Source of the DNA: Conexibacter sp. SYSU D00693 | GTDB taxonomy: Bacteria; Actinomycetota; Thermoleophilia; Solirubrobacterales; Solirubrobacteraceae | NCBI RefSeq assembly: GCF_017084525.1 | Contig: NZ_CP070950.1 | Location: forward strand, 3,286,001 to 3,350,000 | Length of the DNA stretch: 64,000 bases | Reading direction: 5' to 3' | Shown: in pieces, positions 1 to 64,000 of the stretch | How positions within the stretch are numbered: position 1 is the stretch's first letter | Layout of the letters: every line of letters begins with the position of its first letter | The notes under the pieces: model-generated | Told to the model about the DNA's origin: nothing | Seen by the model: the letters and a program-made list of their open reading frames with translations, nothing else | The model's database searches: none | Program-made: the position numbers and the translations under genes

Positions 1-879
<879 letters not shown>

Positions 880-904
880 CGCTCCACGGAGGAGGATGAG
901 CCGC

Positions 905-2167
905 ATGTCCGCTGCGGCGAGGGGAGCCCATGAGCCACTGCGGGTCGCCCGCGAGGTCGCCGAGGAGCTCATCCCGGCCCTCGGCGAGGTGTCGGGCGCG
1001 ATGGCGCGCGAGATGCGCGACGCCATCCCGGAGCTGCCCGAGGCCCTGTGGCCGGACATCGTGCGCACCTGCGACGCCCATGTCCGGCGCGTGGCGCTGC
1101 TGCTCGAGGACGGGCGCGACCCGTCTGACGCGCGGGCGCCCGAGGAGGCGCTCGCGTTCTCGCGCGAGGCCGTGCGCCAGGGCGTGGCGCTCGAGGCGGT
1201 GCTGCGCAAGTACCGCGTCGGCCACGCGGTCTTCTCGCGCGAGCTCCTCGCGCTCCTGCACGAGCGCCTCAGCCACGAGCCCGACGAGCTGGCCAGCGCC
1301 GTGGTGACCGTCTCGGACTGGACGTTCGCCTACGTCGACGCCGTGCTGCCCGAGGTCATCGAGGCCTTCCAGGCCGAGCGGGAGTCCTGGGTGCGCTCGG
1401 CGTCGGCGGTGCGCGTCGAGGAGGTCCATCGCATCCTCGACGGCCGCACGACCGACGGCGAGCAGGCGTCGCGCCGGCTGGGCTACGAGCTCGACCAGCA
1501 GCACCTCGCCCTGGTCTGCTGGGACGTGCGCGGGCGCTTCGAGGACGGCGTCGTCGGCGCGCTCGAGCACCTCGCGCGCGACGTCGCCAAGGCCGCGGGC
1601 GGCACCCGCGTGCTCGCCGTCCCGCTGGGAGGCACGCTCGTCGCGGCCTGGGCGGGCGTGCGCGGCGGCGAGCCGGACGTCGACGCGGTCTCCGCGGCCT
1701 TCGCCGCCTACGGCCCGGGCGCCGGCGTCGGCCTCGCGGTGGGCGACCCGCACCACGGCGTCGAGGGCTTCCGGCGCTCGCACGAGGAGGCGCTCCAGGC
1801 CCAGCACGTCGCCCTGCTCACCCACCGCTCCACCTCGGCGCCGGTCCGCTACGCCGACACCGCGCTGACCTCGCTGCTCACCGCCGACCTGCGCCACGCC
1901 CGCCGCTTCGTCGAGCGCGAGCTCGGCGTCCTCGGCGGCGACGAGGACGCGATGCGCCGGCTCACCGCCACGCTGCGCGTCTTCTTCGAGGAGGGCTCCT
2001 CCTTCGCCCGCACCGCCCGCCGCCTGGGCGTGCACGAGAACACCATCGCCTACCGCGTGCGCCGCGCGGGCGAGCTCCTCGGCCGGCCGATCACCGAGCG
2101 GCGGCTGGAGACGCGGGTCGCGCTGCAGCTCGTCGAGGTGCTGCGCCGGGCGCAGCTGGACGACTAG
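905..2167 (+). CDS. PucR/CdaR-type transcriptional regulator (copy 1)
   Basis: A cytoplasmic regulator of about 420 residues. The C-terminus contains RRLGVHENTIAYRVRRAGELLG, a PucR-type helix-turn-helix (HTH_30); the middle resembles the GGDEF-like CdaR domain and the N-terminal ~170 residues form an all-helical RsbRD-like sensor. Two in-frame ATGs exist at 896 and 905; the GGAGGAGG at 888-895 abuts the first but sits 9 bases before the second, so 905 is preferred. The N-terminal half is clearly related to the regulator at 26690 and more distantly to the one at 44431. It follows the acyl-CoA dehydrogenase and may control it. Its last 77 bases overlap the monooxygenase gene on the other strand. 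Confidence 0.9.
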   Translation: MSAAARGAHEPLRVAREVAEELIPALGEVSGAMAREMRDAIPELPEALWPDIVRTCDAHVRRVALLLEDGRDPSDARAPEEALAFSREAVRQGVALEAVLRKYRVGHAVFSRELLALLHERLSHEPDELASAVVTVSDWTFAYVDAVLPEVIEAFQAERESWVRSASAVRVEEVHRILDGRTTDGEQASRRLGYELDQQHLALVCWDVRGRFEDGVVGALEHLARDVAKAAGGTRVLAVPLGGTLVAAWAGVRGGEPDVDAVSAAFAAYGPGAGVGLAVGDPHHGVEGFRRSHEEALQAQHVALLTHRSTSAPVRYADTALTSLLTADLRHARRFVERELGVLGGDEDAMRRLTATLRVFFEEGSSFARTARRLGVHENTIAYRVRRAGELLGRPITERRLETRVALQLVEVLRRAQLDD

Positions 2168-3656
2168 CGGCCGTCGTGTACGCGTAGTCGCCCAGCGGGA
2201 AGCGGTGGGCGCGCCACCAGGCCTCGAGGGAGCCGCCGGGGCGCAGCAGCGGCGCGTCGCCGTGGCGGTCGAAGTAGTAGCTGTTGGCCCCGGCGCAGCC
2301 GTTGTTGAAGAAGACCGTCGACCGCTGGCGGCGCTGCATGAGCGCGAAGTACGCGTCGTGGGGCGCCCGGCGGACCTCGGCGCGGGTGGCGCCGCGGCGG
2401 CGGGCCTCGCGGATGACGCGGATGGCGTGGGTGACGGCGTTCTCGATCCCGGTGATGATCGACATGCCGGGGACGAGGTACGGGCCGAAGCTCAGGAAGA
2501 GGTTGGGGAAGCCGGGGACCGCGACGCCCTCGTAGGCCTGGAAGCGGTGCTCCTGCCAGAAGGCGTTCAGGTCCTGGCCGCCGATGCCGGCGACCGGGAC
2601 GGTGGGCAGGTTGCCGGGCTCGGTCGTGAAGTAGCCGGTGGCGAAGACGATCGTGTCGACCTCGACGTCGCGCCCGGTCGCGGTCCGCACGCCGGTCGGC
2701 GTGATCCGCTCGATCGGGTCGGTCACGAGCTCGACCTGCGGCTTGGTGAAGGTCCGCAGGTAGTGGTTGGAGACGCTCGGGCGCTTGCAGCCGAACCCGT
2801 AGCGCGGGGTGAGCCTCGCGCGCAGCTCGGGGTCGTCGGGGACCTGCGCACGCAGGTGCTTGCGGCCCAGGGCCTCCATCGCCTGCGCGAGCTGCGGGAC
2901 CTGGCGGTGGTAGGCCGTCGTGAGGACGAACGGGACCTCGGCCAGGGCGGTGAACAGCGCGCGGGCGCCGCGCGTCGCCCCCGGCACGCGCTCGAAGACC
3001 CGGCGCAGCCTGGACAGGTCGCGATCGGCCTTCGGCAGCACCCAGATCGGCGTGCGCTGGAAGACGTGCAGCACGCGGACCCGGTCGGCGATGGCCGGGA
3101 CGAGCTGGACCGCCGTGGCGCCCGTGCCGATGACGGCGACCCGCTCTCCCGTCAGGTCGTGGTCGTGGTCCCAGCGGGCCGTGTGGATCGCGGTCCCGCG
3201 GAAGCCCTCGATGCCCGCGATGTCGGGCATCCTGGGCGTCGTGAGCCCGCCGGTGGCGGGGATGAGGAAGCGGGCGCTGAGCTGTTCGCCGCCGTCGAGC
3301 TCGACGCGCCAGAGGTCGTCGTCCTCGTCGAAGCGTGCGTGCGCCGCCCGGGTGCCGAAGCGGATGCGCTCGCGCAGCCCGTGGCGGTCCACGACCTCCT
3401 CGGCGTAGGCCTTGATCTCGTGGCCCGGGGCGAAGACGCGCGACCAGCCGGGGTGGAGGTCCGTCGACAGCTGGTACTGGAACGAGGGGACGTCGACGGC
3501 GATGCCGGGGTACGTGTTCGTCCGCCACGTGCCGCCCACCTCGCCGGCGGCCTCGAGCAGGACGAAGTCGTCGATGCCCGCACGCCGCAGCCGGACGCCG
3601 GCAGCGATGCCGGCCAGTCCTGCTCCGATGATCAGGACCTCGTGGTCGGGTGGCAC
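2091..3656 (-). CDS. Flavin-containing (Baeyer-Villiger-type) monooxygenase
   Basis: A 521-residue cytoplasmic enzyme using FAD and NADPH to oxygenate ketones or related substrates. Seen: FAD Rossmann motif GAGLAG (residues 11-16), GGTWRTNTYPG (41-51), the Baeyer-Villiger fingerprint FRGTAIHTARW (152-162), and the NADPH Rossmann motif GTGATA (177-182). Length is normal for type I BVMOs. The GTG start at 3656 is chosen because it gives the correct spacing to the first Rossmann motif; an ATG at 3663 is out of frame. A TANNGT box lies 8 bases upstream. The last ~25 residues are Ala/Pro/Arg-rich and are encoded opposite the regulator at 905-2167, so the C-terminal tail may be a late extension. 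The substrate is unknown; cyclic ketones or sterol-like compounds would fit the context. Confidence 0.93.
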   Translation of the reverse strand: MPPDHEVLIIGAGLAGIAAGVRLRRAGIDDFVLLEAAGEVGGTWRTNTYPGIAVDVPSFQYQLSTDLHPGWSRVFAPGHEIKAYAEEVVDRHGLRERIRFGTRAAHARFDEDDDLWRVELDGGEQLSARFLIPATGGLTTPRMPDIAGIEGFRGTAIHTARWDHDHDLTGERVAVIGTGATAVQLVPAIADRVRVLHVFQRTPIWVLPKADRDLSRLRRVFERVPGATRGARALFTALAEVPFVLTTAYHRQVPQLAQAMEALGRKHLRAQVPDDPELRARLTPRYGFGCKRPSVSNHYLRTFTKPQVELVTDPIERITPTGVRTATGRDVEVDTIVFATGYFTTEPGNLPTVPVAGIGGQDLNAFWQEHRFQAYEGVAVPGFPNLFLSFGPYLVPGMSIITGIENAVTHAIRVIREARRRGATRAEVRRAPHDAYFALMQRRQRSTVFFNNGCAGANSYYFDRHGDAPLLRPGGSLEAWWRAHRFPLGDYAYTTAASRPAAPGAAPRRAAARPASPAAAR

Positions 3657-3664
3657 GGTACATG

Positions 3665-3670
3665 ACCGTA
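3665..3670 (-). promoter_or_regulatory. Putative -10 box TACGGT for the monooxygenase
   Basis: TACGGT on the minus strand ends 8 bases before the GTG start at 3656. It matches the recurrent TANNGT-to-start arrangement seen at many genes in this window and implies a leaderless or near-leaderless transcript. No -35 hexamer is obvious. Confidence 0.5.
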
Positions 3671-3688
3671 CCAGCGCCTCCTGCGGGT

Positions 3689-3709
3689 GGGAAGTGCCAG
3701 GTGCTTCCC
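3689..3709. repeat. REP-like palindrome, ACCTGGCAC family
   Basis: GGGAAG and CTTCCC arms surround a 9-base centre. On the minus strand the core reads ACCTGGCAC, identical to the core of the palindrome at 49549-49571. It lies a few bases after the stop codon of the transglycosylase gene, the usual position for REP elements. Confidence 0.6.
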
Positions 3710-3714
3710 GAGTC

Positions 3715-6111
3715 CTACTCGCCGGTGTGGGCCTTGCTGGCGCGGTCGGGCCTGGGGACCGGGACGGCGTACTTCGAGGGCGCCAGGGAGACCTTCGGGT
3801 TGTCGATGGCGTTGAGGCGGTCGATGAGCTTGAGCCACTGGCCGGGCTTGAGCGCGGCGTCGAACTTGGTCGAGGCGCCCTGGCCCTCCGGGGCGGTGGG
3901 GCGGAAGCCGACGTGGATGTGGTCGGCGTGGTCGGGCAGCGCCATCGTGCTCGGGGCGCCCTCGAAGGTCATCAGGGAGATGATCTGCGCCGGCGCCATG
4001 GTGCCCTGGAGGGTCAGCAGCCGGCGGATCGTGATGTCGGTGATCGAGCCCGGGCCCTGGTGGCCGAGGATCGGGATGCCGTTGACCTTGGCGATGTCGA
4101 CCGCGTTGCCCGAGGAGTGGTGCGAGACGTTGCCCGAGGCGGTCATGATCGAGTGCCCGCACTTGAGCGAGGTCACCGTCGGCTTGAGGCCGCTGGCGGC
4201 GAGGAACTCCAGCGTGGCGAGCACGCGCCGGTCGATCGCGCCGTCGGCGATGTCCTGGCGCCCGCAGCCGTAGAGCTCGATGCGCGGGTTGTCGGCCACG
4301 GCGCGCTGGAGCTGGGCCTTGCTCATGAGCAGGATCTGGCCGATCGTCGCGCCGCCGCGCTTCAAGGGGTTCTTGCCCGCCGCGCGGTAGACGGCGGTGG
4401 ACTCCAGCAGCTTCCAGCCGTCGAGGATCGGCTTGGGGTCGATGCGCGGGGCGCCACGGCCGGCCGGGCGGATCTCGAAGCGCACGTGGGGCGCCTTGCG
4501 CGCCGACGTGCGACCGATCCGGCCGAGCACGGTGCCGGCGAGGACCTTCGAGCCGCGGCGCAGCTTCTTGATCGTGGCGTCCTTGCGGTCCAGCGTCAGC
4601 GCGCCGAAGGAGGCGACGCCGTCGCGCTGGAGGACCTGCTCCTCGCCGCCGGCCTTGTAGGCGCGCGGGCGGCCGGGGTTGGCGAACAGGCGCTCCTTCT
4701 TGGGCCCGGCGGCCGCCTCGCGGACCTGCTCGCGGATCGCCGAGCCGGCCGTCGCGGCGGCGGTCGGCTTGGCGTCCTTCCCGGACAGGCCGAGCTCGCG
4801 CTTGATCGCCGTGCGCGAGACCGCGCGCTTCTTGGGGACCGGGTAGGCGCGCGCGACCTTCTTCAGGGCGCCGTAGGTGTAGGTGTTGCCGAAGCCGTCG
4901 CGCAGCTGGACGAACCGGCCCAGGCGCTTGGAGACGCCGAGCCTGACGACGGTGCCGTCCTGCACGGCGACGACCGGGGCGCCGGCCTCGGCGTAGAGCG
5001 CGATCGAGCGCCGGCCGGCCTTGGCGTCGACCGGGACCGCGGCGTTGCGGCCCTTGGCCACGCGGCGCTTGGCGTCGGCCTCGCTGAGGTCGTCGGCGTA
5101 GGTCGTGCGGGCGTGCACGGGGAAGATGCCCTGCGTCAGGCCCGACAGCGAGCCGACGAGGTCGGCGGGCAGCCCGCCGATCAGGCGGGCGCGCAGCAGG
5201 ACCGAGTCGACGTACCAGTCGGCGTGGTTGTAGGCGAAGACCGCCTTGCGCAGGTCGTCCTCCGCACCCGCCGCCTTGAGGTAGCGCGCGGCGGCGAAGA
5301 TCGCATCGACCGGGTTGTACGGGTCGCGCTTGCCGTCACGGTTGGCGTCGACGCCGTAGGCCTTCCACGACGAGGGCAGGAACTGCATCCAGCCCACCGC
5401 CCCGGCCGACGACACGTTGAGGTTGCGCCCGTAGTCGGTCTCGATCTCGTTGATCGCCGCCAACACCTCCCAGCGCACCCCGTACTGCACCCCGGCCGCC
5501 TGGTAGATCGGCAGCAGGAACGGCGGGATCCGGAACTTCTCGATGAAGAAGTTCGGCACGCCGATCGGCGCCGGACCCGGCAGCGCCTCGGCGTAGCCGG
5601 GGTTGTCGGGCGTCGGCAGCCCGCCGTCGGCGCGGCCGTCCGCACCGCCGCGCGAGCGATCGCCGCGCGACGCGTCGTCGCCCGAGGCGGCCGGAGCGCC
5701 CGCGGCGCCGTGGTCGTGCTCGGCTCGCGCCCGGCGCTTGGCCTTGCCCGAGGCCTTCTGGTCCTTCTGGGCGACCGCCTGCGGCGCGCCGGCCGGCGCG
5801 GCGCCCTCCGGCGCCGCCGCCGGAGCGGCCGGCTGGGTCGAGACCGGCGGCTGCGGCGACGTCACCGGCGGCGGGGTGGAGGACTCGCCCTCCACGCGCA
5901 CGCTGATGATCGGCAGCTTGATCCCCGGGATCGCGACCTGGTCCAGCGGCGTCCCGTCCGGGATGTCGAGCTGGACGCGGATCTCCTGGCCGCCCAGCAG
6001 CGTGATGACGACCGTCTTGGTCTCCGCCGAGGCGGGCAGCGCCGCCCCGCCGAGGCCGACCGTGACCGCGCCTGCCGCCAGCAGGCCCGCGGCCACCTTC
6101 CGGCGCGCCAC
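3715..6111 (-). CDS. Secreted three-domain cell-wall enzyme: transglycosylase, M23-like, M15-like
   Basis: A 798-residue exported protein, probably a peptidoglycan remodelling enzyme. Order: signal peptide (1-29, ending LPASAE), Pro/Ala-rich linker (~78-180), lytic transglycosylase domain (~185-310, INEIETDYGRN with likely catalytic Glu224 and GAVGWMQFLPSSW), an M23/LytM-like fold split by ~100 residues (~365-415 and ~520-565; PHVRFEIRP lacks the usual HxH pair, so it may be inactive), and an M15/VanY-like metallopeptidase domain (~650-740; SHHSSGNAVDI and DHADHIHVGF give likely zinc ligands His, Asp, His). The GTG start at 6111 overlaps the stop of the acyl-CoA ligase by one base, indicating translational coupling. 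Family functions are known; the combined role is inferred. Confidence 0.9.
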   Translation of the reverse strand: MARRKVAAGLLAAGAVTVGLGGAALPASAETKTVVITLLGGQEIRVQLDIPDGTPLDQVAIPGIKLPIISVRVEGESSTPPPVTSPQPPVSTQPAAPAAAPEGAAPAGAPQAVAQKDQKASGKAKRRARAEHDHGAAGAPAASGDDASRGDRSRGGADGRADGGLPTPDNPGYAEALPGPAPIGVPNFFIEKFRIPPFLLPIYQAAGVQYGVRWEVLAAINEIETDYGRNLNVSSAGAVGWMQFLPSSWKAYGVDANRDGKRDPYNPVDAIFAAARYLKAAGAEDDLRKAVFAYNHADWYVDSVLLRARLIGGLPADLVGSLSGLTQGIFPVHARTTYADDLSEADAKRRVAKGRNAAVPVDAKAGRRSIALYAEAGAPVVAVQDGTVVRLGVSKRLGRFVQLRDGFGNTYTYGALKKVARAYPVPKKRAVSRTAIKRELGLSGKDAKPTAAATAGSAIREQVREAAAGPKKERLFANPGRPRAYKAGGEEQVLQRDGVASFGALTLDRKDATIKKLRRGSKVLAGTVLGRIGRTSARKAPHVRFEIRPAGRGAPRIDPKPILDGWKLLESTAVYRAAGKNPLKRGGATIGQILLMSKAQLQRAVADNPRIELYGCGRQDIADGAIDRRVLATLEFLAASGLKPTVTSLKCGHSIMTASGNVSHHSSGNAVDIAKVNGIPILGHQGPGSITDITIRRLLTLQGTMAPAQIISLMTFEGAPSTMALPDHADHIHVGFRPTAPEGQGASTKFDAALKPGQWLKLIDRLNAIDNPKVSLAPSKYAVPVPRPDRASKAHTGE

Positions 6112-7808
6112 TACGCCGACTCCGGCGCGTACAGCGCGTCGATCTCCGCGGCGTACTTCTCCGCGATCGGCTTGCGCTTGAGCTTCATCGTCGGCGTCAG
6201 CTCGTCGCCGCCCGGCAGCCACTCCTGGTCGAGCACCGTCCAGCGCTTGAGCTGCTCGACGCGCGCGAGCTGCTCGTTGGCGCGGCCCACGGCGGCGGCG
6301 ACCTCGTCGCCCAGCGCCCCCTCGCCGCGCTGGGCGACGAAGGCCTGGCGCGCGTCGGGGTCGAGCACCAGCAGGCCGACGTTGAACGGCCGCGCGTCGC
6401 CCACGACGCAGACCTGGCCGATGAGCGGGCTCGCCGACTTGACCGTCGCCTCGATGTTCGCGGGCGACATGTTCTTGCCGGCCGCGTTGATGATGAGCTC
6501 CTTGATGCGGTCGACGATCTGCAGGTAGCCGTCCTCGTCGAAGCGCCCGACGTCGCCGGAGTGCAGCCACCCCTCGTCGTCGAACGGGGAGTCGAGGTTG
6601 CGGTAGCCGCGCATCACCACCGGGCCGCGCATGAGGACCTCGCCCTCGTCGGAGAGCTTGACCTCGCAGACGTCGAGGGCCGGGCCGACGGTGCCGATCT
6701 TCACCGCGCCGCGCGGCGCGACCGTCGCGACGCCGGTCGTCTCCGACATCCCGTACAGCTCCGAGAGCTCCAGGCCCAGCGCGTGGTGGAAGACGAGCGT
6801 CTCGGCGGCGCAGGGCGCCGCGCCGACGATCGCGACCTCGACCTGGTCGAGCCCGAGCTTCTGGCGGATGGCCTGCTGCACGGGCCCGTCCTGCGGGCCC
6901 TCGCCCGCGCGGACCTTCGCCATCGCGTCCTCGAGCACGCCGCGCACCTGGTCGTCGGCCTGGGCGAGGACGGCCGCGCGCAGCTTCTCCCACAGGCGCG
7001 GCGGCGAGAAGAAGAAGCCGGGGCGGACCTCGGCGAGGTACTGGGCGACCTCGGCGGGGTTCGGGCAGGTCGTGACCTCCCAGCCGCAGACCATCGGGAA
7101 GTAGTGGGTGCACATGCGCTCGGCGATGTGCGCCATCGGCAGGAACGAGACCGCGCGGGCCGACTCGGGGAACGCCAGGCGCTCCTGCAGCGCGTGGACC
7201 TGCGTGACGACGTTGCGGTGCGTGAGCTGCACGCCCTTCGGCGGGCCGGTCGTCCCCGACGTGTAGATCAGGGTGCAGAGGTCGTCGGGCTCGACGGCCT
7301 GCCACGCGCCGTCGAAGTCGAAGTCCGGCGAGCCGCCGGCCACGACCTCGTCCCAGCCCATCGCCTCGGGAGCGTCGCCCGAGACGCAGACGATCACGTC
7401 CAGCGCGGTCTGCCCGCGCTCGCGGACCGCCAGCGCGCGCTCGAAGAACGCCGGCTCGGTGACGAGGACCCGCGCGCCGGCGTCGCCGATGACGTGCTCG
7501 GCCTGCTCGACGGTGAAGGTGTTGTAGATCGAGAACGACGCGACGCCGAGGTGCGTCGCGGCCGTGTCGGCGATGTGGAACTCGGGGCAGTTGGTCAGCC
7601 AGCAGGCCATCGTGTCCCCGCGGCGCAGACCCAGTGCCGCGAGGCCGGCCGCGCCGTCGCGGACCTCCTGCGCGTACTGCGCCCACGTGCGCTGCCGTGC
7701 GCCACCGCGAGCCTGCAGCGCGACACCGTCCGCGTGCTTGGCCGCCGTGGCCTGGAAGCGCGCGCACGCCGTGGCGGTCTGCGTCTGGGCCTCCCCCAAC
7801 GTCGCCAT
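6111..7808 (-). CDS. Long-chain acyl-CoA ligase (AMP-dependent synthetase)
   Basis: A 565-residue ANL-superfamily enzyme that activates fatty acids to acyl-AMP and then acyl-CoA in the cytoplasm. Seen: P-loop-like YTSGTTGPPKG, the adenylate motif ELYGMSETTG, the A8-region GWLHSGDVGRFDEDGYLQIV followed by DRIKELIINAAGKNMSP, and a late MKLKRKPIAEKY lysine region. The form resembles bacterial FadD15/long-chain ligases. The ATG at 7808 has a TAGCGT box 6 bases upstream, suggesting leaderless expression. It is the first gene of a two-gene unit with the cell-wall enzyme. It is consistent with feeding the acyl-CoA dehydrogenase and with lipid import by the Mce operon, but the substrate is not shown. 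Confidence 0.94.
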   Translation of the reverse strand: MATLGEAQTQTATACARFQATAAKHADGVALQARGGARQRTWAQYAQEVRDGAAGLAALGLRRGDTMACWLTNCPEFHIADTAATHLGVASFSIYNTFTVEQAEHVIGDAGARVLVTEPAFFERALAVRERGQTALDVIVCVSGDAPEAMGWDEVVAGGSPDFDFDGAWQAVEPDDLCTLIYTSGTTGPPKGVQLTHRNVVTQVHALQERLAFPESARAVSFLPMAHIAERMCTHYFPMVCGWEVTTCPNPAEVAQYLAEVRPGFFFSPPRLWEKLRAAVLAQADDQVRGVLEDAMAKVRAGEGPQDGPVQQAIRQKLGLDQVEVAIVGAAPCAAETLVFHHALGLELSELYGMSETTGVATVAPRGAVKIGTVGPALDVCEVKLSDEGEVLMRGPVVMRGYRNLDSPFDDEGWLHSGDVGRFDEDGYLQIVDRIKELIINAAGKNMSPANIEATVKSASPLIGQVCVVGDARPFNVGLLVLDPDARQAFVAQRGEGALGDEVAAAVGRANEQLARVEQLKRWTVLDQEWLPGGDELTPTMKLKRKPIAEKYAAEIDALYAPESA

Positions 7809-7814
7809 GGCGCG

Positions 7815-7820
7815 ACGCTA
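7815..7820 (-). promoter_or_regulatory. Putative -10 box TAGCGT for acyl-CoA ligase
   Basis: TAGCGT on the minus strand ends 6 bases before the ATG at 7808, in the same arrangement as at the SDR start at 29471. Confidence 0.5.
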
Positions 7821-7912
7821 AGGAGGCCGCTTGCAGCGGGACTTGGTGCGACCGCACAAACGGTGTCGAGTGCATGGGTCCACCGCGCCAAGACCCGCGC
7901 GCGAGGCGGTCC

Positions 7913-7918
7913 TACGGT
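7913..7918 (+). promoter_or_regulatory. Putative -10 box TACGGT upstream of B3/4 gene
   Basis: TACGGT ends 9 bases before an ATG at 7928 that opens a 12-codon frame, and 20 bases before the GTG at 7939 proposed as the B3/4 start. The box matches those at 10563 and 34812. Confidence 0.45.
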
Positions 7919-7938
7919 CGCTTCGGCATGACGGGCAC

Positions 7939-8559
7939 GTGCATCGTCAGCGAGATCCCGAGCTGACCAGCGCCACCGCGGCGGACCTCGCCGCGGACTT
8001 CCCGGACCTCGTGGTCCGACAGCGCTGGTGCGCCGCACCGGACGCCGCTCTCCGTCCGGTGCGACGGCGTGTGGCCGAGCGCCTGCGGGCGCTCGGCCTG
8101 CGCGTCGACGGCGCGCGGGCGGCCGCCGCACGGACGCAGGCGGTCGCCTCGGCCTACCGCGTCCTCGCCCGCCAGGTCGGCCTGGACCCCGAGGCCGACG
8201 GCCTGCCGCTCGAGCGCCTGCTGCGCGACCGGCTCCTGCGGGGCACCTTCCAGCCGCGCGGCCCTGTCGTCGACGCGTGCGCCGTCGCGGTGCTCGAGAC
8301 CGGGGTGCCCGTGTGGGCGCTGGACGCCGGCGTCGTCGACGGTCCCCTACGCGTGCGCGTGGAGACGTCGGGCGCGCTCGTGGTGGCCGACGACCACCGC
8401 GCGCTGGCCCCGCTGCTCGGCGACCCGGCGGCCGAGCACGCGCCGGGCGACGGGAGCGTCGAGGTCGTCCTCTTCGCCGTCGACGTGCGCGGGGTCCCCG
8501 CCGGGACCGTCGACGAGGCGCTGTGGATCGCGGCCGCCACACTGACCGGCGACCGATGA
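7939..8559 (+). CDS. Solo B3/4-domain protein (PheT editing-domain-like)
   Basis: About 206 residues resembling the stand-alone B3/4 domain related to the editing module of phenylalanyl-tRNA synthetase beta subunit. Seen: AADLAADFPDLVV near the N-terminus, SAYRVLARQVGLDPEADGLP, a basic stretch LERLLRDRLLRG, PRGPVVDACAVAVLETGVPV, and a C-terminal strand-rich part ending DEALWIAAATLTG. Family members are often annotated as possible aminoacyl-tRNA editing or RNA/DNA-binding proteins, but the function of solo members is uncertain. The start is uncertain: the frame is open upstream to 7831, and GTG 7939 is the best candidate that keeps the conserved N-terminus. Its end overlaps the next gene by ATGA. 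Confidence 0.72.
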   Translation: MHRQRDPELTSATAADLAADFPDLVVRQRWCAAPDAALRPVRRRVAERLRALGLRVDGARAAAARTQAVASAYRVLARQVGLDPEADGLPLERLLRDRLLRGTFQPRGPVVDACAVAVLETGVPVWALDAGVVDGPLRVRVETSGALVVADDHRALAPLLGDPAAEHAPGDGSVEVVLFAVDVRGVPAGTVDEALWIAAATLTGDR

Positions 8560-8828
8560 CCGCCGCCCTCTTCCTCGGCCTGGTCGTGGGCGGCGCCCTG
8601 CTCGTCGTGGTCGTCGCCGCCCTGTCGCGCACGGGACGGCGCCTCGACGTGCTGGACTGGGACCCCACCGCCCGGCAGTCGGCGCGCGAGGCCGCCGAGG
8701 ACGAGGAGCTCGAGCTCGGGATGGCCGAGCACAACGCGCGCCGGGTGGCGCAAGGGCTGGCGCCCGAGGACGAGCTCGAGCTCCAGCGCCGGCTGGCGGC
8801 CGAGCGCCGCGGGCGCCGTCGGGAGTGA
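8556..8828 (+). CDS. Small membrane-anchored protein of unknown function
   Basis: 90 residues: one N-terminal membrane segment (about residues 4-23, LFLGLVVGGALLVVVVAALS) followed by a charged, glutamate/arginine-rich helical tail with coiled-coil character. The ATG overlaps the stop of the B3/4 gene (ATGA), so the pair is probably translationally coupled. I do not recognise a family. A scaffold or regulator at the membrane is conceivable but not supported further. Confidence 0.7.
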   Translation: MTAALFLGLVVGGALLVVVVAALSRTGRRLDVLDWDPTARQSAREAAEDEELELGMAEHNARRVAQGLAPEDELELQRRLAAERRGRRRE

Positions 8829-8847
8829 GGGGCGAAGTCCCGGGCGC

Positions 8848-9030
8848 GGGACGTTCGGGGCCATCCGTTGGCGGATCGACCGCCTGGAGAGCGGTGAATC
8901 CGCCAATCGATGCTCAAGCGGCCCGGGGCGACCGTGACCCTGCACGTCGGCGCGCCCGGTGATGCCGGACCGCAGGGTCACGACGCCCGGACCCGCAAGC
9001 CCGTCCACGGAGGGGCGGCCGCGGGCGGTG
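8848..9030. repeat. Two-hairpin repeat element, copy A
   Basis: GGGACGTTCGGGGCCATCCG is followed by hairpin 1 (arms 8868-8876 and 8898-8906, TTGGCGGAT and ATCCGCCAA, inner arms ACCGC/GCGGT), then hairpin 2 (CGTGACCCTGC at 8933-8943 with GCAGGGTCACG at 8972-8982), then a shared tail beginning ACCCGCAAGCCCGTCCACGG. About 75 bp of the core is identical to copy B 325 bp downstream. Related copies lie at 30606 and 30938. No convincing coding potential. Confidence 0.8.
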
Positions 9031-9130
9031 CCCCTGCCTCGCTGCCGACCAGCGCGCGCCGCATCCCCAGGGCCGCGCCCGGACGGAGGTCCGCGCCGGC
9101 CGCGGTGGTGGACGACGCCGCCGCTGATCG

Positions 9131-9300
9131 GCACCGAGGGAGAGGGACCGATCCACCCGCGCATGGGCGCGCGGGACGTTCGGGGCCATCCGTTGGCGGA
9201 TCGACCGCCTGGAGAGCGGTGAATCCGCCAATCGATGCTCAGGCGGGTCCGGGACGGCGCCCGAACCCGCAAGCCCGTCCACGGAGGGGGCGGCCGCCGG
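9131..9300. repeat. Two-hairpin repeat element, copy B (lacks hairpin 2)
   Basis: It starts with GCACCGAGGGAG, which is shared with copy D and, minus one C, with copy C, reaches GGGACGTTCGGGG at 9173, and forms hairpin 1 with arms 9193-9201 and 9223-9231. The core is identical to copy A. The segment carrying hairpin 2 is missing, making the distance to the tail motif 51 bp shorter than in copy A. The 690 bp from 8829 to 9518 hold only these repeats, diverged tail sequence and the inverted repeat at 9440-9479. Confidence 0.78.
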
Positions 9301-9439
9301 TCGTTCCCCCTCCCTCACCGCCGACCAGCGACCGCCGCATCCCGAGACCGCGCCAGGACGGAGCTCCGCAACCCGGACCGCGCTCCCCGCAACGCGCCGT
9401 CGACCACGACGACGCGCCACCTTCCCCGCCGACCCTGAC

Positions 9440-9479
9440 CCGGCGCCACAGCCCCGGCGGGACGCGACTGTGGCGCCGG
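9440..9479. promoter_or_regulatory. Perfect 12-bp inverted repeat upstream of alpha/beta hydrolase
   Basis: CCGGCGCCACAG (9440-9451) and CTGTGGCGCCGG (9468-9479) are perfect complements with a 16-base spacer, ending 39 bases before the hydrolase ATG. The half-site GCGCCACAG recurs at 10500-10508 just after the hydrolase gene. It could be an operator or a terminator of transcripts crossing the repeat block. Confidence 0.5.
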
Positions 9480-9518
9480 ACCAACCCGCGGGGGTGGCGG
9501 GACGCGCGAGCATGAGCC

Positions 9519-10475
9519 ATGGCCCAGCGCAGCGACGTCAGCTTCCCGTCGGGCCAGGACCGATGCGCGGCCTGGCTCTGGCGCCCCGAGGGGGACGGCC
9601 CCCACCCGGTGGTGGTCATGGCCCACGGCTTCTCCGCCACCCGCGAGCTGCGCCTCGACGCCTACGCCGAGCGCTTCGCCGCCGCGGGGCTCGGCGTCCT
9701 GCTCTTCGACTACCGCCACTTCGGGGCCAGCGAGGGCGAGCCCCGCCAGCTGCTGGACATCGGTCGCCAGCACGCGGACTTCCGCGCGGCGATCCGCTAC
9801 GCCCGCGGGCTGGACTGGGCCGACCCGTCGCGCATCGCGCTCTTCGGCTCGTCGTTCTCGGGCGGCCACGTCGTGGCCGTCGCCGCCAAGGACGAGCGCA
9901 TCGCCGCCGTGGTGGCGCAGTGCCCGTTCCAGGACGGCCTCGCGACGCTGCCCAAGCTCGGCGTCAAGAACGTGGTCGGCCTGACCGTCGCCGGCCTGCG
10001 CGACCAGGTCGGCGCGCTGCTCGGGCGCCCGCCGCACACCGTCCCGGCCGTCGGGCCGCCCGGCTCGCTGGCCGTCATGGCGACACCCGACGCCGAGCCC
10101 GGGTTCCGCGCGCTCGTGCCGCCGGAGGGCACGCGCTGGGAGAACCGCGTGGCCGCGCGGATCGCCCTGCGCGTCGCGCTCTACCGGCCGGGCCGCGCCG
10201 CCCGGCGGCTGCGCTGCCCCGCGCTGTGGTGCGTGTGCGACCACGACAGCCTCGCCCCGGCGGGCGCCACGGTCCGCCATGCCCAGCGCGCCCCGCGCGG
10301 CGAGGTCCGTCGCTACCCGCTCGGCCACTTCGACGTCTACGTCGGCGACGCGTTCGAGCAGGTCGTCGCCGACCAGCTCGAGTTCCTCGTCCGCCACCTC
10401 CGTCCGACGGCGCAGGACGCGCGCTTCGCGCGCGCCGCTGACGCCGCGTCAACCCCCGCCCGTGGCGCCGTCTAA
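9519..10475 (+). CDS. Alpha/beta hydrolase, dienelactone hydrolase-like
   Basis: 318 residues without signal peptide, so cytoplasmic. The fold's elements are visible: HGFSATREL oxyanion region, nucleophile elbow GSSFSGG, acid residue in CDHDSLAP and catalytic histidine in LGHFDVY. It likely hydrolyses an ester or peptide-like bond in a small molecule; the substrate is unknown. The last ~25 residues are low complexity. The gene stands alone between the repeat block and the Mce operon and is flanked on both sides by GCGCCACAG sequences, so it may have its own control. Confidence 0.9.
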   Translation: MAQRSDVSFPSGQDRCAAWLWRPEGDGPHPVVVMAHGFSATRELRLDAYAERFAAAGLGVLLFDYRHFGASEGEPRQLLDIGRQHADFRAAIRYARGLDWADPSRIALFGSSFSGGHVVAVAAKDERIAAVVAQCPFQDGLATLPKLGVKNVVGLTVAGLRDQVGALLGRPPHTVPAVGPPGSLAVMATPDAEPGFRALVPPEGTRWENRVAARIALRVALYRPGRAARRLRCPALWCVCDHDSLAPAGATVRHAQRAPRGEVRRYPLGHFDVYVGDAFEQVVADQLEFLVRHLRPTAQDARFARAADAASTPARGAV

Positions 10476-10507
10476 CACCGTGTCAAGGGATTTGTGGGAG
10501 CGCCACA

Positions 10508-10541
10508 GTCGGCGCGGGCGCCATTGGCGCCACGAGCCGAC
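10508..10541. terminator. Nested hairpin after hydrolase gene
   Basis: Arms GTCGGC/GCCGAC enclose a second perfect stem GGCGCC-att-GGCGCC with small internal loops. It lies 33 bases after the hydrolase stop and before the Mce-operon -10 box. There is no U-tract, as is common for terminators in GC-rich actinobacteria; an operator role is also possible. Confidence 0.5.
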
Positions 10542-10562
10542 AACCGGTGCGAGCCCCCGACG

Positions 10563-10568
10563 TACGGT
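10563..10568 (+). promoter_or_regulatory. Putative -10 box TACGGT for the Mce operon
   Basis: TACGGT ends 7 bases before the ATG at 10576, the first gene of the Mce operon. The spacing suggests a leaderless mRNA starting at or near the ATG. Confidence 0.55.
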
Positions 10569-10575
10569 CGTCCGC

Positions 10576-11028
10576 ATGGGAGAGGCGCCGGCACGGGAGG
10601 GCCGTGGGCTCGATGCAGCCTGGGACGAGCTCGTCGAGGACCTGCGCGCAGCGACGCACGACACGCGCGCGGCCGAGCGTCTGCTCGGCGTGGGCCACGT
10701 CTGCACGCTGCACGTCCGCGGTCATGACCACCTCGAGGTCGCGCTGCGCTTCGACGCCAAGCCGCCCGAGGTCGAGGAGGGCGCGCGAGGCGTGGATGCG
10801 GACATCGACGTCGAGATCCCGCCGGACCTCGTCACGGCCTTCTGGGAGAAGAGCCTCGCGACGGAGATCCTCAAGGGCGAGGTCGCCTTCGACGGGCCGG
10901 TCCGCCGGCTCCTGCAGGTCTACCCCGTGCTGCGCGCGCAGGCGCTGGCCCGCCGCAGCGGCGAGGCCCAGGCCAACGGCCACCGCGGCACCTCCCCGTC
11001 CATCACGACCTCGACTGAGGTGGCATGA
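10576..11028 (+). CDS. SCP2-like sterol/lipid-binding protein, first gene of Mce operon
   Basis: 150 residues, soluble. The core resembles the SCP2 lipid-transfer fold: LEVALRFDAKPPEV, DADIDVEIPPDLVTAFWEKS, and ILKGEVAFDGPVRRLLQVYPVL, which corresponds to the typical strand-then-helix end of the family. The assignment is by pattern, not by search. The start is fixed by the -10 box and by out-of-frame sequence upstream (the open frame continues to 10279 inside the hydrolase gene in another frame). The stop overlaps the ATPase ATG (ATGA). It could accept or present hydrophobic cargo delivered by the Mce transporter. Confidence 0.75.
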   Translation: MGEAPAREGRGLDAAWDELVEDLRAATHDTRAAERLLGVGHVCTLHVRGHDHLEVALRFDAKPPEVEEGARGVDADIDVEIPPDLVTAFWEKSLATEILKGEVAFDGPVRRLLQVYPVLRAQALARRSGEAQANGHRGTSPSITTSTEVA

Positions 11029-11930
11029 GCCTCTTCGACTCCGACACGGAGGTCTTCGAGGACGACGCGTCCTCGATCGACCCGCGCTCCGCCGAGCTCC
11101 TCGACCGGGCCTCGGACTACGAGTACCGGTTCCACCACGGCGCGCAGCAGTTCCGCGAGCCCAACCCGGGGGACTTCTGGTCGATCGAGTGCCGCAACGT
11201 CCACAAGACGTTCGCCGGCGGCAACACCGTCCTCAACGGCCTCGACGTCGGCATCCCCGAGGGGATGATCACGGTCGTCCTGGGCCCGTCGGGCACGGGC
11301 AAGTCCGTGCTCATCAAGCACCTCATCGGGCTGCTGTTCCCGGACGAGGGCGACATCATGGTCCACGGCGAGTCCGTCTCGCACATGACCCTGAGCCGCC
11401 TGCTCGAGGTGCGCCGCAAGTTCGGGATCCTCTTCCAGGACGGCGCGCTGTTCGGGTCGATGAACCTCTACGACAACGTCGCCTTCCCGCTGCGGCAGCA
11501 CACCGACCTGTCGGAGTCGCAGATCCACGACATCGTCTTCGAGCGCCTCGCGGACGTCGGCCTCACCGGCGCCGACACGCGGATGCCGAGCGAGATCTCC
11601 GGCGGCATGCGCAAGCGCGCGGGCTTCGCGCGTGCGCTCGTCCTCGAGCCCGAGATCGTCATGTTCGACGAGCCCGACTCGGGCCTGGACCCGGTGCGCA
11701 CGGCGCTGCTCTGCGGGCTCATCAAGGAGATGCACGCCCGCCACGGCGGCACGTACATCGTCATCACCCACGACATCGCCTCGGCCCGGCAGATCGGCGA
11801 GTACATCGCCGTCCTCTGGAAGGGACGCATCGTGGAGGCCGGCGTCGCGGCGGAGATGTTCGACTCCGAGAACCCGTTCGTCCGGCAGTTCCTCAACCGC
11901 GAGGCCGACGGCCCGCTCGGGATGGAGTAG
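11025..11930 (+). CDS. ABC transporter ATPase, MlaF/MceG (Mkl) type
   Basis: 301 residues; energises the Mce lipid transporter at the inner face of the membrane. Walker A GPSGTGKS (87-94), ABC signature ISGGMRKRAG (about 191-200) and Walker B IVMFDEPDSGLDP (about 211-223), followed by the H-loop in VITHDIAS. The signature with GGMRKR is characteristic of MlaF/Mkl ATPases. The ~50 residues before the ABC domain are acidic and unusual in length. Unlike mycobacteria, where the ATPase gene is unlinked to mce operons, it is encoded here within the operon, overlapping the SCP2-like gene and 3 bases before the first permease. Confidence 0.95.
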   Translation: MSLFDSDTEVFEDDASSIDPRSAELLDRASDYEYRFHHGAQQFREPNPGDFWSIECRNVHKTFAGGNTVLNGLDVGIPEGMITVVLGPSGTGKSVLIKHLIGLLFPDEGDIMVHGESVSHMTLSRLLEVRRKFGILFQDGALFGSMNLYDNVAFPLRQHTDLSESQIHDIVFERLADVGLTGADTRMPSEISGGMRKRAGFARALVLEPEIVMFDEPDSGLDPVRTALLCGLIKEMHARHGGTYIVITHDIASARQIGEYIAVLWKGRIVEAGVAAEMFDSENPFVRQFLNREADGPLGME

Positions 11931-11933
11931 CGG

Positions 11934-12794
11934 ATGGCGACGACCGCCCAGGGCCAGCGCGTCCTCGCGCCCAAGGCGCCCGCGCGCAAGGGCCCCTCGC
12001 CCGCGCGCCGCGCCGCGGAGACGCCGCTGTCGATCCTCGAGACCGTCGGCGGCATGCTGCTGCTCTTCGGCAAGGCGACCGTCGCGTGCGTCACGCCGCC
12101 CTTCTCGTGGACCGACGAGTTCATCGAAGAGGCCTGGCTGATCGTCAAGCGCTGCTTCATCCCGGTCGTCATCTCCACGACGTTCTTCGGCCTCGGCGCG
12201 CCGGGCCTGCAGGGCGGCAACATCACGTACCTCTTCGGCACGATCGACCGCCTCGGCGCGTTCTTCGTCATGGCCTCCGTGCGCGAGTTCGCGCCATGGA
12301 TCAACGGCATGGTGGTCGCCGGCGTGGGCGGCACGGCCATCGCGGCCGACCTCGGCGCACGCAAGGTGCGCGAGGAGCTCGACGCCCTCGCGACGCTCGG
12401 CCTCGACCCGGTGCGCGAGATCGTCGCGCCGCGCTTCCTGGCGCTCGGCATCACGACCGCGCTCATGAACCTCGTGGCGATCGTCTTCGGCATCCTCGGC
12501 GGCTACCTGGCGACCCTCGTCTTCCAGGACACGCTCGCCGGCTACCTGAGCACCTTCACCTCGAACTTCACGATGCCCGACCTGCTCGGCAGCGTGGTCA
12601 AGACCAGCCTCTTCGGCTTCATCATCGCCATCTGCGCGTGCTACATGGGGATGAACGTGAGAGGTGGTCCAGAGGGGGTGGGCCGCGCCGTGAACACGGC
12701 CGTCGTCATCGCCTTCGCCGGCATCTGGGTCTTCAACTTCGTCTTCACCACGACGATGCTGGCCGCCTTCCCCGAGACCGGGAACCTGCACTGA
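11934..12794 (+). CDS. YrbE/MlaE-type ABC permease, first subunit
   Basis: 286 residues with an Ala/Lys/Arg-rich N-terminal 40 residues and about five membrane segments. The MlaE-family core is visible in REFAPWINGMVVAGVGGTAI, ADLGARKVREELDALATLGL and LDPVREIVAPRFLAL, with the conserved ExxALxxLGxDP pattern that contacts the ATPase. It forms the transmembrane channel with the next gene. The stop codon overlaps the following ATG by one base. Confidence 0.93.
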   Translation: MATTAQGQRVLAPKAPARKGPSPARRAAETPLSILETVGGMLLLFGKATVACVTPPFSWTDEFIEEAWLIVKRCFIPVVISTTFFGLGAPGLQGGNITYLFGTIDRLGAFFVMASVREFAPWINGMVVAGVGGTAIAADLGARKVREELDALATLGLDPVREIVAPRFLALGITTALMNLVAIVFGILGGYLATLVFQDTLAGYLSTFTSNFTMPDLLGSVVKTSLFGFIIAICACYMGMNVRGGPEGVGRAVNTAVVIAFAGIWVFNFVFTTTMLAAFPETGNLH

Positions 12795-13654
12795 TGGAAG
12801 CCGGAGCGGTCAGGGTCCCCCGCGGGTCCGCGGCCAAGGCGCCCTCGCCCGGCTCGCGCCTGGCCAAGGGCCTCTCGGAGCCGCTGCACAACTCCGTGGC
12901 CGAGGCGGGCAACATGGCCCGCTTCTTCGGCCGCGCGCTGGCCGAGGTGCCGGGGAGCTGGCGCTACGCGTCGGAGATCCTGCGCCAGGCCGGCATCCTG
13001 GTCGTCGGCTCCGCCGCGGTCATCTGGTTCATGGAGTTCGTCATGGGCGCCGAGTGCGCCACCGAGGCGAACTACGTGCTGCGCGGCTACGGCGCGACGA
13101 TCTACTCCGGCGTCTTCACCTCGTGGTGTGCGAACCGCGAGATGGGCCCCTACATGTGGGGCTACATCGTCTCAGCGAAGATCGGCTGCGGCTTGGTCGC
13201 CGAGATCGGGTCGATGCGCATCAACGAGGAGCTCGACGCGATGGAGGCGCAGGGCCTGAACCCGATGCGCTACGTCGTCGCGACGCGCCTCGTCGCCGCC
13301 TGGCTGACGTTCCCGCTGATCTACCTCGTGGGCCTGACGCTCCACGAGCTCGCCAACTACATCATCATCGTCCACCAGATCGGTGAGGTGTCCCAGGGCG
13401 GGTGGGAGCTCATCCACTGGGCCTTCCAGGACCCGATGGACCTGCTCTACGGACAGGCGAAGATCATGGCCATGGGGACGGCGATCGTGCTCGTCGCCAT
13501 GTACTACGGCTACCACGCACGCGGAGGACCAGTGGGCGTGGGGACGGCGACCGCGAGGTCGATGATCCTCAACCTCGTCCTCGTCCACATCATCGGCTCG
13601 CTGGGGACGATGATCTTCTGGGGCCTCAACCCACGCGGACCCATCGGCGGCTGA
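12794..13654 (+). CDS. YrbE/MlaE-type ABC permease, second subunit
   Basis: 286 residues, homologous to the preceding permease, as expected for a heterodimeric YrbEA/YrbEB pair. Seen: GAEIGSMRINEELDAMEAQGL-like coupling region (here VAEIGSMRINEELDAM), NPMRYVVATRLVAAW, and a C-terminal helix with HIIGSLGTMIFWG. About five or six membrane segments. A cysteine-bearing loop GAECATEANY and SWCANREMGP is present in the periplasmic-side region. It precedes the first MCE gene by three bases. Confidence 0.93.
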   Translation: MEAGAVRVPRGSAAKAPSPGSRLAKGLSEPLHNSVAEAGNMARFFGRALAEVPGSWRYASEILRQAGILVVGSAAVIWFMEFVMGAECATEANYVLRGYGATIYSGVFTSWCANREMGPYMWGYIVSAKIGCGLVAEIGSMRINEELDAMEAQGLNPMRYVVATRLVAAWLTFPLIYLVGLTLHELANYIIIVHQIGEVSQGGWELIHWAFQDPMDLLYGQAKIMAMGTAIVLVAMYYGYHARGGPVGVGTATARSMILNLVLVHIIGSLGTMIFWGLNPRGPIGG

Positions 13655-13657
13655 CGG

Positions 13658-15037
13658 ATGGCACGCATCGCGACGGATCGCGCAAGCACCTCACGGCCTC
13701 CTCGGAGGTCCGCGGGCGCGCGCGCCACAGGACTGGTGCTGGACCGCCCCTGGGTGGTCCTCAGCATCGCCGCCCTCGCCCTCTTCACGTGGTGGGCGAT
13801 CGGCAGCCGCACCTCGGACCACAAGGTCCGGGCGGCGTTCAACTCGGCGGTCTCGATCTCCCCGGGCCTCGACGTCCAGGTGGACGGCGTGGACGTCGGG
13901 AAGATCGGCAAGGTCGAGTTCGAGGACGGCAAGGCCATGGTCGAGATCGGCGTCGACGACGACGCCTGGCCGCTGCACCGCGGCACGACCGCGACGCTGC
14001 GCTTCGGCACGACGCTGGGCAACGGCACGCGGCGCATCGACCTCGAGCCCGGGCCGAAGACCGCGCAGGAGATCCCCGACAACGGGATCATCTCCACGCG
14101 CGACACCGTCACCCCGGTCGAGTTCGACGAGGTCTTCAACACCTTCGACGACAAGACGCGCGCCGGCTTCCAGGGCACGTTCCGCAACGGCGCCCGCAAC
14201 CTCGAGGGCCGCGACGGCGACCTGCGCGAGGGCATCCGCCGGCTGGCGCCCGCGGTCGAGACCAGCGGCTCGCTGTTCGAGGACGTCGCCTCCGACGAGG
14301 CGGCGCTCAACAAGCTCGTCGTCTCCGGCCACAAGGCCACGCGGACGCTGGCCGCCAAGCGCCCGGTCATCTCGGACCTCGTGTCCGTGATGAGCCAGAC
14401 GTTCGACACCTTCGCCAGGAACACCGACGGCATCAGGCAGTCGCTGGACCAGTTCGCCCCGACGCTGCGCGACACGCGCACGACGCTGAAGCGCACCGAC
14501 ACCTCGGTGGACGTCCTCGACGGCCTCGTCGCCGACCTGCGCCCGGGCCTGGCGGCGTTCGAGCCGCTGCTCGAGACGGCCAAGCCGGCGTCCAAGAACC
14601 TCGACGAGCTCGTCCCGGCGACGACGGACACGGTCCGCCAGCTGCGCAAGAGCTCGCCGCCGGTCACGAGCTTCCTGGACCAGGGCGTGCCCTTCGCCGA
14701 GAAGGCCGACCCGGTGCTGAGCAAGCTCGCCGAGCAGCTCAAGTGCGTCCGGCCCTACGCGCCCGAGATCGCCGGCTTCTTCTCGAACTGGTCGAGCTGG
14801 GGGCAGGGCTACGACAACGACGCGCACTACGGCCGCATCAAGGTCGTCACCGGCGCGACGTTCGTCACGTCCTACCCGCAGATCAAGACCAACGACTTCC
14901 TCAAGACGGTCGGCACGGGCCTGAACTACGCGATGCCGCGCCCGCCCGGTCTGAACGCCGGCCAGCCCTGGTTCGTCCCGGAGTGCGGCGCAGGCCCCGA
15001 GGCCCTCGATCCCTCGAAGGACCCGGAGGACAAGTAG
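13658..15037 (+). CDS. MCE-family protein 1 (MceA position)
   Basis: 459 residues: cytoplasmic basic N-terminus, membrane anchor (about 31-49), MCE domain (about 56-133, with GLDVQVDGVDVGKIGKVEF), then a long helical region and a C-terminal part containing CVRPYAPEIAGFFSNW and DNDAHYGR. MCE proteins form a hexameric ring and needle that conduct lipid across the envelope. The GFFxNW-to-GR segment near residue 373 recurs in modified form in all six MCE proteins here. It ends one base before the next start. Confidence 0.94.
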   Translation: MARIATDRASTSRPPRRSAGARATGLVLDRPWVVLSIAALALFTWWAIGSRTSDHKVRAAFNSAVSISPGLDVQVDGVDVGKIGKVEFEDGKAMVEIGVDDDAWPLHRGTTATLRFGTTLGNGTRRIDLEPGPKTAQEIPDNGIISTRDTVTPVEFDEVFNTFDDKTRAGFQGTFRNGARNLEGRDGDLREGIRRLAPAVETSGSLFEDVASDEAALNKLVVSGHKATRTLAAKRPVISDLVSVMSQTFDTFARNTDGIRQSLDQFAPTLRDTRTTLKRTDTSVDVLDGLVADLRPGLAAFEPLLETAKPASKNLDELVPATTDTVRQLRKSSPPVTSFLDQGVPFAEKADPVLSKLAEQLKCVRPYAPEIAGFFSNWSSWGQGYDNDAHYGRIKVVTGATFVTSYPQIKTNDFLKTVGTGLNYAMPRPPGLNAGQPWFVPECGAGPEALDPSKDPEDK

Positions 15038-16534
15038 GTGTCGCCCCGATCGTTCGTCACCCCGCTGGTCGTCGTCGCCCTCACGGTCGGCGCGATCCTG
15101 CTCGGCAACCGGGTGCTGTTCCCGCCCGGCGGCGGCTACATCGTCAAGGCCGAGTTCCAGGACGCCGGTGGCCTCACGAAGAACTCCGACGTCAAGATCG
15201 GCGGCGTCGCCGGCGGCAAGGTCAAGGAGATCGAGCTGACCGACCGCGACACCGCGAAGGTCACGATGGAGCTCGACGAGGGCGCCTTCCCGATCGGCGC
15301 CGGCGCCTCCGCCGCGTCGCGCCCGGTGAACCTCCTCGGCGAGAAGTACGTCGACATGGACGCGGGCGACCTCAACCGCCCGGCGCCGTCCGGCAGCAGC
15401 ATCCCGATGAGCAAGACGTCGCGCCCGACCGAGCTCGACGACGTGCTCAACATGCTCGAGCCCGACGTGCGCGCCCGCCTGCGCATCCTCATCAACGAGG
15501 CCGGCATCGGCATGAGCGGCCGGCGCGAGGACTTCAACAAGATCATCGAGCAGCTCCCGAGCGCGCTCGACGACACGGGCAAGCTCGTGGCCGAGTTCTC
15601 CGAGGACCAGGGCACGCTCTCCTCGCTGGTCGAGAAGAGCGACCGCGTGCTGGCGAGCATGGCCCGCGAGGACGACGACCTGGCCAAGCTCGTCGACGCC
15701 GCCAAGGGCACGTTCGACACCACGGTGACCAAGCGCCGTGAGCTGGCCGACACGGTGCGCTCCGCGCCGGGCGCGCTGCGTCAGCTGCGCACCACGCTCG
15801 GCGACCTCGGCTCGGCCGCCGACCAGCTCAAGCCCGCGTCGGTGCAGGTGCGCGCCGCCGCCCCGCAGCTGCGCTCGACGCTCCAGGAGCTGCCGTCCTT
15901 CGCCAAGGAGGCCGACCCGGCGCTCGACCAGGTGGTCGAGACCGCGCCCGACCTCGCCAAGCTCGGCCGCGACGGGCGCTCGACGATCGCGCGGCTGAAG
16001 CCGACGAGCGAGCAGCTCGAGAAGTTCGCCACGGAGCTCGGGCCGGTCTCGGAGGCCTTCGACGAGGGGACGATGCAGAAGATGCTCGGCCTCATGAACG
16101 GCTGGTCGCGCACGATCCGCCGCTCGGACGGCCTGGGCCACGTCTTCGGCCTGCGCATCCTGTTCAACCAGGACCTGCTGCGCCACCTCATCCAGCGCTA
16201 CGCCGAGCCGGCCGCCGCCAAGAAGGAGCGCGGCGGGCGCGAGAAGCCCCAGCCCAAGGGCCCGATCCCGGCCCTGCAGCCGACCCCGACGAAGGTCCAG
16301 GACAAGGTCAAGGACACGGTCGGTGGCGTGAAGAAGGGCGTCGACGACCTCAAGAAGGGCCTCAAGGACACCACGGACAAGGTGCAGGAGACGGTGGGTG
16401 GCGTGCTCAAGGGCGTGCAGGACGTGACCAAGGACCTGACCGACCGGCTCACGCGGCCGAAGGGCAGCCCGCAGCCGACGCAGGCGCCGCGCTCGGACGT
16501 CGGCCGCCTCATCGACTACCTGGTGGGTGGCTGA
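15038..16534 (+). CDS. MCE-family protein 2 with amphipathic repeat tail (MceB position)
   Basis: 498 residues, GTG start directly after the previous stop. Membrane anchor about 7-23, MCE domain about 34-112, helical region to about 345, then the shared C-terminal motif (MNGWSRTIRRSDGLGHVFG). It carries an extra Lys/Asp/Val-rich tail (residues 419-469) with two copies of a TVGGVxKGVxD pattern and 11-residue periodicity, typical of lipid-surface-binding amphipathic helices such as those in LEA/apolipoprotein-like proteins. This tail is absent from the other five MCE proteins in the operon and may contact lipid or the cell wall (inference). Confidence 0.93.
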   Translation: MSPRSFVTPLVVVALTVGAILLGNRVLFPPGGGYIVKAEFQDAGGLTKNSDVKIGGVAGGKVKEIELTDRDTAKVTMELDEGAFPIGAGASAASRPVNLLGEKYVDMDAGDLNRPAPSGSSIPMSKTSRPTELDDVLNMLEPDVRARLRILINEAGIGMSGRREDFNKIIEQLPSALDDTGKLVAEFSEDQGTLSSLVEKSDRVLASMAREDDDLAKLVDAAKGTFDTTVTKRRELADTVRSAPGALRQLRTTLGDLGSAADQLKPASVQVRAAAPQLRSTLQELPSFAKEADPALDQVVETAPDLAKLGRDGRSTIARLKPTSEQLEKFATELGPVSEAFDEGTMQKMLGLMNGWSRTIRRSDGLGHVFGLRILFNQDLLRHLIQRYAEPAAAKKERGGREKPQPKGPIPALQPTPTKVQDKVKDTVGGVKKGVDDLKKGLKDTTDKVQETVGGVLKGVQDVTKDLTDRLTRPKGSPQPTQAPRSDVGRLIDYLVGG

Positions 16535-16535
16535 G

Positions 16536-17837
16536 ATGGCGCGCCTCAAGGTCCCCGCGCTGCGCGCCGGCGGCAACCGCCCGGCGTCCAAGAGCCGCGG
16601 CCGCGGCTTCCTCGTCGGCCTCGGCGCCATCGGCGTCGTCGCCGCCGTGACCCTGCTGACCGTCGGCTACAACTCGCCGAAGGGCATCCCGGGGCGGTCC
16701 TACTACAACCTCCAGGCCGCGTTCACCAACGCGGACAACCTCACCCAGAGCTACCAGGTGCGCATCGGCGGCCGCCTCGTCGGCCAGGTGCTCAACCCCC
16801 GCGTGGACAAGGGCGAGGGCGTCGTCGACCTGCAGCTCAACCCGGACGTCGAGCCGCTGCTGTCGGACACGACGCTCAAGGTCCGCCCGCGCTCGCCCGT
16901 CGGCGTGCGCTTCGTCGAGCTCGTGCCCGGCACCAAGGGCCGCCCGCTGGGCGAGGACGACCGCATCCCGTCGAGCCAGACCTCCGCCACCGTCCAGCTC
17001 GACCAGGCGCTCGACACGCTCGACGCCGATCGCCGGGCCAAGGCGCAGGTGCTGCTCAACGAGCTCGGCAAGGGCTTCCTGGGCCGCGGCGAGGACATCA
17101 ACGAGGCGCAGTCCAACGCCCCGCGCTTCCTGGGCGACCTGCAGGACGTCGCCTCCGAGGTGACCGCGCAGCCCAACGTCCGGTCCTTCGTCGGCGGCGC
17201 CGAGTCCGCAGCCGCAGCGGCCGACCCCGTGCGCGAGGACATCGCCCGCGGCTTCGACCCCGAGGCCCGCGCGATGCGGCCGTTCGTGCAGGAGCGCGAC
17301 GCGATCCGCTCGACGCTGACCACCGCGCCCGGCGACCTGCGCTCGGTCCAGAGCGGCCTGGCCCGCGTCTCGCCGATGCTCTCCCAGCTCGAGCGCTTCG
17401 GCCGCAGCGCCACGCCGGCGTTCCGCCAGGCGAGCACGACCCTGGCCGGGACGAGCAAGCTCTTCCGCGAGGCCGACCCCGGCCTGGAGGCCGCGCGCAA
17501 GACGCTGGGCCTGGCCAGCGAGGCCGTGCCGCCCACCCTGCAGCTGCTGCGCACGCTGCAGCCCGTGCTGCCGGACCTCGACGCGACGCTCGCGTCGGCC
17601 AACCCGGTGCTCACCGAGCTCTCGCCCCGCGAGTGCGACATGAACCGCTTCTTCGGCAACTGGAACGAGACGCTCGCCTACGGCGACGGCTTCTCCAACG
17701 TCCTGCGGTTCAACGTCATCGCCTCGCTGGAGTCCATCCAGGGCTACAACGGCAAGCCGCTCGGGCGGACCACCAAGCAATCGCCGTATCCCGCCCCGTG
17801 CGAGATCGACCGCCAGACCTTCGCGGGAGGCCGATGA
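16536..17837 (+). CDS. MCE-family protein 3 (MceC position)
   Basis: 433 residues. Basic N-terminus, membrane anchor about 25-44, MCE domain about 56-133 (QSYQVRIGGRLVGQV), helical region with SxxL heptad-like repeats, and the shared C-terminal motif as RFFGNWNETLAYGDGF near residue 369. The ATG at 16536 lies one base after the preceding stop; an in-frame GTG at 16527 would overlap the previous gene and is the alternative start. The stop overlaps the next ATG (ATGA). Confidence 0.93.
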   Translation: MARLKVPALRAGGNRPASKSRGRGFLVGLGAIGVVAAVTLLTVGYNSPKGIPGRSYYNLQAAFTNADNLTQSYQVRIGGRLVGQVLNPRVDKGEGVVDLQLNPDVEPLLSDTTLKVRPRSPVGVRFVELVPGTKGRPLGEDDRIPSSQTSATVQLDQALDTLDADRRAKAQVLLNELGKGFLGRGEDINEAQSNAPRFLGDLQDVASEVTAQPNVRSFVGGAESAAAAADPVREDIARGFDPEARAMRPFVQERDAIRSTLTTAPGDLRSVQSGLARVSPMLSQLERFGRSATPAFRQASTTLAGTSKLFREADPGLEAARKTLGLASEAVPPTLQLLRTLQPVLPDLDATLASANPVLTELSPRECDMNRFFGNWNETLAYGDGFSNVLRFNVIASLESIQGYNGKPLGRTTKQSPYPAPCEIDRQTFAGGR

Positions 17838-19228
17838 TGAGCCCGATCGGCGCCCTGAAGGCGCGCTTCGAGCAGGTCCCGGGCCAGCACCGGCCGCACC
17901 CGATCCGCAACGGCGCGATCTTCCTCGGGCTGCTCGCGCTGATCCTCTACTGCGGGTTCACCAAGTCGATCCCGCTCCTGCCCGACGGCGGGACCGAGCT
18001 CAAGGCCCACTTCGACAACGCCGTCAACGCGAACACCGGCAACCAGGTCCGCGTGCGCGGCGTGGAGGTCGGCTCGATCAAGAAGATCGAGCGCGACCCG
18101 TCCGGCGAGGGCGCGCTCATCACGATGCGCATCGACGAGGACGGCTTCAAGGTCAAGCAGGACGCCAAGGCCGCGATCTACTGGCGCACCCTGCTGGGCC
18201 GCAACATGTACGTCGAGCTGGACCCCGGGTCGCCCTCGGCCCCCGACCTCGACGGCGACACGATCCCGCTGAAGAACACCCAGACGCAGGTCGAGTTCGA
18301 CCAGCTCCTCGACAGCTACGACGAGGACGGCCGGCGCGGCGTGCGGACGTTCTTCCAGCAGACCGACCAGGCCTTCGGCGGCGAGGACGCCGGCGCGGCG
18401 ATCGGCGAGCTCGGCCCCGGCCTGACGCCGGTGCCCGCTGCGATGCGCGCCCTGCGCGGCACGAAGCCCGGGCAGGACCTCCCGACCCTCGTGCGCACCG
18501 GCGCCAAGGCGCTCGACGCCCTCGGCCGCCGCGAGGACCAGCTCGCCGGCCTGCTCGACGGCGCCTCGACGACCTTCGGCGTCCTGGCGGCCCGCAGCGC
18601 CGACCTCGACGCGATCCTCGACGAGTCGCCCGCGGCCATGCGCGACACCCAGCTGACGACCGCGCGCCTGAACCGGACGCTCGACGTGCTCGACCCGGTG
18701 GCCGAGCAGCTGCGGCCCGGCGTGCGCAAGCTCGACGACGCGTCGCCGCCGGCGCGTGCCGCGCTCGCCGAGGTCAACCGCCTGACGCCGACCGCGCTGC
18801 CGTCGCTGCGCGACCTGCGCCCGGCGCTGGCCGACCTCCAGGGCGCCGCGGAGCAGGGCACGCCGTTCCTGCGTGACCTGCAGCCGACGCTCGAGCGCCT
18901 GCGCGACCAGATCATCCCGTTCCTCGACAAGCGCGACAGCACCACGAACCTGCGCAACGTCGAGGCCATCGGGCCGTTCTTCAGCGTCCTCGCCGACTCC
19001 TCGAAGCAGTTCGACGGCTACGGCCACGTGCAGCGCTTCCAGGCCGGCCAGGGCGAGCGCTCGCTCGGGTTCCTGCCCTGCAACACGGGCCTCTTCGACC
19101 CGGAGAACCCGCAGCAGGCGATCTTCTGCAAGGAGGCCATCACCGCGGCGAACCGGCTGCTGCGTGGTGGCAAGACGAACGGCGGCGTGTCCGACGCCGC
19201 AGCCCGTCTGGCCAAGGGGGGCCGCTAG
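17834..19228 (+). CDS. MCE-family protein 4 (MceD position)
   Basis: 464 residues. Starts at tandem ATG codons (17834/17837) behind GGGAGG at 17825-17830. Membrane anchor about 26-42, MCE domain about 54-132 (NQVRVRGVEVGSIKKIE), long helical region, and the shared C-terminal motif FFSVLADSSKQFDGYGHVQR near residue 380. The open frame extends upstream to 17633, but that part only shadows the previous gene. The next gene starts immediately after the stop. Confidence 0.93.
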   Translation: MMSPIGALKARFEQVPGQHRPHPIRNGAIFLGLLALILYCGFTKSIPLLPDGGTELKAHFDNAVNANTGNQVRVRGVEVGSIKKIERDPSGEGALITMRIDEDGFKVKQDAKAAIYWRTLLGRNMYVELDPGSPSAPDLDGDTIPLKNTQTQVEFDQLLDSYDEDGRRGVRTFFQQTDQAFGGEDAGAAIGELGPGLTPVPAAMRALRGTKPGQDLPTLVRTGAKALDALGRREDQLAGLLDGASTTFGVLAARSADLDAILDESPAAMRDTQLTTARLNRTLDVLDPVAEQLRPGVRKLDDASPPARAALAEVNRLTPTALPSLRDLRPALADLQGAAEQGTPFLRDLQPTLERLRDQIIPFLDKRDSTTNLRNVEAIGPFFSVLADSSKQFDGYGHVQRFQAGQGERSLGFLPCNTGLFDPENPQQAIFCKEAITAANRLLRGGKTNGGVSDAAARLAKGGR

Positions 19229-20488
19229 ATGCCGCTGCTCAACGACCGCATCAAGCTGGAGCTGTCGCGTTCGCGGCGGCCGGCGATGCAGGTGCTGTTC
19301 CTGGTCGGCGTGGGCATCTTCTGCGCGACGATCCTGCTCAAGAACCAGTTCTACGACCGGTTCTGGCAGGAGAAGTTCGAGTTCAAGGCCTCCTTCGCCG
19401 ACGTCAAGGGCGTCACGCCGGGCGTCCAGCGCGTGAAGATCGCGGGCGTCCAGGCCGGCGTGGTCTCGGACTCCGAGGTCGTCGACGGCCGCCCGGTCCT
19501 CACCATCAAGCTCGACAAGGACAAGGGCCCGGTCTACAAGGACGCCAAGCTGCGCCTGCGGCCGCTCACGCCGCTGCAGGACATGTACGTGACGATCGAG
19601 GACCGCGGCACGGCCAAGGCCGGCGAGCTGAGCAAGGACGACGTCCTGCCGGCCGCGCGGACCGAGTCGCCCGTCGACATCTCCCGCGTCCTCAACGAGT
19701 TCCCGGGGGCGACCCGCCAGCGCCTGCAGACGCTGCTCGACGAGTTCGGCAACGGCCTGGAGGACCGCGGCCAGGACCTGCGCGAGGCGTTCGCCGCCGC
19801 CGTGCCGTTCCTCAAGGCGGCCGACCGGACCGCGACCGTCGTCGCCGACCGCCGGTCCCAGATGGCCCGGCTCGTGACGAACCTCGGCGTCATCACGACG
19901 GCCCTGGGCAAGCGCGACCGCCAGCTCTCCTCGCTCGTGCAGAACGGCAACAGCACGCTCGCCGAGCTCAACAAGGCCGACGGCGAGCTGAGCGCGACGC
20001 TCAACGAGATCCCGCCGACCCTGACCACGCTGCGCTCAGCCTTCGCGAAGCTGCGCTCGGCCCAGGACGACCTCGACCCGGCGCTCGACGACCTGCGACC
20101 CGTCGCCGCTGAGCTCTCCGAGGGCCTCGACGCGCTCGAGAAGCTCGGCAAGGACGCCAAGCCGGCGCTCGAGGGCCTCAAGCCGGCCCTGGCCGACCTG
20201 CGGCCGTTCTCGCGCTCGCTGCGCCCGACGTCGGACGCGCTCGCCGCCGCGATGGCGAAGTTCCGCCCGCAGGGCCCGCAGTACGACCGGATCACGAGCC
20301 AGATCCCGCCGTGCTTCGACCAGGTCGGCAACTTCTTCAACGACACGCTCTCCGTCCTGAAGTTCTACGACGCCTACGGCGCGTTCCCGCGCGGTGACGA
20401 CTCGGAGGACCTCGACACGGTCGGCGGCGTGGCCAAGCCCCTCGGGCACACCCGCTCCCCCACCTGCGCGAAGGGACCGACGAAGTGA
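19229..20488 (+). CDS. MCE-family protein 5 (MceE position)
   Basis: 419 residues. Membrane anchor about 20-37, MCE domain about 50-127 (VQRVKIAGVQAGVVSDSE), coiled-coil-like helical region with regular L/A heptads, and the shared C-terminal motif as NFFNDTLSVLKFYDAYG near residue 366. No lipobox is seen, although MceE homologues in mycobacteria are often lipoproteins. The stop overlaps the GTG start of the next gene (GTGA). Confidence 0.93.
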   Translation: MPLLNDRIKLELSRSRRPAMQVLFLVGVGIFCATILLKNQFYDRFWQEKFEFKASFADVKGVTPGVQRVKIAGVQAGVVSDSEVVDGRPVLTIKLDKDKGPVYKDAKLRLRPLTPLQDMYVTIEDRGTAKAGELSKDDVLPAARTESPVDISRVLNEFPGATRQRLQTLLDEFGNGLEDRGQDLREAFAAAVPFLKAADRTATVVADRRSQMARLVTNLGVITTALGKRDRQLSSLVQNGNSTLAELNKADGELSATLNEIPPTLTTLRSAFAKLRSAQDDLDPALDDLRPVAAELSEGLDALEKLGKDAKPALEGLKPALADLRPFSRSLRPTSDALAAAMAKFRPQGPQYDRITSQIPPCFDQVGNFFNDTLSVLKFYDAYGAFPRGDDSEDLDTVGGVAKPLGHTRSPTCAKGPTK

Positions 20489-21813
20489 GGATCGAGCATC
20501 GTGGCCTGAAGATCGCGGGCCTCCTGGGCTTCACCGCGATCTGCCTGGCGATCTTCGTCTACCTGTACCAGGCGGCCGGCGGCAAGCTGCGCCTGAGCGA
20601 GCCCTACAAGGCGACGGTCAACGTCCCGACGGCGTTCCAGCTCGTCGAGAACGGCGACGTGCGCCGCGCGGGCGTCAAGGTCGGCACGGTCACCGACATC
20701 ACCAACGCGGGCGACACCGGCAAGGTCACCATCGAGCTCGAGGACGACCAGGCGCCGCTGTACAAGGACGCCTCGGTCGCCGTGCGCACGAAGACCCTCG
20801 TCGGCGAGAACTACCTGGACATCAACCCCGGCACGAAGCAGGCCGGGGAGCTGCCCGACGGCGGGACCCTGCCGCTCGAGCAGGCCAAGGAGGCCGTCCA
20901 GCTCGACCAGATCCTCAACACGCTGGACCCGAAGACCCGCGAGGAGGTCAAGCGCAACCTCGACACGCTGGGCCCGGGCGTCCGGGACCGTGGCGAGGCG
21001 ATCAACCGCCTCTGGGCGGCGGCCAGGCCGACGTCGAAGGACGGCGGCACGGTCATGCGCGTCCTGGCCGGTCAGCGTCGCCAGGTCGCCGCGCTGGTCA
21101 ACGACACCGGCGAGGCGCTGCAGGCCTTCGGTGACCGCACCGCGCAGGTGCGCACGCTGGCCAGGCAGGCCCGCACCACGGCGATCGCCGCCGCCGACCG
21201 CGACGACGCGTTCCGCGCCGCCTTCCGCGAGCTGACGCCGACGCTCGAGCAGGCGCAGTCCTCGGTGACGAAGCTCGCCGGGTTCTCCGGCCGTGCCACG
21301 CCGGTGGTCAGCCGCCTGGCCAACGTGTCCAGCGACCTCGAGCCGGTCATGCGCGACCTGCGCCCGGCCGTCGCCTCGGCACGCACGCTCTTCAAGGAGC
21401 TGCCCGGCGCGCTGAAGACCGCCGACCCGCTGCTGCAGGAGCTCAAGCCGTTCGCCGGCAAGCTGCAGCCCGCGGTCGGCTCGCTGGACACCTTCCTGCG
21501 TCAGGCGGGGCCGGCGGTGGACTACCTGTCGCCCTTCTCGAAGGAGATCGGCACCATGTTCGCCAACAACGGCGACGTCTTCTCCCGCAAGGACGCGCTG
21601 GGCCACTACGGTCGCGTGCACACGGTGTTCTCCTACAACTCGCTCACCGCCTTCTCGCCCGAGCTGCGCAAGGCGATGCAGATCCTCACCAACCTCGGCG
21701 CCAACGAGATCCTGAACGCGGAGCGCGACAACTCGTACCCGAAGCCGGGCGACCTCTCGAACCCGCGGGAGTTCTCGGGCTCGTACCCGCGCGTGCACCA
21801 GCGCTCGAAGTAG
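20485..21813 (+). CDS. MCE-family protein 6 (MceF position)
   Basis: 442 residues with GTG start. Membrane anchor about 9-29, MCE domain about 41-117 (DVRRAGVKVGTVTDI), helical region and the shared C-terminal motif MFANNGDVFSRKDALGHYGR near residue 355. It completes the set of six MCE subunits expected for a heterohexameric transporter. The MMPL gene follows three bases after its stop. Confidence 0.93.
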   Translation: MRIEHRGLKIAGLLGFTAICLAIFVYLYQAAGGKLRLSEPYKATVNVPTAFQLVENGDVRRAGVKVGTVTDITNAGDTGKVTIELEDDQAPLYKDASVAVRTKTLVGENYLDINPGTKQAGELPDGGTLPLEQAKEAVQLDQILNTLDPKTREEVKRNLDTLGPGVRDRGEAINRLWAAARPTSKDGGTVMRVLAGQRRQVAALVNDTGEALQAFGDRTAQVRTLARQARTTAIAAADRDDAFRAAFRELTPTLEQAQSSVTKLAGFSGRATPVVSRLANVSSDLEPVMRDLRPAVASARTLFKELPGALKTADPLLQELKPFAGKLQPAVGSLDTFLRQAGPAVDYLSPFSKEIGTMFANNGDVFSRKDALGHYGRVHTVFSYNSLTAFSPELRKAMQILTNLGANEILNAERDNSYPKPGDLSNPREFSGSYPRVHQRSK

Positions 21814-21816
21814 GGG

Positions 21817-24231
21817 ATGGGTCGCCGCAGCGCCGGGCTCGCCGCACTCGTGGCGGTCGTCGCCGTGGCGGCGGCCGTCCTCGCGGCGGGGCTTCGCCCG
21901 AGCGCGTCCCCGTCGCTGCTGGCCGACCCGGACGCGCCGACCGTCCGCCAGACGCCGGCGCAGGAGAAGGCCTTCGGCGGCGAGCCCATCGTCGTCGTCG
22001 CCAAGGGCGACCTGGCGACGCGGACGCTCGCGCCCCAGCAGCTGCTCAAGCTCGTCGACCTCGAGGGCAAGATGGCCCGCGAGCAGGGCGTGCGCGCCGT
22101 CTACGGGCCGGCGACGTTCCTCAACTCGGCGCTCGTGCAGATGGAGCAGGTCATCGAGCGCGAGCTGGGGCCGGTGGCGAAGGTCGCCGACCGCCAGGCC
22201 CGCGCCGCGGTGGCCGAGGCGCGGCGCGACGGCGCCTCGACCGCGGAGGCCAACCGCCGCGGCGAGGAGGCGCGTGCACAGGCGCTGGGCCCGAAGCTGC
22301 GCCAGTACTCGGACATCCTCGTGCGCCTGGGCAGCGTCGGCATCCCGTCGCTGGCCAACCGCTCCTTCGTCCTGTCGGTCGTCTTCGGCGCGTCGCAGGA
22401 GCCCAAGCCCCGCTTTCGCTGGCTCTTCCCGGATCGCGAGCACGCGCTCGTGCTCGTGCGGCCCGACACCGACCTCAGCGACGAGCAGCTGCGCGCGCTG
22501 GGCGACCGGCTGGGCGACCTCGCCGCGAAGGCCGGCATGCAGGACGTCCAGCTGTCCGTCGCCGGCGTCCCGCTCACCGTGGCGGCCACGGCCGACTCGT
22601 TCACGCGCGACCTGCTGCGGCTCTCGCCGCTGGTGGTCCTCCTGCTCGCGGCCGCGCTCCTGCTCGGCCTGCGCCACGGCAAGCGCCGGCTGCGCCTCCT
22701 GGGCCTCGCGGGCGGGTCGGTCCTCGCCACCGCGGCCGCCTCGCGCCTGCTCGGCCTCGGCCTGACGCCGGCGACCGTCGCCGCGCTCCCCGTCGTCCTC
22801 GGCCTCGCCGTCGACTACGCGGTGCAGCTGCAGAGCCGCTACTGGCACGAGCGGCGCGCGGGCGCGGCGCCGGTCCCCGCCGCGGGCCGTGCGCGCGCGG
22901 CGCTGCTGCCGGTCCTGGGGCTGGCGGGCGCGGCGATGGCGTGCGGCTTCCTCGCGCTGTGCATCTCGCCCATCCCGCTCATCGACCGCCTCGGCATCAC
23001 CCTCGCCGTCGGGACCGGGCTGGCGGTCGCGGTGGTCCTGGGCCTCGGGCCGTCGGTCATCGCCTGGCGCGACACGGGCGGCGCCGCGCCGCCCGAGCTG
23101 CCCTTCGGCCAAGGGGGCCGCAGCCTCGCCCGCCCGGCCGTCCTCGCGCCGCTGGCCGTCCTGGCGGTCGTCGGGCTCGCGGTCGCCCACGGCACGAAGG
23201 TCCAGAGCGACCTCACCGCCCTGGCCCCGGACGACCTGCCCGAGCTCGAGCGCCTGCAGGGCGTCGAGCGCGAGCTGGGCACGAGCGGCACCCTGCGCCT
23301 GGCGGTCACGGCCAAGGACGTCCTGGACCCGGACGTCATCACGTGGATGCGCGACGCCGGCGAACGGGTGCTCGCGGGCGAGCAGCGGCTGCGCCCCGGC
23401 CCGAACGTCGGCGAGCTGCTGGCGGGCTCGGGCCCGGCGCCGACCGCCGACGAGGCGGCGGGCCTGCTGCGCGTCGTGCCGCGCTACTTCCTCGACGCGG
23501 TGGTCACGCGCGACCGCACGCGGGCCGAGCTGCAGTTCGGCGTCCCGGTGGTGCCGGTGCCCGAGCAGGGCGAGATCCTCCAGCACGCCCTCGACGACCT
23601 CAAGCCGCTGCCGCCGGGGGTCGAGGTCGCGCCGGCCGGCCTCGTCGCCCGCGCCGTGCAGAGCGTCGACGACCTCGAGGCCGCGCGGCCCACGCTCCTG
23701 CTCATCGCGCTGCTGGCCGTGGCGGCCCTGCTGCTGGCGGTGCGCCGCAGCCTGCGCCGCGCGCTCGTGCCGCTCGTGCCGACCGTCCTGGCCGCGGGCG
23801 TCAGCGCGCTGGTCCTGCGCGTGTCGGGCATCGAGCTGTCCCCGCTGGGCGCGGCCCTGGAACCGCTCGTGCTCGCCGTGGGGGTGGAGTTCGGCGTCCT
23901 GCTCGAGGCGCGCTACCAGGAGGCCCGCACGGCCGGCTTCTCGACGGGCCGCGCCCGCGAGATCGCGGTCGAGCGCGTCGGCGCGGCCGTCTGGGTCTCG
24001 GCGATCGCCGCGGCCGCGGGCTTCGGCGTCCTGCTCGCCAGCGACCTCGGGCTGCTGCGCCAGTTCGGCGTGCTCGTCGCGATCGAGGTCCTGCTCTGCG
24101 CCGCGCTGGCCGTGCGGCTGGTGCCCGACCTCGCCGCGGCGCTGGACGAACGCGCCATGCGCCGGGCCCGCGCCCACCGGCCCACGTCGGCCCCTCGACG
24201 TGAGAGGGTCACCGCGGAGATGGCCGGATGA
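21817..24231 (+). CDS. MMPL/RND-family transporter in the Mce operon
   Basis: 804 residues and about 12 membrane segments in two halves, each with a large extracytoplasmic loop. Seen: N-terminal helix, cluster of helices at about 265-450 with GLAVDYAVQLQSRY (the MMPL fourth-helix acidic motif) and a second cluster at about 625-790 with LAVGVEFGVLLEARY at the equivalent place. MMPL proteins export or move lipids using proton motive force. Placement directly behind six MCE genes, with a further ATGA overlap to the next gene, argues that it works with the Mce complex, perhaps moving the same lipid or recycling it. Substrate unknown. Confidence 0.9.
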   Translation: MGRRSAGLAALVAVVAVAAAVLAAGLRPSASPSLLADPDAPTVRQTPAQEKAFGGEPIVVVAKGDLATRTLAPQQLLKLVDLEGKMAREQGVRAVYGPATFLNSALVQMEQVIERELGPVAKVADRQARAAVAEARRDGASTAEANRRGEEARAQALGPKLRQYSDILVRLGSVGIPSLANRSFVLSVVFGASQEPKPRFRWLFPDREHALVLVRPDTDLSDEQLRALGDRLGDLAAKAGMQDVQLSVAGVPLTVAATADSFTRDLLRLSPLVVLLLAAALLLGLRHGKRRLRLLGLAGGSVLATAAASRLLGLGLTPATVAALPVVLGLAVDYAVQLQSRYWHERRAGAAPVPAAGRARAALLPVLGLAGAAMACGFLALCISPIPLIDRLGITLAVGTGLAVAVVLGLGPSVIAWRDTGGAAPPELPFGQGGRSLARPAVLAPLAVLAVVGLAVAHGTKVQSDLTALAPDDLPELERLQGVERELGTSGTLRLAVTAKDVLDPDVITWMRDAGERVLAGEQRLRPGPNVGELLAGSGPAPTADEAAGLLRVVPRYFLDAVVTRDRTRAELQFGVPVVPVPEQGEILQHALDDLKPLPPGVEVAPAGLVARAVQSVDDLEAARPTLLLIALLAVAALLLAVRRSLRRALVPLVPTVLAAGVSALVLRVSGIELSPLGAALEPLVLAVGVEFGVLLEARYQEARTAGFSTGRAREIAVERVGAAVWVSAIAAAAGFGVLLASDLGLLRQFGVLVAIEVLLCAALAVRLVPDLAAALDERAMRRARAHRPTSAPRRERVTAEMAG

Positions 24232-24971
24232 CCGCCGACGTCGGAGCCGAGCGACGCCCCAACCGCATCGCCGGGATCGCCGCGCTCGTCGCGGTCATCG
24301 CCTCGTTCGCCGGGCTGCTCGTGGTGCTGAGCACCACGACGGGCACGGGCACCGACGACGCGGCGCGGCGCTCGCTGCTCGAGGCCGACGAGTCGGGCGG
24401 CGCGCTCTGGGGCGCGACGGCACTGCGCGTGGTCTCGCTCCTGCTCCTCGTCGTCGCCGCCTGGCAGCTGGTGCGGCTCGTGGCGGCACGGGTCGCCGTG
24501 CAGCCGGCGCTGCGCTGGCTGTGCGTCGTGGTGCCGCTCCTCATGGCCGTGGGTGCCGTCCTCAGCCAGCTCTCGCTGCTCGATGCCGCGGACACGTTCG
24601 TCTCGGGCGGGCCGCGGACCGACGCGCGCGCCGACGACCTGCTCAACGAGGGCGGTCTGCAGCGCCTGAGCGCGGTCGCGGGCATCATCTTCGCCGTGGC
24701 GTTCGCCGGCTGGCTGGCGTGGCTCTCGCTCGCGGCCACCAGCGCGGGCCTGCTGACGCAGACGCTGGGCTACTGGGGCGTCGGCGCCGGCGTGGCGATG
24801 CTGCTCGTGCCGATCGCGGGCCAGGGGCTGTTCCTCGGCTGGCTGGGCTCGGTGGCGCTGCTCCTGCTGGGCTGGTGGCCCGGTGGCATCGGGCCGGCGT
24901 GGACGTCGGGCACCGCGGAGCCGTGGCAGCCCGGCCTGAGCGGCCGCCGCCCGCGCGAGGGCGCGACATGA
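24228..24971 (+). CDS. Mce-operon accessory membrane protein, unrecognised family
   Basis: 247 residues with about five membrane segments (first about 19-38) and an exported loop rich in Asp/Gly/Thr between the first and second helices. The C-terminal 25 residues are Gly/Pro/Trp-rich. Both ends overlap neighbours by ATGA, so it is expressed with the MMPL and Mce genes. I do not recognise a described family. A role in stabilising the transporter, as proposed for mycobacterial Mce-associated membrane proteins, is conceivable by position only. Confidence 0.75.
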   Translation: MTADVGAERRPNRIAGIAALVAVIASFAGLLVVLSTTTGTGTDDAARRSLLEADESGGALWGATALRVVSLLLLVVAAWQLVRLVAARVAVQPALRWLCVVVPLLMAVGAVLSQLSLLDAADTFVSGGPRTDARADDLLNEGGLQRLSAVAGIIFAVAFAGWLAWLSLAATSAGLLTQTLGYWGVGAGVAMLLVPIAGQGLFLGWLGSVALLLLGWWPGGIGPAWTSGTAEPWQPGLSGRRPREGAT

Positions 24972-25252
24972 CGACGGTCCCGCCCACCCACGCGCCGCCG
25001 CCCCCGGCGCCGCCCGCCGAGCCGCCGTCCTTCGACGTCGACCAGGGGCCGATGCGCTCCGAGCTCCTGCGCCAGATCGCCCAGCTCGAGGCCGACCACG
25101 CCGTCCTGCTCGCCCGCCGGCGCGACTGGTCGATGCGCCGCGTGACGGCGCGCCGCGGCCCGGCGCTGCTGGACACCGCCGCGCTCGAGCAGGTCCGCGA
25201 CGAGCTGCTGACCGCCATCCACGACCTGCACCATGGGCAAGCGCGCCCGTAG
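24968..25252 (+). CDS. Mce-operon small proline-rich/coiled-coil protein
   Basis: 94 residues. The N-terminal ~25 residues are Pro/Ala-rich (PPPPAPPAEPP), then a helical segment SELLRQIAQLEADHAVLLARRRDW and a final helix LEQVRDELLTAIHDLHHG. There is no membrane segment or signal peptide. The ATG overlaps the previous stop, and the gene overlaps the next by 20 bases in another frame. No family recognised; the coiled coil suggests protein-protein contacts. Confidence 0.65.
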   Translation: MTTVPPTHAPPPPAPPAEPPSFDVDQGPMRSELLRQIAQLEADHAVLLARRRDWSMRRVTARRGPALLDTAALEQVRDELLTAIHDLHHGQARP

Positions 25253-25748
25253 GCAGCGCGACCCCGAGGAGCTGCGGGCCGCCCGCGCCGCGCGGGTCGC
25301 GGCGCAGCCCGCGGGCCCGGCACGCACCTCGCGGTTGGACAACACGCGCCTGGGCCAGCGCGCGGCCGGCCGCCCGAAGGCGCCCTGGCACCCGATCCCG
25401 GTCTCCGAGATCGCCATCGCCGGCGGCCTGCTGCTGTTCATCCTCGGCTTCGCCCAGGGCGGCACCGACCAGGGCGGGACCTGGTTGGGCGCCGGCACCC
25501 TGCTGGCCACCGCCGGCGTCATCGAGCTGTGCGCCCGCGAGCACTTCACGGGCTACCGGTCGCACGTCCTGCTCCTGGCGTTCCTGCCGGTCGTCGCGAT
25601 GCACACGACGATCGCGCTGTGGATCGACGACGACTTCCGCGGCCCGCAGTCGGTGCTGGTGGACGCCGCCGTCTTCGGCGTGCTCGCGCTGCTCCTGCTC
25701 GACCGCTACCGCAAGGCGGCCAAGCGCCGGCAGGGCACGACGTCGTGA
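25233..25748 (+). CDS. Mce-operon accessory membrane protein with basic N-terminus
   Basis: 171 residues. The first ~45 residues are Arg/Ala-rich and cytoplasmic or nucleic-acid-like in charge; four hydrophobic helices follow (about 57-75, 83-101, 107-127, 138-154). The ATG at 25233 lies inside the previous gene. The stop overlaps the next gene's GTG start (GTGA). No family recognised. Its order within the operon points to a Mce/MMPL-linked role. Confidence 0.72.
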   Translation: MGKRARRQRDPEELRAARAARVAAQPAGPARTSRLDNTRLGQRAAGRPKAPWHPIPVSEIAIAGGLLLFILGFAQGGTDQGGTWLGAGTLLATAGVIELCAREHFTGYRSHVLLLAFLPVVAMHTTIALWIDDDFRGPQSVLVDAAVFGVLALLLLDRYRKAAKRRQGTTS

Positions 25749-26659
25749 GCGGCCCGCTGCTGCCGTTCTGCGAGCTCGAGCTGACCCACGCCATCGGCGT
25801 GGGCGAGGGCCGCTACCTGCTCGGCGCGGAGGAGGACGGCCCGGCCGACGTCCTGCAGCTGCGCGTCGTCGGCGCCCCCGCGCCGCGGGAGGGCCGCGTG
25901 CTGCGCCGCAACCGGCCCGTCGAGGACGGCGACGGTCCCCGCGAGCTGCCGGTCCTGCGGATCATGTGGATCGGCGCGAGCCAGCCCATGGCCAGCAAGC
26001 GCGACGCCGAGGACCGCCTCGAGCGCCTGCGTCGCGAGGAGGACGAGCGCGAGGAGCTCGTCGCCGCCGTCCTCGAGGTCGTCAACCTCGCCGTGCGCGC
26101 CCACCGGGCCGCCGCCCGCGACCCGTACACCGCCGAGCTCACCCGGGAGGACCCGCGCGAGCTGCGCCTGGGCTACGGCAGCGCGTCGGAGCTCGCCAAC
26201 GGCCGCTGGAGCGCCGCCTTCCGCCCGCCGCCGCCGCGCTCGCCGCGCGTCTCGCGCGCGGAGCGCCTTGGCCCGACCGACGTCGTCGTCGCCGCGCTGC
26301 GCGGTCGCCTCGGGCTGCTCGAGGCCGAGGAGCTCGCCCTGCGCGCGCTGGCCGACGTCGAGCAGGACCGGCCGCGCGCCGCGGCGCTCGAGCTGCGCTC
26401 CTGCGTCGAGCTGCTCGCCGCGGAGCTGCGCGAGGCCGCCGGCGCGCGCGAGGAGGTGGCCGGCTGGGCGGAGACGGTCGCCGGGCTCGTGCCCCGTGCC
26501 CAGGTCCTCGCGACGCGCGCGCTCGAGGGCCGGCCCGCGGCGGACGCGGCCGACGAGGTGCTCGCGATCCTCGACAGCGTCGAGCACGTGCTGGGCGCCT
26601 GGCGCGCTCCCGCTGCCCAGAGCGCCGCTGCCGTCGCACCGACGGCGCCTCCTGGGTAA
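25745..26659 (+). CDS. Mce-operon distal protein of unknown function
   Basis: 304 residues, soluble, no signal peptide. Residues 1-80 are strand-rich with LLPFCELELTHAIGVGEGRY and LPVLRIMWIG; a charged helical part follows (SKRDAEDRLERLRREEDERE), then a Pro/Arg-rich linker (RPPPPRSPRVSRAERLGP) and a second all-helical domain with many Leu/Glu/Arg residues. GTG start overlapping the preceding stop. I cannot name a family; the second domain could be a four-helix or TPR-like bundle. It is the last gene of the operon before an internal promoter for the regulator at 26690. Confidence 0.7.
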   Translation: MSGPLLPFCELELTHAIGVGEGRYLLGAEEDGPADVLQLRVVGAPAPREGRVLRRNRPVEDGDGPRELPVLRIMWIGASQPMASKRDAEDRLERLRREEDEREELVAAVLEVVNLAVRAHRAAARDPYTAELTREDPRELRLGYGSASELANGRWSAAFRPPPPRSPRVSRAERLGPTDVVVAALRGRLGLLEAEELALRALADVEQDRPRAAALELRSCVELLAAELREAAGAREEVAGWAETVAGLVPRAQVLATRALEGRPAADAADEVLAILDSVEHVLGAWRAPAAQSAAAVAPTAPPG

Positions 26660-26662
26660 CGT
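26657..26662 (+). promoter_or_regulatory. Putative -10 box TAACGT before second PucR-type gene
   Basis: TAACGT overlaps the end of the previous gene and lies 27 bases before the GTG at 26690. Here a leader with a Shine-Dalgarno sequence follows, unlike the leaderless cases. Confidence 0.4.
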
Positions 26663-26683
26663 CCTCCACGAGGAGAGGAGGAC
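26661..26683 (+). promoter_or_regulatory. Hairpin covering the Shine-Dalgarno of the PucR-type gene
   Basis: GTCCTCC (26661-26667) pairs perfectly with GGAGGAC (26677-26683), burying the purine-rich ribosome site AGGAGAGGAGG. Read-through RNA from the Mce operon would contain both arms; RNA started at the local -10 box would probably lack the first arm. This could uncouple regulator synthesis from operon transcription. Confidence 0.4.
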
Positions 26684-26689
26684 TGACCC

Positions 26690-27955
26690 GTGACCACGGG
26701 GCTTGCATCGACGTCGCCGGACACCCGCATGCGCCGGGCGATCCAGGGCGTCGCAGAGGACCTGATGCCGTCGCTGGACGAGGCGGCGGTCGCGATGGCC
26801 GTCGCCATCCACGACGGCATCGACGAGCTCGGCGGGGAGCTGCACGCCGAGACCGTGCACAGCTGCCGCGCCAACATCGGCCTGGTCTGCATGCTCATGC
26901 TCGAGGGTGCCGACCCGCGCGGGGCGACGCCCCCGCACGAGGCGATCCACTACGCGCGCGAGTTCGTGCGTCGCGGGCTGCCGATCGAGGCGCTCATGCG
27001 CGCCTACCGCATCGGCCACCAGGTCTTCTGGCAGCGCTTCCTCGACGCGCTCGGCACGCGCTTCGCCTCGCACGACGAGCTCGCCGAGGCCGTCGCCTTC
27101 TGCTCGGACTGGACCTTCGCCTACGTCGACACGGTCTCGGCGGTCATCAGCGCCGCCTACGTCGAGGAGCGCGAGCGCTGGGCACGCTCGGCCGCGGCGA
27201 TGCGCGCCGACGAGGTGCGCGCGGTGCTCGACGGCCGCCAGAATGACGAGGCGGAGGCCTCGCGCCGGCTGCGCTACGAGCTGGGCCGACGCCACGTCGG
27301 GCTCGTCGTCTGGGGCGAGGCGCCCGACGACCCCGACGCGACGATGGTGGTCTTCGAGCGCGTGGCCCAGGAGGTCGCGCGCGTCGCCGGCGGGACGGAC
27401 ACGCTGTTCGTCCCGCTGGGCTCCAACGTCCTGGGCGCGTGGATCGGCCTGCGGGAGGACCCCGACCTGACGGCGGTCGCGCAGCTGCGCCCGGTCGCCG
27501 CGGGCGGCGCCAAGGTCCGCGTGGCGGTGGGCGAGCCGTCGGCGGGCCTCGAGGGCTTCCGGCGCACGCACCAGGAGGCCCAGCGGGCGCGCGACGTCGC
27601 GACGCTCCTGCGCCGCCAGCCCGGCGGGTGCGTGCGCTTCTCGGACGTCGCGCTCAACGCGCTGCTCAGCGCCGACCTCGACGAGGCGCGGCGCTTCGTG
27701 GCGCGCGAGCTCGGCGACCTGGCGGCGGAGACCGACGCGAGTCGCCGCCTGGCCGCGACGCTCAAGGTCTTCCTGGAGGAGGGCGCGAGCTTCGTGCGCG
27801 CGGCGCGCCGGCTCGGCGTCCACGAGAACACGATCGCCTACCGCGTCAAGCGAGCGGGCGAGCTCCTCGGCCACGGGCTGGAGGAGCGCCAGCTGGAGGT
27901 CCGGGTGGCCCTCCAGCTGGCGGACGTCCTGCGCCGCGCGGGCGACGAGTCCTAG
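26690..27955 (+). CDS. PucR/CdaR-type transcriptional regulator (copy 2)
   Basis: 421 residues, GTG start behind AGGAGAGGAGG. The C-terminal HTH is RRLGVHENTIAYRVKRAGELLG; the N-terminal sensor is related to the first copy (compare RKYRVGHAVFSRELL with RAYRIGHQVFWQRFL). It sits 30 bases after the Mce operon, so it is the best candidate to regulate it. It ends on a CTAG shared with the convergent SDR gene. The effector is unknown. Confidence 0.9.
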   Translation: MTTGLASTSPDTRMRRAIQGVAEDLMPSLDEAAVAMAVAIHDGIDELGGELHAETVHSCRANIGLVCMLMLEGADPRGATPPHEAIHYAREFVRRGLPIEALMRAYRIGHQVFWQRFLDALGTRFASHDELAEAVAFCSDWTFAYVDTVSAVISAAYVEERERWARSAAAMRADEVRAVLDGRQNDEAEASRRLRYELGRRHVGLVVWGEAPDDPDATMVVFERVAQEVARVAGGTDTLFVPLGSNVLGAWIGLREDPDLTAVAQLRPVAAGGAKVRVAVGEPSAGLEGFRRTHQEAQRARDVATLLRRQPGGCVRFSDVALNALLSADLDEARRFVARELGDLAAETDASRRLAATLKVFLEEGASFVRAARRLGVHENTIAYRVKRAGELLGHGLEERQLEVRVALQLADVLRRAGDES

Positions 27956-28713
27956 AGCAGCGAGGCGGTCAGGCCGCCGTCGAGCACGAAGGCGCTGCCG
28001 GTGCAGAACGCCGAGCGGTCCGACGCGAGGAAGACCGCCAGTGCGGCGACCTCCTCGGGCGTGCCGTAGCGGCCCTGCTTCTGCTCGATGACCGCGTCGA
28101 AGTCGTCGAGCTCGAGGCCCTCCTCGAACTGGGACTTGCGGTCCTTGACCAGGTCCGTGTCGATGAAGCCCGGGCAGATCGCGTTGGCGCGGACGCCGAG
28201 GTCGCGCAGCTCGACCGCGGTCGTCTTGGTCAGGTTGATCGCGCCCGCCTTGGCAGCCGCGTAGCTCGAGATGAGCGGCGAGCCGGCGAAGCCGGTGACG
28301 CTGGCGATCGTCACGAGCGAGCCGCCGCCGTTGCCGGCCATCTGCAGGCCCGCGTGGCGCAGCGTCGAGAAGACGCCGTCGAGGTTGACGGACGTCACCG
28401 CACGCCAGTCCTCGTAGGAGCTCTCGACGACCGGCTTGACGATGCCGACGCCGGCGTTGGCGACGGCGACGTCGAGCTTGCCGTGCTGCTCGACGGCGGT
28501 CTTGACGAGGGCGGCGACCTGCGCGTCCTCGCGGACGTCGCAGGCGACGGCGGTGCCGCCGACGTCGGAGGCGACGCGCTGGGCGCTGGCCTCGTCGAGG
28601 TCGGAGACGACGACCGTCGCGCCCTCCTTGGCGAAGCGCCGCGCGATGGCCTCGCCGATGCCCTTGCCGGCGCCGGTGATGACCGCGACGCGCCCGTCCA
28701 GCCGGCCGCTCAC
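27952..28713 (-). CDS. Short-chain dehydrogenase/reductase
   Basis: 253 residues, classical SDR. NAD(P) motif TGAGKGIG (about 13-20), NAG motif in AVANAGVGIV, catalytic YAAAK and a C-terminal FVLDGGLTASLL. An acidic residue after beta-2 (VVVSDLDEAS) favours NAD(H). The GTG start at 28713 overlaps the stop of the upstream SDR (GTGA), so the two form an operon. It likely oxidises or reduces a hydroxyl/keto group in a lipid-like substrate; the exact reaction is not predictable. Confidence 0.93.
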   Translation of the reverse strand: MSGRLDGRVAVITGAGKGIGEAIARRFAKEGATVVVSDLDEASAQRVASDVGGTAVACDVREDAQVAALVKTAVEQHGKLDVAVANAGVGIVKPVVESSYEDWRAVTSVNLDGVFSTLRHAGLQMAGNGGGSLVTIASVTGFAGSPLISSYAAAKAGAINLTKTTAVELRDLGVRANAICPGFIDTDLVKDRKSQFEEGLELDDFDAVIEQKQGRYGTPEEVAALAVFLASDRSAFCTGSAFVLDGGLTASLL

Positions 28714-29471
28714 AGGAGGCTCCCGGTCAGGCCGCCGTCCAGGACGTAGTGGGCCCCGGTCGTCCAGGCCGCCTCGTCGGAGGCGAGGAACGCCACGACC
28801 TCGGCGACCTCCTCGACGGTCCCCATGCGGCCCTGCTTGATCTTCGCCACGTCGGCGAAGTCCAGCCCGGTGACCGCCGCGACCTTCGGGGCGAGGCGCT
28901 CGACCATGACCGTGTCGACGAAGGCGGGGCAGACCGCGTTGACGCGGACGCCGTGGGCCTTGAGCTCGGTGGCGTAGGTCTCGGTCATCCGCAGCACCGC
29001 GGCCTTCGTGCCGCAGTAGGCACCCAGCAGCGGCGCGCCGCCGAGGCCGGCGACGGAGGACATGTTCACGATGTTGCCCTTCGAGGCCAGCAGCGCCGGG
29101 AGCGCGGCCTGCGTGCAGCGCTGCACGCCGACGACGTTGATGTCGAAGATCAGCGTGAACTGCTCCTCGCTGGTCTCGTGCAGCGGCGCGCCGATCTCGA
29201 TGCCGGCGTTGTTGACGAGGATGTCGAGCTGCCCGAAGGCCTCGGTGGTCGCGTTCATCGCGGCCTGCACCTCGCTCATCGAGCGCACGTCGCACCCGAG
29301 GCCGAGGTGCTGGTCGCCCAGCTCGGCCGCGGCCGCCTTGGCGCCCTCCTCGTTGACGTCCGACAGCGCGACGCGCGCGCCTGAGGCGGCCAACCGCTTG
29401 GCGACCGCCAGTCCGATGCCTCTCGCGGCACCGGTCACGTGGGCACAGCGGCCCGTCAGGTCCTCGTCCAT
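28710..29471 (-). CDS. Short-chain dehydrogenase/reductase, paralogue of neighbour
   Basis: 253 residues with TGAARGIG (about 13-20), LVNNAGIEIG, catalytic YCGTK, and C-terminus YVLDGGLTGSLL. SDVNEEG after beta-2 again favours NAD(H). The same length and ending as the downstream SDR indicate a tandem duplication. The ATG at 29471 is chosen by the consensus N-terminus and the TAGCGT box 7 bases upstream. Confidence 0.93.
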   Translation of the reverse strand: MDEDLTGRCAHVTGAARGIGLAVAKRLAASGARVALSDVNEEGAKAAAAELGDQHLGLGCDVRSMSEVQAAMNATTEAFGQLDILVNNAGIEIGAPLHETSEEQFTLIFDINVVGVQRCTQAALPALLASKGNIVNMSSVAGLGGAPLLGAYCGTKAAVLRMTETYATELKAHGVRVNAVCPAFVDTVMVERLAPKVAAVTGLDFADVAKIKQGRMGTVEEVAEVVAFLASDEAAWTTGAHYVLDGGLTGSLL

Positions 29472-29478
29472 GCCTGCG

Positions 29479-29484
29479 ACGCTA
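29479..29484 (-). promoter_or_regulatory. Putative -10 box TAGCGT for the SDR pair
   Basis: TAGCGT on the minus strand ends 7 bases before the ATG at 29471, identical in sequence to the box before the acyl-CoA ligase. Confidence 0.5.
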
Positions 29485-29587
29485 GGCGCGGCGCTGCGCG
29501 CGACGCTTGGGGGGCGGCCACGACGCGCCGTGGCCGGTCTGTCGGCTCCTGCCAAGCCGCCCAGCCCACCTGGCGCGGGCCCGTGGA

Positions 29588-29593
29588 TAGGGT
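29588..29593 (+). promoter_or_regulatory. Putative -10 box TAGGGT for the esterase
   Basis: GGATAGGGTC lies upstream, with the hexamer ending 8 bases before the ATG at 29602. The same GGATAGGGTC occurs before the gene at 45711. Confidence 0.5.
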
Positions 29594-29601
29594 CGCCAGC
29601 C

Positions 29602-30513
29602 ATGTCCCTGGGTCTCCCGCCCGCCCTCGTCCGCGAGCAGATGCGCCTCGCCGCGAAGTGGATGTTCTCGCCTACCGCGACGTGGCAGCAGTCGCGCAAG
29701 CGCCTGGACCTCCTGACGCGCTTCCCGCCCCCGCCGCCGGGCACCGACGTCGCGCCGTCGACCGTCGGCGGCGTGCCGGTCGAGTGGGTGACGCCCAAGG
29801 GCGGTGGCGGCGCGCGGCGCGTGCTCCTGTACCTCCACGGCGGCGGCTACGCCGTCGGGAGCGCGAGGTCGATGCGCCGTCCCGTCGCGCTGACCGCCGG
29901 CGCGATGGGCGCGCGGGCCTGCGTCGTCGACTACCGCCTCGCGCCCGAGCACCCGCACCCGGCCGCGCTCGAGGACGCGCGCGCCGTGTGGGACGCGCTG
30001 CTGGCCGACGGCGCCGACCCCAAGGCGATCGCGGTCGCCGGCGACTCCGCGGGCGCGAACCTCTCGCTCGTCCTCGCCCTGTCGCTGCGCGAGGCCGGCC
30101 AGCCGCTGCCCGGCGCCCTCGGCCTCATCTGCCCGTGGCTCGACCTCACGCAGGAGTGGGTCGCGACGCGCTCGGACGCCCCGCGCGAGCCGATCCTGAC
30201 CCCGGACCTCATCCGCCGCTTCACCGAGGCGACGTGCGCCGGCGGCGCCGACCCGGCCGACCCTCTCGTCTCCCCGCTGCGCGCCGACCTCGCCGGCCTC
30301 CCGCCGATGGTCGTCCACTCCGGCGCCGACGACCTCCTGGTCAACGACGCCGCCGAGCTCGAGCGCCGCGCCCGCACCGCCGGGGTGCACGTCGAGCACC
30401 GCCGCTACGACGGCCTCTGGCACGACTTCCAGCTCTCCTCCGCGTTCCTCTCGGGCGCTGGGCGTGACGCGTCGGCGGCGATGGGGCGGATGCTGGCGCG
30501 GCACCTGGCCTAG
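29602..30513 (+). CDS. Alpha/beta hydrolase, HSL/acetyl-esterase family
   Basis: 303 residues. Hallmarks of the hormone-sensitive lipase group: HGGGYAVGS oxyanion motif, nucleophile elbow GDSAGANLS, catalytic Asp in HSGADDLLVND and His in GLWHDFQL. Cytoplasmic, expected to cleave short or medium acyl esters. It is divergent from the SDR pair (130 bases between starts), and both start with TANNGT boxes. The frame is open upstream to 29062 but only as a shadow of the SDR gene. Confidence 0.93.
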   Translation: MSLGLPPALVREQMRLAAKWMFSPTATWQQSRKRLDLLTRFPPPPPGTDVAPSTVGGVPVEWVTPKGGGGARRVLLYLHGGGYAVGSARSMRRPVALTAGAMGARACVVDYRLAPEHPHPAALEDARAVWDALLADGADPKAIAVAGDSAGANLSLVLALSLREAGQPLPGALGLICPWLDLTQEWVATRSDAPREPILTPDLIRRFTEATCAGGADPADPLVSPLRADLAGLPPMVVHSGADDLLVNDAAELERRARTAGVHVEHRRYDGLWHDFQLSSAFLSGAGRDASAAMGRMLARHLA

Positions 30514-30605
30514 GGGGGCGCGCTCCCGGCTGGAGCTCCGCCCCGGGCGGTCGCTGGGCGCGGACGCCCTCGCGTCTCGCGGCGGGGAGGAGTCGGGCGG
30601 GCCAC

Positions 30606-30781
30606 GCACGAGGGAGTGGAAGGGCGGGCCGGCGCCGGCCCCGCAGGACGTTCGGGGCCATCCGTTGGCGGATTCTCCGTCTCGGGAGCGGAGAATCCGC
30701 CACTCGATGCCGGGAGGGCGCTGGAGGACCGTGACCCTGGAGTTGACCGCGTATGAGGCGGTCAACTCCAGGGTCACGGTC
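30606..30781. repeat. Two-hairpin repeat element, copy C with perfect 24-bp stem
   Basis: GCACGAGGGAG begins the unit; GGACGTTCGGGGCCATCCG at 30646 leads into hairpin 1 (14-bp perfect stem, arms 30666-30679 and 30689-30702, 9-base loop). Hairpin 2 follows: 24-bp perfect stem, arms 30727-30750 and 30758-30781, loop GTATGAG. Hairpin 1 shares the outer TGGCGGAT/ATCCGCCA with copies A and B, but its inner pairs differ on both arms, so pairing is kept. The 628 bp from 30514 to 31141 hold only copies C and D and their spacers. Confidence 0.82.
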
Positions 30782-30937
30782 GAGTGCCCCGGAAGGCCAG
30801 GGTCAGCGCCGGCGGCTCCGGACCTTCCACTCCTCGGTGCCGGACGGCGACCGCCGCGTCCCCCTCACACGATGGGACCTCCCGGTCGCCTGGAGTGCCG
30901 CTCGAGGCGGACGCTGGGTCCTGGCGGTGGTCGTCTC

Positions 30938-31070
30938 GCACCGAGGGAGAGGAAGGGCGGCCGGCGCCGGGCCCGCAGGACGCTCGGGCCATCCGTTGGC
31001 GGATTCTCCGTCTCGGAAGCGGAGAATCCGCCACTCGATGCCGGGAGGGCGCTGGAGGACCGTGACCCTG
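30938..31070. repeat. Two-hairpin repeat element, copy D (hairpin 2 truncated)
   Basis: The unit begins GCACCGAGGGAG; hairpin 1 is again a 14-bp perfect stem (30997-31010 with 31020-31033). Only the left arm start GACCGTGACCCTG (31058-31070) of hairpin 2 remains before unrelated sequence. The copy lies 331 bp after copy C. Confidence 0.8.
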
Positions 31071-31126
31071 TCGAGCGGATCTCACCCACCCCCCAACAAC
31101 CGGCCACACGCCGTTCACAGAACGGC

Positions 31127-31132
31127 TACGTT
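31127..31132 (+). promoter_or_regulatory. Putative -10 box TACGTT for the acylase gene
   Basis: TACGTT ends 9 bases before the ATG at 31142. The upstream ~60 bases after repeat copy D are less GC-rich than the surroundings. Confidence 0.45.
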
Positions 31133-31141
31133 CCTGCACGC

Positions 31142-33832
31142 ATGTCCAGGGTCTCCGCCGCCGTCCTGGGGGCGATCGCGTCGCTGTGCGCGCTCGCCGT
31201 CCCGGCCACCGCCTCCGCCGCCGACGGGCGCTACGACGTCACCGTCGCGCGCTCGCAGTACGGCATCCCGCACATCAAGGCCAAGGACCTGGCCAGCGGC
31301 GCGTACGGCTACGCGAGGGCGATCGCGCAGGACAACGTCTGCACGCTCGCCGAGGTCTACGTCACGGTCAACGCGCAGCGCTCGCGGTGGTTCGGCCCGA
31401 ACGGCAGCTACGAGATCCGCGGCAACGGCTCGCGCGCGAACAACCTCAACTCGGACTTCTTCTACCAGCGCATCAACGACGAGCGGCGCATCGAGCGCCT
31501 GCTCGACGTGGCGCCGCCGGTCGGCCCGCGCGCGGAGCTCAAGCAGGGCGTGAAGGGCTTCGTCGCGGGCTGGAACGACTGGCTGGAGGAGGTCGGCGGG
31601 CGCGACGGCATCCCGGACCCGACGTGCCGCGGTGAGGCCTGGGTGCGGCCCATCACCGAGATGGACGTCTGGCGGCGCTTCTACCAGCTGTCGCTGCTGG
31701 CCTCGTCGGGCGTCGCCATCGACGGCATCGCCGGCGCCAGGCCACTGGTCGGCGGCACGGAGGCCGACGCCCTGAAGGCGGCCCGCGCGCTCAAGCCGGG
31801 CGAGCTCGACGAGCGCCTCGGCGGCCTGGGCTCCAACGCCTACGGCCTGGGCAAGGACGCGACGGCCAGCGGCCACGGCATCGTCTACGGCAACCCCCAC
31901 TTCCCGTGGCAGGGCCCCGAGCGCTTCTACCAGGCGCACCTCACGATCCCCGGCAAGATGGACGTGATGGGCGGCTCGCTGCTGGGCGTCCCGCTCATCA
32001 ACATCGGCTTCACCCACGGCGTCGCCTGGAGCCACACCGTGTCGACCGCGCGGCGCTTCATCCCCTACGAGCTGCGCCTCGTCCCGGGCAGTGCGACGTC
32101 CTACGTCGTCGACGGCCAGGTCAAGCGGATGAAGGCCCGCCGCGTGACCGTCGAGGCCAAGCGCGGCGGCACCGTCCAGAAGGTCTCGCGCACCCTGTAC
32201 AGCGACGCGGAGGGCCGCCCGGTCCTGACGTCGATCCTCGGCCTGCCGGTGTTCCCGTGGACGCCCGAGCGGGCGTACGTCCTCGAGGACGCCAACGACG
32301 ACAACTTCGGGCGCCTGCTCAACCACTTCTACGAGATCAACCAGGCCCAGTCGGTCGACGACGTCGAGGCGGTGCTCGAGAAGTACCAGGGCATCCCGTG
32401 GGTCAACACGATCGCCGCCGACACCGCTGGCAACGCCTACTACGCGGACATCGGCTCGATCCCCAACATCCCCGAGAGCAAGCGCCAGGCGTGCCAGACC
32501 GTCCTCGGCGTCGTGACCCAGGTGCTCCAGCGCCTCATCGTCCTCGACGGCTCGCGCTCGTCGTGCCTGCCGGGCACCGACAGCGACGCGATCGTCCCGG
32601 GCATCCTCGGCCGGTCGAAGATGCCGTCGCTGCGCCGCAGCGACCACGTGTCGAACATGAACGACTCGTACTGGCTGACCAACCCCGATCAGCCGCTCGA
32701 GGGCTTCCCGCTGGTCATCGGCGACGAGCGCACCGCGCGCAGCCTGCGCACCCGGGTGGGCATCCGCCAGATCCAGGACCGGCTCGCCGGCCGCGACGGC
32801 CTGCCCGGCAACCGCTTCGACGTGGACGACGTCCGCGCCATCGGCATGGGCAACCGCGTCTTCGGCGGCGAGGTGTGGCGCGACGACCTCGTCCGGCTCT
32901 GCCGCACGCTGCCGCTGGCCGTGTCCCTCGCCGGCCCGGTCGACGTCTCCAAGGCCTGCGACGTCCTGGCCAGGTGGGACCTCCAGGAGGACCTCGACTC
33001 CCGCGGCGCGCTGCTGTTCCGGCGCTTCGTCACGCGCCTCACCGGCCTGCTGCCGATCCCGCTCCCCTACCCGGCCGGCCCGTTCGCCGAGCCGTTCGAC
33101 GCGCAGGACCCCGTCGGGACGCCCAAGGGCCTGAGCACGCTCAACCCGCTGACGATGGACGCCCTGGGCCAGGCCGTGAAGGACCTCCAGGGGGCGGGTC
33201 TCGCGCTCGACGCGCCGCTGCGCGACGGCGCCGCCGTCACCCGGCGCGGCGAGCGCATCCCCATCCCGGGCGGACCCGGCGGCGGCGGCCAGTTCAACGT
33301 CATCACGCCCCGCTGGAACGCCAAGCGCGGCTACGTCGACGTCGACCACGGCTCGAGCTACGTCCAGGCCGTCGAGCTGACGCCCGGCTGCCCGAAGGCC
33401 CACACGATCCTCACCTACGGCGAGTCGACCAACCCCGCCTCGGAGCACTCGAGCGACCAGACCAAGCTCTTCTCCGAGGGCAAGTGGGTCACGCCGCCCT
33501 TCTGCGCGAAGGACCTCAAGGCCGACCGGTCGCTGGTGACGACGCACGTCGTGCGTCGGGCGGCCGGCGACCCGCTCGGGACCGTCGCCTTCACCGAAGC
33601 GCGCGGCAACGCCCGCCCGCGGCTGGTGCTCCAGCTCAAGCGCGCCGCCCGCGTCGTCGTGTCCGTCAAGCAGGGCACGAAGGTCGTCCGGCGCATCGTG
33701 CGCACGAAGCTCCCCGCCGGCGAGCGCGTGCTCAAGCCCCGTCTGCGCACCGGGGCGCAGACGGTGACGATCACGACGAAGGCGGGCCGCCGGTCGGCGC
33801 AGGTGCGCCTGAGGGTGCAGCAGCCGCGGTGA
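31142..33832 (+). CDS. Secreted Ntn-hydrolase acylase (penicillin/aculeacin/AHL acylase family)
   Basis: 896 residues. Signal peptide 1-27 (ending ASAADG), alpha-subunit region with YGIPHIKAKDLASGAYGYA, spacer, then the autoproteolysis site GGLG-Ser231 and SNAYGLGKDATASGHGIVYG with NPHFPWQGPERFYQAHL, the start of a beta subunit with Ser231 as N-terminal nucleophile. The NPHFPW form resembles aculeacin A/acyl-homoserine-lactone acylases more than classical penicillin G acylase (inference from motif). It would hydrolyse an amide-linked acyl chain outside the cell. The C-terminal ~100 residues form an extra basic strand-rich module. Its end overlaps the MscS gene by 62 bases on the other strand. 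Confidence 0.92.
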   Translation: MSRVSAAVLGAIASLCALAVPATASAADGRYDVTVARSQYGIPHIKAKDLASGAYGYARAIAQDNVCTLAEVYVTVNAQRSRWFGPNGSYEIRGNGSRANNLNSDFFYQRINDERRIERLLDVAPPVGPRAELKQGVKGFVAGWNDWLEEVGGRDGIPDPTCRGEAWVRPITEMDVWRRFYQLSLLASSGVAIDGIAGARPLVGGTEADALKAARALKPGELDERLGGLGSNAYGLGKDATASGHGIVYGNPHFPWQGPERFYQAHLTIPGKMDVMGGSLLGVPLINIGFTHGVAWSHTVSTARRFIPYELRLVPGSATSYVVDGQVKRMKARRVTVEAKRGGTVQKVSRTLYSDAEGRPVLTSILGLPVFPWTPERAYVLEDANDDNFGRLLNHFYEINQAQSVDDVEAVLEKYQGIPWVNTIAADTAGNAYYADIGSIPNIPESKRQACQTVLGVVTQVLQRLIVLDGSRSSCLPGTDSDAIVPGILGRSKMPSLRRSDHVSNMNDSYWLTNPDQPLEGFPLVIGDERTARSLRTRVGIRQIQDRLAGRDGLPGNRFDVDDVRAIGMGNRVFGGEVWRDDLVRLCRTLPLAVSLAGPVDVSKACDVLARWDLQEDLDSRGALLFRRFVTRLTGLLPIPLPYPAGPFAEPFDAQDPVGTPKGLSTLNPLTMDALGQAVKDLQGAGLALDAPLRDGAAVTRRGERIPIPGGPGGGGQFNVITPRWNAKRGYVDVDHGSSYVQAVELTPGCPKAHTILTYGESTNPASEHSSDQTKLFSEGKWVTPPFCAKDLKADRSLVTTHVVRRAAGDPLGTVAFTEARGNARPRLVLQLKRAARVVVSVKQGTKVVRRIVRTKLPAGERVLKPRLRTGAQTVTITTKAGRRSAQVRLRVQQPR

Positions 33833-34805
33833 CCGTGACGGCGTGCGGGATCTCGATCCCCGCGCCGTCGAAGGCCAGCTTGACCTGCTCGCGCAGGATC
33901 CGGCTGATGCGGTACTGCTCGGACGGCGTCGTCTTGACCACCATGCGCAGGACGACGCCGCTCGGGGAGAAGCGCTCGACGCCCCACACCTCGGGCTCCT
34001 CGAGCACGGCGTGGTCCTCCGCGGCGACGGCGTGGGCGACGTCCTTGAGGACCCGCTGCGCCTCGGCCAGGTCGGTGCCGTAGGCGACCTCGACGTCGAG
34101 CAGCGCCCGCGACCAGTGCTGGCTCTTGTTGCCCACGCGGCGGATCTCGCCGTTGGGCACGTGCCAGACCGTCCCGTCGACGGACCGCAGCCGCGTCGTG
34201 CGCAGGCTGACGGCCTCGACGGTGCCCGAGGTCTCGCCGTCGAGGTCGACGATGTCGCCGACGCCGAACTGGTCCTCGATGAGGATGAAGATCCCCGAGA
34301 GGAAGTCCTTGACCAGCGACTGCGAGCCGAAGCCCAGCGCCACGCCGAGGATCCCGGCGCCGGCGATGAGCGGCCCGAGCTCGATGCCGATCTCGCCCAG
34401 CGCCATGAACGCCGCCACGGCGAAGATCACGAAGGTGATGAGCGAGCGCAGGACGCTGGCCAGCGCCTCGATGCGCTGCTCGGCGCGCAGGCTGTGCTCC
34501 GTCGTCTCGAGCAGCGCGTCGGGCGTCGCCCGGCGCACGGCGCCCAGCCGCTCCTGGACCGTGCCCGACTGCAGCGTCCGCAGCGCCCGCTTGACCCCGC
34601 GCCGCGCCAGCCGGTTCACGACGACCGCGATGACGAGGACGAGGAGGATCGACAGCGGCTTGCCGATGAGGAAGTCGGCCGCCTCCGCCCACGTGCGATC
34701 GCCCGTCCAGTCGAGGACCTGGCGGCAGAACCACCCGGGGTCCTCGCCGCAGACGGAGCGCGCGCGTGCGTCGGAGACCGCGGCGATGACCAGTCCCGCG
34801 TCCAT
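33771..34805 (-). CDS. MscS-family mechanosensitive channel
   Basis: 344 residues. An N-terminal exported segment with two Cys (CGEDPGWFC), membrane helix about 48-65, a second about 118-137, and the pore/TM3 region AGAGILGVALGFGSQSLVKD followed by the MscS beta domain (FGVGDIVDLDGETSGTVEAV, WHVPNGEIRRVGN). It releases small solutes on hypo-osmotic shock. A Pro/Ala/Ser-rich C-terminal tail is encoded opposite the acylase 3' end. A TACGGT box precedes the ATG. Confidence 0.93.
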   Translation of the reverse strand: MDAGLVIAAVSDARARSVCGEDPGWFCRQVLDWTGDRTWAEAADFLIGKPLSILLVLVIAVVVNRLARRGVKRALRTLQSGTVQERLGAVRRATPDALLETTEHSLRAEQRIEALASVLRSLITFVIFAVAAFMALGEIGIELGPLIAGAGILGVALGFGSQSLVKDFLSGIFILIEDQFGVGDIVDLDGETSGTVEAVSLRTTRLRSVDGTVWHVPNGEIRRVGNKSQHWSRALLDVEVAYGTDLAEAQRVLKDVAHAVAAEDHAVLEEPEVWGVERFSPSGVVLRMVVKTTPSEQYRISRILREQVKLAFDGAGIEIPHAVTVTAAAAPSGAPAPTGGPPSS

Positions 34806-34811
34806 CGCCCG

Positions 34812-34817
34812 ACCGTA
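34812..34817 (-). promoter_or_regulatory. Putative -10 box TACGGT for the MscS gene
   Basis: CTACGGTCG on the minus strand; the hexamer ends 6 bases before the ATG at 34805. Confidence 0.5.
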
Positions 34818-34829
34818 GCGAGCGCGCCG

Positions 34830-36023
34830 TCAGGAGGTCGTCCAGCCCTCGTCGAAGGCCTCGAGGACCAGCGCCAGCCAGTCCTCGGTCGCCTCGAGGC
34901 GGGCCAGCAGCGCGACGGCCTGGGCGAAGGCACGGCCCGCCCACAGGTCCGCGGGGTCCGGGCGGGCGACCTGGGCGAGCGCGAACAGGTCGCCGACCCG
35001 CCGCAGCGCGGCCTCCGACACGCGTCGCACGGCAGCGGCGTCGAGCGTCGCCGGGCCCTCGAGGAGGTCGCCCGCGACGTCGCGCAGCAGTGCGTGGGCG
35101 CGCTCGGCGTCCTCCGCGTCCAGGACCCCGGTGCGGGCGACCGCGGCGCCGAACGCCGCGGCGTCGTCGGCGCGCAGGGCGGCGACGGCGTCCCGGCAGG
35201 CGTCCAGGCGCTGGGCGTCGACCTCGCGAGCCGCGCCGACGCGGCGGACGACCACCTCGTCGCCGTCGACCACGACCTCGTCGGCGCGCAGGTCGGCGAG
35301 GACGACCCCGAGCTCGCGGGGCGCGCCGGCGGCGAGGCGGACGATCGCGCGGGCGACCGCGCCCGGGTCCTCGGGGGCGGCGTCGAGCAGCGTCGGGCCG
35401 TCGATGCGCTCCGCGACGGCGACGTCGTGGGCGCAGAGGTCGGTGACGGGTGGCGCGACGCGGATCCCGAGGCCGGCGCGGCGCAGCGCGCGGGCGGCAC
35501 GGCGCTGGGCGCCCGCCTCGTGCTCGAGGTCGAGCTCGTCGAGCGCGCGCTCGCGGACCTCCCGCAGCACGGCGCCGGCGTCCAGCCGCGGCAGGACCGC
35601 GCCGAGTGGGCCCGCGATCAGGTCCAGCAGCGCGAGGTCGCTGCGCACGAGCTGCGCGAGGCCCGGACGCAGGACGGTGATCGCCACCTGGGTGCCGTCG
35701 TGCTCGCCGTGGTGGACCTGGCCGTGGGGCAGCACCTGGGCGGGCGCCTCGTCGAAGGCGTCGAGCACCTTGCCCGGCCGGTCGCCCCACGCCTTCTTCA
35801 GCGCGCTGTCCACGTCGCGCTCGGCGATGGGCTGGGCGCTGCGGCGGTGCGCGGCCTCGAGCTCTGCGGCCACGCCGGCCTGCACCTCGGACGGCAGCGC
35901 CGCCGGGTCGACCACACCGTGCAGGCGGCCGAGCGCGACCTGCGCGGCGGACGAGCGCCGGGCCAGCGCGGTGCCGGCCTCGAGCAGCCGTTGGAGGGCG
36001 GGCGGGACGTCGGGACGCGCCAT
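34830..36023 (-). CDS. ABC1/UbiB-family protein lacking canonical kinase residues
   Basis: 397 residues. The ABC1/AarF pattern is visible as IAERDVDSALKKAWGDRPGK, then VLRPGLAQLVRSDLALLDL and LREVRERALDELDLEHEAGA. The invariant ATP-binding lysine in the family VAxKV motif is Thr116 here (QVAITVLRPG), the HADPHPGN-type loop is LADLRADE (242-249), and the DFG position reads RVG (261-263). It therefore looks like a pseudokinase. Its role is unknown; UbiB-like proteins affect isoprenoid-lipid handling. ATG 36023 is chosen because the homologous region begins there; the frame is open to 36185. Confidence 0.8.
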   Translation of the reverse strand: MARPDVPPALQRLLEAGTALARRSSAAQVALGRLHGVVDPAALPSEVQAGVAAELEAAHRRSAQPIAERDVDSALKKAWGDRPGKVLDAFDEAPAQVLPHGQVHHGEHDGTQVAITVLRPGLAQLVRSDLALLDLIAGPLGAVLPRLDAGAVLREVRERALDELDLEHEAGAQRRAARALRRAGLGIRVAPPVTDLCAHDVAVAERIDGPTLLDAAPEDPGAVARAIVRLAAGAPRELGVVLADLRADEVVVDGDEVVVRRVGAAREVDAQRLDACRDAVAALRADDAAAFGAAVARTGVLDAEDAERAHALLRDVAGDLLEGPATLDAAAVRRVSEAALRRVGDLFALAQVARPDPADLWAGRAFAQAVALLARLEATEDWLALVLEAFDEGWTTS

Positions 36024-36094
36024 GTGGCGCTGCAGGCTACGACCGGCGGTCGAGCCGGGTCCCGACGGCCGGTACATGGTGAGCCGACGTCCGA

Positions 36095-36280
36095 GTGCCG
36101 ATCCTGCTGGACATGGACGACGTGCGACTGGTGGACGGCGACGAGCGCGCGCTCGACGCCCGCGTGGCGAAGGTCGTCGCGGCACTCGGCGCGGGCTGCG
36201 CGGTCTCGCGCTTCACGTACTGGTACACCGGCCGCCCGCCGGTGCACGAGGCGGTCGTGCAGCTGCCGCGGACGCCGTAG
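36095..36280 (+). CDS. Small hypothetical protein
   Basis: 61 residues from GTG 36095 (alternative ATG 36113), with codon positions strongly GC-biased at the third base, as in neighbouring real genes. Contains LLDMDDVRLVDGDERALDARV and AVSRFTYWYTGRPPVHEAVV. No signal peptide, membrane segment or known family. It is divergent from the ABC1-like gene and convergent with the exporter operon, 9 bases from the permease stop. Confidence 0.5.
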   Translation: MPILLDMDDVRLVDGDERALDARVAKVVAALGAGCAVSRFTYWYTGRPPVHEAVVQLPRTP

Positions 36281-36289
36281 CCCGACGGC

Positions 36290-37455
36290 TCACGAGCGCA
36301 GCGCCTCCGTCGGGCTCATCCGGGCGGCGCGCAGCGCCGGCAGCAGCCCGGCGACGCCGCCCGCGGCGAGTGCGGCGCCGACGCCGCCCGCCAGGGCCAT
36401 GGGCGGGACGACGACCTCCCACGCCTGGGACAGCGCCCAGCCCGTGGTCACCGCGGCGCCGAGCGCCGCGCCCGCCAGTCCGCCGAGGCCGGCGAGCAGC
36501 AGGGCCTCGCAGAGGAACTGCGCGCCCACGTCGCGCCGCCGTGCGCCGAGCGCCCGGCGCAGGCCGATCTCCGAGCGGCGCTCGAGCACGGCGATCACCA
36601 TGACGTTGGCGATGCCGACGCCGCCGACGAGCAGGGCGATCGCGCCGAGGCCGAGGAAGAGCGAGGTGAACGCCCCCTCGGCCGCGACCTTGGCCTCCAG
36701 CGCGTCGGACGGGCGGCTCACGTCGACCTCCTCCGGAGCCTGCGGCGACGCGGTCGCCGCGAGCAGCTCGCGCGCGTCGCCGACCTGCTCCTCCCGGGCG
36801 CGGACGTAGAGCTTGGACGCGCTGCGTCCCGTCCCGAACGCCGCCGCGGCGGCCGCATGGTCAAGGAGCGCTGAACGGTCGACCTCCGGCGCGAGCGGCA
36901 GCGGCTCGAGGATCCCGGCGACGGCCATGGACCGGCCGCCGACGTCGACCAGGACGCTGCCGTCGGCCTTCGTGACGCCCAGGCGACGGGCGGCGACGGC
37001 GCCGAGGACCACGACGGGCCGGCCGGCGAGGCCACCCCCGACGAAGCGGCCCGCGGCCAGCCCGCCGTCGAGCACCTCGAGCAGCTGGGGGTCCGCGGCG
37101 CGGACGCCGATGCCGCCGGTCTCCTCGGGCGGGATGCGGCGCGAGCGGCGCACCGTCACGCCGATGTCGGTCGTCGAGGCGGCGGAGGCGACCGACGGCA
37201 TGCCGCGCACCGCGGCGACCGCCGTGTCCGGCAGCGACGCGTCCTCGCCGAAGAAGTCCTGCCCCGGCGCCGCGGTGAGCAGCTCGGTGCCCAGGCGGTC
37301 GAGCTGGGCGACGAGGTCGGCCCGGCTCGAGTCCGAGATCCCGAGGACGGCGACCATCGACGCGATGCCGATGGCGATGCCCAGCGCGCTGAGCACGGCG
37401 CGCAGGCGGCGGGTGCGCAGCCCGGTGGCGCCGACGCGCAGGAGGTCGCGCGCGC

Positions 37456-37459
<4 letters not shown>
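36290..37459 (-). CDS. MacB-like ABC exporter permease (FtsX domain)
   Basis: 389 residues. Architecture of MacB permeases: N-terminal membrane helix (about 20-42, [19 protein letters not shown]), a ~220-residue extracytoplasmic core domain, then three C-terminal helices with the FtsX motif ([20 protein letters not shown], then [20 protein letters not shown]). Last gene of the six-gene unit; ATG overlaps the ATPase stop. It likely works mechanically with the adaptor to move a substrate or signal across the envelope. There is no outer-membrane partner, consistent with a Gram-positive-type cell. Confidence 0.93.
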
Positions 37460-38123
<664 letters not shown>

Positions 38124-38127
<4 letters not shown>

Positions 38128-39185
38128 GCCTCGGGCACCTGGACGCGGTCGCCCTCGCGCAGGGCGCCCTGCACCTCGACGAGCCCGTCGGCGGTCAGAC
38201 CGGGCTCGACGCGCACGACGCTCGTCGCGCCCGAGGCCCCGATCCGCTGGACGCCGAAGCCGCCGCCGCGCAGCGCGGTGAGCGCGGTGACCGGCACGGC
38301 GAGGACGTCGGTCCGGCGCTCGCGCGCGAGCTCGACGGACACCGGCGCCTGGTCCAGGCGGCCCCCGCGGTCCTTGCCGGTGAGGCGGATGGTGACCTCG
38401 ACGGTCGGGCCGCTGTCGTCGGTGGGGTCCTCGCCGCCGCCGGACGTCGCGACCGTGCCCACGCGGGCGACGCGCCCCGGGGCGAGCGTGCCGTCGGGCA
38501 GCTCGACGTCGGCCCGTGCACCCTCGCGGGCGACGGCCTGGTCGGCCGCGTCGAGGTCGATGGTGACCACCCGGTGCAGCGTCGTGGTCGTGAGGGCCGG
38601 GCCGCCGCCCAGGGGCGCGCCGAGCTGCGCCTTGCGCTCGCTGACCCTCCGGGCGCCCGGCAGGAAGACGATCCGGCCGAGCTCCACCCGGCCCGTGTCG
38701 TCCAGGCCGCGGTCGCGCTGCCAGGCACGGACGGCGGCGGCGGTCGCCGAGGTGAACTCGTCGTCGACCGTGCCCGGGTCGTGGCCGAGCGCGCGCAGGC
38801 CGCGCTCGAGCTGGTGCACGTCCTCGCCCTCGTCGCCCGACGCCAGGGCGCGCCAGGCGGGCACCGCGCCGTCGAAGAGCACCACCGGCGCGTCGTCGAC
38901 CTCGAGCAGCCGCTGGCCGGGGCGGACCGTGGCGCCCTCGGCGGGCAGCCAGGTCACGGTGCCCTGCACCCGCGCGATGACCGGGCGCTCGTCGCTGAAG
39001 CCGAGCGTCCCGTCGGCCGTCAGGCGCTCGGTGAGCGTCGTGCGCTGCACCCGCGCCGTGGCCGCGGTGCCGCCGCCGTCCTGGGCCAGGGCGCTCGACC
39101 CGCCGCCGCCGCTCGTGACGAGGACGGCGGCCACGGACGTGGCCGCGAGCACGCCGAGCCCGGCCCCCACCACCCGCCGGCTCAC
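38124..39185 (-). CDS. Exporter adaptor protein with peptidoglycan-binding domain
   Basis: 353 residues. One N-terminal membrane segment (about 5-22), then a MacA/HlyD-like barrel region ([20 protein letters not shown]), a PG_binding_1 domain (about 105-155, [19 protein letters not shown] ... [18 protein letters not shown]), and a second barrel (about 190-340). The inserted peptidoglycan-binding domain is typical of Gram-positive-type MacA-like adaptors and would anchor the complex in the wall. GTG start overlapping the lipoprotein stop. Confidence 0.9.
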
Positions 39186-39724
39186 CGGCCCTCCTCCCGC
39201 GCGCCGGGCGGGCGGGGCATGAGGTCCTCGCAGGCCTCCTGGGCGCGCTGGAAGGCCGGGCTGTCGAGACTCGGCAGCCGGCCCCGGCCCTCGCGGCGGC
39301 GGATGAGCACGCCGCCCTCGCCGGCCACCTGCGGGTCGGGCACGTCCACCCCGTGCTGGCGCATGCAGCGGGCGAACGCGAGCGCCTGGTCCTGGAACTC
39401 CTCGCGCTGCTCGGGCGTCAGCTCGGGCGGGCCGCCGCCGGTCTTCTCGCGGCACGTCGTCATCGCCCGGTCGAGGCTGCGCGGCGTCTGGCCGCCCTTG
39501 CCGGCACGCATGCGGATGCGCGTCGGGCCGCCGCCGCTGCTCGACGGGTCGCGCACGTCGATCCCGTGCTCGCGCAGGCAGCGCGTGAAGGCCAGTTGGC
39601 GGTCCTCGGCGGACGTCGTGGTCGTCGCGGCCGATCCGCCGTCGGCGTCGTCGCCACAGCCGGCGGCGCCGACCGCGCCCAGCGCGCCGGCGAGGAGGAC
39701 CAGGGAGAGGGCTCGTGATGCCAT
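39182..39724 (-). CDS. Lipoprotein with duplicated CMRxHG two-cysteine repeat
   Basis: 180 residues. Signal peptide ending GAAGC with lipobox Cys23. Then two tandem repeats: [15 protein letters not shown] (46-60) with partner Cys91, and [15 protein letters not shown] (117-131) with partner Cys165 (RAQEAC). A single such repeat is known in actinobacterial lipoproteins near MacB-like exporters (family knowledge, unnamed here); two in one protein is less usual. Position first in the exporter cassette suggests a sensor, chaperone or substrate. The ATG has GAGGAG 8-13 bases upstream. Confidence 0.88.
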
Positions 39725-39746
39725 GGCGCCATCTCCTCGCGCCAGC

Positions 39747-39761
39747 CTGAGAGCCGGCTGA
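39747..39761 (-). promoter_or_regulatory. Candidate response-regulator box before exporter genes
   Basis: CTGA-N7-CTGA, a direct repeat with 11-bp phase, within CTGAGAGCCGGCTGAA (39747-39762). TGAGAG...TGAA also occurs upstream of the response regulator gene at 41869-41884 (12 of 15 positions from the TGAGAG onward). Eleven-bp-phased direct repeats are usual for OmpR/PhoB-family regulators. Confidence 0.5.
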
Positions 39762-39770
39762 ACGCCGGCT
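39752..39770. terminator. Hairpin after histidine kinase stop
   Basis: AGCCGGC/GCCGGCT, 7-bp stem with a 5-base loop, beginning inside the kinase stop codon and overlapping the candidate regulator box. It could attenuate read-through from the two-component genes into the exporter genes. Confidence 0.4.
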
Positions 39771-41169
39771 AGGAGGCGGGGAGGAGCGGCGCGACCGCGG
39801 TGGGGGCGAGGTCGAGCTCGAGCTGGGCGCCGCCGCCGTCCGCGGCGACGGCGCGCGCCCGGCCCCCATGGGCCTCGGCGACCTGCCGGACGATCGCCAG
39901 GCCGAGGCCGGAGCCGGGGAGCCCGCGAGCGCCGGGGGCACGGTGGAAGCGGTCGAAGACGCGGGGCAGCTCGTCGGGCGGGATGCCGGGACCGTGGTCG
40001 CGCACGACGACCCGCGGGCCGTCGACGGCGACCTCCACCGGCCCGCCGGCGCCGCCGTGGCGCACGGCGTTGTCCAGGAGGTTCGAGACCGCGCGGTGCA
40101 GCTGGGCGCGGGCGCCGCGCACGACGACCTCGTCGGGCGCGTCGAGCACGAAGCGACAGCCCGGGGCGTGCAGCCGCGCGCGCTCGACGGCCTCCGCGAC
40201 GAGGAGGTCGAGCCGCACCTCCTCGGCGGCCTCGGGTGCCGGGGCGCCCTCGTCCCGGGCGAGGTCCACGAGGTCGCCGACGAGCACGGTGAGCTCCTCG
40301 AGCTGCGCACGCGCCGCCGCGACGACCTGCTCGCGCTCGGCCGCCGGCAGGTCGGGCGCGCGGGCGAGGACCTCGACGTTCGCGCGGATGCTCGTGAGCG
40401 GCGTGCGCAGCTCGTGCGAGGCGTCGGCCACGAGCTGGCGCTGCGCGTCGCGCGAGCGCTGCAGGGCGCCCAGCAGCCCGTTGAACGCCCCCCCGAGGCG
40501 CGCGACCTCGTCGACGCCGCCGTCGGGCAGGCGCCGGCGCAGGTCCTCGGTCTGCGCGACCTCCTCGGCCGCGTCGGTCAGCGCCGTCACGGGCGCGAGC
40601 GCGGCGCGCGACACCGCGCGGCCCAGCGCGACCGCGAGGCCGACGCCGCCGGCGACGACGCCGAGCAGGATCCACCGCAGCCGCGCGAGCGACTCGTCGA
40701 CCTCGGTCAGCGGGCGCAGCACCTGCAGCGCGCCGCCCGCGGGCCCCATCGTGGTGAGGACGCGCACCCGCGTGCCGTCGACGGTGCGGTCCGAGAAGTA
40801 CGGCTCGCGCTCGCCGCGCGCGACCTCGAGCGCGCGCTCGTCCGGCGCGAGCACGGCGCCCGCCTCGCCCGCCACGACGTCGCCCGAGGGCCGCAGCGCC
40901 TGGACCACGCCGGTCGGCCCGCCCAGCGGGTCGGCGGGCACCGCGAGCCCCCGCATCGTCTGCAGCCGCAGCAGCCGCCGGCGCACCGCGGTCGGGGGCG
41001 GCGGGGCGCCGTCGAGCGGGCGCACCTGCGGCACGAGCGCGCGCAGCGCGTCGTCGACCTGGCCGCGCAGCTCGGCGCGGGTCGTGACGTAGACGACGGC
41101 GGCCGCGACGACCACGGCGAGCGCGACGGCCCCCGTCGCCGCGAGCACGAGGCGCTGGCGCAGGGTCAT
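39769..41169 (-). CDS. Sensor histidine kinase
   Basis: 466 residues. Two membrane helices (about 13-31 and 165-187) bracket an extracytoplasmic sensor; HAMP region, HisKA phosphoacceptor [20 protein letters not shown] box [11 protein letters not shown]1 RDHGPGIP and G2 GSGLGLAIV. It would autophosphorylate and pass phosphate to the overlapping response regulator (ATGA). The sensed signal is not known; linkage to a MacB-like exporter suggests envelope-active compounds. Confidence 0.95.
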
Positions 41170-41843
41170 GTCGCCGCCTTGAGCACGTAGCCGACGCCCC
41201 GGACCGTGTGGATCAGCCGCGGCTCGCCGGCCGCCTCCGTCTTGCGCCGCAGGTAGCCCACGTAGACCTCGAGCGAGTTCGACGTCGGCCCGAAGTCGTA
41301 GCCCCACACGCGCTCGAAGATCTGGTCGCGGGTGAGCACCTGGCGTGGGTGGCGCAGCAGCAGCTCGAGCAGGAGGAACTCCGTCCGCGTGAGCTCGACG
41401 AAGCGCTCGCCGCGGCGGCACTCGTGCGCGAGCGGGTCGAGCTCGAGGTCGGCGAAGCGCAGCACCTCGCGCCCCGCGTCCCACGACGAGCGGCGCACGA
41501 GCGCGCGCAGCCGCGCCAGCAGCTCCTCCAGCGCGAAGGGCTTGGGCAGGTAGTCGTCGGCGCCGGCGTCCAGGCCGGCGACGCGATCGCCGAGGCCGTC
41601 GCGCGCGGTGAGCATGAGCACCGGGGTGTGGTCGCCGACGTCGCGCATGCGCCGGCACACCTCGAGGCCGTCGATGCCGGGCATGAGGACGTCGAGCAGG
41701 ACCGCGTCGGGCCGGACCACCGGCAGGCGCCGGATCGCCTCGCGGCCGTCGCCGGCCAGCGCCACCTCGAAGCCCTCGAGGCGCAGCACCCGCTCCACCG
41801 CCTCGCGCACCGCCGGCTCGTCGTCGACCACGAGGACCTTCAT
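41166..41843 (-). CDS. OmpR/PhoB-family response regulator
   Basis: 225 residues. Receiver domain with acidic pocket DDE (7-9), phosphoacceptor Asp51 ([10 protein letters not shown]), Thr in LMLTARD and Lys in YLPKPF, followed by a winged-helix DNA-binding domain with [29 protein letters not shown] and [10 protein letters not shown]. The ATG at 41843 is the consensus start. The candidate 11-bp direct repeat upstream suggests autoregulation. Confidence 0.96.
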
Positions 41844-41868
41844 GTGCGGGCGATCCTCCCTGGCGAAC

Positions 41869-41883
41869 ATGAGAGTCCGATGA
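41869..41883 (-). promoter_or_regulatory. Candidate response-regulator box upstream of its own gene
   Basis: ATGA-N7-ATGA, direct repeat with 11-bp phase, 26-40 bases upstream of the response regulator start and between it and the divergent GlsB-like gene. It resembles the sequence at 39747-39762. Confidence 0.5.
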
Positions 41884-41935
41884 AGTGCGTCCAGCGGGAG
41901 CTTGGCGCGTCGGCGCGCCGGGCAGCCGTGGGCGC

Positions 41936-42223
41936 ATGATCGGAGCCATCATCCTCGGCATCGTCGCTGGGTTCATCGCTCGGGCACTGATGCCCGGCCG
42001 GGACCCCATGGGCTTCGTTGCCACCATCGCGCTCGGCCTGGCCGGCAGCCTCGTCGGGTACTTCATCTTCCGCGCCATCGGCATCGGGGACGACGACAAG
42101 TTCGACCTCGGCGGCCTGATCGGGGCGATCATCGGCGCGATGATCATCCTCGGCGTCTGGCGCAAGGTGAGCGGCGGCCCCGGCGCCCACCGCGGCGCGG
42201 GCCGGGCCGGCATGGCGCACTAG
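41936..42223 (+). CDS. GlsB/YeaQ/YmgE-family small membrane protein
   Basis: 95 residues, three membrane segments with the family pattern [36 protein letters not shown] and [18 protein letters not shown]. Also called transglycosylase-associated protein; members are stress-induced but not mechanistically defined. Divergent from the response regulator, so it may share control through the candidate box between them. Confidence 0.9.
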
Positions 42224-42261
42224 CGGCGCCCACGACTCGACGGGCGGGGCGCGTCGCGGGG

Positions 42262-43113
42262 ATGATCCCGGCGATGCGCCCCCTCCCGCACCTCGACGGC
42301 GTCGAGCACCGGCACGTCGACGCCCCCGGCTTCGCCATGCACGTGGCCCTCGCGGGCCCCGAGGACGGCGACGTCGTCGTGCTCCTCCACGGCTGGCCCC
42401 AGAGCTGGTGGATCTGGCGCCATGCGATCCCGCGGCTCGCCGCCGCCGGCCACCGCGTCGTCGCGCCCGACCTGCGCGGGCACGGCTGGTCCGAGGCGCC
42501 GAGGCACGGCTACGACAAGGAGCAGCTCGCCACCGACGTCCTGGCGACGCTGGACGCGCTCGGCGTCGAGCGCTTCGCCGTCGCCGGCCACGACTGGGGC
42601 GGCTTCGTCGCCCAGCTCCTGGGCCTGCGCGTGCCCGAGCGCGTGACGCGGATCGCGACGGTCAACATCGTCCCGGTGTGGCGCGACCAGCCGCTGTCCA
42701 TCACCCAGGCCTGGCGCTACCTCTACATCCCGCTCAACGCGTCGCCCGTGCTGGGCGGCCTCATCCCGCGCACGCCGCTCTTCGAGCGCTTCCAGCTGCG
42801 CGTGGCGTCCGACGACGCGGCGATCAACGCGGCCGGCCTCAAGGCCCACCCGCACGTCACCCAGCAGGTCTACCGGTCGGCGATCCTGCGCGACCTGCGC
42901 GCGATGGGCGCCCGCCGCGACCAGCGGCTGCGCGCGCCGCTGCTCGTCCTGCACGGGGACCGCGACCCGGTCATCACGCCCGCCGACGTCGAGCGCTTCC
43001 GCGCGCACGCCGACGACGTCGAGGTGCGCTTCCTGCGCGGCGCCGGGCACTTCGTCGTCGACGAGCGCCCCGACGAGGTCGCCGAGGCGCTCGTGTCCCA
43101 CTTCGCCGCCTAG
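42262..43113 (+). CDS. Alpha/beta hydrolase, epoxide hydrolase/haloalkane dehalogenase-like
   Basis: 283 residues. HGWPQSWWIWR oxyanion/aromatic segment, Asp nucleophile in GHDWGGF, Asp in GDRDPVI and His in GAGHFVVDE. An aspartate rather than serine nucleophile with HGWP points to epoxide hydrolase-type chemistry. An in-frame ATG at 42274 is an alternative start. It converges on the monooxygenase gene with a shared CTAG, and the two reactions (epoxidation, epoxide opening) could be sequential, though this is speculative. Confidence 0.92.
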   Translation: MIPAMRPLPHLDGVEHRHVDAPGFAMHVALAGPEDGDVVVLLHGWPQSWWIWRHAIPRLAAAGHRVVAPDLRGHGWSEAPRHGYDKEQLATDVLATLDALGVERFAVAGHDWGGFVAQLLGLRVPERVTRIATVNIVPVWRDQPLSITQAWRYLYIPLNASPVLGGLIPRTPLFERFQLRVASDDAAINAAGLKAHPHVTQQVYRSAILRDLRAMGARRDQRLRAPLLVLHGDRDPVITPADVERFRAHADDVEVRFLRGAGHFVVDERPDEVAEALVSHFAA

Positions 43114-44432
43114 GCGGGGACCGGCCCCGCCTCGGCGCGGGCGGCGCCGGCGTCCATCTCCTGCTGGAGCTCGCGCATGTAGTCCTCGAAGTCCACCTGG
43201 ATCGTGTGGCGCTTCGACGCGACGTAGCGCTTGCGCATCGCCTCCTGCTTGGCGTCGATGGAGCGCTCGACCTCCGCCCGCGAGGGCAGCGCGTAGACGC
43301 CGGTGAGGTGGTTGGCGACGAGCTGGGACTGGCGTTCGGCGATCGGCATGATCGCCCCCAGGGGCTGCACCAGGCCGATGAAGTACAGGCGGTCGATGCC
43401 CGGGTGGACCACGTGCTCGAAGAGCCGCAGCCGGTTGTCGTGGGCGGCGACGACGTCCTCGTCGAAGAACGGGAACGTGATCTTGTAGCCCGTGCAGTAG
43501 ACGACGAGGTCGGCGTGCACGCGCGAGCCGTCCTCGAAGACCACCTCGTCGTCCTCGAGGCGCGCGATGTTCGGCTTGGGCGTGATGGCCCCGTGCGCGA
43601 GCCGGTCGAGGATGCGGCCGGACACGGTTGGGTGCGCCTGGCCGAACTTGTGGTCGGGCTGCTGGAGCCCGTACTGCGTGAGGTCGCCGTTGACCAGGCG
43701 CAGCATCGTGCGGATGACGGGCCAGCGGATGGCGCCCGGCAGCGCCTGGCCGCCGAGCTGGTCGACCGGCTTGCCGAAGACGTACTTCGGGACGATGTGC
43801 GCGCCGCGGCGGTGCGCGAGGTACACCGAGCGGGCGTGGTAGGAGGCGTCGACCGCGATGTCCATGGCGGAGTTGCCCATCCCGAGGACGACGACGTCCT
43901 TGCCCGCCAGCTGCTCCTCCTCGGTGTAGCTGTGGCTGTGGAGCTGCTCGATCGACGACTCGGCCGCGCCCGGGAACGCCGGCTCGGGCCAGCGCGGGTC
44001 CCAGTGGTGGCCGTTGCAGACCACGACGGCGTCGTAGCGCTCGGTCGCGCCCGTGCCGAGGCGGACGTCGAAGCCGCCGCCCGCCAGCGGCGTGACGTGC
44101 TCGACCGCGGTCCGGAAGCGGATCCGGTCACGGAAGCCGAAGTGGTCGACGTAGTCGTCGAAGTACGCCGCGATGTGGTCGTGGCGCGGGAAGTCGGGCA
44201 GCCGCTTGGGCATCGGGAAGTCCGAGAACTCCATGCGCTCGCGCGAGGTGTTGATGTGCAGCGAGCGGTAGGAGGCCGAGATCCCGTTGGCGTTGCCGAA
44301 GACCCAGTTGCCGCCGACGCGGTCGCTCAGCTCGTAGCAGTCGAACGGCACGCCGCGCTCGTGCAGGACCTTGGCCGCGGCGATGCCGCTGGAGCCCGCG
44401 CCGATGACGCAGGTGCGAGGGGACAGGACCAT
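43110..44432 (-). CDS. Flavin-containing monooxygenase (FMO family)
   Basis: 440 residues. FAD motif GAGSSG (11-16), second Rossmann motif LGMGNSAMD, FMO-type HSHSY segment (LHSHSYTEEE), and YCTGYKITFPF near the C-terminal third. It resembles dimethylaniline/trimethylamine-type FMOs more than BVMOs. The start ATG overlaps the ATG of the divergent regulator by two bases. A GGTACGGTC sequence lies upstream. Confidence 0.92.
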   Translation of the reverse strand: MVLSPRTCVIGAGSSGIAAAKVLHERGVPFDCYELSDRVGGNWVFGNANGISASYRSLHINTSRERMEFSDFPMPKRLPDFPRHDHIAAYFDDYVDHFGFRDRIRFRTAVEHVTPLAGGGFDVRLGTGATERYDAVVVCNGHHWDPRWPEPAFPGAAESSIEQLHSHSYTEEEQLAGKDVVVLGMGNSAMDIAVDASYHARSVYLAHRRGAHIVPKYVFGKPVDQLGGQALPGAIRWPVIRTMLRLVNGDLTQYGLQQPDHKFGQAHPTVSGRILDRLAHGAITPKPNIARLEDDEVVFEDGSRVHADLVVYCTGYKITFPFFDEDVVAAHDNRLRLFEHVVHPGIDRLYFIGLVQPLGAIMPIAERQSQLVANHLTGVYALPSRAEVERSIDAKQEAMRKRYVASKRHTIQVDFEDYMRELQQEMDAGAARAEAGPVPA

Positions 44433-45699
44433 GACGGCTGACCGTACCGGCCGCCTGGCACGATCGGGGGCGGTGGCGGTCGAGGACCACATCCGGCGCA
44501 TCGCGCAGCGGCTGCTCGACGACCTCGACGCGGTGGCGCGCGACGTCGACGGCGTCGTCTTCGCGGGGGCGCCGCAGCTCGCCGCCGACGCCACGGTGCT
44601 GGCCGAGACCTCGGCGTCCAACCGGGCGGTGCTCGAGCGCTGGCTGCGGGCGATGGTCGCCCGGCCGGGCGTCGAGGTCTCGCCCGAGCCGCCGCCCGAG
44701 GCCCTCGACGTGGCGCGCAGCCTCGTGCGCCGCGGCATCGAGCTCGAGTCGCTCATGACCGCCTACCGGACCGGCCAGAACCTCGCCTGGCGGCGGTGGA
44801 TGGACCTCGCCGCCGAGGAGGTGCCCGACCGCACGGAGCTGCTCGCGGTGCTCGACCGCGCCTCGGCGCTGATGTTCGGCTACGTCGACCGCGTGCTCGG
44901 CGGCGTCATGGCGCTCGTGCAGCGTGAGCGCGAGGCGCTGCTGGGCGGCGCGCTGGCCCGGCGCACGGAGACCGTGCGGCTGCTGCTCGACGGCGCGCCG
45001 CTGGACCCCGAGGGGGCGAGCGCGCGCCTGGGCTACGAGCTGCGGCGCCGCCACACCGCCGTCGTGCTGTGGGCGGACCCGCCCGGGGCGGTCCAGGGCG
45101 CGCTCGAGCGCGCGGCCAGCACGCTGGCACGGGCGGCCGGGGCCGGGCGACCGCTCGTCCTGCCGGCCGGGACGTCGACGCTGTGGGCCTGGCTGGGCAC
45201 CGACCGCGACCCTCCGCCCGAGGCGCTGCGCCGTGCCATGGAGGCGGTCGACCCCCACGTGCACGCCGCGGTCGGCCCGACGCGCGAGGGCATGACGGGG
45301 TTCCGGCGCACGCACGTGAGCGCGCTGGCCGCCCACCGGCTCGTCGCCGCGGCGGCGGGCCGCGCCGAGCGGGAGCGGCTGACGACGTGGTCGGAGGTCG
45401 AGGTCGTCGCCCTCGCGGCGCAGGACCGCGAGCAGGCCGCGGAGTTCTGCGCCTCCGTGCTCGGCGCGCTCGGGGCGCCCGACGCGGCGACGGGCCGGCT
45501 GCGCGAGACGGTCCGCGTCTTCCTCGAGGAGGGTGGCAACGGCCCGCGCACCGCCCAGCGGCTGCACCTGCACCGCAACACGGTGCTGTCGCGCATCGCG
45601 AAGGCCGAGGAGCTCCTCGGCCACCCGCTCAGCGAGCGACGGCTGGCGCTCGCCCTGGCGCTCGAGCTGGTCCGGCGCCTCGGACCGACCGCCGGATAG
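44431..45699 (+). CDS. PucR-type transcriptional regulator (copy 3)
   Basis: 422 residues from ATG 44431; GTG 44473 is a plausible alternative, because using 44431 makes the two divergent start codons overlap. The C-terminal HTH is QRLHLHRNTVLSRIAKAEELLG, more diverged than the other two copies. N-terminal helical sensor region contains RRGIELESLMTAYRTGQNLAWR, recognisably the same domain. It probably regulates the divergent monooxygenase. Confidence 0.88.
   Translation: MTADRTGRLARSGAVAVEDHIRRIAQRLLDDLDAVARDVDGVVFAGAPQLAADATVLAETSASNRAVLERWLRAMVARPGVEVSPEPPPEALDVARSLVRRGIELESLMTAYRTGQNLAWRRWMDLAAEEVPDRTELLAVLDRASALMFGYVDRVLGGVMALVQREREALLGGALARRTETVRLLLDGAPLDPEGASARLGYELRRRHTAVVLWADPPGAVQGALERAASTLARAAGAGRPLVLPAGTSTLWAWLGTDRDPPPEALRRAMEAVDPHVHAAVGPTREGMTGFRRTHVSALAAHRLVAAAAGRAERERLTTWSEVEVVALAAQDREQAAEFCASVLGALGAPDAATGRLRETVRVFLEEGGNGPRTAQRLHLHRNTVLSRIAKAEELLGHPLSERRLALALALELVRRLGPTAG
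44441..44446 (-). promoter_or_regulatory. Putative -10 box TACGGT for FMO gene
   Basis: GGTACGGTC on the minus strand; the hexamer ends 8 bases before the ATG at 44432 and lies inside the start region of the divergent regulator, so regulator binding here could block both genes. Confidence 0.5.
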
Positions 45700-45702
45700 G
45701 GT
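45697..45702 (+). promoter_or_regulatory. Putative -10 box TAGGGT for SRPBCC gene
   Basis: GGATAGGGTC overlaps the stop codon of the regulator gene; the hexamer ends 8 bases before the ATG at 45711. Confidence 0.5.
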
Positions 45703-45710
45703 CCCCGCCC

Positions 45711-46136
45711 ATGGCCCGCGTCCACATCGAGCACGAGTTCTCCAAGCCGGTCGACCGCGTCTTCGCGTTCCTCAGCGAGCACGAGAACCTCGAGACGATC
45801 CTGCCCGCGAAGATCAAGCGCCTCAAGGACGGCGACGACGGCACCCGCAACGGGGTGGGCTCGGCGCGCCAGCTGCGGATCGCGGTCCTGCCGCCGTTCG
45901 AGGAGACGACCACCGAGGTCGTCCCCAACGAGAAGATCGCCTACAAGATCACGAAGGGCAGCCCGCTGCGCGGCCACCGCGGGGTCATGACGTTCTCGTC
46001 GACGCCGTCGGGCGGCAGCAGGCTGGACTACATGATCGAGTTCGGCGCCGTGGTGCCCGGTCTGGACAAGGTCGTCGCCAAGCAGCTGGACAAGTCGATC
46101 CGCGCCGGGCTGCCCGAGGTCGACCAGCGGGCGTAG
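45711..46136 (+). CDS. SRPBCC (START-like) family protein
   Basis: 141 residues with the polyketide-cyclase/START helix-grip pattern: VHIEHEFSKPVDRVFAFLSE at the N-terminus, central strands (TTTEVVPNEKIAYKI, MTFSSTPSGGSRLDY) and a long C-terminal helix LDKVVAKQLDKSIRAGL. Cytoplasmic small-molecule or lipid binding is expected. Ligand unknown. It is followed by a hairpin terminator candidate. Confidence 0.88.
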   Translation: MARVHIEHEFSKPVDRVFAFLSEHENLETILPAKIKRLKDGDDGTRNGVGSARQLRIAVLPPFEETTTEVVPNEKIAYKITKGSPLRGHRGVMTFSSTPSGGSRLDYMIEFGAVVPGLDKVVAKQLDKSIRAGLPEVDQRA

Positions 46137-46144
46137 GTGCGCAC

Positions 46145-46162
46145 CCGCCCGTCGAAGGGCGG
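46145..46162. terminator. Hairpin terminator candidate
   Basis: CCGCCC-gtcgaa-GGGCGG, 6-bp perfect stem, starting 8 bases after the SRPBCC stop and followed by TTGAC. A second hairpin, GGGGCC-atcctc-GGCCCC (46181-46198), ends exactly one base before the next ATG. Confidence 0.5.
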
Positions 46163-46198
46163 TTGACGACCTACCCCTTCGGGGCCATCCTCGGCCCC

Positions 46199-48595
46199 AT
46201 GCTGTCCCGCCTGGCCGCGCGCGTCGCGGCGTCCCTCGTCGTGCTGCTCGCGGTGGTGGTCGCGCCGCAGGAGGCCGCGGCCAAGCCGTCCAAAGCGCGG
46301 CTCGCCGCGTTCTCGGGCTGCGACGCCCTGCTGGGCTGGGCGCGCGCGCAGGCCGTCCGTCACCCGGGCGCGGTGCCGGTCTACCAGGCCGTGAACCGCG
46401 CGGCCGGCACGCCCGTGCCCACCGCGGCGCCGTCGGCGGGCGGGCAGGTCCTCGGCGCGTCGGGCAGCGCGGAGGGCGACGTCGCGACCTCCGAGACCAA
46501 CGTCCAGGAGGCCGGGGTCGACGAGCCCGACACGGTCAAGGCGCGGCGCGGCATCGTGTTCACCCTCGCCGGCGGGCGGATCCACGCGCTCGACGCGCGC
46601 GACGGGTCCCCGGCCCTGCTGAGCTCGGTCGACGTGCCCCAGGGGCTCTACGGCGGCGAGCTGCTGCTGCACGGCGACCGCCTCCTGCTGCTCGCGAGCG
46701 CGGGCTACGGCCGCTCCGCCCTGGTCGACGTCGCGGTGGGCGACGCGCGAGCGCTGCGCGTCGATCGCATCCTCGAGGTCGACGGTGCGCTGGTCAGCGC
46801 CCGCCGCCAGGGCGACGTCGCGCGCGTCGTGCTCACGTCGGTGCCCGAGCCGATCGTCCTGCCCGCGCCGGCCGACGGCGAGCAGCCGCTGCCGGCCGAG
46901 GAGGTCCGCCGGCGCGGCGTCGAGGCGCTGGCGCAGGCCGGGGCGGCGACCTTCCTGCCCGAGCTGCGGGTCCGCGCCGCCGACGGCACCACGTCGGGCG
47001 AGCGGCTGGTCGGCGGCTGCCAGCGCGTTCGCCGGCCGAGCGCCTACTCCGGCCTCGACGTCCTCAGCGTGCTGACGCTCGACCTCGACCGCGGGATCGA
47101 CCCGGTCGACGTGGACGCCGTCATGGCCTCGGGCGACGACGTCTACGCGTCGGCTGACTCGCTCTACGTCGCCCAGACCACGTGGGTCCCGCCGACCGGC
47201 GACGGTCCCGACGACGTCGTCACGCACGTCCACCGCTTCGCGACGGGGCCCGAGCCCAGGACGACGTACCGCGCGACGGGCTCGGTGCCCGGGTGGGTGC
47301 TCAACCAGTTCGCGTTCAGCGAGCACCGCGGCGTGCTGCGGGTCGCGACGACCGAGCGGGCGCCGTGGATGCTCTCCTCCGCCGAGGAGAGCGAGAGCTT
47401 CGTGACGGTGCTCGACGAGCGCGACGGGACGCTGCAGCGCATCGGTCGCGTCGGCGGGCTCGGTCGCGGCGAGACGATCCGCGCGGTGCGCTTCCTCGGC
47501 GACCTCGGCTACGTCGTCACCTTCCGCCAGACCGACCCGCTGTACACCGTCGACCTGTCCGACCCGCGGGCGCCGCGGGTGCGCGGCGAGCTGAAGGTCC
47601 TCGGCTACAGCGGCTACCTGCACCCGATCGGAGAGGACCTCCTGCTCGGCGTCGGCCAGGACGCCACGCCCGAGGGGCGGCGCCTGGGGGCGCAGGTGTC
47701 GCTGTTCGACGTGGCCGATCCGGCGGCGCCGCGGCGGCTGGACCGCTGGGACGTGCCCGGCGGGTGGGCGTCGCAGGTCGAGTGGGACCACCACGCGTTC
47801 CTGTGGTGGCCGGCGACGAAGCTGGCGGTCCTGCCCGTCAGCGACCCGGCGCGCGGCGGGTTCGTCGGCGCGGTCGGGCTGCGGGCCGGGCGCGACGGCC
47901 TGCGCGAGGTCGGGCGGGTGGCGCAGCGCGGCGCCGGCGGGTGGTTCGGGGCGGTGGACCGGGCGGTCGTCGTGGGCGAGCGGCTGCTCACGTTCTCCGA
48001 CCGCGAGGTCGTCACGAGCCGGCTCGCCGACCTCGGTCGCGTGAGCGCGCTCGAGCTCCCCGCGGCGCCCGGCAGCGGCGGCGGCGGGCCGTACCCGGTG
48101 CCGATGCCGGTCATGGCCGCCGCGGGCAGCGCGGCGAGCGCCACGGCCGGTCCCCGGGCGCGCGCGTCGATCACCCCGGTGACCCCGACGATCCTGCCGG
48201 GCCGCTCGATCGCGGGGATCGCGATGGGCATGGACGAGGAGCAGGTCCGCCAGCACCGCTCGGACGCGCCGCGCTCGGCGAGGACGATCCCGGACGAGAT
48301 CCGCGGGTCGGTGCGCGAGCTGCGCTGGGCGGGCCTGCGGGTCGTCCTCGGCGAGGGCAGCGGCGTGACGCTCGTCACCACCACGAGCCGCCTCGACCGC
48401 ACGTCCGGCGACGTGGGGGTCGGGTCGACCGAGCGGGCGGTGCGCCGGACGCTGCGGGTGCGCTGCGCGACGGAGTTCGGGCGGCGCTCGTGCATCCGCG
48501 GCCGGCTCGAGGCCGGCAAGGTCATCACGGAGTTCCGCATCGGCCGCAAGAGCGGCCGGGTGCAGTCGGTGACCGTCGCCCGCGTCATCGACTGA
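46199..48595 (+). CDS. Secreted beta-propeller protein with extra C-terminal domain
   Basis: 798 residues. Signal peptide 1-28 (ending QEAAAK). The motif ETNVQEAGVDEPDTVKA (about 98-117) marks the Beta_propel family (PF09826), and repeated blades follow to about residue 640 (HLDARDGSPALL-like, LDLSDPRAPRVRGELKVLGY-like). After a Pro/Ala/Gly linker a ~135-residue domain begins near ILPGRSIAGIAMGMDEEQV, with a second SDVGVGSTERAVR-like unit (here GDVGVGSTERAVRRTL); these resemble the MxxxqV helix of BamE/SmpA-like folds. The family is structurally described but not functionally; the fusion is noteworthy. Confidence 0.88.
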   Translation: MLSRLAARVAASLVVLLAVVVAPQEAAAKPSKARLAAFSGCDALLGWARAQAVRHPGAVPVYQAVNRAAGTPVPTAAPSAGGQVLGASGSAEGDVATSETNVQEAGVDEPDTVKARRGIVFTLAGGRIHALDARDGSPALLSSVDVPQGLYGGELLLHGDRLLLLASAGYGRSALVDVAVGDARALRVDRILEVDGALVSARRQGDVARVVLTSVPEPIVLPAPADGEQPLPAEEVRRRGVEALAQAGAATFLPELRVRAADGTTSGERLVGGCQRVRRPSAYSGLDVLSVLTLDLDRGIDPVDVDAVMASGDDVYASADSLYVAQTTWVPPTGDGPDDVVTHVHRFATGPEPRTTYRATGSVPGWVLNQFAFSEHRGVLRVATTERAPWMLSSAEESESFVTVLDERDGTLQRIGRVGGLGRGETIRAVRFLGDLGYVVTFRQTDPLYTVDLSDPRAPRVRGELKVLGYSGYLHPIGEDLLLGVGQDATPEGRRLGAQVSLFDVADPAAPRRLDRWDVPGGWASQVEWDHHAFLWWPATKLAVLPVSDPARGGFVGAVGLRAGRDGLREVGRVAQRGAGGWFGAVDRAVVVGERLLTFSDREVVTSRLADLGRVSALELPAAPGSGGGGPYPVPMPVMAAAGSAASATAGPRARASITPVTPTILPGRSIAGIAMGMDEEQVRQHRSDAPRSARTIPDEIRGSVRELRWAGLRVVLGEGSGVTLVTTTSRLDRTSGDVGVGSTERAVRRTLRVRCATEFGRRSCIRGRLEAGKVITEFRIGRKSGRVQSVTVARVID

Positions 48596-48618
48596 GCCTC
48601 GGCGGGTAGAGGGCGCTC

Positions 48619-49551
48619 GTGCGACGGTGGCTGAGCGTCCTGGTGGTCGGCCTGTCCTGCGTGGGCATCGCGGGCTGCGGCTCGGACGCGGTCGATGACG
48701 TGCGCCAGGACGTCCGCGAGCAGGCGGAGGCGCTGCGCGACCGCGTCGACCGCGAGATCGGCGACCGCGCCGAGCGCGTGCGCACGCGCCTGCGCGAGGT
48801 CCGGTCCGAGGCGCGGCGCGTGGGCCGCGACCTCGAGCGCCGGGTGCGCCAGGCCCTCGAGGACCTCGAGCGCACGGTCCCGCGCGCGGGCCCCGCCACG
48901 CGGCCTCCGTCGACCGAGGGGCGCGAGGAGGAGGGCACGATCGGCGCGTTCCTCACCGACACGCTGCGCTCGGTCGACCGCTACTGGACCCGGACCTTCG
49001 AGGCCAACGGCCAGCGCGAGCCGCGCGTCTCCTACGTCTGGGTGCCGCAGGGCCGCGTGACGCGCAGCGGGTGCGGGAGCCCCGCCGACGACACCGCCGC
49101 GTTCTACTGCCCGGCCGACGACACGATCTACGTCGGGGAGGTCCTCGCCGCGGGCGTCTTCGAGGGCGTGGCCGACGGCTTCCCCGGCCAGCAGGCGGGC
49201 TACGGCCGCGCCGTGGGCGACTTCGGGACGGCCTACCTCGTGGCCCACGAGTACGCCCACAACCTCCAGGAGGAGCTCGGCTTCTTCTCGGCCCAGCGCC
49301 GCGGCGCCTCGGCCCGGCCGTTCGAGCTGCAGGCCGACTGCCTGGCGGGCGTCTGGGGCGCCTCGGTCTACCGCGAGGGCCGCCTCAAGCCCGGCGACGT
49401 CGAGGAGGCGCTCAACACCGCGCTGGCCGTCGGCGACTTCGAGGTCGGCTCCGAGCAGCACCACGGCACGCCCGAGGAGCGCCGCGACGCCTGGCAGCTC
49501 GGCTTCGACTCCGGCGAGCCCTCCACCTGCACGGCCTTCGTGCGCGCGTGA
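48619..49551 (+). CDS. Neutral zinc metallopeptidase lipoprotein (YpfJ family)
   Basis: 310 residues, GTG start. Lipobox GIAGC (Cys20), then a charged Arg/Glu coiled-coil region (about 25-90), then the YpfJ-type peptidase domain with zinc motif HEYAH (210-214) and a downstream Glu in FELQADCLAG (Glu236). Membrane-anchored outside the cell. The coiled coil between lipobox and catalytic domain is longer than in enterobacterial homologues. Its stop codon is part of a REP-like palindrome. Confidence 0.92.
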   Translation: MRRWLSVLVVGLSCVGIAGCGSDAVDDVRQDVREQAEALRDRVDREIGDRAERVRTRLREVRSEARRVGRDLERRVRQALEDLERTVPRAGPATRPPSTEGREEEGTIGAFLTDTLRSVDRYWTRTFEANGQREPRVSYVWVPQGRVTRSGCGSPADDTAAFYCPADDTIYVGEVLAAGVFEGVADGFPGQQAGYGRAVGDFGTAYLVAHEYAHNLQEELGFFSAQRRGASARPFELQADCLAGVWGASVYREGRLKPGDVEEALNTALAVGDFEVGSEQHHGTPEERRDAWQLGFDSGEPSTCTAFVRA

Positions 49552-49571
49552 AAGGTACCTGGCACCTTTCA
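49549..49571. repeat. REP-like palindrome, ACCTGGCAC family
   Basis: TGAAAGGT and ACCTTTCA arms around ACCTGGC; the first TGA is the stop codon of the peptidase gene. The core ACCTGGCAC is identical to the one at 3689-3709 (other orientation). Confidence 0.65.
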
Positions 49572-49575
49572 TCCG

Positions 49576-50373
49576 ATGCGCTTCGTGACCGCCGTCCTGC
49601 TCGTCCTCGTCGTGCCGGCCTCCGCGGCGGCCCAGCAGCCCGGTGTGGACGTGGCGCTGGAGCCGCACACGCCGGCCAGCGCGACGACGGTGAGCGTGGC
49701 GGTCGACGGGGCGAAGCTCGACCAGTCGCGCCTGCCCAAGGGCTTCACGCTCACCGTGCAGCGGGGCTTCGCGTTCGACGCGCGGGCGGTGGCGCAGCGC
49801 TGCAGCGCCGCCCAGGCCGACGCGCACCAGTGCCCGGCGGCCTCGCAGGTCGGGACGGGCCGGGCGACCGCCGCGGTGCAGACGCTGCTGGGCACCAGCG
49901 ACGTCCAGGCCGAGCTGGCGGCCTACCTCACCGATCCCGTGCGCAGCGGGGACCTCGCCGGCGTCGCCCTGACGATCCGCGTGCCGAGCTTCGGCGTCAC
50001 CGTCGGCGCCACGGCGCGGATCCTGCGCACGGCCGACGGCGGGCTGGAGCTGCGCGCCGACGACGTCGCGCCCGCGGGCTCGGAGCTGCCGCCCGGGGTC
50101 ACGTTCCGGCTGCGCTCGGTCGGCCTGCGCATCGGCGCCTCGCGCACCGAGACGGTGCGGACGACGAAGCGCAAGCGCCTGCCGCGCAAGCGCGGGCAGA
50201 GCAGGCCCCGCTTCAGGCGCGTCACGACGACCAAGCGGGTGCGCCGCGCGCTGCTCACCACGCCGCGCACCTGCTCGGGGACGTGGACCGGCCGCGCCGT
50301 CGTCGCGTTCGCCGACGGCGGGCCGGGGCAGACCCTCGCGGTCGCGCTGCCCTGCCGGCGCTCGCGCGGCTAG
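49576..50373 (+). CDS. Secreted protein of unknown function
   Basis: 265 residues. Signal peptide 1-19 (ending ASAAAQ), then a strand-rich domain with two Cys pairs (QRCSAAQADAHQCP and RTCSG...LPCRR). The pattern RGFAFDARAVAQRC ... CPAASQVGTGRAT is typical of a family of secreted proteins common in Thermoleophilia-like genomes (recalled, not searched). A basic loop TKRKRLPRKRGQSRPRFRR lies between the strands. No enzyme motif. It ends on a CTAG shared with the convergent asparagine synthetase gene. Confidence 0.82.
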   Translation: MRFVTAVLLVLVVPASAAAQQPGVDVALEPHTPASATTVSVAVDGAKLDQSRLPKGFTLTVQRGFAFDARAVAQRCSAAQADAHQCPAASQVGTGRATAAVQTLLGTSDVQAELAAYLTDPVRSGDLAGVALTIRVPSFGVTVGATARILRTADGGLELRADDVAPAGSELPPGVTFRLRSVGLRIGASRTETVRTTKRKRLPRKRGQSRPRFRRVTTTKRVRRALLTTPRTCSGTWTGRAVVAFADGGPGQTLAVALPCRRSRG

Positions 50374-52148
50374 CCGACGTGCTCCTGGAGCCACAGCTCC
50401 AGGAGCGCCATCTGCCAGACCGCCGACGAGCCGATGTTCGTCGTGTGCGCGTTGGGGTCCCGGAGCATCGCGTCGACGCGCTCGGGCACGTACAGCGCGC
50501 GCTCGCGGGCCGACGGCGCGTGCAGCGCCTCGCGCACGAACGTCAGCACCGGCTCCTCGAGGTGCGACAGCGCCGGCACGGGGAAGTAGCCCTTCTCGCG
50601 GTCGATCACCGCGTCGGGCACCACGCCGCGGGACGCGTCCTTGAGCACGCCCTTGCCGTCCTGGGCGAGCTTGAGCTCCGGCGGGCAGCGCGCCGCCAGC
50701 TCCACGAGGTCGTGGTCCAGGAACGGCGTGCGGGCCTCGAGCCCGTGCGCCATGGTCATGTTGTCCACGCGCTTGACGGGGTCGTCGACGAGCATCACCT
50801 CGGTGTCCACGCGCAGCGCCCGGTCGACGGGAGTGTCGGCGCCGGGCCGGCCGAAGTGCGCGCGCAGGAACGCGCCGCTCGGGTCGTCGGTCACGCGGTG
50901 GTCGGGGCCGACGACCGACTGGATCTCCGCGTCGGTGCGGTCGAAGAACGCGGCGCGGTAGTCGCTGGCGCCGTGGCCCTCGGTGTCGGCCAGCTCCTGG
51001 TACCAGAAGTAGCCGCCCAGGACCTCGTCCGCGCCCTGGCCGGACTGCACGACCTTGCGGCTCTTGGCGACCTCGCGGGAGAGCAGCCAGAAGGCGACGC
51101 AGTCGTGGGAGGTCATCGGCTCGCTCATCGACCGGATCGCATGGGGCAGGGCCTCGACGAGGTCGCCGACCGGGATGTGGATCTTGTGGTGGTCGGTCTC
51201 GAACTCGCGCGCGACGAGGTCGGAGTAGAAGAACTCGTCGCCCTCCTGCTCGCCGACCGCGTCGAAGCCGATCGAGAACGTCGCGAGGCCCTTCTGGCCC
51301 TCCTGCGCGAGGAGCGCGACGATGAGGCTCGAGTCCAGCCCGCCGCTCAGCAGGATGCCGACGGGGACGTCGGAGACCATCCGCCGCCGCACCGCCACCC
51401 GCAGCGCCTCGCGCACCGCGTCGGCCCAGTCGGCGGCGTCCATGGCGGCCTCGCCGGGGTCGCGCGCGAACGGCGGGTCCCAGTACAGGCGGTCCTTCGA
51501 CGTGCCGTCGCGCTCGATGATGCGCACCGTGGCCGGCGGGAGCTTGCGCACGCCCTGGAGGATCGTCCGCGGCGCCGGGACGATGGAGTGCCACGAGAGG
51601 AAGTGGTGCAGCGCCACGGGATCGATCGAGGTGTCCACGTCGCCCGCCGCCAGCAGCGCCGGCAGCGTCGAGGCGAAGCGCAGGACGCCGCCACGGCCCT
51701 CGGCCACGTACAGGGGCTTCTTGCCCAGCCGGTCGCGCGCGAGGACGACACGGCCGCTGTCGCGCTCGACCAGCGCGAAGGCGAACATCCCCTTGAGCTT
51801 CTCGAGGACGCCCTCGCCCCAGGCCGCCCAGCCGCGCAGCAGCACCTCGGTGTCGGAGTGCGAGCGGAAGGTGTGGCCCTCGCGCTCGAGCTCGGCCCGC
51901 AGCTCGCGGTGGTTGTAGATGATGCCGTTGAAGGTGATCGTCAGCCCGAGCTCGTCGTCGCCCATGGGCTGGGCGCCGAGGTCGGACAGGTCGATGATCG
52001 CCAGCCGCCGGTGCACGAGGCCCACGCGCCCGTTGCGCCACAGCCCGTGCCCGTCGGGGCCGCGCGGGGCGAGCACCTCGCCCATGCGCTCCAGCACCGC
52101 GGTGTCCGGCGCGCCGTCGCGCCGGACCTCCCCAGCGAACCCGCACAC
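50370..52148 (-). CDS. asnB: Asparagine synthetase-like glutamine amidotransferase
   Basis: 592 residues. GTG start places Cys2 (VCGFAGEV) as the N-terminal glutaminase nucleophile, followed by RGPDGHG, the NGIIYNHRELR segment, and the synthetase P-loop ILLSGGLDSS; SGQGADEVLGGY is also present. It uses glutamine and ATP to amidate a carboxylate. Whether aspartate or another acid is the substrate is open, because the next gene upstream, two bases away, is a GCS2-type ligase, and some such amidotransferases act in small peptide-like osmolyte or natural-product pathways. Confidence 0.92.
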   Translation of the reverse strand: MCGFAGEVRRDGAPDTAVLERMGEVLAPRGPDGHGLWRNGRVGLVHRRLAIIDLSDLGAQPMGDDELGLTITFNGIIYNHRELRAELEREGHTFRSHSDTEVLLRGWAAWGEGVLEKLKGMFAFALVERDSGRVVLARDRLGKKPLYVAEGRGGVLRFASTLPALLAAGDVDTSIDPVALHHFLSWHSIVPAPRTILQGVRKLPPATVRIIERDGTSKDRLYWDPPFARDPGEAAMDAADWADAVREALRVAVRRRMVSDVPVGILLSGGLDSSLIVALLAQEGQKGLATFSIGFDAVGEQEGDEFFYSDLVAREFETDHHKIHIPVGDLVEALPHAIRSMSEPMTSHDCVAFWLLSREVAKSRKVVQSGQGADEVLGGYFWYQELADTEGHGASDYRAAFFDRTDAEIQSVVGPDHRVTDDPSGAFLRAHFGRPGADTPVDRALRVDTEVMLVDDPVKRVDNMTMAHGLEARTPFLDHDLVELAARCPPELKLAQDGKGVLKDASRGVVPDAVIDREKGYFPVPALSHLEEPVLTFVREALHAPSARERALYVPERVDAMLRDPNAHTTNIGSSAVWQMALLELWLQEHVG

Positions 52149-52150
52149 GG

Positions 52151-53305
52151 CTAGGCCTCTCCGGGGGCGGCCTGGGGCTCGCGGAAGTCGTCGGTCAAGG
52201 TGCTCACCAGCGCCCGCAGGTCGCCGGGCTCGCCCGCGCCGGCGCGCTCGCGCTGGCGGGCGGCACCGGGGTCCTGGGCCAGCGCCGGGACGAGGCCGAG
52301 CTCGTCGGCGCAGCCCAGGTCGTCGGCGTGGACGACGACGCGGTCCAGCAGCTCGAACAGCCAGTCGCGCACCGGGCGCCGGCGGCCGGCCACGGGGTCG
52401 ATGAGGCACGCGTCCATGCCGTCGCGGGCGGCGAGGAAGCGGTTCTCCTCGAGGACCTCCGGCGGCGCGGCGACCCGCTCCGGCGCCTCGCCGGCGGTCG
52501 CGGCCTCCATGACCGCGCACTGCACGAGCGCCACGAGCGCGGCGACGTCGTCGATCCCGATCTGGGCGTCCATCACGCGGACCTCGAGCGTGCCCAGGCG
52601 TGGCTGCAGCCGGGCGTCCCACCACAGGAAGGTCGGCTCGGGGATCGCGCCGGCCTGGACGAGCAGGTCGACGGCGCCGACGTAGCCGTCCCAGTCGCCG
52701 AACGACCGCGGGATGCCCGTGCGCGGGAAGGTGCTGAAGATCGGCGTCCGCGCCGAGGCCAGGCCCGAGTCGCGTCGGCGCCAGAACGGCGAGTTGGCCG
52801 ACAGCGCGAGGAAGATGGGCAGCGTCGTGCGCAGCCCGTCGAGCGCGCGGACGGCCATGTCGGGGTCGGGCACCGCGACGTGCACGTGCAGCGCGAAGGT
52901 CGGCTCGCGGCGGGCGAGCTCGCGCATCGACTCGAGCACGGACTGCGAGCGCGCGTGGGGCGAGACCGCGCCGATGCCCTCCGCCAGCGGGTGGGTGCCC
53001 GAGGCGGCGGCGGTCGCGCCGTGCTTGGCGAGCTCGGCCGCGAGCGCGGCGCGCAGGGCGCTCAGCTCGTCGACGGCGCCGGCCACGGTCTCGTGCGGGC
53101 CGGTCGCGATCTCGACGGCTGAGGCGTGCGTCTCGGCCGACACGTGGCCGACCAGCGCCTGCGACAGCCCGGCGAGCACGTCGTCGATCTTCGGCGTGAG
53201 CTCGTGCGTCTGCGCGTCGAGGAGCATGACCTCCTCCTCGACCCCGATGGTCCAGGGGCGCTCCGCGGCGCCGGGCGCCCACGACGCCCATGCTGGGTGC
53301 TTCAC
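52151..53305 (-). CDS. GCS2-family carboxylate-amine ligase (YbdK-like)
   Basis: 384 residues, GTG start. TIGVEEEVMLLD near the N-terminus, EIATGPHETVAGAVDEL, and LHVHVAVPDPDMAVRALDGL, with RVMDAQIGIDDVAALVALVQ later, all as in the GCS2/YbdK family of ATP-dependent glutamate-cysteine ligase-like enzymes. It would form an amide or gamma-glutamyl bond. It is the first gene of an operon with the asparagine synthetase-like protein. Confidence 0.92.
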   Translation of the reverse strand: MKHPAWASWAPGAAERPWTIGVEEEVMLLDAQTHELTPKIDDVLAGLSQALVGHVSAETHASAVEIATGPHETVAGAVDELSALRAALAAELAKHGATAAASGTHPLAEGIGAVSPHARSQSVLESMRELARREPTFALHVHVAVPDPDMAVRALDGLRTTLPIFLALSANSPFWRRRDSGLASARTPIFSTFPRTGIPRSFGDWDGYVGAVDLLVQAGAIPEPTFLWWDARLQPRLGTLEVRVMDAQIGIDDVAALVALVQCAVMEAATAGEAPERVAAPPEVLEENRFLAARDGMDACLIDPVAGRRRPVRDWLFELLDRVVVHADDLGCADELGLVPALAQDPGAARQRERAGAGEPGDLRALVSTLTDDFREPQAAPGEA

Positions 53306-53357
53306 GCCGCCTGCCTCGGCGCCACGTCTGCGTCCTGCATCACCAAGGGCATGCCCA

Positions 53358-53427
53358 GTGACGGCCGGTTCTGATCAGCGACGTGCCGCACGGGTGGCTC
53401 CGATCGTGCCCGGTGACCGGCCGTCAC
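53358..53427. promoter_or_regulatory. 12-bp inverted repeat in divergent intergenic region
   Basis: GTGACGGCCGGT (53358-53369) and ACCGGCCGTCAC (53416-53427) are perfect complements 46 bases apart. The region 53306-53554 separates the divergent GCS2 and DICT genes, and nothing else clear is seen in it. The half-sites could be two operators looped together or a large hairpin. Confidence 0.4.
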
Positions 53428-53554
53428 GGGCTGTCCACGGGGCCGAAGTCCGTGCGCCGCCGTTCGCCGGTCGGTCCTAGTCCGCCCCGTCCTGGCGCTC
53501 CCGCGCGCCCGCTCGCTCAAGGTCCGGCTCGCCGCGCCGACCGCCCAGAGGACC

Positions 53555-54040
53555 ATGGCCAGCCACGTCAGCCTCCCCGCGGTCGCGTCGCCGTTCGACC
53601 TCGTCGCGGACGCGCCCGACCTGCGCGTCGCCGCCAAGGGCACCCTGCTGCGCCTCAGCCGTGAGCTCGAGGACCGCGCCCACGCCCTGGGCGCGGCGGG
53701 CATGCTGCTGGCGAGCTTCGAGCACGTGCGCCACTTCACGCCGGCGACCCGCCGGCGCTACAGCGAGCTCGCCGCGCAGGGCGGCCACGTCGGGGCGTTC
53801 GGCGAGGGCTTCGGGCCTGACCCGGCTCCCGGGGTCCACGGCGCGGCGCTGCGCGAGGACGACCCGCTCGCCCGCCAGTGGGACGTCGTCCTGCTCGGTC
53901 CGGACGTCGCCGGGGCCCTGCTCGCCTACGACCTGGGCGACACCGGCGCGGACATGGAGCGCCGCTTCCGCTACGCGGTGACGTGGGACCGCGAGCTCGT
54001 GCGCTCTGCCGTGCGCTCGCTGCTGGACCGCCGCGCCTAG
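53555..54040 (+). CDS. Stand-alone DICT sensory domain protein
   Basis: 161 residues. Pattern of the DICT domain (found in diguanylate cyclases and two-component proteins): KGTLLRLSRELEDRAHALGA, FEHVRHFTPATRRRYSELAA, then ARQWDVVLLGPDVAGALLAY. No output domain is attached, so it may act by binding a partner. It is divergent from the GCS2/asparagine synthetase pair. It ends on CTAG shared with the SRPBCC gene. Confidence 0.75.
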   Translation: MASHVSLPAVASPFDLVADAPDLRVAAKGTLLRLSRELEDRAHALGAAGMLLASFEHVRHFTPATRRRYSELAAQGGHVGAFGEGFGPDPAPGVHGAALREDDPLARQWDVVLLGPDVAGALLAYDLGDTGADMERRFRYAVTWDRELVRSAVRSLLDRRA

Positions 54041-54864
54041 GGGCCCGCGTGCGAAGCAGGGGACTGTCCCCTTCTTCGCACGGAGCGGCCGGCGAACCAC
54101 GCCTCCCACGCCGCCTGCTCGCGCGCCGCGACCGCGTCGGTGCCGTCCCCGAAGAGCTGCGCGCGCACGAAGGTGAACACGTCCTCGCCGGGTCCCCCGG
54201 CGCCCAGGAAGCCCAGGCCCCCGGCCGGCGTGTCGAGGACGAGCGTGACCATCCGCCCGCCCGCCTCGACGACGGTGCCCCCGAAGGCCGGGACGCCGTT
54301 GCCCGCGGTCTCGAGGCGCTGACCGGCCCGCGGCTCGGGCGGCACGCCGAGGTCGCTGCACATCGCCGTCCAGACCGCGTCGGCGTCGCCGCGCTGGGGC
54401 GGCCCGCCGGCGGTGATCGACGCGGCGCGCTCGCCAGGGAAGTGCGTCAGGTACAGGCGCAGGGACAGCAGCGCCTGGCGCCAACCCGCGGCGTAGGACT
54501 CCATCGCCTTGTCCCAGGCGTCCTCGTCGCCGAAGCCGCTCATCACCACGCGCACGACGCAGGTCCCGCCGCTGCGCGCCTCGACGAACCACTCGGTGGC
54601 GGTGACGTGCTCGCGGTGCTCGGCGTCGGGCAGCCAGCTGGACTCCTCGTAGGCGAAGCGGTGCGGGGCCTCGTAGGCCGTGACGGTGCCGGGCGTCTCG
54701 AGCTCGGACTCGTGGCGGTGGACGACCGCGCCACCGACGCGGCCCTCGACCTCCGCGGGCATGAACCAGGCGGTGATCCCGGGTCCCGTCGCGATCGCCT
54801 CCCAGGCCTGCTCGGGCGTGGCGGGGACCTCGACCTCGACCTCGACGCGACGGTCGGTGCTCAT
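54037..54864 (-). CDS. SRPBCC protein of AHSA1 type
   Basis: 275 residues: N-terminal SRPBCC/AHSA1 domain (about 5-150: RVEVEVEVPATPEQAWEAI, GITAWFMPAEVEG, MESYAAGWRQALLSL) and a second, less clear half (about 160-260). Small-molecule binding is expected. ATG overlaps the stop of the upstream HTH gene (ATGA); ArsR-type regulators coupled to AHSA1 proteins are a known gene pair. The last ~12 residues (RRRGQSPASHAGP) are encoded by a REP-like palindrome, so the C-terminus was probably extended by the repeat. Confidence 0.88.
   Translation of the reverse strand: MSTDRRVEVEVEVPATPEQAWEAIATGPGITAWFMPAEVEGRVGGAVVHRHESELETPGTVTAYEAPHRFAYEESSWLPDAEHREHVTATEWFVEARSGGTCVVRVVMSGFGDEDAWDKAMESYAAGWRQALLSLRLYLTHFPGERAASITAGGPPQRGDADAVWTAMCSDLGVPPEPRAGQRLETAGNGVPAFGGTVVEAGGRMVTLVLDTPAGGLGFLGAGGPGEDVFTFVRAQLFGDGTDAVAAREQAAWEAWFAGRSVRRRGQSPASHAGP
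54048..54082. repeat. REP-like palindrome GGGGAC-T-GTCCCC, copy 1
   Basis: Outer arms CGTGCGAAG/CTTCGCACG and inner arms AGGGGAC/GTCCCCT around a single T, 35 bp. It lies inside the 3' end of the SRPBCC gene, in the same orientation as the copy at 55489-55523. Confidence 0.75.
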
Positions 54865-55463
54865 GCGGCGTCCTCCTGCGGGGTGGGGTGGGCGGCGACG
54901 ACGAGCCGGAAGGGCCGGCCGCCGTCGGTGTGGTGCCGGGCGACCAGCTCGGTGATCGCCTGGGTGAGCTCGTGGGCGAAGGCGGCCTGCGCCTCGGCGC
55001 TGGCGAAGGCGATCTCCGTGTCGAGCGCGAGGGTCGCGAGCCGGCGCTCCTGGGCCTGGGCACCGCGCGCGAGGCTGCCGACCTCGCGGATCAGCCGCGC
55101 CCCGAGCGCCACCAGGTAGCGGGCCGACAGTCGGTCGCCGACGCTCGCGGGGGCGGGCGCGCTGGGACCGAGGGCGGCGGGCGAGACGACGTAGGAGGCC
55201 GCGGTGGCGACGAGCAGCCGCTCGGTCAGCCCGCCGTGGAGGCGCTCCTCGGCCACCTCGAGCAGGCCGTGGGCCTCGAGCGCGCGCAGGTGGTAGTTGA
55301 CCTTCTGGCGCGGGAGCCCCAGGCGCTGGGCCAGCGCCGCCGCCGACGCGGGCTCGCGCAGCTCGGCCAGCACCCGTGCCCGCAGCGGGTCGAGCGCCAC
55401 GACCGCCGCCGCGGGGTCCTCGATGACGTCCACGGAGAGCATCGGCGATGCCCACCGTGCCAT
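54861..55463 (-). CDS. ArsR-like winged-helix transcriptional regulator
   Basis: 200 residues. The N-terminal ~90 residues form a winged helix: LDPLRARVLAELREPASAAA, LAQRLGLPRQKVNYHLRALE, AHGLLEVAEERLHGG. The rest is helical. ATG 55463 is chosen because it lies within a TTGACAA/TTGTCAA palindrome, which is probably its own operator. Expected to repress itself and the coupled SRPBCC gene and release on ligand binding. Confidence 0.9.
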   Translation of the reverse strand: MARWASPMLSVDVIEDPAAAVVALDPLRARVLAELREPASAAALAQRLGLPRQKVNYHLRALEAHGLLEVAEERLHGGLTERLLVATAASYVVSPAALGPSAPAPASVGDRLSARYLVALGARLIREVGSLARGAQAQERRLATLALDTEIAFASAEAQAAFAHELTQAITELVARHHTDGGRPFRLVVAAHPTPQEDAA

Positions 55464-55482
55464 TGACAAACTATGTTGTCAA
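55463..55482. promoter_or_regulatory. Operator-like palindrome at ArsR-like gene start
   Basis: TTGACAA (55463-55469) and TTGTCAA (55476-55482) flank ACTATG. The AT-rich 20-bp site stands out in this GC-rich region and reaches the first base of the regulator ATG. On the minus strand CATAGT lies 7 bases before the start and TTGACA lies just upstream of it. Confidence 0.65.
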
Positions 55483-55488
55483 GCACGG

Positions 55489-55523
55489 CGTGCGAACGAG
55501 GGGACTGTCCCCTTCTTCGCACG
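55489..55523. repeat. REP-like palindrome GGGGAC-T-GTCCCC, copy 2
   Basis: Outer arms CGTGCGAA/TTCGCACG, inner arms AGGGGAC/GTCCCCT around T. Same orientation as copy 1; the two bracket the regulator-SRPBCC gene pair. It lies between the regulator's promoter and the stop of the hydrolase gene at 55531. Confidence 0.75.
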
Positions 55524-55530
55524 CGAGCCG

Positions 55531-56490
55531 CTAGCCCGCGACGACGCGGGGCCGCGGAAGCGCGCGCGGGCGGTCGCGCAGGAGGGCGCGCCAGGCGTCC
55601 TCGTCGAGCTGCGCCGGCTGGGTCGTCGCGAGGAACTCGCGCAGGGCGTCGGCCAGCCCCTCGGGGTCCTCGAGGTGGGGGAAGTGCGCCGACCGCGGAA
55701 GCCGGACGAAGCGGCTGTGCGGGATCGCGCGGTGGGCCGCCTCGCCGTGCTCGATCGGGATCGTGCGGTCGCGCTCGCCCCAGACGACGAGCGTCGGCAC
55801 GGCCTCGAGGAGGTAGAGGCGGTCGTTGGCGTTGACCCGCTGGCCCTGGCGGTCGATCACGGCGCGCAGGGTCTGCAGGAACGCCTCGCGGGCGCCGGGC
55901 GTCTCGAGCGGGCGCAGCGCGCGGGCCACGGCCTGCAGCTGGACGCCGAGGCCCGAGCCGCGGCGCTGCAGCAGCCGGCCGGTCGCGCCCAGGCCGCCCG
56001 TCACGTGACGGTGGGCGGCGAGGGAGATCAGCGCCTTGACCCCGGGCAGGGCCGCGGAGCGCAGCATCGGGCTGACCTCCTCGCCCAGGCCGCCGCTGGA
56101 GACGAGCGCGAGGCGCTCGACGCGCTCGGGGAACTGCCAGAAGAACACCATCGCGATCCCGCCGCCGAGGGAGTGGCCGACGATCGACGCGCGCTCGATG
56201 CCCAGCGCCGAGAGCAGGTCGCGGATGACCGCGGCGTGAGCCCCGAGCGAGTAGTCGCCGCGCGGCGTCGCGCTGTCCCCGTGGCCCACGAGGTCGGGCG
56301 CGATGACCGTGTGGTGCTCGGCCAGCCGCTGGGCCACCGCCTGCCAGTGGCGTGACGAGTTGACCATGCCGTGGACGAGCACGACGGGCGGGCCGCTGCC
56401 CGCCGTGCGGTACACGACCCGGTGGCCGTGGAGGTCGACCTCCCACGCGTCGAACGGCGGAGGCGACGTGACCGCGCGGAGGCTCGACAT
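55531..56490 (-). CDS. Alpha/beta hydrolase (serine type)
   Basis: 319 residues. VLVHGMVNSSRHW oxyanion segment, nucleophile elbow GHSLGGG, Asp in GERDRTIPI and His in SAHFPHLEDPEGLADALREF. No signal peptide. Similar to meta-cleavage-product/esterase-type hydrolases; substrate unknown. The ATG has a TAGTGT box 6 bases upstream. Confidence 0.92.
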   Translation of the reverse strand: MSSLRAVTSPPPFDAWEVDLHGHRVVYRTAGSGPPVVLVHGMVNSSRHWQAVAQRLAEHHTVIAPDLVGHGDSATPRGDYSLGAHAAVIRDLLSALGIERASIVGHSLGGGIAMVFFWQFPERVERLALVSSGGLGEEVSPMLRSAALPGVKALISLAAHRHVTGGLGATGRLLQRRGSGLGVQLQAVARALRPLETPGAREAFLQTLRAVIDRQGQRVNANDRLYLLEAVPTLVVWGERDRTIPIEHGEAAHRAIPHSRFVRLPRSAHFPHLEDPEGLADALREFLATTQPAQLDEDAWRALLRDRPRALPRPRVVAG

Positions 56491-56496
56491 GGGCCG

Positions 56497-56502
56497 ACAC
56501 TA
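56497..56502 (-). promoter_or_regulatory. Putative -10 box TAGTGT for hydrolase
   Basis: GGTAGTGTCG on the minus strand; hexamer ends 6 bases before the ATG at 56490. Confidence 0.5.
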
Positions 56503-56524
56503 CCGCCGGTCCCGGGCGCCGTCG

Positions 56525-56555
56525 CGGGGGGCACCTCCCCCTGGGAGGTCCCCCG
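56525..56555. terminator. Strong hairpin between small gene and hydrolase
   Basis: CGGGGG-gc-ACCTCCC-cct-GGGAGGT-CCCCCG: 13 base pairs with a two-base bulge and 3-base loop, 18 bases after the stop of the small gene at 56573. Probable intrinsic terminator without U-tract. Confidence 0.65.
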
Positions 56556-56572
56556 ATCCGGCCTAGGGACGC

Positions 56573-56791
56573 CTACTCGGCGTCGCGGCCGCGAGGCGCG
56601 ACGGCCTCCGGCGGCAGCTCGTCGTCGGAGAGGCGCAGCTCGGTGACGACCTCGACGCCCTCCAGGGGGTCGACCGGGCCCTCGAGCTTGCGCGCGGCCT
56701 TGCGCGCCTCCTTCTCGCGACGCTTCTCCTGCATCCGCGTCTCGCGGTTGAGCTTGGCGAAGGTCGTGCGCTGCTTGCTGCGTCCAGCCAT
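56573..56791 (-). CDS. Small conserved-looking charged protein
   Basis: 72 residues, MAGRSKQRTTFAKLNRETRM start followed by Lys/Arg-rich helix and an acidic C-terminal half. No membrane segment. The AGAGAGG upstream of the ATG is a fair ribosome site, and TAGACT lies about 115 bases upstream (56909-56914, minus strand). Function unknown; the basic half could bind nucleic acid or ribosomes. Confidence 0.7.
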   Translation of the reverse strand: MAGRSKQRTTFAKLNRETRMQEKRREKEARKAARKLEGPVDPLEGVEVVTELRLSDDELPPEAVAPRGRDAE

Positions 56792-56940
56792 GGTCGGTCC
56801 TCTCTGGGTCGTGTGCTTCGAGCAGAACGCGGAGGGCGCTGCGAGGGGCAGCGAACGGCGAACGCGAGGCACTGCTGGCGCCCGGGGAAGCCACGGGCCG
56901 GACGACCCAGTCTAGTGCCCTTCGCCGCGAGACCACCCCG

Positions 56941-58323
56941 TCAGCACCGCGGGACGGCGCGTTCGAGCACCAGCCGCCGCGGTCCGCCCTGCTCCAGCGC
57001 GACCACGGCGCGGACCTTCCGGGCCCTGCCGCGGCGCACCACACGCGCCCCAGCACCCCCGCGCAGGGTGGCCCGGCGACCGCCGAGGGTGACCCGCGCC
57101 GAGCCGGCGAACGCCGCGTCCCGGCCGCCCAGGCCGACCCGCAGCCGCCCACCGCGCAGGCAGCGGCGTGTCAGCGTCAGCTGCGGGCGCACGTAGCGGT
57201 CGGCCTGCTGGCCGACGAGCGAGACGAGCTCCTCCAGGCCGAGGTTCATGTCGAGCAGGTGGGTGCCCCACGACGGCTCGGGGAAGACGTTGGGCCGCCG
57301 CGACCCCGGACCGACGGGGTCCAGGCGCAGGACGTGCGCGCCGTTGACGTACCGGCAGCCGCCCTGTGCGCGGTCGGGCGGGCTGACCCACGTCGTCGAC
57401 GCGCTCGGCGGCGCGCCCGACGAGGTGAGGATCGTCCCGAGCCCGATGAACCCGGGCGCGTAGGGCTTGGAGGGCAGCAGGAGGCGCAGCGGTCCGTCGG
57501 CGCCCGCCAGCGGCCGCGGGTCGGTGCAGGCGACCTCGAAGCCCTTGCCGCCGGGCAGGGCCAGCGGGTTGCCCGCCGCGGGCGCCGGCGTCCTGCCGAA
57601 GCGCGCGCCGTCGGGCGGGTCGGTGAAGAACGTCGAGTAGGCGACGACGCAGCCGATCTGCGCGCGCTCGGTGCACAGCGGCACGTGCGCGAAGTCGCCG
57701 CCCACGACCTTGCCCTCGGCCACCGTCACGTTGCCGCCGAGCAGGACCGCGCCGACGAGGCGGCGGCGCAGCTCCGGGTCCGGGTCGACGACCCGCCGCA
57801 GGAGGTTGCGCAGCACGCTCGTGCCCTGCGAGTGGCCGAGCAGGACGAAGCCCCGGCCGTCGCTGTCGCGCTCGAGGTAGGCCTTGAACGCCTCGACGAC
57901 GTCGTCGTAGGCGAGCTTGCGGTCCGGCGGCAGCGCCGTCGACGCGATGATCGAGCCGATCGTGGCCTGGCGGTAGATCGGCGCGAAGACGCGGCAGTGG
58001 CGGGTGAAGCGGGCCGCCTGGTACTGCGCGATCGAGTCGAGCTCCGGGTCGCGCGCCTTGGTCGCGTTGGGCGACAGCTGGTTGGAGACCGTCGGGTAGA
58101 CGTAGAAGCAGTCCACCTCACGGGCGCCGGGCGTGGGGCGCTGCACGACGTCGGGCCCCGTCGCCTCCTGCACGGTCGTGTCCAGGGGGATGTCGCACGG
58201 GCTGTCGGCCATGTCCGGGCGGCAGAGCCACTGCACGTCGGCGGAGGCCGGTGCCGTCGCGGCGGCACCGAGGACGCCGGCCGCGAGGACCGCCGGGAGG
58301 AGAGCGCGGAGGGGACGACGCAT
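56941..58323 (-). CDS. Secreted DUF3089 lipase-like protein with C-terminal module
   Basis: 460 residues. Signal peptide 1-29 (ending ASADV). DUF3089 features: DCFYVYPTVSNQLSPNA, QAARFTRHCRVFAPIYRQAT and nucleophile elbow VLLGHSQGTSVLRN; these are alpha/beta-hydrolase folds of uncertain substrate. The C-terminal ~80 residues (RRCLRGGRLRVGLGG ... PRC) form a Cys-bracketed module that is shared with the unrelated secreted protein at 62528. ATG 58323 follows a TACGGT box. Confidence 0.9.
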   Translation of the reverse strand: MRRPLRALLPAVLAAGVLGAAATAPASADVQWLCRPDMADSPCDIPLDTTVQEATGPDVVQRPTPGAREVDCFYVYPTVSNQLSPNATKARDPELDSIAQYQAARFTRHCRVFAPIYRQATIGSIIASTALPPDRKLAYDDVVEAFKAYLERDSDGRGFVLLGHSQGTSVLRNLLRRVVDPDPELRRRLVGAVLLGGNVTVAEGKVVGGDFAHVPLCTERAQIGCVVAYSTFFTDPPDGARFGRTPAPAAGNPLALPGGKGFEVACTDPRPLAGADGPLRLLLPSKPYAPGFIGLGTILTSSGAPPSASTTWVSPPDRAQGGCRYVNGAHVLRLDPVGPGSRRPNVFPEPSWGTHLLDMNLGLEELVSLVGQQADRYVRPQLTLTRRCLRGGRLRVGLGGRDAAFAGSARVTLGGRRATLRGGAGARVVRRGRARKVRAVVALEQGGPRRLVLERAVPRC

Positions 58324-58332
58324 GTGTACGCG

Positions 58333-58338
58333 ACCGTA
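58333..58338 (-). promoter_or_regulatory. Putative -10 box TACGGT for DUF3089 gene
   Basis: GGTACGGTCG on the minus strand; hexamer ends 9 bases before the ATG at 58323. Confidence 0.5.
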
Positions 58339-58443
58339 CCGTGGAGCGCGCGCCGGCGCGGCGGGGCGGCGGGGTGTGGCTCGCTCCCGCGCACGGTGCG
58401 GGTGGCACGACCTCCGGCCGCGCGCGTCGCGGGTTGACTGCCG

Positions 58444-59484
58444 GTGGTGGTCGACGGCAGGCGAGAGGGGGTCGCCGAGCGGCGCATCGCCGAGCGCGCG
58501 GCGGTGCAGCTGGCCGGGCTGCTGCCCCAACCCGGGTTGAGCGAGGCGTGGAGCTGGTCGCACCGGCTGCCCGCGCTGGACGACCGGGTCATCGGGCGCT
58601 TCGAGCCCTCCGACCGCCCGGCGCTCGAGGGCGTCGACGGCGACGTCCCGGCCGAGGTCCTCGCCGGCTACGCACGGCGCTCGCCGCACGCCGTCCACGT
58701 CCTGCGCGACGTCGACGGGACCGTCCTGGCCTTCGGCGTCGTCCTGGCCGCCGACGACGACGACGCGATCGACGACGAGGACGAGCTGCTGGCCGGGTGG
58801 ACGCGCGACGCCCGGGGCCTCGGCGCCGCGGACCGCTCGCTGCTGTGGCGCGGCAGCTGGACCTCGGCCGCCGTCGCGCCGGAGGACCGCGCCCAGGTCT
58901 CGGCGACCGTGCGCTTCGCGGCGACGATCCGCGCCGGCGGCCTCGTGCGCAACCGGATCTACGTGCCCGTCCACCACGACGAGCCGGGCCTCGAGCACCT
59001 CGTGCGCCGGTCGGGCGCCGAGCGCCGCGAGGGCCTCGACGCCCAGGGCGAGGGCGTCATGACGTGGATCCTCGACTTCGGTGACGAGGGGCTGCTGGGC
59101 CGGCTCGTCGTCCTCGGCACGGCCCGCGAGCCCGACCCACGCCGCGCTCCCGAGCCCGGCGAGGTCCGCGAGGCGCTGCGCGCGTTCCACGACCCGGTGG
59201 CGCTGGCCGCCAGCCCGTTCGCCACGGGGACGACCGTCGCCGCGCGCGCCGAGGCCGCCCGCTCCGAGCTCCTGCGCCTCATCGAGGAGGCGTTCGGCGA
59301 CTCCGCCGACGAGCGCTTCCAGCGCGACCTCCTGCACCGCGCCTACGTCGAGCGCGGCGTCGCCCTCGAGCACCTCGCGCGCGAGTTCCACGTGAGCCGC
59401 CGCACGTTCTTCCGCCGGCTGCGCGCGGCCACCGACCGCGTCGTCGAGGCCGCCCGCGCCGCCGCGGAAGACCCTGCAGGTTGA
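58444..59484 (+). CDS. Helix-turn-helix protein with N-terminal ligand-like domain
   Basis: 346 residues (GTG 58444 or GTG 58447). The C-terminal ~45 residues are a helix-turn-helix: VALEHLAREFHVSRRTFFRR followed by LRAATDRVVEA. The N-terminal ~290 residues are strand/helix mixed with VLAFGVVLAADDDDAIDDED and RNRIYVPVHHDEPG. Not one of the three PucR-type regulators. It is divergent from the DUF3089 gene and may regulate it. Family unrecognised. Confidence 0.75.
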   Translation: MVVDGRREGVAERRIAERAAVQLAGLLPQPGLSEAWSWSHRLPALDDRVIGRFEPSDRPALEGVDGDVPAEVLAGYARRSPHAVHVLRDVDGTVLAFGVVLAADDDDAIDDEDELLAGWTRDARGLGAADRSLLWRGSWTSAAVAPEDRAQVSATVRFAATIRAGGLVRNRIYVPVHHDEPGLEHLVRRSGAERREGLDAQGEGVMTWILDFGDEGLLGRLVVLGTAREPDPRRAPEPGEVREALRAFHDPVALAASPFATGTTVAARAEAARSELLRLIEEAFGDSADERFQRDLLHRAYVERGVALEHLAREFHVSRRTFFRRLRAATDRVVEAARAAAEDPAG

Positions 59485-59495
59485 GGGGTGATCTG

Positions 59496-59510
59496 CGGCG
59501 CTTGTCGCCG
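59496..59510. terminator. Small hairpin before MmcQ/YjbR gene
   Basis: CGGCG-cttgt-CGCCG begins 11 bases after the HTH gene stop and abuts the TAGGGT box of the next gene. It may terminate the upstream transcript. Confidence 0.4.
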
Positions 59511-59516
59511 TAGGGT
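59511..59516 (+). promoter_or_regulatory. Putative -10 box TAGGGT for MmcQ/YjbR gene
   Basis: CGTAGGGTCG; hexamer ends 6 bases before the GTG at 59523. Confidence 0.5.
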
Positions 59517-59522
59517 CGGGCC

Positions 59523-59927
59523 GTGGCGACGTGGGAGGACGTGAGCCGCATCGCGCTCGCGCTGCCGGACACGAGCATGCGCAGCACGTACGGCCAGATG
59601 CCGGCCTGGCGGGTGCACGACCGCGTCTTCCTGTGGTCGCGGCCGATGCGCGAGACCGACCTCGAGGAGCTCGGGGCGGCGGCGCCCGACGGCCCCGCGC
59701 TCGGCGCGCGCGTCGAGAGCCTGCACGCCAAGGAGGCGCTGCTCGCCGCCCAGCCGGACGTCTTCTTCACCACGAGCCACTTCGACGGCCACCCCACCGT
59801 CCTCGCCCGGGTCGAGCGCCTGGACGTCGACGACCTCGAGGAGCTCGCCGTCGAGGCCTGGCTGGCGCGCGCGCCCAAGCGCCTGGCCAGCGCGTGGCTC
59901 GCCACGGCGGGCCGCGCCGCGCGCTAG
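59523..59927 (+). CDS. MmcQ/YjbR-family protein
   Basis: 134 residues, GTG start. Family pattern: WEDVSRIALALPDTSMRSTYG, PAWRVHDRVFLWSRP, FFTTSHFDGHPTVLARV, LEELAVEAWLARAPKRLAS. YjbR/MmcQ proteins have a fold similar to DNA-binding CyaY-like proteins; function undefined. Ends on CTAG shared with the SDR gene. Confidence 0.9.
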   Translation: MATWEDVSRIALALPDTSMRSTYGQMPAWRVHDRVFLWSRPMRETDLEELGAAAPDGPALGARVESLHAKEALLAAQPDVFFTTSHFDGHPTVLARVERLDVDDLEELAVEAWLARAPKRLASAWLATAGRAAR

Positions 59928-60844
59928 CGGTAGCCCGTGGGGTCCGGCGGCAGCCCGGCGTCCTGCACCTCGACCATGTAGCGCCAGCAGTCGGGCTGCG
60001 AGCCGTCGAGGTCCGTGAACCCGTACTCGCGTGCGAGCTCGCCGGAGGAGAAGGAGCCCTGGTTGCGGCGGTGCACGTGGGGGTCGGCGGCGAGCGCGGC
60101 GACCGCCCGGCCGACGAAGCGCGGGCTCTCGGAGATCGCGCCGAAGTGCGGGTTGCGCCCCTCCCGCCAGGTCTCCTCCGTCACGCCCATCGCCTGGAGC
60201 ATGAGCTCGGAGCGCAGCCACCCCGGCGTCAGCGCGACGGCGGTCGCGCCGTGCGACGCCAGCTCGTGGCCCTGGGAGAAGGCGAGGCGCAGCGCCGCCG
60301 CCTTCGCGAGGTCGTAGAAGACGTTGACGCGGCGGTGGGCGTCGTTGTAGGTGCGCGTGCCGTCGGTCACCTCGACGAGCAGCCCGCCCGGGCGCCGGAT
60401 GAGCAGTGGCAGGAGGTGGTGGCTCGTGACGAGGTGCGTCTCGACCGCCGTGCGGAGCATCCGCAGCCCGACGTCGAGGTCGTGCTCCCACAGCGGCACG
60501 TCGAACTCGACGAGCAGCTCGCCGCCCCAGATGTCGTTGACCAGGACGTCGAGCCCGCCGTGCGCGTCGTCGAGGCGTCGTGCCAGGGACCGGACCTGGT
60601 CGTGGTCGAGGTGGTCGGCGACGACCGGGACCCCCACGCCGCCCGCCGCGTCCACGAGCTCGGCGGTCTCCTCGATCGTCTCGGGCAGCCCGTCGGGCCC
60701 GGCCTGCGCCCGCGAGCTGCGGCCCGTGCACCAGACCGTCGCCCCGGCCTCGCCGAGCGCGACGGCGATCCCCCGCCCGGCGCCGCGCGTGGCGCCGGCG
60801 ACGAGCGCGACCTTGCCGGCCAGCGGCGTGTCCGTGGTCTGCAT
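59924..60844 (-). CDS. SDR-family oxidoreductase (DHRS1-like)
   Basis: 306 residues, longer than the classical SDRs at 28 kb. NADP motif GATRGAGRG (about 17-25), NDIWGGE replacing the usual NNAG, and catalytic YDLAK. The NDIWGG form and C-terminal extension resemble DHRS1-type SDRs. Arg after beta-2 (CTGRSSR) favours NADP(H). Substrate unknown. Confidence 0.9.
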   Translation of the reverse strand: MQTTDTPLAGKVALVAGATRGAGRGIAVALGEAGATVWCTGRSSRAQAGPDGLPETIEETAELVDAAGGVGVPVVADHLDHDQVRSLARRLDDAHGGLDVLVNDIWGGELLVEFDVPLWEHDLDVGLRMLRTAVETHLVTSHHLLPLLIRRPGGLLVEVTDGTRTYNDAHRRVNVFYDLAKAAALRLAFSQGHELASHGATAVALTPGWLRSELMLQAMGVTEETWREGRNPHFGAISESPRFVGRAVAALAADPHVHRRNQGSFSSGELAREYGFTDLDGSQPDCWRYMVEVQDAGLPPDPTGYR

Positions 60845-60931
60845 GGCGCGGATCGTGCGCCACGGGCCCGGGAGCGACGACCAGCAGGTCGAACGCGATC
60901 AAGGAGCGCCGCCCCCGGGCGTGCGCGAGGA

Positions 60932-61276
60932 CTACTTCAGCGAGGAGGCGCCGACGGCGACGGCGCCGGCGGCGATCACGCCGAGCGCGACGGCGGGCGC
61001 CTTGGGCAGCGAGCCCTCGCGCTTGCCGACGACCGCGGCGCCGACGTCGAGCGCGTCGCACAGGACGCCGAGGCGCACGATCTGCTTCTGCGTCTCGCCG
61101 GTCGTGGTGAGGGTGCCGACGCCGAGGGCGAGGTCGCGCGCGCCGAACAGGCGGGAGGGCATGTGCGACTCCGTCGGGCCGCCGATGCCGAACACCTTGG
61201 CGACGAAGGACGGGGCGACCCAGGAGAGGACGCCGATGAGGATCCGGCCGAAGGCCAGCTGCTGGAGAGGCTGCAT
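60932..61276 (-). CDS. Small membrane protein, DUF4267-like
   Basis: 114 residues and three or four membrane segments (FGRILIGVLSWVAPSFV, LFGARDLALGVGTL, APAVALGVIAAGAVAVGA). GGAGG abuts an in-frame ATG at 61285 and is 9 bases from ATG 61276, so the latter is preferred. The FGARDLALGVG segment is typical of small DUF4267-like membrane proteins (recalled). Function unknown. Confidence 0.8.
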   Translation of the reverse strand: MQPLQQLAFGRILIGVLSWVAPSFVAKVFGIGGPTESHMPSRLFGARDLALGVGTLTTTGETQKQIVRLGVLCDALDVGAAVVGKREGSLPKAPAVALGVIAAGAVAVGASSLK

Positions 61277-61308
61277 GCCCGCCATCCTCCTACATCTGCG
61301 ACGCCCGT

Positions 61309-61321
61309 TGACAGGCTGTCA
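61309..61321. promoter_or_regulatory. 13-bp perfect palindrome TGACAG-G-CTGTCA
   Basis: TGACAG (61309-61314), central G, CTGTCA (61316-61321). It covers the stop of the MFS gene and lies 32 bases upstream of the small membrane gene. Possible operator or minimal terminator. Confidence 0.45.
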
Positions 61322-62485
61322 GGCGATGGCCCCCGCGATCCGGCGCAGGCGCGTCGCGGCGAGCACCGCGAGCAGGACGCCGAGCGCCGCCACCGCGACC
61401 ATCGCGCCGTCGAGCCCGACGCCGCCCGCCCACGCGCCGACGTAGACCGGGCCGGCGAGGAAGCCGAGGTAGGCGACGGTCGTGACGGTCGACGTCGCGC
61501 TGCCTCGCACCTCGTCGGCGACGCGCCCGGTGAGGACGACGACGAGCGTCGGGAACAGCACGGCGGTGCCGGCGGCGGCCAGGCCGAGGCCGAGGAGCGC
61601 GGGCGCCAACGCCGTCGCGCCGGCCAGCAGGCCCGTGCCCGCCGCCGCGACCAGCGCGCCGGCGACGACCGCCGTGCGCGGGTGCCGGCCGCCGGCGGCG
61701 CCCCCCGCGATGCGCGTCACGGCGACGACGGCGGCGAAGACGGCAGGGCCGGCCGCCGCCGTCGCCTCGCCCGCACCGACGACGTCGTGCAGGTAGATCG
61801 CGCTCCAGCTCTGGTGGGCGTTCTCCACCGCGAACGCCAGGGCGCCGAGCGCACCCAGCGCGACGAGCGGCCCGCGCCGCAGCCGATGCGACGGGGTCTG
61901 ACCCCGAGCATGCGACGGGGTCTGACCCCGAGCGCGTGGCATGGCGGCGCCGTCGGCCCGCAGCAGGGCCAGTGCGACGGCCGCCGCCGCCACCGCCACG
62001 ACCGCGAAGGGCGCGACGAGCGGCGCGTCCGCGGCGAGCAGCGCACCCGTGCCGAGGCTCGCCACGACGACCATCGCCGAGAACGCGGCGTGCGAGCGGG
62101 TGACGACGGGGCCGCCGTGCGCGCGCTCGGCCGCACCGGCGGCGGTGTTGATCGCCACGTCGGCGGCGCCGGACGCCGCGCCGAGCGCGAGCAGCAGGAC
62201 CGCGAGGGCGACGAGGTCGTGGGCGGCCGCGACCGCGACGACCCCGACGACGCCCAGGGCGACGAGCAGCGCGGCGGTCGCCCCCGCCCGGGCCCGGTCG
62301 ACCGCGCGGCCGGCCAGGAGCATCGCCGGCAGGGCGCCCGCGCCGATGCACAGCAGCGCCCCGCCGAGCTGGCCCTCGGTCACGCCCGCCTGGTCGCGCA
62401 GCGCCGGCAGGGCGGCGCCCCACGCGCCCCAGAACGCGCCGAACACGGCGAACCCGGCGTATGCGGCCCAGCGGGGCACCCCCAT
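61319..62485 (-). CDS. MFS transporter with REP-derived cytoplasmic loop
   Basis: 388 residues, 12 membrane segments, no long hydrophilic tails. Loop 2-3 carries a degenerate MFS motif A (LLAGRAVDRARAG). Between TM6 and TM7 the protein contains an 8-residue direct repeat ARGQTPSH twice in a row, encoded by two perfect 24-bp copies of a REP-like palindrome (61886-61933). Insertion in frame into the central loop would be tolerated. Likely an exporter of a small solute; substrate unknown. Confidence 0.92.
   Translation of the reverse strand: MGVPRWAAYAGFAVFGAFWGAWGAALPALRDQAGVTEGQLGGALLCIGAGALPAMLLAGRAVDRARAGATAALLVALGVVGVVAVAAAHDLVALAVLLLALGAASGAADVAINTAAGAAERAHGGPVVTRSHAAFSAMVVVASLGTGALLAADAPLVAPFAVVAVAAAAVALALLRADGAAMPRARGQTPSHARGQTPSHRLRRGPLVALGALGALAFAVENAHQSWSAIYLHDVVGAGEATAAAGPAVFAAVVAVTRIAGGAAGGRHPRTAVVAGALVAAAGTGLLAGATALAPALLGLGLAAAGTAVLFPTLVVVLTGRVADEVRGSATSTVTTVAYLGFLAGPVYVGAWAGGVGLDGAMVAVAALGVLLAVLAATRLRRIAGAIA
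61886..61933. repeat. Tandem REP-like palindrome GGGGTC-T-GACCCC, two copies of 24 bp
   Basis: Unit ATGCGACGGGGTCTGACC plus CCGAGC, present twice without spacer (61886-61909, 61910-61933). Each has CGGGGTC-T-GACCCCG. It lies inside the MFS gene and keeps the frame. Confidence 0.85.
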
Positions 62486-62527
62486 CGGCTACCCACGGCG
62501 GCCGGACCGACGATGCTCTGCGTTCGC

Positions 62528-63973
62528 ATGCCCGTCCGCCGCGCCGTCGCCCTCCCCCTCTGCGCCCTCGCCCTCGGCGCGCCCGCCGCCCAGGCCGACG
62601 TCCAGGGCCCGGCCAAGGGCCGGGAGGTCGTCCTCGTCGCCAACGCCGAGGGCGGCACTGTCTCGATCCTCGACGCCCACACCGCGAAGGTGCTGCGCAG
62701 CGTCGACGTCCTCCCCGACGGCGCGCGGCCCTCGGTCGACCAGGGCGACCCGCCGTTCGCGCTGGTCAACCAGCAGCTCATCACCGGCGTCGGCGGCGTC
62801 AACGTCGCCCAGGACCAGGACCTCTCGCCCGACGGCACGACGCTCTACGTCTCGCGCGGGCACCGCGGCGACGTCGCCGCCTTCGACCTGCGCACCGGCG
62901 ACCTGCGCTGGAAGGTCCCGATCCCCGGCCTGCGCGCCGACCACATGACCCTCAGCGCCGACGGGCGGCGGCTCTACGTCTCGGCGCTCACCGCCAACGA
63001 GGTCGTGGTGGTCGACACCGGCCGGCGGCGGATCGTCGGCGCCGTCCCGACCGGGCAGTGGCCGCACGACAACCACCTCAGCGAGGACGGCTCGCGTCTC
63101 TACAACTCGAGCATCGGGACGATCGTCCTGCCCGAGCCCGCGCGCGCGGCGCTGACCCCGCCGCCCTACCAGCTGACCGTCGTCGACACGGCCTCCCTGC
63201 GCGTGGTCCAGCGCTTCACGTTCGACCGCGGCATCCGGCCGACGGCCTACACCAAGGACGGCGCCACGCTCTTCGCCCAGCGCTCCCTCGAGAGCTCCAT
63301 CATGCGCGTGCGCCTCGCCGACGGCCGGGTCGAGCGGGTCGCCCAGCTGCCCGTCAAGGACGGCACCACCGAGGCGGACTTCGACTTCGAGGCGCCCCAC
63401 CACGGCCTGGCGCTGTCATCCGACGAGCGGACGCTGTGCGTCGCCGGCCGCGTGTCGGACTACGTGGCGCTCGTCGCGACGGACACGCTCCAGCCCCGGC
63501 GCATCATCCCGGTGGGCGACGCGCCCGGCTGGGCCGTCACGAGCCCGGACGGCCGCCGCTGCTTCGTCACGAACACCCGCGACGACACGGTCTCCGTCAT
63601 CGGCCTGCGCGAGGAGCGCGAGCTGGCGCGCGTGCGGGTGGGCGACGGTCCGAAGCACGCGGAGGCGGCGCGCATCCCCGAGGCCGTCCTGTGCACCAGC
63701 CAGCGCATCGCGGGCTGCGCGGGCGACCTGCGCTTCGCGCGACGCTGCGTGCGCGGCGGGCGCCTGCGGCTCACCGTCGGCGGGGACGTCGACGCCGTGC
63801 AGCGCGTGCGCTTCCGCCTGGGCGGCAACGTGCTGGCGACGGACTCGGCGCCGCCGTTCGAGCGCACGGTCCGCGCGCCGCGCCGCCATCCCGGTGAGGC
63901 GCCCCTGGTCGCCGCGATCACGACGTCCGAGGGCGTCGTGCGCCGCGAGCGCTCCGCGCCCGTCTGTCGCTGA
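62528..63973 (+). CDS. Secreted YncE-like beta-propeller protein with C-terminal Cys module
   Basis: 481 residues. Signal peptide 1-21 (ending AAQADV). Seven-bladed propeller blades with YVTN-type repeats (VVLVANAEGGTVSILDAHT, LYVSALTANEVVVVDTGRR, RCFVTNTRDDTVSVIGLRE). From about residue 404 the C-terminal module RRCVRGGRLRLTVGG ... PVCR matches that of the DUF3089 protein. ATG 62528 is preferred over ATG 62513. Exported; a surface-exposed binding or redox-linked role is typical but not shown. Confidence 0.88.
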   Translation: MPVRRAVALPLCALALGAPAAQADVQGPAKGREVVLVANAEGGTVSILDAHTAKVLRSVDVLPDGARPSVDQGDPPFALVNQQLITGVGGVNVAQDQDLSPDGTTLYVSRGHRGDVAAFDLRTGDLRWKVPIPGLRADHMTLSADGRRLYVSALTANEVVVVDTGRRRIVGAVPTGQWPHDNHLSEDGSRLYNSSIGTIVLPEPARAALTPPPYQLTVVDTASLRVVQRFTFDRGIRPTAYTKDGATLFAQRSLESSIMRVRLADGRVERVAQLPVKDGTTEADFDFEAPHHGLALSSDERTLCVAGRVSDYVALVATDTLQPRRIIPVGDAPGWAVTSPDGRRCFVTNTRDDTVSVIGLREERELARVRVGDGPKHAEAARIPEAVLCTSQRIAGCAGDLRFARRCVRGGRLRLTVGGDVDAVQRVRFRLGGNVLATDSAPPFERTVRAPRRHPGEAPLVAAITTSEGVVRRERSAPVCR

Positions 63974-63994
63974 CGCGGCTCAGCGAGCCGCGTC
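63972..63994. terminator. Perfect 10-bp hairpin after YncE-like gene
   Basis: GACGCGGCTC-agc-GAGCCGCGTC, starting in the stop codon of the propeller gene. Strong terminator candidate without U-tract. Confidence 0.65.
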
Positions 63995-64000
63995 GCGGTG

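Follow-up and report, generated by a model that had tools for sequence, protein, structure and literature searches.

A modular intergenic repeat with inverted ends and interchangeable hairpin cassettes in the chromosome of Conexibacter sp. SYSU D00693

BOX elements of Streptococcus pneumoniae and S. suis are built on the plan boxA-(boxB)n-boxC, with boxD, boxE and boxF variants (PMC3049150). REP sequences and BIMEs are imperfect palindromes that lie dispersed between genes, at gene 3′ ends; they form mosaics of types and are species-restricted, and the repeat described here shares all these features (PMC2817692, PMC8266576, PMC3733652). REP dimers nested in longer palindromes have been recorded in A. 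variabilis and H. neapolitanus (PMC3733652). On our best reading, the repeat resembles the BOX elements of pneumococcus and BIMEs most closely, with a sequence and layout of its own.

The genome searched is a single 4.43-Mb contig, of which the window, i.e. the whole stretch of 64,000 nt that was analysed, covers positions 3286001-3350000. Coordinates below are those of the window unless a locus label or the genome is named. A preliminary description of the window had proposed two tandem copies of a structured element (A and B) upstream of a hydrolase gene, with a period of 325 bp, a shared tail and one second hairpin as the difference between them. The alignments agree with each of these points. 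An 85-nt block at 8844-8928 is repeated at 9169-9253 with 95% identity and a period of 325; a shared tail lies at 8980-9015 and 9254-9289 (94% identity) and a further one at 9022-9070 and 9298-9346 (82% identity). The core GGACGTTCGGGGCCATCCG has exact matches at 8849, 9174 and 30646, while three matches, even with up to three mismatches allowed, were reached in none of 100 shuffles. In a global alignment exactly 51 nt of A are missing from B, and this clean difference is A's second hairpin (8929-8979 plus edges). Hairpin cassettes can be gained or lost precisely, as the comparison of A with B demonstrates.

Element A opens with a tentative left-end remnant at 8786-8831 on the plus strand (weak local match of 8.3 bits to the end model R2 described below, E 6.7e-4 in a 201-bp search), which overlaps the 3′ end and TGA stop codon of the upstream ORF (8556-8828). 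The last codons and the TGA of this ORF may stem from element A's left end; REP ends that supply stop codons have been recorded elsewhere (PMC3733652). The 52-nt cassette P1 follows at 8861-8912 (plus strand; 78 bits, E 6.6e-15 with the model R1, see below), with an imperfect stem formed by CATCCGTTGGCGGAT and ATCCGCCAATCGATG and a predicted fold of -30.0 kcal/mol (z -5.8). Cassette P2 (GTGACCCTG ... CAGGGTCAC) occupies 8929-8984 (plus strand; predicted fold -34.3 kcal/mol, z -4.0) and is the part precisely missing from B. The right end of A, an inverted 58-nt end, is at 9032-9088 (minus strand, R2 35.8 bits); the left end of B, at 9086-9143 (plus strand, R2 42.3 bits), overlaps it by 3 nt at the palindrome GGAGGTCCG. 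Element B continues with a P1 identical to that of A (9186-9237, plus strand) and closes with a right end at 9308-9366 (minus strand, R2 41.3 bits). The repeat as first described is real, and its bounds have to be moved: P1 starts at 8861 and the structure extends from position ~8786 (tentative) as far as 9366. A strong hairpin, CCGGCGCCACAG...CTGTGGCGCCGG, at 9440-9479, 40 bp before the hydrolase start, had been included in the repeat and lies outside element B and the repeated structure.

Hairpin 1 (P1) had been reported to recur as a second tandem pair 21 kb away (period 331), and it does, at 30658-30709 and 30989-31040. Element C has a tentative left end (GAGCTCCGCCCCGGGCGGTCGC...) at 30533-30573 (plus strand; weak R2 match of 1.9 bits only), a P1 at 30658-30709 (plus strand, R1 76.5 bits), a P2 with a near-perfect 23-bp stem at 30727-30781 (plus strand; predicted fold -50.3 kcal/mol, z -12.4) and a partial match to the right end at 30831-30870 (minus strand, R2 29.0 bits). 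The left end of element D lies at 30893-30950 (plus strand, R2 22.6 bits), the C/D junction being again a right end followed by a left end, here 22 nt apart. The P1 of D is at 30989-31040 (plus strand, R1 75.8 bits), within a fourth core copy (30974-31041) whose left flank is slightly different; the first 21 nt of P2 follow at 31050-31070 (plus strand, 100% match to P2 positions 1-21), and the element is cut off after this partial P2, 71 bp before a gene at 31142. In A/B and in C/D alike, the closest relative of a P1 is its pair partner. The common architecture of two pairs only 21 kb apart could point to nothing more than one region having been copied to a second locus by recent segmental duplication. 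This explanation, whose probability we consider negligible, is refuted by the copies found across the chromosome (at least 33 of P1 and at least 89 ends, see below), and A/B differs from C/D both within P1, at several positions, and outside the modules.

The 85-nt block gave many dispersed BLAST matches in its own genome. R1, a covariance model of the 52-nt P1 built from 25 copies, located P1 at no fewer than 33 distinct places genome-wide (E < 0.003). A search for further genome copies was a test named in the preliminary description; since many were found, a repeat without further copies is excluded, and that description's picture of a structured non-coding element is supported, as a dispersed one, by the P1 copies together with the ends. 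The R1 covariance search gave no P1 among the matches listed for six genus mates; across 232 genomes of the order, three single matches of 39-41 bits elsewhere (L246-L248) were among the matches listed. L246 and L248 (~40 bits), in two distant genomes of the order, were rejected as P1, as they are unrelated hairpins of similar length and other sequence. BLAST searches with P1 over 60 relatives yielded two weak matches only, those with P2 in 40 relatives none, and plasmid and phage collections and IMG/VR gave no match. A 16-mer scan of genome contigs was uninformative, its 119 matches being at the chance level for 257 Gb (~120). The mean pairwise identity of P1 copies is 79%. Covariation in P1 showed no excess over shuffles, and for this reason we do not claim a selected RNA structure for it.

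One genus mate (G001) carries an unrelated family of its own, consisting of imperfect intergenic palindromes of ~100 bp that stand in tandem in two gaps; members were seen at L200:2674-2875, L200:8606-9279, L198:18590-18705 and L204:1542-1617. This family suggests that analogous elements arise per species.

On reading the loci we noticed that an outer motif in opposite orientation flanks P1 and P2. An early loose regular expression for these ends produced mostly false matches and was replaced by R2, a sequence-only end model made from an alignment of 29 end copies. The frame ends are ~58 nt long and inverted, with the consensus GCGCTCCGCTCGGGCG...CGCTGNTCGGCACTGAGGGAGGG. With R2, at least 85 ends were found in the own genome below E 1e-3 (best 5e-12), and at least 89, in 53 gene gaps, were placed after loci had been added; the counts are lower bounds that come partly from loci picked through earlier matches. 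In genus mates the R2 matches listed were at chance level only (up to 22 bits). Neighbouring ends less than 500 bp apart form 25 inverted (+ −) pairs with a total span of 243-451 bp, seven abutting (− +) tandem junctions, including those of A/B and C/D, and four other arrangements. Because end pairs are mostly inverted and other arrangements few, we take the unit to be a two-ended element; the period of 325-331 then equals the element length, since the two elements of a tandem pair are fused end to end. Repeated end-to-end duplication with variable hairpins, as initially proposed, stands, but the unit had been misread: hairpin 1 is one cassette of a two-ended element. An unusual array was observed at L184:2592-3195, where one left end is followed by three consecutive right ends ~75 bp apart.

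The cassette menu includes at least five families: P1, the GTGACCCTG-type with two inner stems, the GTGAGTGGGG-type and the GTGACGCCTCG-type. The P2 palindrome GTGACCCTG ... CAGGGTCAC is mostly 45 nt long, and its inner stem is of at least two types. When element-bearing gaps were searched de novo for hairpins, five families turned up at two or more loci each: GTGACCCTGGAGTTGACCGCC, GTGACCCTGTCATCTCCGGCG, GTGAGTGGGGACTTGCGCTCG, GTGACGCCTCGTGCATGC and P1. Most P1 copies, having mismatches, escape the stringent criterion used. For the GTGAGTGGGG family there are at least 12 forward and at least 12 reverse matches in the own genome, as compared with 0 for a reversed control pattern, and no match was listed in genus mates. 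An end is situated within 450 bp of 19 of the 33 P1 copies and 30 of the 38 P2 copies; the others are solo (14 of 33 for P1). The hairpins are thus separable from the frame, as some P1 and P2 copies stand alone.

Locations were classified with gene positions from a codon-usage gene caller; the control consisted of 400 kb sampled at regular intervals along this genome, with 126 gaps. All 33 P1 copies are intergenic (20 in convergent, 12 in co-directional and one in divergent gaps), and 19 of the 29 gaps with P1 are convergent versus 12 of 126 control gaps. The gaps with ends comprise 27 convergent, 23 co-directional and three divergent ones, against 12, 68 and 46 in the control (Fisher p = 5e-9 for the convergent excess and 7e-6 for the divergent deficit). 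Both P1 and the frames lie between genes, with a strong bias towards gene 3′ ends. Two P2 hairpins are found inside predicted ORFs, which may be spurious. The 76 flanking proteins include no family with more than three members, and transposases are not among their 25 commonest families.

The strong 3′-end bias is what one would also see if the hairpins were primarily functional, acting as bidirectional terminators or 3′ mRNA stabilisers that are selected at convergent gene ends and spread because a good terminator is copied. Like high-GC intrinsic terminators without U-tracts, they are GC-rich hairpins just behind stop codons between convergent genes. P1 is the clear main hairpin in about five of the 12 short convergent gaps that contain it, but others hold a second strong hairpin, and several elements start right behind an ordinary GC-rich terminator-like hairpin (L187 2344-2373; L176, L185). 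In P2 the inner arms form 9.5 of 12 pairs within a copy versus 6.6 across copies (permutation p 1e-4), a complementarity that arises partly from, and is confounded by, sequence subtypes; P1, however, lacks excess covariation and there is no U-tract. Unlike terminators, the hairpins share a 52-nt sequence at 33 or more places and sit in a complex frame, often with an ordinary hairpin also present. Genus mates manage without them. Moreover, pneumococcal BOX, RUP, SPRITE and IS elements, i.e. mobile repeats and insertion sequences, show the same bias to convergent gaps and gene 3′ ends, which the authors of that study read as tolerated insertion (PMC3049150). A primary function in termination or mRNA stability is therefore unlikely in our judgement. 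The strong predicted hairpins could also be those of a trans-acting small RNA or a riboswitch family, for which we see very little chance: no Rfam family reaches its gathering score in the window and no credible match lies below that score, the elements are located behind genes and not in leaders (divergent gaps 3/53), and the flanking genes have no common family.

The genome has three Y1_Tnp (RAYT) genes, at its positions 2918729 (L029), 3380575 (L030) and 286145 (L031), and one could assume that the hairpins are classical REP sequences mobilised by these TnpA_REP transposases. P1 is a dispersed intergenic imperfect palindrome at 33 or more places, and its location bias is REP-like (PMC3733652), with convergent and co-directional gaps frequent and divergent ones rare (20, 12 and 1). 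An internal mismatch is conserved in most P1 copies; such a mismatch is needed by E. coli REPs for TnpA_REP activity (PMC8266576). Still, no unpaired GTAG or CGTC tag adjoins the stem end in the flanks of the 33 P1 copies, and a CGTTCGGGG-like left flank is present in only a subset of them. The three Y1_Tnp loci contain neither P1 nor any convincing match to P2, whereas REP copies of the GTAG type flank a RAYT gene; each RAYT here is flanked by a different palindrome of its own (GGTGCCAGGCACC, GGGGACTGTCCCC and GGGGTCTGACCCC types). Copies of these three palindromes were also seen dispersed in random genome samples. The P1 hairpin is 52 nt long versus 20-40 nt in REPs, its orientation in tandems is direct and not alternating, and a two-ended frame is foreign to REPs. 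Mobilisation as REP sequences by the RAYTs of this genome is thus highly improbable.

The architecture as presented in PMC3049150 makes BOX a closer counterpart. Both are modular and non-autonomous, with fixed outer modules, inner modules variable in number and type, a variable total length, an excess between convergent genes, predicted RNA stem-loops and no transposase of their own. Our elements depart from BOX in that one sequence, present in inverted copies, supplies both outer modules and each inner module is a palindrome in itself that is also found solo; their host is of high GC content. With MITEs they have in common that they are short, non-coding, dispersed and intergenic, with inverted ends of ~58 nt (25 inverted end pairs); they differ in that the ends are imperfect and the interior is exchangeable, and no full-length transposase-bearing element was found at the end loci examined for one. 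At 25 element boundaries, whose exact ends are uncertain, there was no consistent direct repeat that could be a target-site duplication, only short chance matches. The sole wide end pair (L271, 3.35 kb) encloses housekeeping genes and no transposase. No empty site could be identified at the hydrolase, as the genus orthologues are not syntenic upstream. Lacking both a tag and a cognate RAYT, the repeat does not qualify as a classical REP, and as neither target duplications nor a transposase partner were found, it is not proven to be a MITE. A partial literature search did not find such elements described in this kind of host, which is weak evidence of novelty.

Elements A and B are probably two copies, fused end to end, of an intergenic repeat that is modular, non-autonomous and, within the genus, specific to this species. 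We hold mobility with tolerated insertion to be primary and a role in termination or mRNA to be secondary, because the distribution, species restriction, fusions and clean cassette gain or loss fit non-autonomous repeats, and because P1 lacks covariation. The elements would have spread as selfish non-autonomous DNA through an enzyme acting in trans, which may since have been lost, and would persist behind gene ends where insertion does little harm. Local recombination at palindromic ends shared by two elements could produce tandems, and cassettes could be lost through hairpin deletion during replication. If transcribed, the elements would place strong RNA hairpins at mRNA 3′ ends, where they may secondarily aid termination or mRNA stability. 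The initial view of an 'actively' rearranging element is not supported: P1 copies are divergent and no transposase partner was found, and given this divergence (mean identity 79%) the mobility may be old. It is also conceivable, though decidedly doubtful, that an enzyme inserts, removes or swaps palindromic cassettes precisely within the two-ended frame and also places solo cassettes at gene ends; such hairpin-cassette exchange would differ from the transposition of RAYT/REP systems as well as from the usual movement of MITEs.

One high-GC chromosome thus carries a BOX-like modular repeat whose ends are inverted and whose hairpins, of at least five kinds, are interchangeable; the same chromosome also has three conventional RAYT/REP systems. 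The combination lets one ask whether it is transposition that makes mosaics of this kind, or recombination together with slippage, and raises the question of what moves palindromes that lack a RAYT; the mover of CGTC-type REPs is likewise an open question (PMC3733652). For the genome itself, the element accounts for a class of long intergenic gaps.
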